In this document: piece by piece, positions 1 through 36,585 of the stretch
Position numbering within the stretch: the first letter of the stretch is position 1
Layout of the letters: every line of letters begins with the position of its first letter
Program-made: the position numbers and the translations under genes
Notes under the pieces: generated by a model
The model's database searches: none
The model's input: the letters and a program-made list of their open reading frames with translations, nothing else
Told to the model about the DNA's origin: nothing
Assembly: GCA_017543445.1 (NCBI GenBank)
Contig: JAFYGB010000044.1
Location: 1-36,585, forward strand
DNA length: 36,585 nt
Direction of reading: 5' to 3'
Origin: Lachnospiraceae bacterium
GTDB taxonomy: Bacteria > Bacillota > Clostridia > Lachnospirales > Lachnospiraceae

Positions 1-148
1 ATAATGTAGCGGCAATACACTCCTGTTAAGTAGTCTGAGCTACAGAATAGCAATCAAAAGTCCACAGCATCTGAATGTATTATGGCACAGTATAAAAGAG
101 AAAGGAATGTATGATTTACTGCTTCGTAAATATCATACAAGGAATGGT

Positions 149-871
149 ATGAAGGTTGTGCGTCGCGGGTATTTACCCGAGTATGATAAGCTGTTTGCTG
201 CGGACGGGATCGCGCGGCTGCGTGAGGCGGCGGTCGATGCATGCTTTTTGCTGAACCGCGGCTACGGGATCAAACGTGCAACGATGATCGTGCAGGAGCA
301 TTACCAGCTGGCGGAGGTGCAGCGGCTGTGCCTGTCGCGGAGCCTGGCTTCGAACGCGGAGATCGCCGCGCGGAAGCAAAACGTTCGCAAGAAGAAGGAC
401 GTGAAGGGACAGACTGTTTACATCGACGGTTTCAATGCGGTCATTCCGATGGAATCGCTGGTGTCGTATTCGCCGGTCTTCAAGTGCATGGACGGGGCCA
501 TCCGCGATATGGCGAACCTGAAGGGCGCCTATAAGGTCATCGATAAGACCGAGCCAGCGATCCGCCTGATTCTTACACAGTTGGATAAATTGAAAGTGAA
601 GAAGGCAGTGTTCCATTTCGACCTGCCTGTGTCGAACTCCGGGCGGCTGAAGACGATGATAGGGAAGTTGTCCGCAGAATATAAGGTCGAGACGGAAGTC
701 TTCCTGATCGACGCATGTGATAAGTCATTCTACGGCCTGGAGAACGTGGTCTCCGGCGACAGTGTCGTGATCGACCACGCGAAGAGCTGGGTGCCGCTTT
801 ACACCTGGATCGTCGAAGACTACGCGAAAGAGCACGATGTGTGGTTGCTGGACTTCCGCAGGGGGCTGTGA
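149..871 (+). CDS. DUF434/DUF5616-type protein
   Basis: The N-terminal half (RRGYLPEYDKLF, then a helical segment ending in LAEVQRLCLSRSL) looks like the DUF434 family. The C-terminal half (VYIDGFNAVIPMESL, then VFHFDLPVSNSGRLKTMI and GDSVVIDHA) looks like the DUF5616 domain usually fused to it. No biochemical function is known to me; the Asp-rich strands (VYIDGFN, FHFDLP, IDAC) recall a nucleotide-binding or nuclease fold, but that is inference. I place the start at ATG 149, which has AAGGA five bases upstream and begins MKVVRRGYLP as family members do. An in-frame ATG at 107 would add 14 residues but its Shine-Dalgarno sequence directly abuts the codon. The stop overlaps the start of the next gene (TGATG), so the two are translationally coupled. 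Confidence 0.75.
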   Translation: MKVVRRGYLPEYDKLFAADGIARLREAAVDACFLLNRGYGIKRATMIVQEHYQLAEVQRLCLSRSLASNAEIAARKQNVRKKKDVKGQTVYIDGFNAVIPMESLVSYSPVFKCMDGAIRDMANLKGAYKVIDKTEPAIRLILTQLDKLKVKKAVFHFDLPVSNSGRLKTMIGKLSAEYKVETEVFLIDACDKSFYGLENVVSGDSVVIDHAKSWVPLYTWIVEDYAKEHDVWLLDFRRGL

Positions 872-1758
872 TGTTGCTGAATGATTATTTGAGGGCGGCC
901 TTCGGGTGTAAGGTCTATAAGATCTCGCTTTCGGCGCGGGTGACGTGTCCGAACCGGGACGGGACGCTGGGAACGGGCGGATGTATCTTCTGCTCGGAGG
1001 GCGGCTCGGGTGAGTTTGCGGCGTGCGCGCAGCTCGGAATCTCGGAGCAGATCGCGCAGGCGAAGGCGCGGGTGGTGGCGAAGGCCGGCCCCGACGCGAA
1101 GTACATCGCATACTTTCAGAGTTATACGAATACCTACGGAGATCCGAAGTATCTGGAGCGGATCTTTCGTGAGGCGATGGAGCCGGAGGAGATCGTGGCG
1201 CTGTCGGTCGGAACGCGGCCAGACTGTCTGCCGGAAGAGATCCTCGACATGCTGGAGCGGCTCAGCCGCATCAAGCCGGTCTGGGTGGAACTGGGGCTGC
1301 AGACGATCCACGAGCGAAGTGCGAAGTATATCCGGCGTGGATATGAACTTCCGGTGTACGATGATGCAGTACAGAAACTTCACGCACGCGGGATCCACGT
1401 TATCACGCACCTGATCCTGGGGCTTCCGGGTGAGTCGCACGAGGACATGAAGAAATCACTGGAACACGTGGTGAATGTCGGAAGCAACGGCGTGAAACTG
1501 CAGTTGCTGCATGTGCTGAAAGGTACCGATCTGGCGGAGGAATATGACGCCGGGAAGGTTCCTGTGATGGAGTTTGAAGAATATATAGACCTGCTGTGCG
1601 AGCTGGTCCCGCTCATTCCACATGAGATGGTGATCCACCGCCTGACCGGAGACGGCGATAAGAAGTTACTGATCGCGCCACTTTGGAGCGCAGATAAAAA
1701 GAGAGTATTAAACAAAGTGAACCAACGGGTACTGCCACTGGTCCACTTCGTTGATTGA
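871..1758 (+). CDS. TIGR01212-family radical SAM protein (YhcC/YtqA-like)
   Basis: This 295-residue protein has the family signature TCPNRDGTLGTGGCIFC, giving cluster ligands Cys26, Cys38 and Cys41 (C-x11-C-x2-C). It is followed by YFQSYTNTYGDP, VGTRPDCLPEEIL, WVELGLQTIHE, HLILGLPGES and KLQLLHVLKGTDL, the core strands of a radical SAM TIM barrel. The length matches the YhcC/YtqA family. The fold binds a 4Fe-4S cluster and cleaves S-adenosylmethionine reductively; the substrate of this subfamily is not settled to my knowledge. The ATG at 871 overlaps the upstream stop by one base. The longer open frame from GTG 841 would overlap the upstream gene by ten codons and has no advantage. Confidence 0.88.
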   Translation: MLLNDYLRAAFGCKVYKISLSARVTCPNRDGTLGTGGCIFCSEGGSGEFAACAQLGISEQIAQAKARVVAKAGPDAKYIAYFQSYTNTYGDPKYLERIFREAMEPEEIVALSVGTRPDCLPEEILDMLERLSRIKPVWVELGLQTIHERSAKYIRRGYELPVYDDAVQKLHARGIHVITHLILGLPGESHEDMKKSLEHVVNVGSNGVKLQLLHVLKGTDLAEEYDAGKVPVMEFEEYIDLLCELVPLIPHEMVIHRLTGDGDKKLLIAPLWSADKKRVLNKVNQRVLPLVHFVD

Positions 1759-1764
1759 TATTCA

Positions 1765-2052
1765 TTACGGGTATTGATCTACTTGAATAGTGATCTTATC
1801 GATGGAGCCGTTGAGGATATGGATGGATAAGTTCAATCCTCCGGAAGTGTCTTCGCCGAAACAACCATTGTATTCATCGATCATCGCCGAGTAGAATGTA
1901 TTGAAATCATCGGCAATGTATTCACGCTCGTGAGCGTAAGTATCGATATACTGATAATTTACTTTTTGCGCCAGGTGGGCTCTTGTAGTATAATTTGAGT
2001 AGAGACCATCGCCGGCGAGCGTCAGCAGTGGTTCGTTGGATGCGATGGACAT
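1765..2052 (-). CDS. hypothetical protein (95 aa), possibly a fragment
   Basis: A minus-strand frame of 95 residues with plausible coding composition (HEREYIADDFNTFYSAMIDE, then LNLSIHILNGSIDKITIQVD). It is acidic, has no signal peptide and no motif I recognise. GGAAGGGCGG lies a few bases before the ATG and an in-frame TAA lies just upstream, so it cannot extend far. It sits in a gap between well-packed + strand genes, next to another short fragment on the opposite strand, so it may be a leftover of a larger gene. Function unknown. Confidence 0.4.
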   Translation of the reverse strand: MSIASNEPLLTLAGDGLYSNYTTRAHLAQKVNYQYIDTYAHEREYIADDFNTFYSAMIDEYNGCFGEDTSGGLNLSIHILNGSIDKITIQVDQYP

Positions 2053-2191
2053 GATACCGCCCTTCCATTCGGCGGCTTACCTCGTCGATGGTCGAGAGAC
2101 AGTTATAAGTATTTCGTATGATCCGTCGACCAAAGCGTGGACGATGAAGATAACGAATAACATTCCGGGATCCGCTTACTACCAGAAGTGA
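2045..2191 (+). pseudogene. 48-codon C-terminal fragment of an unknown protein
   Basis: An open frame of 48 codons with protein-like sequence (AAYLVDGRETVISISYD, then AWTMKITNNIPGSAYYQK) ends in TGA. It has no convincing ribosome binding site, is preceded by an in-frame TAG at 2000, and reads like the last beta strands of an extracellular or lipoprotein domain. I interpret it as the tail of a gene whose front was lost. An alternative is chance, given how short it is. Confidence 0.28.
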
Positions 2192-2236
2192 TCATCCGAA
2201 ATTTGCTATTAAAATATCAAACAGGGGAGTAAAACT

Positions 2237-2932
2237 ATGACAGTCAGAGAAGCGATCAAAGCGCGCCATTCGGTGCGGCAATTTAAGGATATGGCGATCC
2301 GTGAGGAGGATCGGGCGGAACTTCAGGATCTGATCGAGGTGTGCAACCGCGAGAGCGGGTTGAACATCCAGTTGATCTTAGACGATCCGGAGTGTTTCAA
2401 CACATTGGCCGCGAAATACGGAAAGTTCAAAAACGCGAATAATTACGTGGCCCTCGTAGGACCGAAGGACATGGAGAACCTGGCGGAGAGCTGTGGGTAT
2501 TACGGACAGCGGATCGTGCTGGCGGCGCAGATGCTGGGCATGAACACCTGCTGGGTGGCTGGCTCGTACAGTAAGGGAAAATGCAAGGCGGACAGTGAAA
2601 AAGGCGAGAAGATCGTCTGCGTGATCGCGCTGGGATACGGTGAGACGCAGGGCAATGCGCATAAGACGAAGCCGATGAGCAAATTGTGCGACGTGCCGGA
2701 GGAGGACATGCCGGTTTGGTTTAAGAACGGCATGATCGGAGCCATGTTGGCGCCGACAGCGCTGAACCAACAGAGGTGGCGTGCGACACTGGACGGCGAG
2801 GAAGCGAAGCTCACGACGAAGAAGGGGCCGATGACGAAGATCGACCTGGGCATTGTGAAGTATAACTTCGAGGCGGCGTCCGGACATAAGGTGTGGGCCG
2901 CATCGGAAGCGGACACCGAGGAGAATGAATAA
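2237..2932 (+). CDS. nitroreductase-family protein (TM1586-like, PF14512 type)
   Basis: The start MTVREAIKARHSVRQFKD is the nitroreductase N-terminal FMN-contacting motif (xxRxSxRxF). It is followed by SCGYYGQRIVLAAQMLGMNTCWV, corresponding to the family helix, and VIALGYGET, corresponding to the late GYP/GYG strand. The C-terminal half repeats a degenerate nitroreductase half (MLAPTALNQQRWRATL), as in the monomeric TM_nitroreductase family, where one chain contains both pseudo-halves. It likely binds FMN and reduces quinones or nitro compounds with NAD(P)H; the true substrate is unknown. AGGGGAG lies before ATG 2237. The downstream phosphotransferase starts directly after its stop, so the two are probably cotranscribed. 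Confidence 0.8.
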   Translation: MTVREAIKARHSVRQFKDMAIREEDRAELQDLIEVCNRESGLNIQLILDDPECFNTLAAKYGKFKNANNYVALVGPKDMENLAESCGYYGQRIVLAAQMLGMNTCWVAGSYSKGKCKADSEKGEKIVCVIALGYGETQGNAHKTKPMSKLCDVPEEDMPVWFKNGMIGAMLAPTALNQQRWRATLDGEEAKLTTKKGPMTKIDLGIVKYNFEAASGHKVWAASEADTEENE

Positions 2933-2933
2933 C

Positions 2934-3728
2934 ATGAGAGAAATGCTTCTGCCGGCCGCGATCGAGCGGCTGGTCGAGGGGAAACCCTATAGCGTGGACG
3001 ACATCGGGAAGTCCGGCTCGCAGATCCGAATCTACGAGGACTACGTGCTGAAGATCGAGAAGTTCCGAGCGGAACGTGAAGACACGGTCCGCGTGATGCG
3101 CTGGCTGGAGGGAAAGCTCCCCGTGCCGAAGGTGCTGGCATACGAGGCGGAAGCGGAGTACCAGTACACGCTGATGAGCAGGGTGACCGGGAAGGTTTTG
3201 TGCGACGAATATTATCTGGAGCATCCGAAGGAGCTGCTGGCTCTGGCGGCGGAGGCACTCCGCATGCTGTGGAACGTGGACGTGAAAGATTGCCCGCGGA
3301 TGCGGGACCTGGACACGGAACTGCGCGAGGCGAAATACCGCGTGGAGCAGGGGCTGGTCGACATAAGCGACGCCGAACCGACCACGTTCGGGCCCGATGG
3401 ATTTGCGGATCCTGAGGCATTACTGGCGTGGCTGGAGGAGAATCGGCCGACGCCCGAACCGGTACTGTCGCACGGGGATTTCTGCCTGCCGAACATCCTG
3501 GTGGAAGACGGGAAGATCTGCGGATTTATCGACCTCGGGGACACGGGGATCGCCGACAAATGGCGCGACATTTCCCTCTGTTACCGAAGTTTGAAGCATA
3601 ATTTCGACGGGACCTTCGGCGGTAAGGTGTACCCGGATTTCGATCCGGACATGCTCTTTGACGCGCTGGGGATCGAGCCGAACTGGGAGAAACTGAATTA
3701 TTACATCTTGCTGGACGAATTGTTTTAG
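2934..3728 (+). CDS. aminoglycoside O-phosphotransferase, APH(3')-like
   Basis: This protein is 264 residues, the classical APH(3') length, and ends YYILLDELF like APH(3')-IIIa. Catalytic residues are visible: the ATP-binding lysine in VLKIEK (K40), the Brenner-type loop LSHGDFCLPN with catalytic Asp182 and Asn187, and the metal-binding Asp200 in GFIDLGDTGIADKWRDI. The family phosphorylates the 3'-hydroxyl of kanamycin/neomycin-type aminoglycosides; divergent chromosomal members may have other small-molecule substrates. I prefer ATG 2934 over ATG 2925 because GAGGAG at 2918-2923 is ten bases upstream of 2934 but only one base from 2925. No mobile element is adjacent, so it looks like a resident chromosomal gene. 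Substrate is inferred, not shown. Confidence 0.85.
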   Translation: MREMLLPAAIERLVEGKPYSVDDIGKSGSQIRIYEDYVLKIEKFRAEREDTVRVMRWLEGKLPVPKVLAYEAEAEYQYTLMSRVTGKVLCDEYYLEHPKELLALAAEALRMLWNVDVKDCPRMRDLDTELREAKYRVEQGLVDISDAEPTTFGPDGFADPEALLAWLEENRPTPEPVLSHGDFCLPNILVEDGKICGFIDLGDTGIADKWRDISLCYRSLKHNFDGTFGGKVYPDFDPDMLFDALGIEPNWEKLNYYILLDELF

Positions 3729-3770
3729 AGGGGTCGGCGCGGAATGCGCGGGCGGCCGGAAGGGAGCGCT

Positions 3771-3983
3771 ATGTTTGGTAAGAAGAAAAAAGTGAAGAAG
3801 ACCTACGACCGCGAGAATAAGCGGCCGGTGCTGCGCTGCAGTATCTGCAACGGCGAGCAGGTCGCGGGGTTTAAGGACATCCACACCGGGGATTTCGAGG
3901 AGATCGGTTTGATCCGCAGCCCTGAGGAACTGAAGGAATTCATGGAGATGTACGACATCACCGAGATAAAGAAAGAATATTGA
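3771..3983 (+). CDS. small conserved protein with a CxxC pair (70 aa)
   Basis: Starts MFGKKKKVKKTYD, then RPVLRCSICNGEQVAGF and an acidic helical tail ending IKKEY. This is a small protein I have seen in many Clostridia, often labelled 'aspartate dehydrogenase' in databases, a name nothing in 70 residues can support. The single CSIC pair could take part in metal binding in a dimer. ATG 3771 has GGAAGGGAG immediately upstream and is preferred to ATG 3744, which lacks a site. Function unknown. Confidence 0.65.
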   Translation: MFGKKKKVKKTYDRENKRPVLRCSICNGEQVAGFKDIHTGDFEEIGLIRSPEELKEFMEMYDITEIKKEY

Positions 3984-4000
3984 CCATATAGGGAGAGGGC

Positions 4001-4279
4001 ATGAGAAACCGATATTTGGATGAGGCAGCGATCCATATGCTGCAATGTGTGCATGATTTTCGGCGCGGTATGCGTGTGTGTGCGCGGCGGGATGACGGGC
4101 GCATCGACGGGCACGAGGCACGGACGATCCGCAGTATGGAACGCACGGCGAGCCGACTGCAGCGGAAACTGGAGCGCTACTTGGGAAAGAAACTGGTAGA
4201 AATGGATGGAGGGCTTTTGGAAAACGAAAAGCCGGAAGAACTGAGAAATGAAGAAACGGATATTACAAAGGAAGCATAA
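4001..4279 (+). CDS. hypothetical protein (92 aa)
   Basis: A small, charged, probably helical protein (MERTASRLQRKLERYLGKKL is a likely amphipathic helix) with no membrane segment, signal peptide or recognisable domain. GGGAGAGGG precedes ATG 4001 at normal spacing. Its last 32 bases overlap the start of the downstream lipoprotein gene in another frame, suggesting coupled translation. I do not recognise the family. Confidence 0.55.
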   Translation: MRNRYLDEAAIHMLQCVHDFRRGMRVCARRDDGRIDGHEARTIRSMERTASRLQRKLERYLGKKLVEMDGGLLENEKPEELRNEETDITKEA

Positions 4280-5309
4280 AGTCGGGGCGCTTTTGTTGTG
4301 CCTGGCCCTTTCGTGCGCGGCATGCGAGATGGAGCCGGAACAGGAGACCACGGCGGGCAATGTGGCACAGGCCACGACCGTTGCGCAGACCACAACAGCG
4401 GTGGAGACTGCGACTGCGGTAGAAAAAACAACTGCGGTAGAGACGACTGCGGTAGAGCCTACGACCGTTGCAGAGCCTACGACGGCTGAGGTTACAACGG
4501 CGGCTCCAGAGACAACGGAAGCTCCCACGCAGGAGTACATTTCCCCTTATAACGAAGAATACGGTTCGGCCGGGACATTGTCCGGAACGACCGTCGTAGT
4601 GTCCATCGTGACGAATGATCAGAACACACACTGGGGATTTACAAATGGTGGAGACGCCAACGCGGAGAACGACCGTGCGACGCTGATGAAGCAGAAGAGT
4701 TATCTGCTCGCGGGCTGCGAATGGCTGAGCGATCAGGCGACTTCGTATGGTAAAAAAGCTGATTTCATCACGGACTGGGAGGCATACCCGGATCTTTACT
4801 ATGAGTATAATACCACGGAGGAACTGGTCCGCTTTGACGGCGCTAAGTACCACGTTCAGAAGGATTATATCCTCGAAACCATTCCCTCGAATGAATTGAA
4901 AAAGAAGTACAGAGCGGATAATATCATCTATGTGTTCTATTTCAACACGCCTGCGGAAAATGACGTAAATCCGTGGTCGCTCTCTATGACCGCGGATCCG
5001 ATCTGTGACCGCGAATTGATCAATGTGTATACGAAGTTTAAAGGCTTTAACACGATGCCGTGTACGTATGCCCATGAGATGATGCACTGCTTCGGCGCGT
5101 ATGACCTCTACTATGCGAATAAGGGAATACCGCAAGAGTATGTTGATTATCTGACGGAAACCAATAGTCAGGACATCATGTATCGAGTCTACGATAGTGA
5201 AAAGTTCTACGTGAACATGAGCGAACTGGATGCATATTACATTGGCCTCACGGATTCTTGTGAGGATGTAGTGACCTGGAACCTGGCGAGCGCCGCAAGG
5301 TTCCGGTAG
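4248..5309 (+). CDS. lipoprotein with zinc metallopeptidase motif HExxHxxGxxD
   Basis: The N-terminus (MKKRILQRKHKVGALLLCLA, then LSCAAC) is a type II signal peptide with the lipidated cysteine at residue 26. A Thr/Ala/Glu-rich linker made of repeated 'VETTAVEPTT'-like units follows to about residue 98. The folded domain carries HEMMHCFGAYDLYY (H276, E277, H280, then Gly and Asp), matching the metzincin-style zinc site HExxHxxGxxD. It is therefore probably a surface-anchored zinc endopeptidase; the family is not one I can name and its substrate is unknown. It ends just before a strong terminator, closing the transcription unit. The linker style matches the barnase lipoprotein at 32123. Confidence 0.7.
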   Translation: MKKRILQRKHKVGALLLCLALSCAACEMEPEQETTAGNVAQATTVAQTTTAVETATAVEKTTAVETTAVEPTTVAEPTTAEVTTAAPETTEAPTQEYISPYNEEYGSAGTLSGTTVVVSIVTNDQNTHWGFTNGGDANAENDRATLMKQKSYLLAGCEWLSDQATSYGKKADFITDWEAYPDLYYEYNTTEELVRFDGAKYHVQKDYILETIPSNELKKKYRADNIIYVFYFNTPAENDVNPWSLSMTADPICDRELINVYTKFKGFNTMPCTYAHEMMHCFGAYDLYYANKGIPQEYVDYLTETNSQDIMYRVYDSEKFYVNMSELDAYYIGLTDSCEDVVTWNLASAARFR

Positions 5310-5333
5310 AAGAAACATGAAATATCGAAATAC

Positions 5334-5375
5334 AAAGGATCGTTCCGGGAAACCGGCCCGATCCTTTGCTTTTTT
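5334..5375 (+). terminator. intrinsic terminator after the metallopeptidase gene
   Basis: A nine-base stem AAAGGATCG / CGATCCTTT (5334-5342 with 5359-5367) holds an inner CCGG/CCGG stem and is followed by six T at 5370-5375. It separates + strand genes from the minus-strand island. Confidence 0.85.
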
Positions 5376-5383
5376 GATATGAG

Positions 5384-5950
5384 TTATTTAAGGGTTATTA
5401 TCTCTCGAGTGCATTCTCCGCGGTGGTCATCATACCATGACTCCTCAAATTCTCCTGTGGGAGTAAATTGGTCAATTAAATTGTAGCCTTTACGAACATA
5501 GATATCTTCTGAAAACCAGATATTTTTTTCAAAGGATAGTTCATGGCCGTCCTCGAATTTGAATATGATTCCACGGGTCAGAAGAACTTCGTATGTTTGC
5601 GCACCGTTTACAAACAGTTTTTGTCTCTCATTTACTACACATATTTCGGAGATTACCGCATGCACCGACGTTTCGATCATCTGTTGATTTTGGACCAACG
5701 AATGAATGTCTGAAAAAGATTGGGCACATATCTTGAAAACAGCGACATCTTCGGGAACTCCAAAGTAATCCATAACACTTACGAGATTAGTAAACGCGTA
5801 TGATTCATCTTCAAGAACGATACCTACAATTCCGTAAACGGATGGAGAGAAAAGAAAAGGATCGCATATGTATTTGAGCAGTTTCTTTCCCACCATTGAT
5901 TGAATCTCTGCCATGTCAGAGGCAGAAAACCGAATATCGATTATTTTCAT
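5384..5950 (-). CDS. hypothetical protein (188 aa), candidate immunity protein
   Basis: A soluble acidic protein (MKIIDIRFSASDMAEIQSM at the start, EESWYDDHRGECTREII at the end) with alternating strands, no signal peptide and no membrane segment. I do not recognise the family. Its ATG overlaps the stop of the upstream 127-residue toxin-like gene (ATGA), the tight coupling common for toxin and immunity pairs; the immunity role is inferred from position only. Codon use is AT-richer than the + strand genes, as for its two minus-strand neighbours, suggesting acquisition together. It is the last gene of the three. Confidence 0.6.
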   Translation of the reverse strand: MKIIDIRFSASDMAEIQSMVGKKLLKYICDPFLFSPSVYGIVGIVLEDESYAFTNLVSVMDYFGVPEDVAVFKICAQSFSDIHSLVQNQQMIETSVHAVISEICVVNERQKLFVNGAQTYEVLLTRGIIFKFEDGHELSFEKNIWFSEDIYVRKGYNLIDQFTPTGEFEESWYDDHRGECTREIITLK

Positions 5951-6330
5951 TTATTTGTCCTCCTGCACAAAATGTATTTTTGGCTTTTAATACCTCCAGT
6001 GTGCGTGCTCGACGTGATGTTTATATCTACAACGGGCGTTCCATCTGAATGTGATACTTTTCTCATGGTTATCACAGTCCCATCAGCCATTCGAGTAATA
6101 GCCATATTATCGCTTATGATTTTTTCTACGCCTCCAAAGGCAATTTTATCATAGAAATCTTTGGCGGCTTGAAGACTCGAGGCACTTGTGATGTTCCTGG
6201 TGCGGTTATTACCATGAACACTGTTTTCGCCGAAGTATCCGTTATTGCAACCATATTTCTGGGCAGCAAGCAATAGATTTTGTCCGATGCTTCGATAATA
6301 TTTAGAATTTCCTTTATACGATGTTCCCAT
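5947..6330 (-). CDS. small protein resembling a detached polymorphic-toxin C-terminus (127 aa)
   Basis: The sequence (NNGYFGENSVHGNNRTRNI, AAKDFYDKIAFGGVEKII, NMAITRMADGTVITMRKVS, DGTPVVDINITSS, GGIKSQKY) resembles, from memory, compact C-terminal modules of secreted polymorphic toxins and phage-related proteins, here without any N-terminal delivery region. I cannot name the Pfam family. ATG 6330 lies one base after the DUF4417 stop, with GAAAGGA eleven bases upstream, so it is preferred over the longer open frame from 6411, which would overlap DUF4417 by 80 bases. The stop overlaps the next start. Whether it is a toxin, an RNA-binding factor or a phage remnant is open. Confidence 0.6.
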   Translation of the reverse strand: MGTSYKGNSKYYRSIGQNLLLAAQKYGCNNGYFGENSVHGNNRTRNITSASSLQAAKDFYDKIAFGGVEKIISDNMAITRMADGTVITMRKVSHSDGTPVVDINITSSTHTGGIKSQKYILCRRTNK

Positions 6331-6331
6331 A

Positions 6332-6991
6332 TCAGTCACCATCCTTTCGATGGGTACGTTCAAACTGACTGGCGTATCTGTGAAATTCAACCTGGTTAAG
6401 GTATTCGCCAAATATGTTATCAGGCATATAACCGTGGACTAGAACGGTTTTTGGCTGAAGCGCATCCAACATGGCTTCGAGACCAGTTTTGAACATTCTA
6501 CGTTCTTCTCTGGATGTGATACACCCGTGTGTGCTTACAGAAACCATAGACCCTTTAGGCACACCCAGAAAACAGTAATCAAAACTGCGTTCATCACTCC
6601 AGCGAATGTTGGGAATGACTGGAATTCCATTCTTTTGAAGATAGAAGCCGACAGCTCTGTTCATGTAGGTGTTGGCTTGTTGTAAGCATGGAGATTGACC
6701 AATCATTAGAGTACAATCTGGAGTAATGACGCCATCGTATTGTTTAAGGAGATCGAGATATTGGTCGGTTGCAGTAAGCACTCTGGAAAACTCTCGGTCG
6801 TGCATATAAAAGTGAATATACTGACGCTTGTTGGGGCATTTTCGTGCCATTGAAAAAGGAATCATGTCCCGAGGGACTTGAGCATTTCTCAGATCCATTA
6901 ACATTGGGATTCCGGGCTCGCCAACAAAAGTTGCATCAATTGTTAAATGATCTTGGAAACCATCATCAAAGATGGTTTTTCTTTTCCTCAT
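6332..6991 (-). CDS. DUF4417 domain-containing protein
   Basis: Strong match by eye to DUF4417: GFQDHLTIDATFVGEPG, PMLMDLRNAQVPRDMIPFS, ARKCPNKRQYIHFYMHDREF, YDGVITPDCTLMIGQSPCLQ, NGIPVIPNIRWSDERSFDY and VSTHGC. The family is about 200-230 residues and is scattered across Firmicutes, commonly in mobile or accessory regions; no activity is established to my knowledge. The conserved Asp, Cys and His residues suggest an enzyme (inference). GAGG precedes the ATG. It is the first gene of a coupled three-gene minus-strand set whose AT-rich composition differs from the flanking genes. Confidence 0.85.
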   Translation of the reverse strand: MRKRKTIFDDGFQDHLTIDATFVGEPGIPMLMDLRNAQVPRDMIPFSMARKCPNKRQYIHFYMHDREFSRVLTATDQYLDLLKQYDGVITPDCTLMIGQSPCLQQANTYMNRAVGFYLQKNGIPVIPNIRWSDERSFDYCFLGVPKGSMVSVSTHGCITSREERRMFKTGLEAMLDALQPKTVLVHGYMPDNIFGEYLNQVEFHRYASQFERTHRKDGD

Positions 6992-7113
6992 AGAAAGGCC
7001 TCGCTTTCATAAGTGGAAATATATAGATCCACTTGCGCATAAAACAGGACAATGAGCGCCATTATAATTTATTTTGCCCTGAGTTTTATGTCTCCGAGGT
7101 CTCTCTTAGCAAT

Positions 7114-7239
7114 TTACCAGATCACGAACAGAGATATTCGAAAACGTTTTTTAATCAGCCAATGAATAAAAAGAAAACATTGACTTATTCACTGAATATC
7201 GCTATACTGTGATTACCAGATCACGAATAGAGATATTCG
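7114..7239. repeat. pair of 27-bp direct repeats, one inside the antisense RNA
   Basis: Two 27-base copies beginning TTACCAGATCACGAA and ending AGAGATATTCG lie at 7114-7140 and 7213-7239, differing at one base and starting 99 bases apart. The second copy starts four bases after a good -10 box and forms the 5' part of the small RNA below. The first has no matching promoter upstream and may be a duplicated remnant or an interaction site. Confidence 0.8.
7180..7208 (+). promoter_or_regulatory. sigma70-type promoter for the small antisense RNA
   Basis: TTGACT (7180-7185), a 17-base spacer and TATACT (7203-7208) lie directly before the second 27-base repeat. No + strand gene follows before a terminator at about 7280, so the product is a short RNA. 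Confidence 0.75.
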
Positions 7240-7281
7240 GAGATAAGCCGCCTTGATTGTGCAATCAATCATTGCGGCTTT
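7214..7281 (+). ncRNA. short antisense RNA, candidate type I antitoxin
   Basis: A transcript starting after the promoter at 7180-7208 would run through the 27-base repeat and stop at a hairpin with outer stem AAGCCGC/GCGGCTT and inner stem TTGATTG/CAATCAA followed by TTTTTC (ending about 7281). It is convergent with, and overlaps, the 3' part of the minus-strand toxin-like message, the arrangement seen in Fst/Hol_Tox-type type I systems. Length is about 65-70 nt. The antitoxin role is inferred. Confidence 0.55.
7244..7281 (+). terminator. intrinsic terminator shared by the convergent RNAs
   Basis: Stem AAGCCGC / GCGGCTT enclosing TTGATTG/CAATCAA with a T-rich tail on the + strand. On the minus strand the same hairpin follows the mini-ORF immediately. 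Confidence 0.75.
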
Positions 7282-7312
7282 TTCTTTTGAAGTTAAGAAC
7301 AATCATATACAT
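7265..7312 (-). pseudogene. reduced Hol_Tox-like toxin reading frame (13-15 codons)
   Basis: On the minus strand AAGAAAGGTGGTGATGT, a strong ribosome binding site, is followed by a reading frame from ATG 7312 or ATG 7306 encoding (MY)MIVLNFKRKSRND and then TGA. From memory, intact members of this type I toxin class (putative holin-like toxins, PF16935) encode about 25-35 residues with a transmembrane helix and a basic tail. Here only a few hydrophobic residues and the basic tail remain, so I read it as an internally deleted toxin. The leader and promoter upstream are intact. A leader-peptide role is the alternative. Confidence 0.5.
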
Positions 7313-7398
7313 CACCACCTTTCTTAGAAATAGGTCTCTTTCGGTGGGGGCGTTATCGAGACGATCCCACAAGTCGACACGGCATATTTATGCCTCAC
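7313..7398 (-). ncRNA. long structured leader of the type I toxin-like mRNA
   Basis: The roughly 86-nt leader contains a GGCATAAATATGCC hairpin, then GTGTCGACTTGTGGGATC, CCCCCACCGAAAGAGACC and the ribosome binding site region. I recall this leader as conserved in Clostridia ahead of holin-like toxin ORFs; CCACC can pair with GGTGG at the ribosome binding site and so hide it. Recognition is from memory. Confidence 0.5.
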
Positions 7399-7404
7399 AC
7401 GGGT

Positions 7405-7433
7405 ATTATAAACTACAATGGCGGGGTTGTCAA
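7405..7433 (-). promoter_or_regulatory. consensus promoter for the toxin-like mRNA
   Basis: Reading the minus strand: TTGACA (7433-7428), a 17-base spacer and TATAAT (7410-7405), a perfect consensus. Transcription would begin near 7398 and run toward the mini-ORF. Confidence 0.85.
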
Positions 7434-7614
7434 GAGGAAAAACACAACATATTGCGATTTTACAAAACGGCAAACGCTATATATAGTAGTTATAATATTG
7501 GTAGTATTATATAAAATTATAAACTGATAACACAAGTAGACAAGTAGTATAAGAGTTAATACTAATACGATTAATACAAGTGATACTTATAAGATATATA
7601 TACTATTAGAGAGT
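7434..7614. other. AT-rich intergenic tract without genes
   Basis: About 180 bases of very AT-rich sequence with repeated TTAATAC, TAATAC and AAGTAG words and many TATA-like hexamers. I see no reading frame with a ribosome binding site. It may contain promoters for the structured RNA candidate downstream. Confidence 0.6.
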
Positions 7615-7730
7615 GTGGACAAACGAAGGAGAGAGTTTTTTGTTTTTAGTCCACCATAATGAATGGTGCTACTTGGCTAGGAATTCGTGCAACTTACGCC
7701 GGCGGGTATTGATTATCCGCCGGTTTTTTG
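7615..7730 (+). ncRNA. candidate structured RNA of unknown class ending in a terminator
   Basis: The stretch has stem GTGGAC/GTCCAC (7615-7620 with 7649-7654), an overlapping and therefore competing hairpin CACCAT-AATGA-ATGGTG, a single-stranded-looking segment CTTGGCTAGGAATTCGTGC, and a strong terminator at 7699-7729. It contains no reading frame with a start. It could be a small RNA or an attenuator or riboswitch ahead of the LytTR operon at 7788. I do not recognise a known riboswitch class. Confidence 0.35.
7699..7729 (+). terminator. strong intrinsic terminator
   Basis: Perfect seven-base stem CCGGCGG / CCGCCGG (7699-7705 with 7717-7723) followed by six T (7724-7729). Confidence 0.9.
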
Positions 7731-7736
7731 TATACT
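7709..7736 (+). promoter_or_regulatory. possible promoter of the LytTR operon
   Basis: TTGATT (7709-7714), a 16-base spacer and TATACT (7731-7736) overlap the terminator hairpin. This would start transcription about 45 bases before the LytTR gene. The -35 match is modest. Confidence 0.4.
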
Positions 7737-7787
7737 GGGAAGTGTAGTGGATGATTTTTAAGAAAGCCTTTTTGAGGAGAGGATCAT

Positions 7788-8225
7788 ATGAAGTTTAGGG
7801 TGGAACATACCGACGGCGAGGATGAGGTAGTCATCCGGTGCCGGGAGGTGACGCCGAAGATCGAGCGGCTACTGGATATCCTGGAGGGAGACGGCGTGCG
7901 GCTCGTCGGTGTGACAGAGAGCGGCGCGAAGAGCGTGATCGCGATCAGAGACATTTTATATATCGAGAGCGTGGACGGGCGTACGTATGTGTATACGGAG
8001 CAGGAGGTCGTCCGCGTGGATTTCGGGCTGTCGCAGTTGATCGAGTATCTGGATGATATCCGGTTCTTCCGGTGCAGTAAGTCGATGATCCTGAACATCG
8101 ATAAAGCGAAGTTTTTGAAGAGCCTGGCGTCGAACCGGATCGATGTAACGATGGTGAATGGTGAGCATATACGAATATCACGGACGTACGCTTCGGATTT
8201 TCGAAAGCGTTTGCGCGGTGAATGA
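7788..8225 (+). CDS. LytTR-family DNA-binding regulator
   Basis: A 145-residue protein whose C-terminal two-thirds is a LytTR domain: IAIRDILYIESVDGRTYVYT, FFRCSKSMILNIDKAKFLKS, IDVTMVNGEHIRISRTYASDFRKRL. It lacks a receiver domain, as do the stand-alone LytTR regulators paired with DUF3021 membrane proteins. It probably binds direct repeats upstream of its own operon and controls the ABC transporter genes. GAGGAGAGG precedes the ATG. The following DUF3021 gene starts 19 bases after its stop. Confidence 0.92.
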   Translation: MKFRVEHTDGEDEVVIRCREVTPKIERLLDILEGDGVRLVGVTESGAKSVIAIRDILYIESVDGRTYVYTEQEVVRVDFGLSQLIEYLDDIRFFRCSKSMILNIDKAKFLKSLASNRIDVTMVNGEHIRISRTYASDFRKRLRGE

Positions 8226-8244
8226 GTGACAGCGGAGGTTGACT

Positions 8245-8730
8245 ATGAGAGAAGTGAAAACTGAAATTACACATAAAGTCCCGCTTGCCAAGCGCCTGTT
8301 GCGGGCGCTCGCTACCGAGGTGGACATCGAGCTGAAAGCGTGTCTGTACTTTTTCTGCATATTGTTTTATTACAGTATGTATCGTTTGGGGATCGGGAGT
8401 GATAATGCCTTGCTTTTGCACATGGCGGAGATGATCCTGGTCGTTTATGTGATGGGATATGTCCAGTACTTTCTGATGGAACGGTTCGACCAGGGCGAGC
8501 ATTTCGGAACGCGGGAGATCCTGTATATGCTGGTCTGCGTCGCGGTGCATATCGGAGTATCCATTTTGTGCAACTGGTATGATAAGAACCTCTGGGTGAC
8601 GGTGGGATTTGCCGCATATCTACTGGTGGTTTATTTTTCGGTGTATCTGGTATATAAGGTTCTTCGTATGAAGGACGGGAAGGAACTCAACGAGGACCTT
8701 CGCGCATTTCAGGAAAGGCGGGAGCGTTGA
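8245..8730 (+). CDS. DUF3021 membrane protein
   Basis: Four hydrophobic helices are visible (LYFFCILFYYSMY, HMAEMILVVYVMGYVQYFL, ILYMLVCVAVHIGVSIL, VGFAAYLLVVYFSVYLVY) with a charged C-terminal tail, the DUF3021 pattern. These proteins are normally encoded beside a LytTR regulator, and the pair behaves as a sensor/antagonist-regulator unit (family knowledge; mechanism inferred). I choose ATG 8245, six bases after GGAGG, rather than TTG 8239. Its stop overlaps the next ATG (TGATG), indicating coupling to the ABC ATPase. Confidence 0.8.
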   Translation: MREVKTEITHKVPLAKRLLRALATEVDIELKACLYFFCILFYYSMYRLGIGSDNALLLHMAEMILVVYVMGYVQYFLMERFDQGEHFGTREILYMLVCVAVHIGVSILCNWYDKNLWVTVGFAAYLLVVYFSVYLVYKVLRMKDGKELNEDLRAFQERRER

Positions 8731-9554
8731 TGGAGCATGTGATCGAGATCAACAATTTGACGAAATCCTATGGGAAGCATCGCGGCGTGATCGATGTGAG
8801 CTTTTGCGTGGAGCCGGGCGATATCTTCGGCTTTCTGGGACCGAACGGCGCCGGCAAATCCACGATCATACGGTCCATGCTGGGCTTCATCCACTATGAG
8901 CAGGGAGAGATCTTCCTCTTTGGGGAACCGGTAAAGAGCCTTGGTAGCAAGATGTTCGAGCGGATCGGATACATGCCGTCGGAGGCCTGGTTTTATTCTG
9001 GGATGACGGTGCGGGATACGCTGAAATTTGCCGCGGACATGCATAAGGTGGACGCGTCGGATGAGGCGAGGATGCTGTGCGAGCGTTTGCAAGTCGACAC
9101 GGAGAAGAAGATCCGCGAACTGTCGCTCGGAAACCGTAAGAAGGTCAGCATCATCTGCGCGATGCAGCATAAACCGCAACTGTTCGTGTTCGACGAACCG
9201 ACGTCGGGTTTAGATCCGCTGATGCAGGCGGAGTTCTTTAAATTGATCGATATGTACGTGGCGGGCGGGGCGACGTGCCTGCTGTCTACGCATGTATTAT
9301 CCGAGGTGAAAAACCATTGCAACCGCATCGCCATCATGAAAGAGGGGCGGTTGCGGAAAATCGATACGACGGACCACCTGACGAAGTCCGGGGCGAAGCA
9401 TATCCGCATGCTGCGTGACGGCGTGGAGGAGGACTTCGTGTATAAAGGGGATCTGAACGATTTGTATAAAGAACTGGAGGGGCACGACATCGGAGATATC
9501 CTGATCGAAGACCCGCCGCTGGAAGAAGTTTTTATGCACTACTACGAGGTATAA
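8730..9554 (+). CDS. ABC transporter ATP-binding protein
   Basis: Complete ATPase: Walker A GPNGAGKS (37-44), signature LSLGNRKKVS (131-140), Walker B LFVFDEP (151-157), D-loop TSGLD and H-loop STHVLSE. The C-terminal extension ending MHYYEV is typical of ABC-2 type exporter ATPases (EcsA/CcmA-like). It would energise the membrane protein encoded two bases downstream. ATG 8730 overlaps the DUF3021 stop. In LytTR-DUF3021 loci such transporters often export peptides or give antimicrobial-peptide tolerance; the substrate is not evident. Confidence 0.92.
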   Translation: MEHVIEINNLTKSYGKHRGVIDVSFCVEPGDIFGFLGPNGAGKSTIIRSMLGFIHYEQGEIFLFGEPVKSLGSKMFERIGYMPSEAWFYSGMTVRDTLKFAADMHKVDASDEARMLCERLQVDTEKKIRELSLGNRKKVSIICAMQHKPQLFVFDEPTSGLDPLMQAEFFKLIDMYVAGGATCLLSTHVLSEVKNHCNRIAIMKEGRLRKIDTTDHLTKSGAKHIRMLRDGVEEDFVYKGDLNDLYKELEGHDIGDILIEDPPLEEVFMHYYEV

Positions 9555-9555
9555 T

Positions 9556-10350
9556 ATGAATCTTACTTTATTTCGGCATGAGTGCCGGCAATTGGTGAAG
9601 ACAACTCTGATCTGGAGTCTGACGGTGGGCCTGCTCGGTTTTTTGTGTATCGTGGTTTTCTCCAGCCTGCAGGGTGACATGGAGTCGATGTCAGAGCAGT
9701 TTGCGAAGATGGGTGCATTTGCCGATGCGGTCGGCATGAATAAACTGAGCATCGGGACCATCGAAGGCTATTACGGCATCGAGATCGGGACGATCTTCGG
9801 CCTGGGTGGTGCGATGTTTGCCGCCTCGATCGGGATTCATATGCTTTCGAAGGAGGAGGGCGGCCATACGGGCGAGTTCCTCTATGCGACACCGGTTTCT
9901 CGCAGAGGAGCAGTTGCTACGAAGTTTGGCGCTGTCCTGACGGCGCTCGTTGCCTTTACGGTGATCTGTGTGGCGTTGTTCGGTATCGGATTTTTGATCC
10001 TCGGAGACGGGGTAAATGCGAAAAAATTCTTGTTGTTTCACGGAACACAGTTTATAATGGATGTAGAAATAGCTGCGCTTTGTTTTGCAATCTCGGCTTG
10101 CACGGTCACGAATATGTTCGGATTTGGTATCGGACTGGTTCTTTTGTTATATTTTGCAGATATGATCGCACGTGTCGTTCCGAGTCTGGAGTTTTTGAAA
10201 ACGATCTCTCCGTACGGATACTCGAACGCTGCGGATATGTTTTCCGAGACAGAAATGTGCGTCGCGGGTCTCGTGCTCGGGGTTGCTTTGATCGTGGCTG
10301 CGCTGGTGTTTGCCGTAATTCGATACGAGCGGAAGGATTTGGCGTCCTGA
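9556..10350 (+). CDS. ABC-2 type transporter permease
   Basis: About six hydrophobic segments: one near the N-terminus (LIWSLTVGLLGFLCIVVF), then IFGLGGAMFAASIGIHML, LTALVAFTVICVALFGIGFL, ALCFAISACTVTNMFGFGIG, VLLLYFADMIARV and CVAGLVLGVALIVAALVFAV. The segment SKEEGGHTGEFLYATPVSRRG is the cytoplasmic coupling loop typical of ABC-2 permeases. It starts two bases after its ATPase and forms the membrane half of that exporter. Confidence 0.85.
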   Translation: MNLTLFRHECRQLVKTTLIWSLTVGLLGFLCIVVFSSLQGDMESMSEQFAKMGAFADAVGMNKLSIGTIEGYYGIEIGTIFGLGGAMFAASIGIHMLSKEEGGHTGEFLYATPVSRRGAVATKFGAVLTALVAFTVICVALFGIGFLILGDGVNAKKFLLFHGTQFIMDVEIAALCFAISACTVTNMFGFGIGLVLLLYFADMIARVVPSLEFLKTISPYGYSNAADMFSETEMCVAGLVLGVALIVAALVFAVIRYERKDLAS

Positions 10351-10414
10351 TCCTCTTGCGGTCTGGTGGTCGACCGAGACGGTGATGGATCGGTTTATGT
10401 GCCGGGGGTGGACC

Positions 10415-11176
10415 ATGCTGGTAGGAAAGAGGTTTTGCATTCATTATCCGGAGAAGGGTTCCTACAAGATGGGGCCTTTGGATTTTGAAGTGGAAGAAGG
10501 AGATTTTTGCCTGGTACTAGGGAAAAATGGCTCCGGAAAAACAACACTTTTGCGGGCCGTCTATGGCCTGCTGAAAACGAGCGGAACGTTGAAATTCGGG
10601 GATATCGACCTCATGTCGAGTCCGCCGGAGCAGCGGCACCGCTTTTTGGCGTGGATCGGCGATGAGCAGTGGTGCGAGCCCACATCGTCCGTGAACGAAA
10701 ACATGGCCTATCTGTTGCCCCTGTACCCGGATTTCGATCGGGAACTGTTTGAACAGATGATGGAGGAGTTTGCTTTTGATTCGGTGGAGCGAGGTAAACC
10801 CTATGGTTTGCTGTCGGTTGCACAAAAAGTGCTTTTGCAGACGGCGTTCGCATTTTCCAAAAAGTCGAAATTGATCCTGGTAGATGAACCGATGGTCGCG
10901 ATGAACCTGAAGGACAGGGAGCGTTGGGTGCAGCGCCTGCACGATCAAGCGGAGGCTTCGGGGATCACGGTGATGATGGCGACGCACGTTCTGGATGCGC
11001 TGCGTTCCATCACAGATCGTGTGATCTTAATGGAAGATGGCAGGATCGCAGCGTGCGAGCGGGCGGATAACCCGAACCGGAGCGTTGCAATGCAGCGGGC
11101 GCGGCTGGTATTTCGTACCATGACGCCGAGAGAGGAGGAGACCTATTGGGCCGGAAAGGATGGACCCGGTTTGTAA
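10415..11176 (+). CDS. ABC ATPase with degenerate signature motif
   Basis: Walker A GKNGSGKT (36-43), Walker B LILVDEP (153-159) and H-loop ATHVLD (His191) are intact. The signature that should read LSGGQ is LLSVAQK (132-138), keeping Ser and Gln but losing the glycines. It would pair with the overlapping membrane protein gene. I choose ATG 10415, preceded by CGGGGGTGG; GTG 10382 and ATG 10385 or 10400 would extend the protein without a better site. The altered signature may slow ATP hydrolysis, unless the partner supplies a second ATPase. It belongs to the same operon as the preceding exporter. Confidence 0.82.
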   Translation: MLVGKRFCIHYPEKGSYKMGPLDFEVEEGDFCLVLGKNGSGKTTLLRAVYGLLKTSGTLKFGDIDLMSSPPEQRHRFLAWIGDEQWCEPTSSVNENMAYLLPLYPDFDRELFEQMMEEFAFDSVERGKPYGLLSVAQKVLLQTAFAFSKKSKLILVDEPMVAMNLKDRERWVQRLHDQAEASGITVMMATHVLDALRSITDRVILMEDGRIAACERADNPNRSVAMQRARLVFRTMTPREEETYWAGKDGPGL

Positions 11177-12006
11177 TACAGCAAAACCGGTTTTACAGGC
11201 GTGATCGCTATTTCTTCATTGGTGCCCTCCTGTTTTGCGTTCTTTTGATCTGGTTCTTTTTCAGTTCACGTGTGATGGGGTGGATCGCGGATGAAGATCT
11301 TACGAGGATCTTTCCGGTTCGCCGCATGAAAGTTCTGTTTGCTTTTGAGGCTTTCTTCTTCGGACTGGAGTCGGAGAAGAAATATTTCCTGATCCGAACG
11401 CGGATCGTCGACCCGATGAATGAAAACAAATATGTGCAAAGCCATTTAAACGCGATGCCGCTCCTTAGGATGCATGCGTTTGATTTTGGTGCGTTCCATC
11501 GGAGTTTGCTCCTGCGCAGGCTTCCTGCGACGCTGGTATATATGGTGAGCGCTGCACTTTTTGTCGTCCTGAGTCCCGGGGAGATCTACAAGTCCGAAGT
11601 AATCGGCTACATGGCGCTGATCCTGCTGATGGTCACGTTGGGTTCGGAGATATGGTTCCGGACGGAGCTGTTTTTGCTGAATATGCGCGGCCTGGTAAAT
11701 ACGAAACAGGAGCCGGCGGAGCGATACTCGGAGATCGGGATCTTCGTGTTTGAAGGTTTGATCTGGTGCTTCTTCTTCATGACGGTCGGTGTGTTTTTAT
11801 CAAATACGGTCGCAGTCCAGACGAATGCCATTCATTTCTTCTCAAAGATGGCGAAACTGCGTGATGAATGGGCGCTGGGATGGCTGTTCGCCGGGGCGAT
11901 CATCCATATTCAGGCGCATCTTAAGGGCGAGCGTCAGCTGCGCATCCAGCGAACGATCGTTGGCATTCTGATCTTCGCGGACCTGCTGTTTTTCCTGCCA
12001 TTCTGA
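11146..12006 (+). CDS. membrane protein, likely partner permease of the preceding ATPase
   Basis: 286 residues with about six hydrophobic segments (FFIGALLFCVLLIWFFF, LPATLVYMVSAALFVVLS, IGYMALILLMVTLG, FVFEGLIWCFFFMTVGVFL, LGWLFAGAIIHI, IVGILIFADLLFFLPF). The start is a TTG at 11146 supported by AGAGGAGGAG six bases upstream, so it overlaps the ATPase gene by 31 bases and is probably coupled to it. No enzymatic motif is visible. The context makes it the transmembrane half of a second ABC transporter, with unknown substrate. Confidence 0.7.
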   Translation: MGRKGWTRFVIQQNRFYRRDRYFFIGALLFCVLLIWFFFSSRVMGWIADEDLTRIFPVRRMKVLFAFEAFFFGLESEKKYFLIRTRIVDPMNENKYVQSHLNAMPLLRMHAFDFGAFHRSLLLRRLPATLVYMVSAALFVVLSPGEIYKSEVIGYMALILLMVTLGSEIWFRTELFLLNMRGLVNTKQEPAERYSEIGIFVFEGLIWCFFFMTVGVFLSNTVAVQTNAIHFFSKMAKLRDEWALGWLFAGAIIHIQAHLKGERQLRIQRTIVGILIFADLLFFLPF

Positions 12007-12032
12007 TAGCATTTTCCGATATATTCTTCTCT

Positions 12033-12080
12033 GCCCGGCGGTAAGCTCCTGCATGGTCCTTTCTGTCGGGTGCTTTTTTT
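12033..12080 (+). terminator. probable terminator of the ABC operon
   Basis: GCCCG (12033-12037) can pair with CGGG-T-GC (12067-12073) with one bulge, followed by seven T. The loop is long, so this is weaker than the other terminators here. Confidence 0.45.
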
Positions 12081-12154
12081 CTCGGGGCGGAGCCCTGTGT
12101 TCGACAAATTTACGGAAAATGAAGTGGAAATAAGTGGAATTCTGTGGAAAATTC

Positions 12155-12183
12155 TTGTAAAAACGGCTTGGATTGTGTATAAT
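12155..12183 (+). promoter_or_regulatory. promoter of the zinc-ribbon gene cluster
   Basis: TTGTAA (12155-12160), a 17-base spacer and TATAAT (12178-12183), about 90 bases before the zinc-ribbon gene at 12276. Confidence 0.7.
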
Positions 12184-12275
12184 AACACCATGAAATGGGA
12201 TCGATGTTGATGATCGGTCCACGATTTTGTGAATGTGTTACGAAATATGAGAAAATAGAATGAGGAGGATTTGCC

Positions 12276-13835
12276 ATGTATTGTGGAGTTTGTGGATCAC
12301 AGGTACCGGATGGGGCGGCTCATTGCCCGAATTGCGGAAGTAAAATTGCAGCGAAAGGTGTGCAGCAACCGGTAACGCAGGAACCGATTCCTGCGCCGAA
12401 CATTCCGACAGAACCGATTCCTGCACCCAATATACCTACCGAGCCGATACCGGCTCCGAATATCCCGAGTTTTGAATCTGCTCAGGTGGCCGCGGAAGAG
12501 GCGGCAGCGCAGGCGGCTCAGGCGGCAGCAGAGGAAGCAGCGGCGCAGGCAGCGGCAGAGGAAGCGGCAGCGCAGGCGGCGGCAGAAGAGGCGGCCCGCC
12601 AGGCAGCGGCAGAACAGGCAGCGGCGGCACAGCGTGCAGCGCAGGAAGCGGCAGAGAGGGCGGCAGCCGAAGAAGCAGCTCGCCAGGCAGCGGCAGAACA
12701 GGCAGCGGCGGCACAGCGTGCAGCGCAGGAAGCGGCAGAGAGGGCGGCAGCCGAAGAAGCGGCGCGTAAGGCAGCAGCGGAAGAAGCGGCCCGCCAGGCA
12801 GCGGCAGAACAGGAAGCAGCGGCACAGCGCGCAGCACAGGAAGCAGCAGCGAAAGCGGCGGCAGAGAAAGCAGCAGCAGAAGCAGCGGCACGCCAGGCAG
12901 CGGCAGCAGCAGCGGCACAGGCAGCGCAGGCGGCAGCAGCACAGCAAGCGGCAGCGCAGCAGCCTGCCCCTCCCGCACAGCAGGCACCTTCGCAGCCCCA
13001 GATGAGCCCGGCAGTCCCGGGTGCGCCGCAGTATCAGATGATCAATGGACATTATGTGGCGGTTCCGAAACAGTTGCAGCAGATCCAGCAGCAACCGTCA
13101 AGTGTGGCTCCGACATTCTCAACTCCGATGGGGGCTCCGACAACAGCAACGCCGAAGAAATCCGGCGGGGCGGCGGGCGTTATGGCGATTTTGACCATCA
13201 TCTTTTCTGCATTGGCGGTCGGCGCGTTCATATGGCTCTACTTCCGTGGATTAAAAGGTGGAAAATTCTCTCCGTATAGCATGTTGTCCGCGATGGCGAT
13301 GCCTCTGTATGTGCTCCTCGGCGGGTTCATCTTCACGAGAGCGGCTCGTTTTGACTACGACCACGCGGCTCCGTCCATGGCGGCTTCCTACACACTGGTT
13401 TCGCTCCCGTTGTTCATCGACTTGGCGAATAACCCTTCCTACTATCTGCGTTATATCCCGAAGACGTTGGAAGCATGGTTTACCAAACCGGTGCCGTTGC
13501 TTATGATCATCGGTTTGCTTATGATCATCGGCTGTGCGTCGGTGATGTTTGCGAAGAAGCTTAACGCTGCGAATTATGCGCAGAAAGCATTGACCGCTAA
13601 GTTCTTGTCGATCGTGTGCGGACTGGTTTCTCTGGCGTCGGCAGCTTCGATCGCATATTATGCTTTCTGGGATGGGACATTACATCCTGTGATCGAAAAT
13701 TTTGATTACTATAAGAACATAGATTTCTGGTGGCTGTCTACGTGCGCGATGAGCTTCTATGATCTGGGAATCGTCACCGGCCTGCTTATGTTTTTCTTCG
13801 CAGGGTTCCGGTATCGCAAGAGCCTGACGAAATAA
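12276..13835 (+). CDS. zinc-ribbon, Ala-rich coiled-coil, multi-pass membrane protein (519 aa)
   Basis: Residues 1-28 are a zinc ribbon (CGVC at 3-6 and CPNC at 18-21). Next come three copies of a PIPAPNIPTE-type decapeptide, then about 170 residues of Ala/Glu/Gln/Arg sequence (TolA-like, long helix or coiled coil) that includes two exact 28-residue repeats. A Pro/Gln-rich hinge (250-290) follows. The C-terminal 220 residues hold about six hydrophobic helices beginning AGVMAILTIIFSALAVGAF. The layout suggests a membrane protein with a long cytoplasmic rod capped by a zinc ribbon. GAGGAGG precedes the ATG. Function unknown; neighbours include other zinc-ribbon membrane-associated proteins. Confidence 0.75.
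   Translation: MYCGVCGSQVPDGAAHCPNCGSKIAAKGVQQPVTQEPIPAPNIPTEPIPAPNIPTEPIPAPNIPSFESAQVAAEEAAAQAAQAAAEEAAAQAAAEEAAAQAAAEEAARQAAAEQAAAAQRAAQEAAERAAAEEAARQAAAEQAAAAQRAAQEAAERAAAEEAARKAAAEEAARQAAAEQEAAAQRAAQEAAAKAAAEKAAAEAAARQAAAAAAAQAAQAAAAQQAAAQQPAPPAQQAPSQPQMSPAVPGAPQYQMINGHYVAVPKQLQQIQQQPSSVAPTFSTPMGAPTTATPKKSGGAAGVMAILTIIFSALAVGAFIWLYFRGLKGGKFSPYSMLSAMAMPLYVLLGGFIFTRAARFDYDHAAPSMAASYTLVSLPLFIDLANNPSYYLRYIPKTLEAWFTKPVPLLMIIGLLMIIGCASVMFAKKLNAANYAQKALTAKFLSIVCGLVSLASAASIAYYAFWDGTLHPVIENFDYYKNIDFWWLSTCAMSFYDLGIVTGLLMFFFAGFRYRKSLTK
12585..12752 (+). repeat. 84-bp tandem duplication in the Ala-rich coding region
   Basis: Two nearly identical 84-base units (12585-12668 and 12669-12752) each encode the same 28 residues starting EEAARQAAAEQ, followed by more diverged partial copies to about 12870. 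In-frame expansion or contraction would change the length of the rod. Confidence 0.8.
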
Positions 13836-13869
13836 GAATGAATGATTGGAATAGATTGAGGAGGTTTAC

Positions 13870-14589
13870 ATGAGACCACAGATCCAAAAGATCGATGATA
13901 CAACATGGGCGCTGGATGAAGGCGGAGTGCGTTTCTTCCTGCTTGCGGGAACGGAGCGCTCGCTGATGATCGACAGCGGCATGCAGACGGAGGATGCGCG
14001 CGGCATGGCGGAGGAGATATTGACCGCGGCCGGCGCGCCCTGCGGCGAGAAACTGGAACTTTTGAACACCCATGCGGACCCGGATCATATCGCCTGCATT
14101 TCGCAGTTTCCGTGGTTCTACATGCACCCGGCGGAGGCGACGAATTTCTACAATTCACGTAAGGCCGGCGGGCAGATGAAGGCGATCTGGGACGGCGACG
14201 AGATCGACCTCGGCGGGCGGACCATCCGCGTGATCGAGATCCCCGGGCATACGCCGGGCAGTGTGGCCCTTCTGGATGTGGAGCGGCGCCGCCTGTTTTC
14301 GGGTGACTCGGTGCAGGACGGACACATCTTTATGTTCGGCGTTCAGCGGGAAATGCACGCGTACCGCGCGAGCATGCAGAAGCTGATGGGGATGAAGGAT
14401 CGCTTCGACGTGGTCTATCCGTCGCACGGAACGTTGGAGGTCTCACCGGATCTCATCGGACAGCTCTACGAAGCTTCAGGAAAGGTGCTGGCGGGCCAGA
14501 TCGAGGGACGGCCCGGCGAGGTGTTCGGCAACCCGCTCGCGATCTATGACTGCGGCGTTGCAACGTTTTTTGGTGAACCGATCAAGTGA
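13870..14589 (+). CDS. MBL-fold metallohydrolase
   Basis: Metallo-beta-lactamase fold: LMIDSGMQT, the metal motif NTHADPDHIACI (HxDxDH form, with the second position Asp in place of the usual His), IPGHTPGSVALLD, LFSGDSVQDGHI and a final YPSHGTLEV. Length (239) is typical of small glyoxalase II-like hydrolases. The substrate is unknown. GAGGAGG lies before ATG 13870, 35 bases after the previous gene. Confidence 0.88.
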   Translation: MRPQIQKIDDTTWALDEGGVRFFLLAGTERSLMIDSGMQTEDARGMAEEILTAAGAPCGEKLELLNTHADPDHIACISQFPWFYMHPAEATNFYNSRKAGGQMKAIWDGDEIDLGGRTIRVIEIPGHTPGSVALLDVERRRLFSGDSVQDGHIFMFGVQREMHAYRASMQKLMGMKDRFDVVYPSHGTLEVSPDLIGQLYEASGKVLAGQIEGRPGEVFGNPLAIYDCGVATFFGEPIK

Positions 14590-14636
14590 TGCATTGGACG
14601 ATGCAGACAGAACTATAAAAAAGAAAGATAGGGAGG

Positions 14637-14664
14637 AACACGAAGCGGCTTCGTGTTTCTCTTT
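14637..14664 (+). terminator. hairpin with T-rich tail between two genes
   Basis: Perfect nine-base stem AACACGAAG / CTTCGTGTT (14637-14645 with 14649-14657), then TCTCTTT. It lies only about 20 bases before the next start, so it could attenuate rather than fully stop transcription. Confidence 0.65.
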
Positions 14665-14680
14665 CACAGAGGAGGAAGGA

Positions 14681-16237
14681 ATGGCTATACCCTTATTTGG
14701 ATTTGGCGGGGGACTGCAGGATGCTATGTGCGGCGGTTACTCAAGCCATGAGACGGGGACGAAATCCCTGCTAGGCAAGGTCAGCGGCCTGAAGACATTT
14801 TCGCTGAACTACGCGACGGAGAAAATGAAGGTCAGTTTGACGGCGGATCTCGACACGGGCGAGGCTTCTTCGGGCGTCAGCGTGCAGGGTTATTATGGAG
14901 ATACCGCGCAATCCGGTTGTGCGCGTACCCTGACGGAAGATGAGAAAAAGCGCCTGGAAGAGGCGGTTTTCGCCGGGAAGATCCTGGATTTCAACGGGTT
15001 TAGTGTCATGGTGAACGGCCTGCCGCTGATCGAGGATTGCTCGCTGTTCATGACATTTGCCGAGGGGGGAGAGTATGGACTGAGCTTCAACGGAGCGCGT
15101 GGTCCGGGCGGCTTCCGCGAGGAACTGGTGAAACTGTTCCCGGTCATCTTCGACATCGCACGCTACGAGCCCGGAAAGGGGCGTCCGTCGATGCCGCCGA
15201 TGAACCAGGTCCTGGGTGTCCATAAATTTGAATTTGAAGATGGTAAGAAACGCGGGACATTGACCGTGAACATTGAAACGCTGTGCAAACGCGAAGGCGT
15301 GGAAGGACATGGGGAACTGTTCTCCGAGGGCGACTTCGGAAAGAAGCATTTTCGGATCTCAGCCTCACCGGTCGTTTCCGGCGATGGCAGGTACGATTTA
15401 TATCTGGTTCACGAGTATGAGGACTCGGTCGGTGTAACGCCGGATAACTGGAAGTTTGCCGCGATGTTGGAGATGAACTATCGGGGCGATATCTCGTGCG
15501 AGGCGTTCTCCGCCATGCCGGACCTGAAGGATCGAAAGAAGGTTTTCGAGACCGAGAAGCAGGAGAAACTGTCGTCGGCGTTCCTCTACAGTGCGTCCGG
15601 CGATGCGTATAAGACGGTCTGCCTGTATCGCGACGACCGGGAAAGCACTGATTATTTCCTGCGCGCGGGCCAGTACGACCCGGCGAGCGGACGGTTTTTC
15701 TACTCGGTGTATAAGGTAGATCCGGAGTGCCTGAAGAATGTCGAAACCTTAGCACTTACGATGCCGGATCCGTGGCAGTATCGGGAGTATTTCGAGCTGG
15801 GTTCGGAAATGCCGATGAAGAGCCAGAACTGGCTGCAGCTCAATTTCCGCTACGGTCGTTCCATGATCATTTCGGTCGAGGCGATCTGTGCGGCGGCCGA
15901 GCGGCTGAAGGTCGAGGAGATAAAGGAAGCACATGTGCTTCTGTTCCAACAGATGTGTCAGGCGCTGGAGCAGCTGGCGCGGCCGGAGGATATCCTAAAG
16001 CAGGGCGCATGCCCGTCCCGTCGCGAGGTCGTGGAATACATCACCGTGACCGGTGACACCGGGTGTCATTGCGTGGCACGACCGGACGCCTCCGAGATCC
16101 ATATCAGCGGACCGTTCATTAACCGCCACAAAGCGCTTTTGATGAAGCGGGAAATGGATGTCGCGCCGGGTGGCGAGATGACGCCGAAACAGCTGATGGA
16201 AGCATTGATGGAGCCTTCGGTGTACAACCGGGCTTGA
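14681..16237 (+). CDS. hypothetical protein of unknown family (518 aa)
   Basis: A soluble, beta-rich protein starting MAIPLFGFGGGLQDAMCGGY. The middle part has long alternating strands (GKKHFRISASPVVSGDGRYDL, KFAAMLEMNYRGDISCEAF); the last third is helical (RLKVEEIKEAHVLLFQQMCQ) and ends with MTPKQLMEALMEPS. No signal peptide, membrane segment or catalytic motif is visible. I do not recognise the family. ATG 14681 has GAGGAAGGA directly upstream; the open frame from 14546 would overlap the MBL gene and read through the terminator hairpin. It is followed 18 bases later by the SIMPL gene. Confidence 0.7.
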   Translation: MAIPLFGFGGGLQDAMCGGYSSHETGTKSLLGKVSGLKTFSLNYATEKMKVSLTADLDTGEASSGVSVQGYYGDTAQSGCARTLTEDEKKRLEEAVFAGKILDFNGFSVMVNGLPLIEDCSLFMTFAEGGEYGLSFNGARGPGGFREELVKLFPVIFDIARYEPGKGRPSMPPMNQVLGVHKFEFEDGKKRGTLTVNIETLCKREGVEGHGELFSEGDFGKKHFRISASPVVSGDGRYDLYLVHEYEDSVGVTPDNWKFAAMLEMNYRGDISCEAFSAMPDLKDRKKVFETEKQEKLSSAFLYSASGDAYKTVCLYRDDRESTDYFLRAGQYDPASGRFFYSVYKVDPECLKNVETLALTMPDPWQYREYFELGSEMPMKSQNWLQLNFRYGRSMIISVEAICAAAERLKVEEIKEAHVLLFQQMCQALEQLARPEDILKQGACPSRREVVEYITVTGDTGCHCVARPDASEIHISGPFINRHKALLMKREMDVAPGGEMTPKQLMEALMEPSVYNRA

Positions 16238-16255
16238 AGATAAGGAGAAACAAAG

Positions 16256-16930
16256 ATGAGTAATGAAAAATTGATCAAGTTAACGGGCGTCGGTAAGGTT
16301 TCCCTGCCGCCGGACCAGACCACCGTATTTATGGAACTTACGGATCGCAACAAGGATTACGCAAAGGTCGTCGAGGCGAGCACGAAGCACACCGGTGAGA
16401 TGAAGGATGCCCTCGAGAAGATCGGCATTAGCCGCGATTCGATCAAGACGCTTTCGTTCCGCGTGGACGTTGAGACGGAGAACTACCAGGATGAGGACCA
16501 TCGCTGGCGCGAGCGGTTCGTCGGCTATCGGGCGGAGCATTCCGCGAAGTTCGATTTCGGCGTGGACAATGAACTCCTGGGCGCTGCGATGACGGTACTG
16601 GCGAAGATGCCGTTCAAGCCGACGTTCAGTGTATCCTACTCCGTGAAGGATGTGGAGAAGGCGCGCAAGACGCTTTTGGAGAACGCAGTAAAGGATGCGA
16701 AAAACAAAGCGCACATCCTGGCGAAGGCTGCGGGCGCGAAGCTCGGAACGGTCGCACGGATCATTTACGGCGACGGCATACATGACTTTACGATGGAAGC
16801 GGTGCCGCGGATGGCGATGAACGACGGCGTTATGCTTAAGGCCACCGGAGCGATGAAGGTGGACATTAACCCCGATGACATCACGGAAGAAGAGAGAGTG
16901 AACGTGTTCTACGAGCTGATCGTTGACTGA
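16256..16930 (+). CDS. SIMPL domain (DUF541) protein
   Basis: Opens with KLTGVGKVSLPPDQTTVFME, the SIMPL/DUF541 start, then LEKIGISRDSIKTLSFRVDV, FVGYRAEHSAKFDF, ARKTLLENAVKDAKNKAHIL and a C-terminal AMKVDINPDDITEEERVNVFYEL. The family averages 220-240 residues and its members form oligomers. Many members are periplasmic or secreted, but this one has no signal peptide and is probably cytoplasmic. Function unknown. AAGGAGA lies upstream of ATG 16256, and the gene follows the 518-residue gene closely. Confidence 0.88.
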   Translation: MSNEKLIKLTGVGKVSLPPDQTTVFMELTDRNKDYAKVVEASTKHTGEMKDALEKIGISRDSIKTLSFRVDVETENYQDEDHRWRERFVGYRAEHSAKFDFGVDNELLGAAMTVLAKMPFKPTFSVSYSVKDVEKARKTLLENAVKDAKNKAHILAKAAGAKLGTVARIIYGDGIHDFTMEAVPRMAMNDGVMLKATGAMKVDINPDDITEEERVNVFYELIVD

Positions 16931-16981
16931 AAAAAGTAATATTTCTGTCTGAAATACGTAAAGAACAAGCCTGTTTTTTGC

Positions 16982-17010
16982 TTGATATTTCGACTTTTCT
17001 ATGCTATGAT
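16982..17010 (+). promoter_or_regulatory. extended -10 promoter of the SPFH gene
   Basis: TTGATA (16982-16987), a 17-base spacer and TATGAT (17005-17010) preceded by TGC, giving an extended -10. A leader of about 90 bases with GTAATT...AATTAC symmetry follows. A strong promoter fits the highly biased codons of the gene. Confidence 0.8.
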
Positions 17011-17104
17011 ACGAGCAGAGTGGTAATTGTGCTCGGGAAGGGTTACAAATTACGAGTGAGTAATCCGGAAATACTATGACATTCTCGAAAGGAGATAAGA
17101 AACT

Positions 17105-18487
17105 ATGGGATTGATTTCAACAGTAACAGGTGCAGTGACAGGAGCCGTTGGAACCGTACTGGGCGCTGGTGCAGGCGCACTCGGTGGTGTATTGGCTGAT
17201 CAGTGGAAAGAGTACTTCTACTGCGAGGCTATTCCGAATGATATTTTGGTTACCAAGGGCGAGAAGAGAACCGGTGGTCGTTCCGTTAATAAGAAGGGTA
17301 GCGACAACATCATTTCGAACGGTTCTGTTATCGCAGTTGCTGACGGTCAGTGTATGATCATCGTTGAGCAGGGTAAGATCGTTGAGGTCTGCGCTGAGCC
17401 CGGTGAGTTCATTTATGATACTTCTACAGAGCCTAGCATTTTCGCAGGCAGCCTCGGATCTTCGATCCTGGCGACCTTCCAGGCGATCGGCCGCAGATTT
17501 ACCTTCGGCGGTGACACCGGTAAGGATCAGAGAGTTTATTACTTCAATACGAAGGAGATCCTGGATAATAAGTTCGGTACCAACAACCCGATCGATTTCC
17601 GCGTAGTTGACTCGAAGGTCGGCTTCGATATGGATGTTTCCCTGCGTATCAATGGTTCCTACACATTTAAGGTAGTTAACCCGCTTCTGTTCTATGCGAA
17701 CGTTTGCGGTAACGTTGAGACCGCTTACAACAAGAGCCTTCTGACAAATCAGATGCGTACAGAGTTCGTAGATGCTTTGGCACCTGCTCTGTCCCGCGTT
17801 TCCGATCTGGAGATCCGTCCTTCGAAGCTGCCTCAGTACACGAATCAGTTGAAGGATGCCATCAACATCGAGCTTGCTAAGACTTGGACCGAGACCCGTG
17901 GTATCGCTGTCGAGAATATCGCTATGAATCCTCCGACACTTACCGAGGAAGATAAGCAGAAATTGCAGAATGCTCAGGAAGCAGCTGTTTATTCGAACCC
18001 GCTCCTTGCAGCAGGTGCGATCGCCGGTGGCCAGGCTCAGGCATGGCGCAACATGGACGGCGCTTCTCCTTCCAACATGATGGTTATGAGCGGTATTGCC
18101 GGTGGCATGAGCCCCAACTCTCTGTTTGAGACCGCAGCTGCCCAGGGCGCTAAGATGCCCGCTCAGACAGCTCAGCCCGCTGCACCCGCAGCTGCTGCAG
18201 CTCCTGCAGCTGACAGCTGGACCTGCTCGAAGTGCAATACGGTAAATACCGGTAAGTTCTGCGTAGAGTGTGGCGAGAAGAAGCCTGAACCCGTTGCAGG
18301 ATGGACCTGCCCGGATTGCAATACCGTAAACCAGGGCAAATTCTGCACGAACTGCGGCACAAAGAAGCCGGCAGGCGCACCACTTTATAAGTGCGACAAG
18401 TGCGGCTGGATGCCCGAGGATCCTAAGAATCCTCCGAAGTTCTGCCCTCAGTGCGGCGACCCGTTTGATGATAAAGATATCCAGTAA
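17105..18487 (+). CDS. SPFH-domain protein with three C-terminal zinc ribbons (YdjI-like)
   Basis: A Gly/Ala-rich N-terminus (GAVGTVLGAGAGALGGVLAD) may insert in or bind the membrane. An SPFH-like region follows (DQWKEYFYCEAIPNDILVTK, SNGSVIAVADGQCMIIVEQG, VYYFNTKEI, DMDVSLRINGSYTFKVVNP). An Ala/Pro linker leads to three zinc ribbons: WTCSKCNTVNTGKFCVECG, WTCPDCNTVNQGKFCTNCG and a third with YKCDKCGW and FCPQCGDPF. This matches the YdjI/virion-core-like SPFH family; in Bacillus, YdjI works with PspA and YdjGH in membrane-stress responses. Codons are richer in T-ending GTT/GCT than in neighbours, suggesting high expression. AAAGGAGAT precedes ATG 17105. Confidence 0.88.
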   Translation: MGLISTVTGAVTGAVGTVLGAGAGALGGVLADQWKEYFYCEAIPNDILVTKGEKRTGGRSVNKKGSDNIISNGSVIAVADGQCMIIVEQGKIVEVCAEPGEFIYDTSTEPSIFAGSLGSSILATFQAIGRRFTFGGDTGKDQRVYYFNTKEILDNKFGTNNPIDFRVVDSKVGFDMDVSLRINGSYTFKVVNPLLFYANVCGNVETAYNKSLLTNQMRTEFVDALAPALSRVSDLEIRPSKLPQYTNQLKDAINIELAKTWTETRGIAVENIAMNPPTLTEEDKQKLQNAQEAAVYSNPLLAAGAIAGGQAQAWRNMDGASPSNMMVMSGIAGGMSPNSLFETAAAQGAKMPAQTAQPAAPAAAAAPAADSWTCSKCNTVNTGKFCVECGEKKPEPVAGWTCPDCNTVNQGKFCTNCGTKKPAGAPLYKCDKCGWMPEDPKNPPKFCPQCGDPFDDKDIQ

Positions 18488-18517
18488 TTCATTTACCGGT
18501 TTATAATTGTCAATTGC

Positions 18518-18562
18518 AAACCTGTCGGGCCAGGCTTTATGTCCGGCCCGGCAGGTTTTGTG
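18518..18562 (+). terminator. intrinsic terminator after the SPFH gene
   Basis: Thirteen-base stem AACCTGTCGGGCC / GGCCCGGCAGGTT (18519-18531 with 18545-18557, one G-T pair) followed by TTTG. The T tract is short but the stem is very stable. Confidence 0.75.
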
Positions 18563-18586
18563 TCTATCAGGGGTTAGAAAAAGCAC

Positions 18587-18608
18587 GTGGAAGGCACAAG
18601 CCTCCCAC
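18587..18608 (+). other. hairpin just upstream of the YdjG-like gene
   Basis: GTGGAAGGC (18587-18595) and GCCTCCCAC (18600-18608) form a nine-base stem with one mismatch and a four-base loop, ending a few bases before the AGAAAGGG ribosome binding site. It may stabilise a processed message or affect translation. Confidence 0.4.
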
Positions 18609-18623
18609 AAGAAAGGGTGAAAT

Positions 18624-19931
18624 ATGGCAAATCTGCTCGAGTACAAATGTCCGTGCTGCGGCGGCTCGCTGGAGTTTAACGCTCAAGCGCAGAAGATGGC
18701 TTGTCCGTATTGCGGAAATGAATTTGATATGGCCACGTTGGCTTCTTACGATGAAGCATTGACCTCATCGGGAGCTGAGGACCAGATGAACTGGCAGAGC
18801 GAGACCGACGACAACTGGACGGCGGATGAAGTATCCGGTATGGTCACGTATACCTGTAAGTCGTGCGGCGGTGAGATCGTCGGCGATCAGACACTGGGTG
18901 CATCCAGCTGTCCGTTCTGCGGAAACCCGGTCGTTATGACGGGACAGTTCGCCGGCGCGTTGCGTCCGGACATCGTTATCCCGTTCAAACTGGATAAGGA
19001 AGCCGCAAAGGCCGGACTGGAGAAACACTTAGAGGGTAAGAAGCTCCTGCCTAAAGTATTTAAGAGTCAAAATCACATCGACGAGATCAAGGGCGTTTAC
19101 ATTCCGTTCTGGCTCTTCGACACCGATACGAGCGCGAATATCCGCTATAAGGCGACGAAGGAAAGAACCTGGAGCGACGCGGATTACAATTACACCGAGA
19201 CGGAGTACTATTCGGTAATGCGTAGCGGTACACTTGATTTCGATGACGTTCCGGTGGACGGATCGTCGAATATCGACAATAAGTTAATGGAGTCCATCGA
19301 GCCGTTCGATACTTCCGAGGCTGTGGATTTCCAGACCGCGTACCTGTCTGGTTATTTCGCCAACAAGTACGACGAGACCGCGGAGGATTGCATTCCGATC
19401 GCGAACGAGCGTATTAAGAAGAGTACGCGCGACACATTCCGTGAAACGGTCAAGGGTTACCATTCGGTATCCGAGGAAGCTTGCAGTATCAGTTTCCACA
19501 ATGCCCGTTCCAGATACGCGTTATATCCGGCATGGCTTCTGTCCACCACGTGGAGCGGCCAGAATTTCCTGTTTGCCATGAATGGTCAGACCGGTAAGTT
19601 CGTCGGAAACCTTCCGACGGATAAGGGCGCATACTGGAAGTATTACGGCATCGGCGCCGGTGTTTCGGCAGCGATTTTTAATTTGATCGCATGGATCGCG
19701 GCAGGCGCGAATTTCGGTGCTTCACACATTATTATCGCTGTGATCGCGGCGCTTCTGGTCGGTTTCCTTCCGGTCGGCGTCATGAAGAGCGGTATGACTA
19801 CGGTTCGCCATAAGACGGAGGCGCAGAACTACATCAAGAAAGATAGTCTGAACCTGACCGTAGCAGAGGACCTGTATCTCTACAAGAATGTTGAGAAACG
19901 CGCGAAACCAAAGCCCGCGCAGAATTCATAA
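18624..19931 (+). CDS. double zinc-ribbon membrane protein (YdjG-like)
   Basis: Two N-terminal zinc ribbons (CPCC at 9-12 with CPYC at 27-30; then YTCKSCGGEI with SSCPFCGNP) precede a beta-rich domain containing IKGVYIPFWLFDTDT. Two membrane helices lie near the C-terminus (GAGVSAAIFNLIAWIAAGA and IIIAVIAALLVGFLPVGVM). This is the architecture of Bacillus YdjG, a membrane partner of the SPFH protein YdjI. AAAGGGTG precedes ATG 18624. Its position directly after the YdjI-like gene supports a joint role at the membrane (inference from context). Confidence 0.82.
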   Translation: MANLLEYKCPCCGGSLEFNAQAQKMACPYCGNEFDMATLASYDEALTSSGAEDQMNWQSETDDNWTADEVSGMVTYTCKSCGGEIVGDQTLGASSCPFCGNPVVMTGQFAGALRPDIVIPFKLDKEAAKAGLEKHLEGKKLLPKVFKSQNHIDEIKGVYIPFWLFDTDTSANIRYKATKERTWSDADYNYTETEYYSVMRSGTLDFDDVPVDGSSNIDNKLMESIEPFDTSEAVDFQTAYLSGYFANKYDETAEDCIPIANERIKKSTRDTFRETVKGYHSVSEEACSISFHNARSRYALYPAWLLSTTWSGQNFLFAMNGQTGKFVGNLPTDKGAYWKYYGIGAGVSAAIFNLIAWIAAGANFGASHIIIAVIAALLVGFLPVGVMKSGMTTVRHKTEAQNYIKKDSLNLTVAEDLYLYKNVEKRAKPKPAQNS

Positions 19932-19978
19932 GGGTCGCTATGCGGCCTACCTTGCAGATACTTAGGAGGTATTGAGAA

Positions 19979-20596
19979 ATGGGATTATTTGACAGCATTA
20001 AGAACATCATTAAGTCGGACGTTAAGCATGCAGTAAATCAGACCGCAAACAACGCGGCGAATAACGCGGTAAATGCGGCACATCAGGCGGCGAAGAGCGC
20101 ATCGCAGAAGAAGGAGACATTTTCCTTCCAGGCGGTTCCGAAGAGTGTTGAGGAGCTGAAGGCATTGCCCGAGGCAGACCTTTCGACACCGTTTAAGACC
20201 GCAGCGCTGACTATGCTCGTTCTGATGAATTACAAGAATGACGTGCAGGCGACTTTGGATATGTTGAACTTCCTGAAAGGACCGGAGCCGCTTCCTGAGA
20301 AGGAGATCCAGTTCCTGAAGGACCGTCTGGTCGGCAAGGAGTACGTTCCCGCTTCGTTCTTTGCGGGCGCTACGCCGGAGAATGATTATACGCCGTCCAT
20401 GCCGTTGACGATCACGGTTCACGATTACGCGTATTCTTACCAGAATGCAGGCTATACGATGTTGATGCTTCATTCGTCCGGCGCGGACGATGACCGCCAG
20501 ATCCAACTCCGCAGCAAAGGAGACCAATGGTTCTTGTGGCAGAATTTCGCGCTGTCCGATATGCGCATCCCCAAGTCCCAGGATAAGTGGGCGTAG
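19979..20596 (+). CDS. hypothetical protein (205 aa), DUF6935-like
   Basis: Begins MGLFDSIKNIIKSDVKHAVN followed by an Asn/Ala-rich amphipathic stretch (NNAANNAVNAAHQAAKSA), then a globular domain with FKTAALTMLVLMNYKNDVQA and KEIQFLKDRLVGKEYVPASF. The C-terminal half contains a beta region (ITVHDYAYSYQNAGYTMLML) and ends QFFLWQNF-like sequence. From memory it resembles the small Clostridia family DUF6935; I cannot confirm this. TTAGGAGGT precedes the ATG. It sits in the zinc-ribbon/SPFH cluster and is followed directly by a palindromic miniature element. Confidence 0.7.
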   Translation: MGLFDSIKNIIKSDVKHAVNQTANNAANNAVNAAHQAAKSASQKKETFSFQAVPKSVEELKALPEADLSTPFKTAALTMLVLMNYKNDVQATLDMLNFLKGPEPLPEKEIQFLKDRLVGKEYVPASFFAGATPENDYTPSMPLTITVHDYAYSYQNAGYTMLMLHSSGADDDRQIQLRSKGDQWFLWQNFALSDMRIPKSQDKWA

Positions 20597-20966
20597 AATG
20601 TGTCAACCGGGACGGTTCCATTTGACACATTTTAGGTTGTGAAAGGCTCCGGACCATGGATCTTGCGTTATATCCGCCTGCTCCCGGTCAGGTCGCTTCG
20701 CGGTGAAAAACAGTGCCGCGTTAACCGAGGTCGGATCTGAGGGGGCCCGCTTCGACAGAGGCCGTTTTCTTGATGAAAACGCCCTCAGCTCGCGCGAAAA
20801 GCGATCTCGGAAATCGCTTTTCTCCCCTCATCCGACTCGTTTCCCACGGCGTTTTTCATCCGCTCGTTCCAATGCCCGGTCGCAGGTGGATATAACGCAA
20901 TCCCTTGCCCCGAAGCCAGCCACAGACTGTGATGTGTCAAATGGAACCGTCCCCATTGACACATCG
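20597..20966. mobile_element. palindromic miniature element (MITE/REP-like), about 370 bp
   Basis: Each end carries a hairpin with stem TGTGTCAA/TTGACACA around a GGGACGGTTCC-type core (20597-20631 and 20931-20965); the right end is the near-exact inverse of the left. Further in, TTGCGTTATATCC at 20663-20675 is inverted at 20888-20900, placed symmetrically 66 bases from each end. Similar GCGG-TGAAAAAC and GTCGGAT words match inversely nearer the centre, and inner hairpins GTTTTC/GAAAAC and AAAAGCGAT/ATCGCTTTT fill the middle. No transposase is encoded, so it must be moved in trans. It begins one base after a stop codon, and its left hairpin may act as the terminator. Confidence 0.75.
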
Positions 20967-21036
20967 ATGCACCCGCGGGACTTGCGGATGCGCGGTTTGT
21001 GTAAGACGCGAAATTCTGTGAGGGCGGCGGAGAGAA

Positions 21037-21101
21037 AAGCTTCATTTGGAAGCTTCATTTGGAAGTTTCATTAGGAGGCTTCATTGGGAGGCTTTGTTGG
21101 G
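21037..21101. repeat. five 13-bp tandem repeats
   Basis: Units of the form AAGCTTCATTTGG: two identical, then three drifting copies (AAGTTTCATTAGG, AGGCTTCATTGGG, AGGCTTTGTTGGG), with no gaps. They lie in the leader of the 112-residue zinc-ribbon gene. Confidence 0.85.
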
Positions 21102-21142
21102 GAGATGTTTCTAGAGTTTTAGTTTTTAAGGAGGTAGTTGTC

Positions 21143-21481
21143 ATGGATGTTAAGAAGGTTTCAGAGGATATTACTGAGAAGGTTTCGGCTGCGGGTGCGA
21201 AGGCTGAGGAGAAGATCCGTAGTGCGGCTGAGAAGGTTGGCGAGAAGCAGGGTGCGCCGAAGTGTTGCCCGAACTGTGGTTCCGCGAACTGGCATTTGGT
21301 TGAGACCGATACGAATAAGTTTTCTTTAGGTAAGGCGTTCCTGGGAACGGTATTTTTGGGACCGCTCGGACTGGGCGTTGGTGCGCTCGGTAAGCAGAAG
21401 GAGCGTTGGTTCTGCAGTGATTGCAAGTACAATGCAGAGTACTCCAAGTTGAACGCGAATTTCACAGACCTGAGTCTGTAA
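21143..21481 (+). CDS. small zinc-ribbon protein (112 aa)
   Basis: An amphipathic, charged helix (VSEDITEKVSAAGAKAEEKI, resembling LEA/YtxH-type helices) is followed by CCPNCGSANW, a hydrophobic Gly-rich segment (LGKAFLGTVFLGPLGLGVGA) that may contact the membrane, and WFCSDCKYNAEY. The two CxxC pairs form one zinc ribbon split by the hydrophobic loop. ATG 21143 has AAGGAGGT at 21128-21135. Function unknown; it fits the zinc-ribbon theme of the preceding cluster. Confidence 0.72.
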   Translation: MDVKKVSEDITEKVSAAGAKAEEKIRSAAEKVGEKQGAPKCCPNCGSANWHLVETDTNKFSLGKAFLGTVFLGPLGLGVGALGKQKERWFCSDCKYNAEYSKLNANFTDLSL

Positions 21482-21512
21482 TTGAGGAAAAAATAATCCT
21501 CGATGATTTTTG

Positions 21513-21547
21513 TCGGGCCGCCGAGCGTTTGTAGTTCGGCGGCCCGA
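21513..21547 (+). terminator. intrinsic terminator
   Basis: Perfect twelve-base stem TCGGGCCGCCGA / TCGGCGGCCCGA (21513-21524 with 21536-21547), followed by TCGTGTTTT. Confidence 0.7.
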
Positions 21548-21608
21548 TCGTGTTTTGAGTGGGAAGATACAGGGCGAAATGCATTTGCCGTTGAAGAAAA
21601 TAAAGTGC

Positions 21609-21637
21609 TTGAATTATTCCATGGGATGCGATAAAAT
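21609..21637 (+). promoter_or_regulatory. promoter of the xylose isomerase remnant
   Basis: TTGAAT (21609-21614), a 17-base spacer and TAAAAT (21632-21637). The -10 box overlaps the left edge of a perfect palindrome, the usual layout of a repressor-controlled promoter. Confidence 0.7.
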
Positions 21638-21670
21638 TCTATCGGTTAGCATATGCTAACCGATAGAATT
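21635..21670. promoter_or_regulatory. perfect 36-bp palindrome, probable operator
   Basis: Half-site AATTCTATCGGTTAGCAT is followed by its exact reverse complement, centred between 21652 and 21653. The core GGTTAGCATATGCTAACC resembles xylose-repressor (ROK-family XylR) operators, which carry TTAG...CTAA arms. It sits over the -10 box and start region, before AAGGAGG. Assignment to XylR rests on gene context. Confidence 0.75.
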
Positions 21671-21686
21671 TCAAGGAGGCTTTACG

Positions 21687-22454
21687 ATGAGTGAGATATT
21701 CCAGAACATCCCCGTGATCCGGTACGAGGGACCTGACAGCACGAATCCGTTCGCGTTCAAATACTATGATCCGGAGCGGGTCGTAATGGGTAAGAAGATG
21801 AAAGATCAGCTGCCTTTCGCTATGGCTTGGTGGCATAATCTCTGCGCGAATGGCGTAGATATGTTCGGACGTGGAACCGCAGATAAGCGTTTCGGCGCGG
21901 CCGAAGAGGGAACGATGGAGCACGCGAAGGCAAAGGTAGATGCCGGCATCGAGTTCATGAAGAAACTCGGTATCGAGTACTATTGCTTCCACGATGTGGA
22001 CCTGGTTCCGGAGGCAGATGATATTAATGAGACCAACCGCAGACTCGACGAGATCGGCGACTATATCCTCGAGAAGACGAAGGGAACGAACATCAAATGT
22101 TTGTGGGGTACCGCGAACATGTTCAGCAACCCGCGTTTCATGAACGGCGCCGGCAGCACGAACGATGTAGATGTTTACTGCTTCGCTGCTGCTCAGGTAA
22201 AGAAGGCAATCGAGCTCACTGTAAAGCTCGGCGGTCGTGGTTATGTATTCTGGGGCGGCCGCATCGAAGGCTACACCGAGGAGAAGTACTCTAGCTTCGA
22301 CTCCGATCTGGGCAAGCGGATCCGCAAGGGCGAAACTACGCTCGCGGAACTCGCGGCGAGAGCGGCTCTGCTGAAGAGAGTCGACACACCGATTTCCGGT
22401 AAACAGGAATACCTTGAAGGTGTTCTTAACAATATAATCCTTTCGGGCAAATAA
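21687..22454 (+). pseudogene. xylA: xylose isomerase with large internal in-frame deletion
   Basis: Residues 1-192 are the normal start of xylose isomerase (FAMAWWHNLCANGVDMFGRG, YYCFHDVDLVPEADDINE with His102 and Asp105, LWGTANMFSNPRFMNGAGS, GYVFWGGR). At Arg192 the sequence jumps to what should be the C-terminus (IEGYTEEKYSSFDSDLGKRI ... SGKQEYLEGVLNNI). The 255-residue product lacks roughly 180 residues, including the metal-binding Glu, His and Asp ligands (normal length about 440). The join falls where WGGREGY and a C-terminal DGRIE.. motif share GR codons, suggesting short-homology deletion. It cannot isomerise xylose by the known mechanism, yet promoter, operator, ribosome binding site and frame are intact. 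An assembly artefact is the main alternative. Confidence 0.85.
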
Positions 22455-22512
22455 GGGAATGTTTCCCGAAGGGATGCCTGTTTACGTTTTTTAATTTATC
22501 CTTTCTGTTTTT

Positions 22513-22548
22513 ATCGACCTGCCGCCAACCCCGGCAGGTCGATTTTTT
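22513..22548 (+). terminator. strong intrinsic terminator after xylA remnant
   Basis: Perfect twelve-base stem ATCGACCTGCCG / CGGCAGGTCGAT (22513-22524 with 22532-22543) and T tract to 22548. Confidence 0.9.
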
Positions 22549-22574
22549 GAGTTTGAAGTTTCCGCCTTGATATC

Positions 22575-22603
22575 TTGACATCTTTTCATTTGCGTGTTAA
22601 GAT
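22575..22603 (+). promoter_or_regulatory. promoter of the T-box/trpB transcript
   Basis: TTGACA (22575-22580), a 17-base spacer and TAAGAT (22598-22603), immediately upstream of the T-box leader. Confidence 0.8.
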
Positions 22604-22609
22604 TAACAC

Positions 22610-22902
22610 GTTAATACGTTAAACCGATGACCGAGAGGAGTAATCCGAATCCGGCGAAACCAGAGAGCTGCGGTGGTGGGATGCAGCAAACGCAATACGG
22701 ACGAATGGACTCGGGAGGGCAGGAGGAACGGCCGCGTGGCTTCAGTAAAACCTGACGTACCCCACGTTACGGGATTTGAGTGGATGATCATTCATCAATT
22801 GAGGTGGTACCACGAGCTTAGGAATGTTCGGCATTTGCCGTGATATAAGCGCGCCCTCATGTTAGGTTCGAGCAAATCGTGCTTAGCATGAGGGCGTTTT
22901 TT
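22610..22902 (+). promoter_or_regulatory. T-box riboswitch, tryptophan specifier (UGG)
   Basis: The leader has the T-box sequence GAGGTGGTACCACG (22801-22814) and a terminator hairpin CGCCCTCATG / CATGAGGGCG (22852-22861 with 22887-22896) with six T. GAGG of the T-box can instead pair with CCTC inside the terminator's left arm, forming the antiterminator. In stem I the sequence CGAATGGACT places TGG (22706-22708) in the GAA-specifier-A context of a specifier loop. The UGG codon means that uncharged tRNA-Trp would permit read-through into the tryptophan synthase gene downstream. Confidence 0.88.
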
Positions 22903-22916
22903 GTTCGAAATCTTAT

Positions 22917-23085
22917 GATGCATCCGATCGGGCGTAAACAGGCCTATAGGATGCAAAAAAACTAAAGGCCCGGAAGCAAATGCATCCCCTGCGGCGTAAA
23001 CAGGCCTATAGGATGCAAAGCAAGAAGAGGCCCGGAAGCAAATGCATCCCCTGCGGCGTAAACAGTCCTATAGGATGCAAAACAA
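22917..23085 (+). repeat. three 62-bp tandem repeats between T-box and trpB
   Basis: Units begin GGCGTAAACAGGCCTATAGG at 22931, 22993 and 23055, a constant 62-base period, and a partial unit precedes them. Within each full unit GGATGCA pairs with TGCATCC around GGCCCGG, so the RNA would form a row of identical hairpins in the trpB leader after the terminator. No reading frame is supported. Confidence 0.85.
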
Positions 23086-23109
23086 CGAAACGAAAAATAA
23101 AACGAAAGG

Positions 23110-23133
23110 TTTACCCACCTGTGAGGGGGTAAA
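23110..23133 (+). promoter_or_regulatory. hairpin near the trpB ribosome binding site
   Basis: TTTACCC (23110-23116) pairs with GGGTAAA (23127-23133) about a dozen bases before ATG 23146; the GAGGGGG stretch lies partly in the stem and AAAAAGG just after it. It could limit ribosome access. Confidence 0.4.
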
Positions 23134-23145
23134 AAGGTAAAAACG

Positions 23146-24531
23146 ATGGCACAGACGAAAGAGATCCCTTACAAGATCTATCTGGAGGAGAGCGAGCTGC
23201 CGAAGCAGTGGTATAACCTGCGCGCGGATATGAAGAAGAAGCCCGCGCCTCTGTTGAACCCGGGAACGGGCCAGCCCATGACGCTGGATGAGTTGAGCGT
23301 GGTGTTCTGCCGCGAGCTGGCGAAGCAGGAACTGGACAATGACACGAAGTTCATCGACATTCCGGATGAGATCTATCAGTTCTATAAGATGTATCGCCCG
23401 GCGCCCCTGGTGCGTGCATATTTCCTGGAGCGTGCGCTCGGCACACCGGCGAAGATCTACTATAAGTTCGAGGGCAATAATACCTCTGGCAGCCATAAGC
23501 TGAACTCCGCGATCGCGCAGGCTTACTATGCGAAGAAGCAGGGCCTGAAGGGCGTGACCACCGAGACCGGTGCCGGCCAGTGGGGTACTGCATTGTCCAT
23601 GGCATGTGCATTTTTGAATATGGACTGCCAGGTATACATGGTAAAGGTTTCCTATGAGCAGAAGCCGTTCCGTCGTGAAGTTATGCGTACTTATGGCGCG
23701 AAGGTTACTCCTTCCCCGTCCAATACAACAAATGTTGGTCGCAAGATCTTAGAGCAGTTCCCGGGAACGGGTGGTTCTTTAGGTTGTGCGATCTCTGAGG
23801 CGGTTGAGGCAGCGGTTTCCCAGGAAGGTTACCGTTACGTGCTCGGTTCGGTTTTGAACCAGGTACTTCTGCACCAGTCTGTCATTGGCCTGGAGGCAAA
23901 GGCTGCGCTCGATAAATACGGCGTGAAGCCGGACATCATCATCGGCTGCGCAGGCGGCGGCTCCAACTTGGGCGGTCTTATTGCCCCGTTCATGGGCGAA
24001 AAGCTGCGCGGCGAGGCGGATTATCGGATCATCGCTGTAGAGCCGGCATCCTGTCCGAGTTTCACCAGAGGTACCTATGCATACGATTTCTGCGACACCG
24101 GTGCTGTGTGCCCGCTCGCTAAAATGTACACCCTGGGTTCGACCTTCATGCCGTCACCGAACCATGCAGGCGGCCTGCGTTACCACGGCATGAGCTCGAC
24201 ATTGTCCGAGTTGTACGATCAGGGCCTGATGGAGGCAACGAGCGTAGAGCAGACTTCCGTATTCGCAGCAGCAGAGCAGTTCGCCCGCGTGGAGGGCATC
24301 CTGCCGGCTCCGGAATCCAGCCATGCGATCCGTGTTGCGATCGACGAAGCGCTGAAGTGCAAGGAGACCGGAGAGGAGAAAACTATCCTTTTCGGCTTGA
24401 CAGGAACCGGATATTTTGATATGGTAGCATATGAGAAGTATAACAATGGTGAAATGTCCGATTACATCCCCACGGATGAGGATATCGCCAAGAGCCTTGC
24501 GAAGCTTCCCAAAGTGCCGGGCGAGAACTAA
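23146..24531 (+). CDS. trpB: tryptophan synthase beta chain, TrpB2 type
   Basis: A PLP enzyme joining indole and L-serine. Visible features are YRPAPLVRAYFLERAL, the PLP lysine in NTSGSHKLNSA (Lys118), TTETGAGQWGTALS with catalytic Glu140, the phosphate loop GCAGGGSNLGGL, and a C-terminal LFGLTGTGYFD. At 461 residues, with an N-terminal extension and the Arg of RPAPLVR, it is the longer TrpB2 form rather than the TrpA-partnered TrpB1. No trpA or other trp genes lie nearby. The T-box with a Trp codon upstream independently supports tryptophan synthesis or indole salvage as its role. Codon use suggests good expression. Confidence 0.95.
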   Translation: MAQTKEIPYKIYLEESELPKQWYNLRADMKKKPAPLLNPGTGQPMTLDELSVVFCRELAKQELDNDTKFIDIPDEIYQFYKMYRPAPLVRAYFLERALGTPAKIYYKFEGNNTSGSHKLNSAIAQAYYAKKQGLKGVTTETGAGQWGTALSMACAFLNMDCQVYMVKVSYEQKPFRREVMRTYGAKVTPSPSNTTNVGRKILEQFPGTGGSLGCAISEAVEAAVSQEGYRYVLGSVLNQVLLHQSVIGLEAKAALDKYGVKPDIIIGCAGGGSNLGGLIAPFMGEKLRGEADYRIIAVEPASCPSFTRGTYAYDFCDTGAVCPLAKMYTLGSTFMPSPNHAGGLRYHGMSSTLSELYDQGLMEATSVEQTSVFAAAEQFARVEGILPAPESSHAIRVAIDEALKCKETGEEKTILFGLTGTGYFDMVAYEKYNNGEMSDYIPTDEDIAKSLAKLPKVPGEN

Positions 24532-24584
24532 ACTCGATCTGTTACGAAGAGAAATAAGATCCGTGTAACGGACTTTTCGAAGAC

Positions 24585-24633
24585 AGGCGGGTCGAAGGAT
24601 CCGGCAGATGACAAGCAGGTATTAGACCCGCCT
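24585..24633 (+). other. inverted repeat in the trpB-ilvE gap
   Basis: AGGCGGGTC (24585-24593) and GACCCGCCT (24625-24633) form a perfect nine-base stem with a 31-base loop and no T tract. A smaller hairpin TCCGT-GTA-ACGGA followed by CTTTT lies just upstream and could terminate weakly. Confidence 0.4.
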
Positions 24634-24668
24634 ATCATTCGAAATAATTTAGAAGAAGGTGAATTGTT

Positions 24669-25691
24669 ATGAAAAAGGACTTGGACTGGTCGAGCTTGGG
24701 TTTCGGCTACATTGCAACGGATTATCGTTATTCTTCTAAGTTCAAGGATGGCGCATGGGATGAAGGTCAGTTGATCACCGACAGTATGATCACACTCAGC
24801 GAGTGCGCAGGTGTATTTCAGTATGCACAGACGATCTTTGAAGGCTTGAAGGCGTATTCTACGAAGGATGGACACATCGTGTGCTTCCGTCCTGACCTGA
24901 ATGCAGCTCGTATGGCAGACTCCGCAAAGCGTTTGGAGATGCCTGTATTCCCTGAGGATCGTTTTGTAGATGCTGTTTGCCAGGTGGTAAAGGCGAACCA
25001 GGATTGGGTTCCCCCCTATGGCAGCGGTGCAACTTTATATATTCGCCCGTATATGATGGGCACGAACCCCGTTATCGGCGTTAAGCCGGCTACGGAATAC
25101 GAGTTCCGTGTATTTGCTACACCGGTAGGCCCGTATTTCAAAGGCGGCGCAAAGCCCATCGTTATCAAGGTCAGCGATTTCGACCGTGCGGCACCGCATG
25201 GAACCGGCCACATCAAAGCCGGCCTGAACTATGCCATGAGCCTGCATGCGATCGTAACTGCGCATGAAGAGGGATTTGCCGAGAACATGTATCTCGATCC
25301 CGAAAGCCGTACGAAGGTCGAAGAGACCGGCGGCGCAAACTTTATCTTCATCACGAAGGACGGCACGCTGGTAACTCCGAAGTCGGACAGCATCCTGCCT
25401 TCCATCACCCGCCGCTCCATCATGTATGTTGCGGAGAAATATCTGGGCATGAAGGTAGAGCATCGTCCCGTATACTTCGATGAGGTAAAGGATTTCGCAG
25501 AGTGCGGCCTGTGCGGTACCGCAGCCGTTATTTCTCCGGTAGGCCGTATCGTTAACCACGACACCGTGATCGACATCCCGGCCGGCATGGAAGAAATGGG
25601 ACCTTGGACGAAGAAGTTGTACGATACATTGACCGGAATTCAGATGGGCAGCATCGAAGCACCCGAAGGCTGGATCAAACACATCTGCTGA
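24669..25691 (+). CDS. ilvE: branched-chain amino acid aminotransferase
   Basis: Class IV PLP aminotransferase of 340 residues: FQYAQTIFEGLKAY, FRPDLNAARMADSAKRL, ATLYIRPYMMGT, the PLP lysine in GTGHIKAGLNYAMS (Lys183), KVEETGGANFIF (Glu219), SILPSITRRSIMYVA and CGTAAVISPVG. It catalyses the final transamination giving leucine, isoleucine and valine, and the reverse step. AGAAGGTGA precedes ATG 24669. It follows trpB by 137 bases that contain an inverted repeat, so it may be cotranscribed or have its own control. Dense CGT/GGT codons suggest strong expression. Confidence 0.95.
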   Translation: MKKDLDWSSLGFGYIATDYRYSSKFKDGAWDEGQLITDSMITLSECAGVFQYAQTIFEGLKAYSTKDGHIVCFRPDLNAARMADSAKRLEMPVFPEDRFVDAVCQVVKANQDWVPPYGSGATLYIRPYMMGTNPVIGVKPATEYEFRVFATPVGPYFKGGAKPIVIKVSDFDRAAPHGTGHIKAGLNYAMSLHAIVTAHEEGFAENMYLDPESRTKVEETGGANFIFITKDGTLVTPKSDSILPSITRRSIMYVAEKYLGMKVEHRPVYFDEVKDFAECGLCGTAAVISPVGRIVNHDTVIDIPAGMEEMGPWTKKLYDTLTGIQMGSIEAPEGWIKHIC

Positions 25692-25798
25692 TGCGAAGCA
25701 CGGAGAAATCCGTGGTATCAGGATGGATAGCTCGAAAAGTTGAGGAGCCGAATGCTCGCATTCGAGTATCAACTAAACTATAAATAGTAACTACGAAG

Positions 25799-25826
25799 GC
25801 GGACGCGTGTTAGCGGGTCCGCCCTC
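25799..25826 (+). terminator. possible terminator after ilvE
   Basis: GGCGGAC and GTCCGCC form a seven-base stem around GCGTGTTAGCGG, followed by CTCAGTTTAAT. The T run is poor. An additional hairpin CGAATGC-TC-GCATTCG inside AGTTGA/TCAACT lies just before it. Confidence 0.4.
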
Positions 25827-25846
25827 AGTTTAATCGCGGGGCTACT

Positions 25847-27982
25847 ATGAAGATAATTAAATATTCGGTCGGCACCGTGGTGATGATCTTTCTTCTGATC
25901 GCGCTGCTGATCGGGATCATCGAATGTACGATCTTCGGCGGGCGGAGCTTCTATCGCTACCAGTATGAGAAGCTGGAAGTGACGAAGGATGTCCAGATGG
26001 AGATCGACGACCTGATGGAGGTCACGGACGAGATGCTGCTCTACCTGCAGGGTAAGCGGGAGGATCTGGTCGTTGTGACGACCATAGCGGGTCAGGAACG
26101 CGAGTTTTTCAATACGCGTGAGAAATTGCACATGGAGGACGTAAAAGGCTTAAATCTGGCCTCTGTGCGCGTCGGATGGGTATGCCTGCTCCTGTTCTTC
26201 GTTTTCGGCGTACCGTTCACTCTGTGGATGGTGCACGATTACCGAAAAGCGGACGCGGACGCTAAGAAGGCGACGCTTGCAGCGCACCTGCTCAAGATCT
26301 ACCGACGGACGTTCATCTTTGCGATTCTGCTTTTGCTTCTGGTCGTGGGCATCGGCGCGATGATCGTTGCGTCCGATTTCACGCACTACTGGACCCTGTT
26401 CCACGAGATCGTCTTTACGAACGATCTGTGGCTGTTGGATCCGAATACCGATCTTTTGATCAATATCGTTCCGGAGGACTTCTTTATCGCGCTGGTGGCG
26501 CGCTGCGCCATCCGCTATGCCATCGCATTGGCCGTTTTAGCGGCTCTGATCATCGGCGGGTATTTCCTCTTCCGTAAGGGAACTAAAAAAGCTTCACAGG
26601 CCGTAGCCGTGCTGTTGGCGATCGCTCTGGCTATGACCCTGCCGGCGACAGTTTACGCCGGGGAGAATGATGCATCCTACCGCGAGGCGCAGGAGATCCT
26701 AGAGAAGATCCCGACGAGTGCTCCGTGGCCGGAGGCACCGGAACTTACGTCCCACAGCGCCATCCTCATCGAGGAAAACACGGGAAATATCCTGCTTGCG
26801 AAGAATGCTCTGGATGCGCAGGAACCGGCCGATCTGAATAAACTGATGACGGCCTACCTGACATTGACCAGGGCAGGCGACACGGCGCGCACGGATATCG
26901 TAACGTATCCGCAGAGCGTGATCTACAGCGTGCAGAAGGGCGACACCCACATCGGTCTGAAGATCAATGAAGTATTGACCGTATACGACAGTTTGTGCGG
27001 CCTGCTGCTTCCGTCGGCGGACGACTGCGCCGCAGGACTGGCACACTTTGTAAACGCGAAAAACGAAGATTTCGTATCCGCGATGAACATGTCGGCGATG
27101 CTGATGAACTTCGCGAATACGCACTATAAAAAGGCCGGCGGGCGGCCGGTGGAGGGGCAGTACAGCTGCGCCTACGATGTCGCACGCTTGTATGAGGAGC
27201 TGCTGACGTACCCGATCTTCGTCGAGATCAGCCGCAAGACGACGTACACCATCGAGCCGACGAACATCACGCAGGAAAAGCGTCCCATGAAGAATAAGCA
27301 TCGCATGCTGTTTAAGGACGACAAATACTACGATACCCGCGTGGTCTGCGGTAAGAACGGCCGTGGAGACGGCACGGATAACAGCCTGGTCACCTTCGCA
27401 CGGTCGGGAGACATTTCCCTCGTGTGCGTGGTGATGGGAGCGGACGCAGAAGGCCAGTACGCGGACACAAAGAAACTGCTGGATTACGGTTTCAACGAGT
27501 TCGAAAATGTAAACATTTCGGCCAATGATTCCCGGTTCTACCAGAGCTCGGGCGATGCGGGCATATTGACCGCGGGAAGCCAGCTCAGTTTCTACCGTTT
27601 TGATGCAAAGGCGTCGCTGTTGCTGCCGAAGAACACTTCGATCAATGACCTCACGACGACGGTCATCCGCAGCATGGACTCGTCGTTCAGTATGATCCGC
27701 TACTACATCGGGGATTATTATCTCGGTGAGGCGCAGATTCTCGAAGCTACGCAGAAACTGGCGGATGTGTCGAGTCCGCTGTTTAAGGAGAACGGCGGAA
27801 TGCTTCCGTATAAGAGCCTGCCGCCCATGGAGAAGCCGGGCGAGGGGCTGCCGTGGTACCTACTGCCGGCGATCGCAGCGGGTGTACTGCTGATCATCAT
27901 TTTCATATGCGGATACAACAGTAAGGCGAATAAGCGCCGGCGGCGTCACCGTCGGACGAAGATCGTCAAAAACATGATGTGA
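25847..27982 (+). CDS. DUF1461 membrane domain fused to a catalytically degenerate S11 D,D-carboxypeptidase fold
   Basis: Residues 1-240 match the TIGR01906/DUF1461 family: FYRYQYEKLEV, VTDEMLLYLQGKREDL, EREFFNTREKLHMEDVKGL, FHEIVFTNDLWLLDPNTDLL, with four membrane helices. Residues 244-271 look like a retained secretion signal (KKASQAVAVLLAIALAMTLP, then ATVYA). Residues 300-535 follow the D-Ala-D-Ala carboxypeptidase fold (SHSAILIEENTGNILLAKNA, THIGLKINEVLTVYD, LLDYGFNEF), but its motifs are altered: SxxK is D329-L-N-K332, SxN is S390-A-D392, KTG is K503-N-G505. A further helix and a basic tail end the protein. It is probably a non-catalytic peptidoglycan-binding or regulatory protein. Confidence 0.88.
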   Translation: MKIIKYSVGTVVMIFLLIALLIGIIECTIFGGRSFYRYQYEKLEVTKDVQMEIDDLMEVTDEMLLYLQGKREDLVVVTTIAGQEREFFNTREKLHMEDVKGLNLASVRVGWVCLLLFFVFGVPFTLWMVHDYRKADADAKKATLAAHLLKIYRRTFIFAILLLLLVVGIGAMIVASDFTHYWTLFHEIVFTNDLWLLDPNTDLLINIVPEDFFIALVARCAIRYAIALAVLAALIIGGYFLFRKGTKKASQAVAVLLAIALAMTLPATVYAGENDASYREAQEILEKIPTSAPWPEAPELTSHSAILIEENTGNILLAKNALDAQEPADLNKLMTAYLTLTRAGDTARTDIVTYPQSVIYSVQKGDTHIGLKINEVLTVYDSLCGLLLPSADDCAAGLAHFVNAKNEDFVSAMNMSAMLMNFANTHYKKAGGRPVEGQYSCAYDVARLYEELLTYPIFVEISRKTTYTIEPTNITQEKRPMKNKHRMLFKDDKYYDTRVVCGKNGRGDGTDNSLVTFARSGDISLVCVVMGADAEGQYADTKKLLDYGFNEFENVNISANDSRFYQSSGDAGILTAGSQLSFYRFDAKASLLLPKNTSINDLTTTVIRSMDSSFSMIRYYIGDYYLGEAQILEATQKLADVSSPLFKENGGMLPYKSLPPMEKPGEGLPWYLLPAIAAGVLLIIIFICGYNSKANKRRRRHRRTKIVKNMM

Positions 27983-28014
27983 CGGGAGATCATGTCACAA
28001 GGAGTCGATTTTTC

Positions 28015-28674
28015 ATGAGATTACGCAATGTACCGGGAGCGCGCCAGGAGATGCTGGTGAACCCCTATGTAATACAGGAACCGGAGCGGTTTAAGGGCGT
28101 CTGGAGCCGCGAGGTCTTCCACAATGACCACCCGCTGCACATCGAGATCGGGACCGGAAAGGGGCAGTTCCTGATGGCGCTGGCCGCGCTGCACCCCGAG
28201 ATCAACTACATCGGCATTGAGAAGTATTCTTCCGTGCTGTTTCGAGCGCTGCAGAAGCGGCCCGCGCTGGAGCAGGAGAACCTGTTTTTCCTGCGACTGG
28301 ACGCGGAGGACACGCCCGATATTTTCGGGCCGGATGAGGTCTCGAAGATCTACCTGAATTTCTCTGACCCGTGGCCGAAGGAGCGACACGCGAAGCGCCG
28401 CCTGACGTCGCTGGAGTTTCTGAACCGCTATCGCACGTTTTTGAAGGCGGGCGGTCCCGTCGAATTTAAAACGGATAATCGGGATCTGTTCGATTTTTCA
28501 TTGGAACAGATCGAACCCGCGGGTTATGTCCGCGACCTGTGCACCTTTGACTTGCATCGTGACCCTGTCGCTTCGGCGGGCAATGTCATGACCGAGTACG
28601 AGGAGCGCTTTTCGCGGGCCGGACACCCGATCAACAAATATATCATTCATTGGGAGGTAAAAAACCATGGTTAA
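28015..28674 (+). CDS. trmB: tRNA (guanine-N7)-methyltransferase
   Basis: 219 residues with the SAM-binding motif LHIEIGTGKGQF (41-52), YIGIEKYSSV and the family signature YLNFSDPWPKERHAKRRL (113-130), then EFKTDNRDLFDFS. It methylates G46 in the variable loop of tRNAs. ATG 28015 has CAAGGAG nine bases upstream; the longer frame from 27979 would overlap the previous gene. The last eight bases overlap the thioredoxin gene start, so the two are coupled. Confidence 0.95.
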   Translation: MRLRNVPGARQEMLVNPYVIQEPERFKGVWSREVFHNDHPLHIEIGTGKGQFLMALAALHPEINYIGIEKYSSVLFRALQKRPALEQENLFFLRLDAEDTPDIFGPDEVSKIYLNFSDPWPKERHAKRRLTSLEFLNRYRTFLKAGGPVEFKTDNRDLFDFSLEQIEPAGYVRDLCTFDLHRDPVASAGNVMTEYEERFSRAGHPINKYIIHWEVKNHG

Positions 28675-28990
28675 ACAGGTAAACACTTGTGAGTTCAAAA
28701 CATTGATCAGACAGGATAAGGTCGTATTTGCCGATTTCTTTGCGACCTGGTGCGGCCCTTGTAAGATGCTCGCTCCGATGATCGAGGCGATCTCCGAGAA
28801 GCCGGAGTACGCAGACCGCGTGGAGTTCGTTAAGATCGACGTGGATGAGGAAGAGGAGCTCGCGGAGAGCTACGGCATCATGAGCATCCCCACACTGTTG
28901 ATCTTTAAGAACGGTGAGGTCGTCAAGACGCAGGTCGGCGGCGTTCCGCAGCCGATGCTCACGGCTATGATCGACGAAGCATTAGCGTAA
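28667..28990 (+). CDS. trxA: thioredoxin
   Basis: A 107-residue thioredoxin with active site FFATWCGPCKMLAP (Cys29 and Cys32), VKIDVDEEEELAESYGIMSI and the cis-proline IPTLLIFKNGEVV. It reduces cytoplasmic disulfides. GGGAGG in the end of trmB serves as ribosome binding site. It is the last gene before a bidirectional terminator. Confidence 0.96.
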   Translation: MVKQVNTCEFKTLIRQDKVVFADFFATWCGPCKMLAPMIEAISEKPEYADRVEFVKIDVDEEEELAESYGIMSIPTLLIFKNGEVVKTQVGGVPQPMLTAMIDEALA

Positions 28991-29006
28991 ATGCAAAACG
29001 AAGCAT

Positions 29007-29053
29007 AAAACAGGGCGGCAGGCAGAAGAACTTCTGCCTGCCGCCCTGTTTTT
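29007..29053. terminator. bidirectional terminator between trxA and the convergent permease gene
   Basis: A very long perfect stem (29007-29028 with 29031-29052; core CAGGGCGGCAGGCAGAAG) with A-tract before and T-tract after, able to stop transcription from both sides. Confidence 0.9.
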
Positions 29054-29074
29054 AGGGTTTACATATGAAAAAGA

Positions 29075-30520
29075 CTAGTTTTCGTTTTTGGAATTCGGGA
29101 CATCCAGTGTAGGTTCTACATTTGCCGAGAGGAGATCCTCCGGGGTATCTGTTTTACCATCCGGTCCGCTCTCTGTAGCGGGGGCGGGCGCTTCCTCAGG
29201 ATGCTCGAGGTATTCGATGTTGTCGATGCCGTCCGCAAAGGTGCCCGGCATTTCATCGAGACCCTTCGGGAGGGCGACGTGATCATGCGTCTGGAGAGCA
29301 TCGGAGCCTTCCATGCCGCCGACCGCCGGTAACAACGCAGCCTCCTCGTAGGAGATGTTGCGTTCCTTCAGACGGTGGCGTACCCAGTCGTCCAGCAAGT
29401 AACTGAGAACCGCGACCACGGGAACACCGAGGAACATGCCGATCCAGCCTGCGATACTGCCGCCGATCGTGATGGCGAAGATGATCCAGAGCGGACGCAG
29501 ACCGGTCGAGTCGCCGAGGATCTTCGGGCCTAAGTACAGGCCGTCGAACTGCTGCAGAACGAGGATCAGGATCAGGTAAATGATGACCTTATACGGGTCG
29601 GTCATGAGGATGATCAGACCGCCGGGGATGGCACCGATGAACGGACCGAAGTACGGGATCATGTTCGTGATGCCGACGATGATACTGATGACCAGTGCAT
29701 ACGGAAGCTGCAGGATGGCCATAGCGATGAAGCAAAGGATGCCGATGATGATGGAGTCGATGGTTTTACCGACCAGAAAACGGCTGAATACGTGGTTACA
29801 TGTATTTAACGTGGAAATGATCGAGTTCGCATGCTTCTCGCGGAAGATCGCACGGATCAGGCGCGAGGAGGCGCGGCCCAGACGGTAGCGGTCGACGATC
29901 ATGTAGATCGAAACGATGATCGCGATGAATACGTTGAAGATGAAGCTTACCGCGCTGATGAGGCTCGAGAAGACACGCATCAGGAATTCTTTCGTGAAAA
30001 CATTCTCCTGGAAGTCCTTCAGGACGCCGGGCAATGCATCGGATACCTGAGCACGGATCTTCGTAAAGTCGATCGCGGGGAAACGGTCCTGCAGACCAAG
30101 CAGCCATTTATCGATCTGATCCGGCCAGGACTGGGCCCGGTTCATCAGGTCGCTGATACTCTGGCCGACTTGCGGGATCAGGAAGACCAGGATGATGACG
30201 ATGGCTCCGAAGAAGAGCAGGTAAGATATCAATAACGATACCAAAAGCCGGACTTTTTTGGATTTGACTTTGAGGACGCGCCCCAAGAAGTAGCGATCCA
30301 GTCGCTGGACCAGGGGATTTAGGAAATAGGCGAGCAGGAAGCCTACCAGGAACGGCCAGATGGCCCGGATGGCGGCGTTGAAGCCCGTGCGGACAATATC
30401 CCATGAAAAGATCATCTTTACGATCACGGCGCTGATGGCGACGGTTATGATCGCGTAGACGCAGATCGTGAAATATTTCGAATCATGGTCAAAACGGTTT
30501 TTATTTGAACGATTTCTCAC
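29075..30520 (-). CDS. AI-2E family transporter (PF01594 permease)
   Basis: About eight membrane helices in the PF01594 pattern, with signatures WPFLVGFLLAYFLNPLVQRL, MIVDRYRLGRA, LVGKTIDSIIIGILCF, IVGITNMIPYFGPFIGAIPG, LQQFDGLYLGPKILGDSTGL and GMFLGVPVVAVLSYLLDDWV. A hydrophilic acidic tail of about 90 residues follows. The family includes TqsA and Na+/H+ antiporters; the substrate here cannot be told. The start is GTG 30520 with AAGGAG nine bases upstream (VVRNRSNKNRF becomes MRNRSNK...), giving 481 residues. The open frame runs on to 30760 but that part is Phe/Cys-rich and contains the divergent tRNA promoter region. Confidence 0.85.
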   Translation of the reverse strand: MRNRSNKNRFDHDSKYFTICVYAIITVAISAVIVKMIFSWDIVRTGFNAAIRAIWPFLVGFLLAYFLNPLVQRLDRYFLGRVLKVKSKKVRLLVSLLISYLLFFGAIVIILVFLIPQVGQSISDLMNRAQSWPDQIDKWLLGLQDRFPAIDFTKIRAQVSDALPGVLKDFQENVFTKEFLMRVFSSLISAVSFIFNVFIAIIVSIYMIVDRYRLGRASSRLIRAIFREKHANSIISTLNTCNHVFSRFLVGKTIDSIIIGILCFIAMAILQLPYALVISIIVGITNMIPYFGPFIGAIPGGLIILMTDPYKVIIYLILILVLQQFDGLYLGPKILGDSTGLRPLWIIFAITIGGSIAGWIGMFLGVPVVAVLSYLLDDWVRHRLKERNISYEEAALLPAVGGMEGSDALQTHDHVALPKGLDEMPGTFADGIDNIEYLEHPEEAPAPATESGPDGKTDTPEDLLSANVEPTLDVPNSKNEN

Positions 30521-30706
30521 GACGACATACTCCTTCTTGTACTCTGTGAAATCGGGACGGATCAGCGAAATGCCAAGCACATATCTCTTATATAAATGTA
30601 ACACATTTCCCCTGAAATCACAACCGAAAAAGCAGTGGAAAATCAAGGAAAATACAGGACATAAACAGGCTCGGAAAAAAACCCGAAAAATTTTTAAAAA
30701 AACTGC

Positions 30707-30735
30707 TTGCATTTTTCTGAGAGTTGTTATATAAT
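30707..30735 (+). promoter_or_regulatory. promoter of tRNA-Lys
   Basis: TTGCAT (30707-30712), a 17-base spacer and TATAAT (30730-30735). The leader then has nested stems TTGCC/GGCAA and GAGGAA/TTCCTC before the tRNA. Confidence 0.8.
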
Positions 30736-30791
30736 CGTACTTGCCTGTTGTGAGGAACACAAAAAACCTTCCTCTGGCAACAAAAAAATAT

Positions 30792-30864
30792 GCGCGATTA
30801 GCTCAGTTGGTAGAGCACCTGACTCTTAATCAGGGTGTCCAGGGTTCGAGCCCCTGATCGCGCA
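30792..30864 (+). tRNA. tRNA-Lys (anticodon CTT)
   Basis: 73 nt cloverleaf: acceptor GCGCGAT/ATCGCGC, D-arm GCTC-AGTTGGTA-GAGC, anticodon stem CCTGA/TCAGG with loop CTCTTAA (anticodon CTT at 30825-30827), T-arm CAGGG-TTCGAGC-CCCTG, discriminator A. CCA is not encoded. Confidence 0.97.
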
Positions 30865-30904
30865 CTTAAGGTTCGAGTTTGACAGACGCAGGAGCTGTTG
30901 GGTT

Positions 30905-30923
30905 CGGGCTTTTTTTTTGCCCG
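30905..30923 (+). terminator. T-tract after tRNA-Lys, possible terminator
   Basis: CGGGC, nine T and GCCCG. The T run lies in the loop rather than after a stem, so the mechanism on the + strand is unclear. Confidence 0.35.
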
Positions 30924-30965
30924 TTTCGTACAGCATGACCCAGTCTCGCCTGCAACCGCGCGGGA

Positions 30966-30994
30966 TTGATTTTCCCTATGAATCGTGTTATGAT
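30966..30994 (+). promoter_or_regulatory. extended -10 promoter of the membrane-protein/barnase unit
   Basis: TTGATT (30966-30971), a 17-base spacer and TATGAT (30989-30994) preceded by TGT. Start of transcription would be about 30 bases before the gene at 31033. Confidence 0.75.
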
Positions 30995-31032
30995 AAAAGA
31001 TAAGATTTATTATTCCTCTAAGGGGGTACAAC

Positions 31033-31638
31033 ATGTCCAAACCAAATAAAGAAACGACACCCAAAGAAACCGAAACGGCAAAGTCCGTAAAGGAAACCGC
31101 TACGAATCAGAACACCCCTAATTCGCTGCGTTCTCCTGTGAAGGATCCCTGGCCGATGGGCGGAAAGATGGTCTTCTGGCCGGTATCTGCGATCTGCTCG
31201 TTCATTCTGGCGGTGCTCTATGTTTTTGTAGTAGTGCATATCTGCTACTCGACGGCGGGAGCGGGAAGCTATCTCATCAATAACAAGCTGGTGATCCTGG
31301 CTGCTTCCTTGGGCTTCTTCCTGATCCTGTTTTTGCTGGAGTTCGCCGTTCGCGGTCATAATCGCCACTTGCGGGTCGAGGAGTTCTGCATATCCGTTTA
31401 TTTGATCCCGGCGATCGTATATGGCATTTTGGTCGTGATCTTTAAGTCGATGTTTGATGAAAGCTTGCAAAACTCGATCGACGCTATGGATAATGACACC
31501 GCGCTGTTTTACTTTTTCTTCCTGCTGATGTTTTATTACACCCTGTTCGCGCTGGTGATCCGGGGCTTTGTTGCATTTCTCGCTCTGATGAGTGAATACT
31601 CGAAGATGAAGAAGTATAAGAACAATAAACGGAAATGA
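31033..31638 (+). CDS. hypothetical four-helix membrane protein (201 aa)
   Basis: A hydrophilic Thr/Lys/Glu-rich N-terminus of about 45 residues is followed by four hydrophobic segments (ICSFILAVLYVFVVVHICY, LVILAASLGFFLILFLLEF, FCISVYLIPAIVYGILVVIF, ALFYFFFLLMFYYTLFALVI) and a basic tail (KMKKYKNNKRK). I recognise no family. AAGGGGG precedes ATG 31033. Its promoter is close, and the next membrane gene starts 19 bases later, so it opens a transcription unit that continues toward the barnase gene. Confidence 0.7.
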   Translation: MSKPNKETTPKETETAKSVKETATNQNTPNSLRSPVKDPWPMGGKMVFWPVSAICSFILAVLYVFVVVHICYSTAGAGSYLINNKLVILAASLGFFLILFLLEFAVRGHNRHLRVEEFCISVYLIPAIVYGILVVIFKSMFDESLQNSIDAMDNDTALFYFFFLLMFYYTLFALVIRGFVAFLALMSEYSKMKKYKNNKRK

Positions 31639-31657
31639 TCTTCTTTCGGGAGGGCGT

Positions 31658-32086
31658 ATGGAACTTCTGGTTATCGTGGCAATGGCTCTCGTTCTTTTGT
31701 TTATGCTAGGGTACACCTTGTGGCCGTTGGTCTCGGGAGTGTTGTTTCTGGCGATGATGTTTGCCATTTTCTGTGAGACCTTTTTCGTGATCTCCGGCTT
31801 GATGTGGCTGTTCGCACGCCGCCGCAAGGCGAAATACCTGGGCCTTTCGGAGGACGACGGCCCCGCGAGTTTTGCCTGGTACGAGATCGACGGGGAAGAG
31901 GTGCGAAACATTTTCCCGACGGACGTATTTATGCGCCGCCTCCTCTATCGAAAGGAGGAGGTCCATGTGCGGCTCCTGAAGCTTAAGAAGCATGTATGGG
32001 CGTTCGACCGTGTGACGACGCTCGTCATCGGGCTCGGCCTGGTGTCATTTGCCGTGATCATCGTGTTGCTGTCGACGTTCGTCTGA
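31658..32086 (+). CDS. hypothetical membrane protein (142 aa)
   Basis: Two N-terminal hydrophobic helices (LLVIVAMALVLLFMLGYTLW and LFLAMMFAIFCETFFVISGL), a cytoplasmic charged middle (FARRRKAKYLGLSEDD, FAWYEIDGEEVRNIFPTDVF, LLYRKEEVHVRLLKLKKHVW) and a C-terminal helix (LVIGLGLVSFAVIIVLLSTF). No known family. CGGGAGG precedes ATG 31658. It lies directly before the lipid-anchored barnase gene; a link to its secretion or to immunity is possible but unsupported. Confidence 0.68.
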   Translation: MELLVIVAMALVLLFMLGYTLWPLVSGVLFLAMMFAIFCETFFVISGLMWLFARRRKAKYLGLSEDDGPASFAWYEIDGEEVRNIFPTDVFMRRLLYRKEEVHVRLLKLKKHVWAFDRVTTLVIGLGLVSFAVIIVLLSTFV

Positions 32087-32122
32087 CGTCCCGGCGATCA
32101 AATAGAAATGAGGAATGGATTT

Positions 32123-32812
32123 ATGAGGATTCGAAACAGGTGGCTGGCGTATGTCCTGCTCACCGTTATGGTATGTTTGTCTCTGCTCGGTTGTGGGAAG
32201 AAATCGAAGAAGGCCGCGGAGACGACCGGTTATGATGTAGAGATCGTGACGATGCCGAATACTACGGCGGCGGTCGAGACTACACGGGCAGCCGAGCCCA
32301 CGACGGAAGAAGCGACGCAGGCACCCGAGACGGGAGCTCCGAGTACACAAGCACCGACGACTGCGCCGACGACCGCGGCTCCTACGACTGCCGCGCCGAC
32401 CACGGTGGCTCCGACTACAGTTGCACCTACGGCAGCTCCGACGACCGCAGCGCCCACGAAGGCAGCCATCGACGAAGATGGCACCTATACTTCGAAGGAA
32501 GACGTGGCGCTGTACATCCACACCTATGGTAAGCTTCCGAAGAATTACATCACGAAGTCGGAGGCGGAGGCCCTGGGCTGGATCAGCTCCAAAGGAAACT
32601 TAGGCCGCGTGGCGCCCGGTAAGAGCATCGGCGGCGACCGCTTCGGCAACTACGAGGGGCAGCTTCCGAAGGCACGCGGACGCAGTTACACGGAATGTGA
32701 TATTGATTTCGATGGCGGTTACCGCAACAGTAAGCGCATCATATTCTCGAACGACGGTCTGATCTTCTATACGGAGGATCATTACGAGACGTTCGAGCAG
32801 CTCTACCCGTAA
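32123..32812 (+). CDS. lipid-anchored barnase-type ribonuclease
   Basis: Residues 1-24 are a lipoprotein signal peptide ending LSLLGC (lipidated Cys24). A Thr/Ala/Pro linker of repeated PTTAA units runs from about 50 to 113. The rest is a close barnase homologue: YGKLPKNYITKSEAEALGW, SKGNLGRVAPGKSIGGDRFG, the catalytic Glu191 in TECDIDFDGGYRNSKRI, Arg201 and Arg205, and the catalytic His220 in EDHYETFEQLYP. These match barnase Lys27, Glu73, Arg83, Arg87 and His102. It should cleave RNA, guanine-preferring. I choose ATG 32123 (GAGGA eight bases upstream), not ATG 32108, which has no site. A barstar gene follows 12 bases later. Confidence 0.92.
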   Translation: MRIRNRWLAYVLLTVMVCLSLLGCGKKSKKAAETTGYDVEIVTMPNTTAAVETTRAAEPTTEEATQAPETGAPSTQAPTTAPTTAAPTTAAPTTVAPTTVAPTAAPTTAAPTKAAIDEDGTYTSKEDVALYIHTYGKLPKNYITKSEAEALGWISSKGNLGRVAPGKSIGGDRFGNYEGQLPKARGRSYTECDIDFDGGYRNSKRIIFSNDGLIFYTEDHYETFEQLYP

Positions 32813-32824
32813 GGGGAGGTACCT

Positions 32825-33199
32825 ATGGATATTTTGATGATCGACGGAGAGGATTTCTCCGATATGCAACAGCTGCATGCGCACATCGCTGCGCAGCTAC
32901 ATTTTCCGAAACATTACGGAAAGAATCTGGACGCTTTGTATGACTGTCTGACTGATATGAAGAACGTGGAGATCCACGTTCATAACTACGGCGTCCTGAA
33001 GGAACGACTGGGCAATGCTAACGCCGAAGGCCTGATGGATGTGTTCCTGGACCTGTGCGCGGCGAAACCGGCATGCACACTGCATGTAGAACCCGTGAAA
33101 TCCTCGGAGGCCGTGTCGTTTTCGGAACTCTTCGACGAGACGAGCGACGAGGAAACGACGGGGGATAAAGCGTTTCGGGAAGAAGGAGAGAAGTGGTAA
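32825..33199 (+). CDS. barstar-family ribonuclease inhibitor
   Basis: The barstar core is clear: ILMIDGEDFSDMQQLHAHIA, then FPKHYGKNLDALYDCLTDM. Asp36 and Asp40 correspond to barstar Asp35 and Asp39, the residues that plug the barnase active site. Then VLKERLGNANAEGLMDVFLD. It is longer than classical barstar (90 residues) by an acidic tail (SFSELFDETSDEETTGDKAF). It would protect the cytoplasm from unexported ribonuclease. GGGGAGGT precedes the ATG. Its stop overlaps the region of the next start, so it is cotranscribed with the aminopeptidase. Confidence 0.93.
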   Translation: MDILMIDGEDFSDMQQLHAHIAAQLHFPKHYGKNLDALYDCLTDMKNVEIHVHNYGVLKERLGNANAEGLMDVFLDLCAAKPACTLHVEPVKSSEAVSFSELFDETSDEETTGDKAFREEGEKW

Positions 33200-33200
33200 G

Positions 33201-34430
33201 ATGGTGAAGGATTCTTTACTTAGAAAATATGCGCGACTTATCGTCCGCGTGGGCGTGAATGTGCAGCCCGAACAGGAAGTGGAAGTTTATGCCGCGGTCG
33301 ACCAGACGCGGCTCGTACATATGGTGGTGGCGGAGGCTTACGCAGCCGGCGCGTCCGCGGTCCGCGTGGAGTGGCAGGACGAGGAGCTGATCCGCCAGAA
33401 TTACCAGCACATGTCGTTGCGGAAACTGTCCCGCGTGCTGAAATGGCAGCGCGAGAAGATGAAGCAGAGAGTGAAGGATCTGCCGTGCCAGATCCACATC
33501 GTGTCCGACGATCCGGACGGACGTAAGGGCGTTGATGTACAGAAAATGATGAAGGCCAATGCGGCGCGGTCGAAGATATTCAAACCGTATCGCGACGAGA
33601 TGGAGAATAAATACCAGTGGGTGATCGTGGCGGCATCGTCCGAGAAGTGGGCCCGGAAGGTATTTCCCGAGGAAACGACCGCGCAGGCGGTGGACCATTT
33701 GTGGAAAATGATCTTCGAGTGCGTTTACCTGGACGAGGAGAGCGACCCGATCGAGAACTGGAAGAAACATAACGAGCGTTTTATCGAGAAGTGCGCGTGG
33801 CTGAATGCGCAGCATTTTACGAAGCTGCGTTACCACAGTGCGAACGGGACGGATTTCGAGGTCGGCCTGATCCCGACGGCGCAGTTCATGGGCGGCGGCG
33901 AGTATTCGACGCAGAACATCTACTACAACCCGAACATGCCGACGGAGGAGATCTACACGTCGCCTATGCGCGGACAGGCACAGGGTACGCTGGTCGCGAC
34001 GAAGCCCCTGTCCTATCAGGGACATTTGATCGACGGCTTTTCCATTACATTTGAGAATGGAAAGGTCAGCGAGGTGCACGCGAAGGTCGGAGAGGAACTG
34101 CTGCAGAAGATGGTGCAGATGGACGAAGGCGCGTCTTACTTAGGTGAGGTGGCGCTGGTTCCGAAGGAGTCGCCGATCAACCGTAGCAACATCCTGTTCT
34201 ACGAGACGTTGTTTGACGAGAATGCGAGCTGCCACGTGGCGCTGGGCATGGGATTTTCCAACGTGCTGCTGGGCTTCGAGAAGATGAACGATAAAGAGTT
34301 CCTGGAGGCCGGCATCAACGACTCGATCATCCACGTGGACTTCATGATCGGAAGTCCGGACCTGGAGATCGTGGGCATCAAGGCAGACGGGACAGAGGTT
34401 CCGGTATTCAAAAACGGAACCTGGGCATGA
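33201..34430 (+). CDS. M29-family metalloaminopeptidase (AmpS/PepS-like)
   Basis: 409 residues in the M29 pattern: KYARLIVRVGVNVQPEQEVE, VRVEWQDEELIRQNY, HSANGTDFEVGLIPTAQFMG, NMPTEEIYTSPMRGQAQG (metal-ligand Glu), YLGEVALVPKESPI (second Glu), NASCHVALGMGF (His) and IHVDFMIGSPDLEIVGI (Asp). The family uses two metal ions to remove N-terminal residues from peptides in the cytoplasm. GAAGGAGAG precedes ATG 33201. It is a housekeeping-type enzyme that happens to follow the barnase/barstar pair; a functional link is not evident. Confidence 0.92.
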   Translation: MVKDSLLRKYARLIVRVGVNVQPEQEVEVYAAVDQTRLVHMVVAEAYAAGASAVRVEWQDEELIRQNYQHMSLRKLSRVLKWQREKMKQRVKDLPCQIHIVSDDPDGRKGVDVQKMMKANAARSKIFKPYRDEMENKYQWVIVAASSEKWARKVFPEETTAQAVDHLWKMIFECVYLDEESDPIENWKKHNERFIEKCAWLNAQHFTKLRYHSANGTDFEVGLIPTAQFMGGGEYSTQNIYYNPNMPTEEIYTSPMRGQAQGTLVATKPLSYQGHLIDGFSITFENGKVSEVHAKVGEELLQKMVQMDEGASYLGEVALVPKESPINRSNILFYETLFDENASCHVALGMGFSNVLLGFEKMNDKEFLEAGINDSIIHVDFMIGSPDLEIVGIKADGTEVPVFKNGTWA

Positions 34431-34465
34431 CATGATTTAAAACATTTATTACGGGGAGTGTGCAT

Positions 34466-36585
34466 ATGGGAATGGATGAGAATAAAAACGCGGACAATGT
34501 CGGACAGAATCATTCCGATATTCCGATGCCGGAAGGTGGGCGCTTTCGCGATAAGCGCTGGTTGTTGATCACGATGATCGGACTTATGGTCGCGGTTGCG
34601 ATCGTGTTGCTGATCTATGCACTGCCCGGTAAGAAGGACGATCCGGAAGAGGTAGCGTCGGGAACGACGGCCTCCACGCAGGAGAATCCGACGGAAACGA
34701 AGGAGCCGTCGAACCCTTCGGAAAGTGCTAAAAATGGCGAGACGCAGGCGACGAATCCGACGCAGGAGCAGCCTTCGGGCTCAGGAACTACCAACCCGTC
34801 GGAGAGTAAAGAGGATCCGCAGAACCCGACGAAGGACGATCCCGGGAATACGGACCCGAAGCAGTCCGAGGGTAAGTCGGCGCTGAATACCGGAAATCTT
34901 TCCGCGTACTCGACGACGTATGAGGGTACGAAGGGTACCGGCGATTATAACTATGGCGAGGCTTTGCAGAAGTCGCTTCTGTTCTATGAACTGCAGCGCT
35001 CCGGTGCATTGCCCGATGAAGTACGCTGCAACTGGCGCGGTGACTCCGGCCTCGACGACGGAAAGAGTGTGGGCCTGGACCTGACGGGTGGCCTGTACGA
35101 CGCGGGTGACAACGTGAAGTTCAACCTGCCCATGGCGTACACGGGCACGATGCTCGCGTGGTCGATCTACGAGGATAAGGCGTCCTACGTGGAGAGCGGA
35201 CAGCTCGAGTATGCGCTCGGCAACATCCGCTGGATCAATGATTATCTGATCAAATGTCATCCGGAACCGGATGTGTATTATTATCAGGTCGGCAACGGCA
35301 GCACCGACCATGGCTGGTGGGGCCCTTGCGAGGTCATGCAGATGGACCGTCCGTGCTACAAGGTCGACAAATCGAACCCCGGCTCGTGCGTAGCGGGGCA
35401 GGCTGCGGCGTCTCTGGCTGCGGCCTCCGTGGTCTTCAAAGACAGCGACCTGACCTATTCCGCGCTGTGCCTGAAACACGCGAAGGAACTCTATGCATTT
35501 GCCGATTCGACCCGCAGCGACGCGGGCTATACCGCGGCTAATGATTTCTACAAATCGTGGAGCGGTTTCTGGGACGAGCTGTGCTGGTCCGCGACCTGGC
35601 TCTACATTGCGACCGGCGATAACGCATATCTGACCGCAGCGAAAGAGGCGGCGAAGAAGACTTCCGCCGACTACGACTGGGCCATGTCTTGGGACAATGC
35701 GACCTTCGGCGCGAACCTTCTGCTGGCGCGGATCACCGGAGAGAAAGCTTACAAAGATGAGATCGAGCACAACCTCGATACCTGGACGGTCGGCTACAAC
35801 GGCAAGAAGGTGACCTACTCCCCGAAGGGACTGGCGTTTATCGATGGTTGGGGCAGCCTGCGTTACGCGACGACGACGGCGTTTTTGGCGCTGGTCTACA
35901 GCCGCAGTAACGCGTGTCCGGAAGCTAAGAAGACGATCTACCATGATTTTGCCTTGCAGCAGGTGAATTACGCCCTTGGTTCGACCGGACGCAGTTTTGT
36001 GGTCGGTTTCGGAGAGAACCCGCCCGAGCATCCGCACCATCGTACGGCGCACGGCTCCTGGGCGGATAACCAGAACGAGCCGGCGAACCATCGCCACACA
36101 TTGTACGGCGCCCTGGTCGGTGGTCCGGACGCTTCCGACAACTACCGCGACGTAGTTTCGGATTACAACATGAACGAGGTGGCCTGCGACTACAACGCCG
36201 GCTACACCGGAGCATTGGCCGCACTGTATGCGGAATTCAAGGGCCAGACCCTGAAGGATTTCGGCGCCGTGGAGAAGATCACGGACGATGAACTCTATGT
36301 GGAAGCCGGAGCGAATGTCAAAGGTCAGGATTTCATCGAGATCAAGGCTTATATCTACAACAAGACCGCGTATCCGGCACGTGTAACGGATAAGCTGGAA
36401 CTGCGGTACTATATGGACCTGTCAGAGGTCTACGCGGCAGGCGGCACAGCAGCCGGCCTGGAGCTGACGAACAACTATATGGCGGCGGGCGCTCTCGGCG
36501 GTATCTACGCGTGGGACGAAGAGAAACATATCTACTATGCGTCGATCGATTTCACAGGCGCGAAGATCTACCCCGGCGGCCAGTC
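34466..36585 (+). CDS. membrane-anchored GH9 cellulase with CBM3, truncated by the window end
   Basis: Reading from ATG 34466 (GGGGAG upstream) the frame stays open to the end of the window. Residues 1-33 are hydrophilic, about 34-53 form one membrane helix ([20 protein letters not shown]) with no evident cleavage site, and a Thr/Ser/Pro/Glu linker extends to about 150. The GH9 domain (about 158-592) has [20 protein letters not shown] with catalytic Asp212/Asp215, [41 protein letters not shown] and the acid Glu571 in [19 protein letters not shown] family-3c-like CBM begins near 608 ([20 protein letters not shown]). It should hydrolyse cellulose at the cell surface. Any further domains lie outside the window. 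Confidence 0.9.

Follow-up and report, generated by a model that had tools for sequence, protein, structure and literature searches.

The protein described here joins relatives of two known kinds of enzymes. The first is the lipoprotein intramolecular transacylase Lit of Bacillus cereus (PDB 7b0o), which according to PMC8275575 has four helices, with both ends inside and the active site outside, and contains the catalytic residues His85 and His153 as well as the highly conserved residues V89, F149, F157, and W162. The second is the group of S11 or PBP5-type DD-peptidases, exemplified by PBP5 of E. coli and DacB of B. subtilis. The analysed stretch of DNA, here called the window, is 36,585 nucleotides long and contains a single open reading frame of 711 codons in which a Lit domain and an S11 domain are joined (Table 1). 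The protein belongs to the same Pfam family as B. cereus Lit and shares its four helices, its His dyad, and most of the residues described for its pocket, but its Lit half belongs to a divergent branch, is joined to an S11 domain, and contains a tryptophan (Trp182) at the position of the active-site aromatic residue F149. Similarly, it resembles PBP5 and DacB in sequence family, fold, export signal, and C-terminal membrane anchor, but lacks the catalytic serine, the asparagine of motif 2, and the threonine of motif 3, and no acyl-enzyme is expected to form. The explanation that we favour, and consider reasonably probable, is that the C-terminal half is a conserved pseudo-carboxypeptidase that derives from an ancestral lit-dacA fusion and acts by binding.

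Table 1. Features of the fusion gene, with positions in the window.
Feature	Position	Strand	Description
Whole fusion ORF	25847..27982	+	711 aa: Lit domain, internal signal-peptide-like segment, pseudo-S11 domain, C-terminal TM, basic tail
Lit domain (PF07314), residues 11-213	25877..26485	+	Pfam profile, hydropathy
His95, equivalent of catalytic His85 of B. cereus Lit	26129..26131	+	
His186, equivalent of catalytic His153 of B. cereus Lit	26402..26404	+	
Internal signal-peptide-like segment, residues 246-271	26582..26659	+	Possible signal peptidase I site after Ala271 (VYA/GEN); putative cleavage
Peptidase_S11 (DacA/PBP5-type) domain, residues 296-533	26732..27445	+	
Motif 1, DLNK (329-332)	26831..26842	+	Replaces SxxK; Lys retained
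Motif 2, SAD (390-392)	27014..27022	+	Replaces SxN; Ser retained
Motif 3, KNG (503-505)	27353..27361	+	Replaces KTG; Lys and Gly retained
C-terminal TM (671-689) and arginine-rich tail	27857..27979	+	Hydropathy

The matches to both domains were well above the Pfam cut-offs, with 140.4 bits for Lit (cut-off 24) and 119.9 bits for Peptidase_S11 (PF00768; curated cut-off 27.6), in agreement with the original prediction that a DUF1461 domain and a D,D-carboxypeptidase fold share one reading frame. The hydropathy profile has peaks at residues 11-29, 111-129, 156-174, 204-222 (weak), 224-242, 252-270, and 671-689. The fourth Lit helix is located at residues 224-242, just past the end of the match to the Pfam profile, while the peak at 252-270 resembles a signal peptide, as had also been predicted for the seam between the domains, and is followed by the possible cleavage site. 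The charges around the peaks agree with the Lit topology except at the first helix, which is ambiguous, with two positive charges before it and three after. The S11 half is still recognised as a DD-peptidase or S11 fold, and the predicted structure model for it is of low confidence. A scan for promoters and terminators around the fusion gene yielded no signal stronger than expected by chance. In the window, the fusion gene is preceded by an aminotransferase class IV gene and followed by a methyltransferase gene and a thioredoxin gene.

In the Lit half, the catalytic dyad is retained, and the residues V89, F157, N159, and W162 of B. cereus Lit correspond to V99, F190, N192, and W195. Both histidines are also invariant in the eight fused or adjacent lit-dacA loci of other genera that were aligned. 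The Lit half scored 94.2 bits on TIGR01906, above the cut-off of 74.8, and 45.9 bits on the NCBIfam equivalog model for Lit (NF051877), below the cut-off of 400. A stand-alone Lit from the same family (L057) scored 172 bits on TIGR01906 and 181.1 bits on NF051877, the latter also below 400. By eye, this protein is closer to B. cereus Lit than is the Lit half of the fusion. In a phylogeny in which the 76 unlinked Lit loci were represented by 25 drawn at random, all DacA-linked Lits were placed in one branch of 46 rows along with 13 of the stand-alone Lits, and the other 12 stand-alone Lits, including L057, were placed in a distant second branch. Its scores and its placement both mark the Lit half as divergent within the family. 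Lit activity is not assured, because the profile scores are divergent and the F149 position contains a tryptophan, but a Lit-type reaction by the N-terminal half is likely. Lgt and LspA are both encoded in the genome.

To place the fusion in a broader context, we searched for Lit with a profile and identified it in at least 164 of 397 genomes of the family. From part of these genomes we fetched loci; the set examined consisted of 103 Lit loci from outside the genus, each followed by 700 bases or more, with 101 of them from the family and two from the order (L092 and L093, both without S11); the linked and examined loci are numbered L086-L091, L098, and L120-L199. In 22 of these loci an S11 gene of the same orientation immediately follows lit, and in another six it is joined to lit in one reading frame, while no S11 gene was found in 75. 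Another 13 loci with a Pfam match to Lit, which scored below 60 bits on a custom Lit profile and had no S11 match above 80 bits, were kept outside the 103, and with these added the linked count is 28 of 116. The locus in genome G004 (L099) and L160, which was too short downstream, were also kept outside, and L080 and L085 were counted once, as L120 and L121. The genomes contain a handful of S11 genes each, and as a rough estimate the frequency of lit-S11 adjacency expected by chance would be far below 1%. With 22 adjacent and six fused loci outside the genus, the claim that the two families are normally encoded apart is not borne out in its original form, and the idea of a fusion unique to the genus was ruled out by at least six further fusions in other genera. 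The order of Lit, signal peptide, and S11 is the same in the genus and in the 28 fusions and pairs of the other genera, which include a separate lit, dacA pair in genome G024. Genes for a V-type ATPase are located directly upstream of lit-dacA in G294 (L091; Pfam ATP-synt_D) and, by eye, in G024 (L025).

All eleven fused proteins contain a hydrophobic stretch between the domains that ends in a site resembling that of signal peptidase, defined as a small or aliphatic residue, any residue, and Ala. The sites were judged by this simple custom rule (eight proteins) and by eye (three proteins), rather than by a trained predictor. The sites are VYA, VYA, IYA, ASA, and VSA in the genus, and ALA, AYA, VKA, AFA, ALA, and TYA in the other fusions. 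The best site according to the rule was located at the seam in four of the five genus proteins and in four of the six other fusions; for L088, L091, and L004 the rule chose another site, and the seam site was identified by eye (VKA, TYA, and IYA, respectively). The seam site in L088 and L089 is located some tens of residues ahead of the S11 domain. The 22 separate DacA genes have similar sites in their own signal peptides. Since the site has been retained through several fused lineages, signal peptidase probably still recognises the seam, and signal peptidase I may cut the two halves apart there. The tethering of the pseudoenzyme to a membrane domain, as stated in the original prediction, is uncertain because the seam keeps such a site.

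It may even be that the fusion serves as a polyprotein only, in which the fusion would have no function of its own: signal peptidase would free Lit from an independent pseudo-DacA, and the shared frame would do no more than fix their ratio at 1:1. We give this reading a chance slightly above even; it concerns the tethering only, is compatible with a pseudo-carboxypeptidase that acts by binding, and its probability overlaps with the one given to that explanation. It is consistent with the retention of the seam site although the segment evolves fast (dN/dS 0.20-0.74 for the nine of ten pairs with a value), with the presence of lit and dacA as adjacent genes in other genera, and with at least five changes between the fused and the separate state on both trees, as parsimony yielded five changes on the S11 tree, where fused rows were compared with adjacent rows, and five on the Lit tree. 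The gene in genome G001 also points in this direction, as it is a mosaic with a break near the seam: its Lit half and upstream DNA resemble those of G003 and G005, while its S11 half resembles those of G000 and G002, with the switch located at about 26600-26700 in the window, close to the internal signal peptide (L094 compared with L002 and L095-L097). This mosaic may be a chimeric assembly. However, a segment of this kind can also remain as an uncut transmembrane helix.

The fusion itself is not unusual, and what sets the genus apart is the genus-wide apparent loss of the active site in the S11 half. The fusion gene is present in all six genus genomes examined, that is, five genomes and that of the window. 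Motif 1 is PADLNK in the five copies that reach it, and motifs 2 and 3 are SADD and KNG in all six; the contig in G004 starts inside the S11 domain, past motif 1, which makes this motif unreadable in that row (L007). The replacement of SxxK, SxN, and KTG by DLNK, SAD, and KNG, as originally noted for the window, was thus confirmed for the genus, with Asp329 conserved in five of five copies and Asp392 and Asn504 in six of six. A sequence or assembly error is very unlikely as the cause, since the assemblies that cover the motifs all show the same residues there. The S11 alignment contained 57 rows, of which the 51 from outside the genus have SxxK without exception, SxN in all but one (SAG in L008), and KTG in all but one (KNG in L016). 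At 56 positions the same residue is conserved in at least 90% of these 51 rows. The genus, represented by the majority of five rows, keeps 36 of them, including P327, A328, K332, S390, D444, G502, K503, and G505, and alters 20, including S329D, T331N, N392D, H438Q, T504N, and T507G/A. The acidic residues that replace the serine of motif 1 and the asparagine of motif 2 are placed near the two retained lysines, which suggests an internally salt-bridged and closed site.

By contrast, the 28 lit-linked S11 domains outside the genus all contain canonical SxxK and KTG motifs together with SAN or SGN, and no dead S11 domain was found among them. Fused homologues with canonical motifs, which count against the original prediction as a general statement, do exist as the six fusions of other genera, but not within the genus, where the prediction stands. 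Five distant S11 proteins from MAGs of candidate phyla (L051-L055) lack the asparagine of motif 2 while SxxK and KTG are retained, and motif 2 alone is therefore not diagnostic.

The selective constraints on the two halves were estimated as dN/dS by NG86, with values that are rough where dS is above 1. The ratio was 0.044-0.123 for the S11 half (residues 275-545; 15 pairs) and 0.089-0.293 for the Lit half (residues 1-245; 10 pairs), where the range was broadened by two allele types within the genus, and the S11 half had the lower value in all ten shared pairs. For comparison, the canonical DacA of the same genomes yielded 0.064-0.143 (10 pairs, whole ORFs). The earlier suggestion of a conserved pseudoenzyme is thus in line with both the genus-wide motif loss and the purifying selection on the S11 half. 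The Lit and S11 phylogenies, both midpoint-rooted, showed that the nearest fusion is the canonical one in G294 (L091), which joins the genus with a support of 100/98 on the Lit tree and with a weaker support of 90/89 on the S11 tree, where a long-branch warning applies to exactly that grouping. The stem branch of the genus has 2.78 changes per column in the S11 half versus 0.76 in the Lit half and is followed by short branches, and past this stem the S11 half is the more conserved of the two. Because the nearest fusion is canonical, catalysis was probably lost after the fusion, along the long stem branch, whereupon the sequence would have been frozen. A burst followed by strong constraint suggests a functional change rather than decay.

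One such change could be a new enzymatic activity, in which the reworked pocket (Asp329, Lys332, Ser390, Asp392, Lys503, and Asn504) catalyses another reaction, in which Asp329 or Ser390 might serve as the nucleophile or a metal might be bound. None of the pocket residues varies among the genus copies that can be read, and the S11 domain is strongly constrained, as an active site would be. However, several conserved polar positions near the motifs have been altered as well (H438Q and T507G/A), the structure model is of too low confidence to reveal a new site, and no precedent was found in the literature searched, which in our view makes this alternative improbable. We think it very unlikely that carboxypeptidase or penicillin-binding activity persists with the help of a different serine: although both motif lysines and Ser390 are retained, the nucleophile has been changed from Ser to Asp in every readable genus copy, and SxN and KTG are altered too. 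Least credible of all is a decaying relic, retained only for the sake of a useful Lit half, as might be suggested by the lost active site and the long stem branch, since decay is ruled out by the dN/dS values and the five complete genus copies contain no stops or frameshifts.

Returning to the pseudo-carboxypeptidase that acts by binding, we propose that a lit-dacA pair present in an ancestor became a single reading frame and that the DacA half then lost catalysis in the genus, where it persisted as a pseudo-carboxypeptidase. In the membrane, the product would probably adopt the four-helix arrangement of Lit, with the catalytic histidines outside, while the internal signal peptide would carry the S11 domain across the membrane, where the C-terminal transmembrane segment would anchor it. 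A cut by signal peptidase I may occur behind Ala271, in which case the halves would become separate proteins in equal amounts. Most likely, the Lit half would still move an acyl chain, with lipoproteins or a related lipid as the substrate. The pseudo-DacA half would form no acyl-enzyme and may instead bind peptides of the wall or another protein, for example the DacA that is still active. A role as sensor or scaffold, as suggested in the original prediction, would be a fair reading for the dead half.

The other S11 proteins of the genus showed a similar pattern. Five of the six genus genomes contain three S11 genes, while G004 contains two. One of these has the canonical motifs PASITK, SANE, and KTG in the five genomes where it was found. 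VanY was ruled out as an alternative wall carboxypeptidase of the genus, since no match to the VanY family was found in the six genomes. The remaining S11 gene encodes a second pseudo-S11, a lipoprotein of about 350 amino acids with a lipobox identified by eye (L100, G000:C26:118475-119524; also L101-L105), in which the motifs are PAGN[FY]TK, CAND, and GIC in all six genomes. Like the fusion, it lacks SxxK and KTG throughout the genus, but it is a separate gene and its motifs have been altered differently. The dN/dS ratio for this lipoprotein was 0.056-0.179 (11 of 15 pairs with a value). Two of the three DacA-type proteins in the genus are thus, as far as motifs can tell, without catalysis, and both have been kept.

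The gene for the lipoprotein adjoins a gene of the RodA/FtsW type and a gene with an MGS domain. By eye, the same gene order is present in other genera (L106-L109), where the S11 protein has canonical motifs; the RodA/FtsW, MGS, and S11 domains were confirmed with Pfam in L106. Only one of the 14 homologues of the lipoprotein outside the genus (L106-L119) is dead. This protein (L119, G033:C4:51981-52817), from a different genus, is S11-like with AGRLAQ, SAED, and KMN, and contains no canonical motifs. A tentative and rather doubtful extension is that the two pseudoenzymes, which are encoded at separate loci and of which one is co-produced with a Lit-type acyltransferase and the other is a lipoprotein, jointly act at the surface without catalysis, sensing or gating how the remaining DacA trims the wall and tying this trimming to lipoprotein processing.

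Searches of open-licence papers identified no description of a conserved, catalytically dead S11 carboxypeptidase, nor of a Lit-DacA fusion or any other coupling of Lit to a wall carboxypeptidase, and a search for internal signal peptides in bacterial fusions gave nothing relevant. Inactive serine-protease homologues in general are treated in passages of PMC2605481, passages of a paper on the lipocone superfamily (PMC12419801) contain nothing on Lit, and a term search in PMC12345273 gave no match. The recurrent pairing of lit and dacA suggests that a connection between the acyl chemistry of lipoproteins and the trimming of the wall has been overlooked. Furthermore, an active site that has been lost in a domain that has been preserved suggests that the dead half now serves a new purpose at the cell surface other than cutting. 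The dead version represents a natural separation-of-function mutant and could reveal duties of DacA-type proteins that survive without catalysis. The sources of the genus genomes, recorded for three of them, are water-buffalo rumen (two) and omasum (one).
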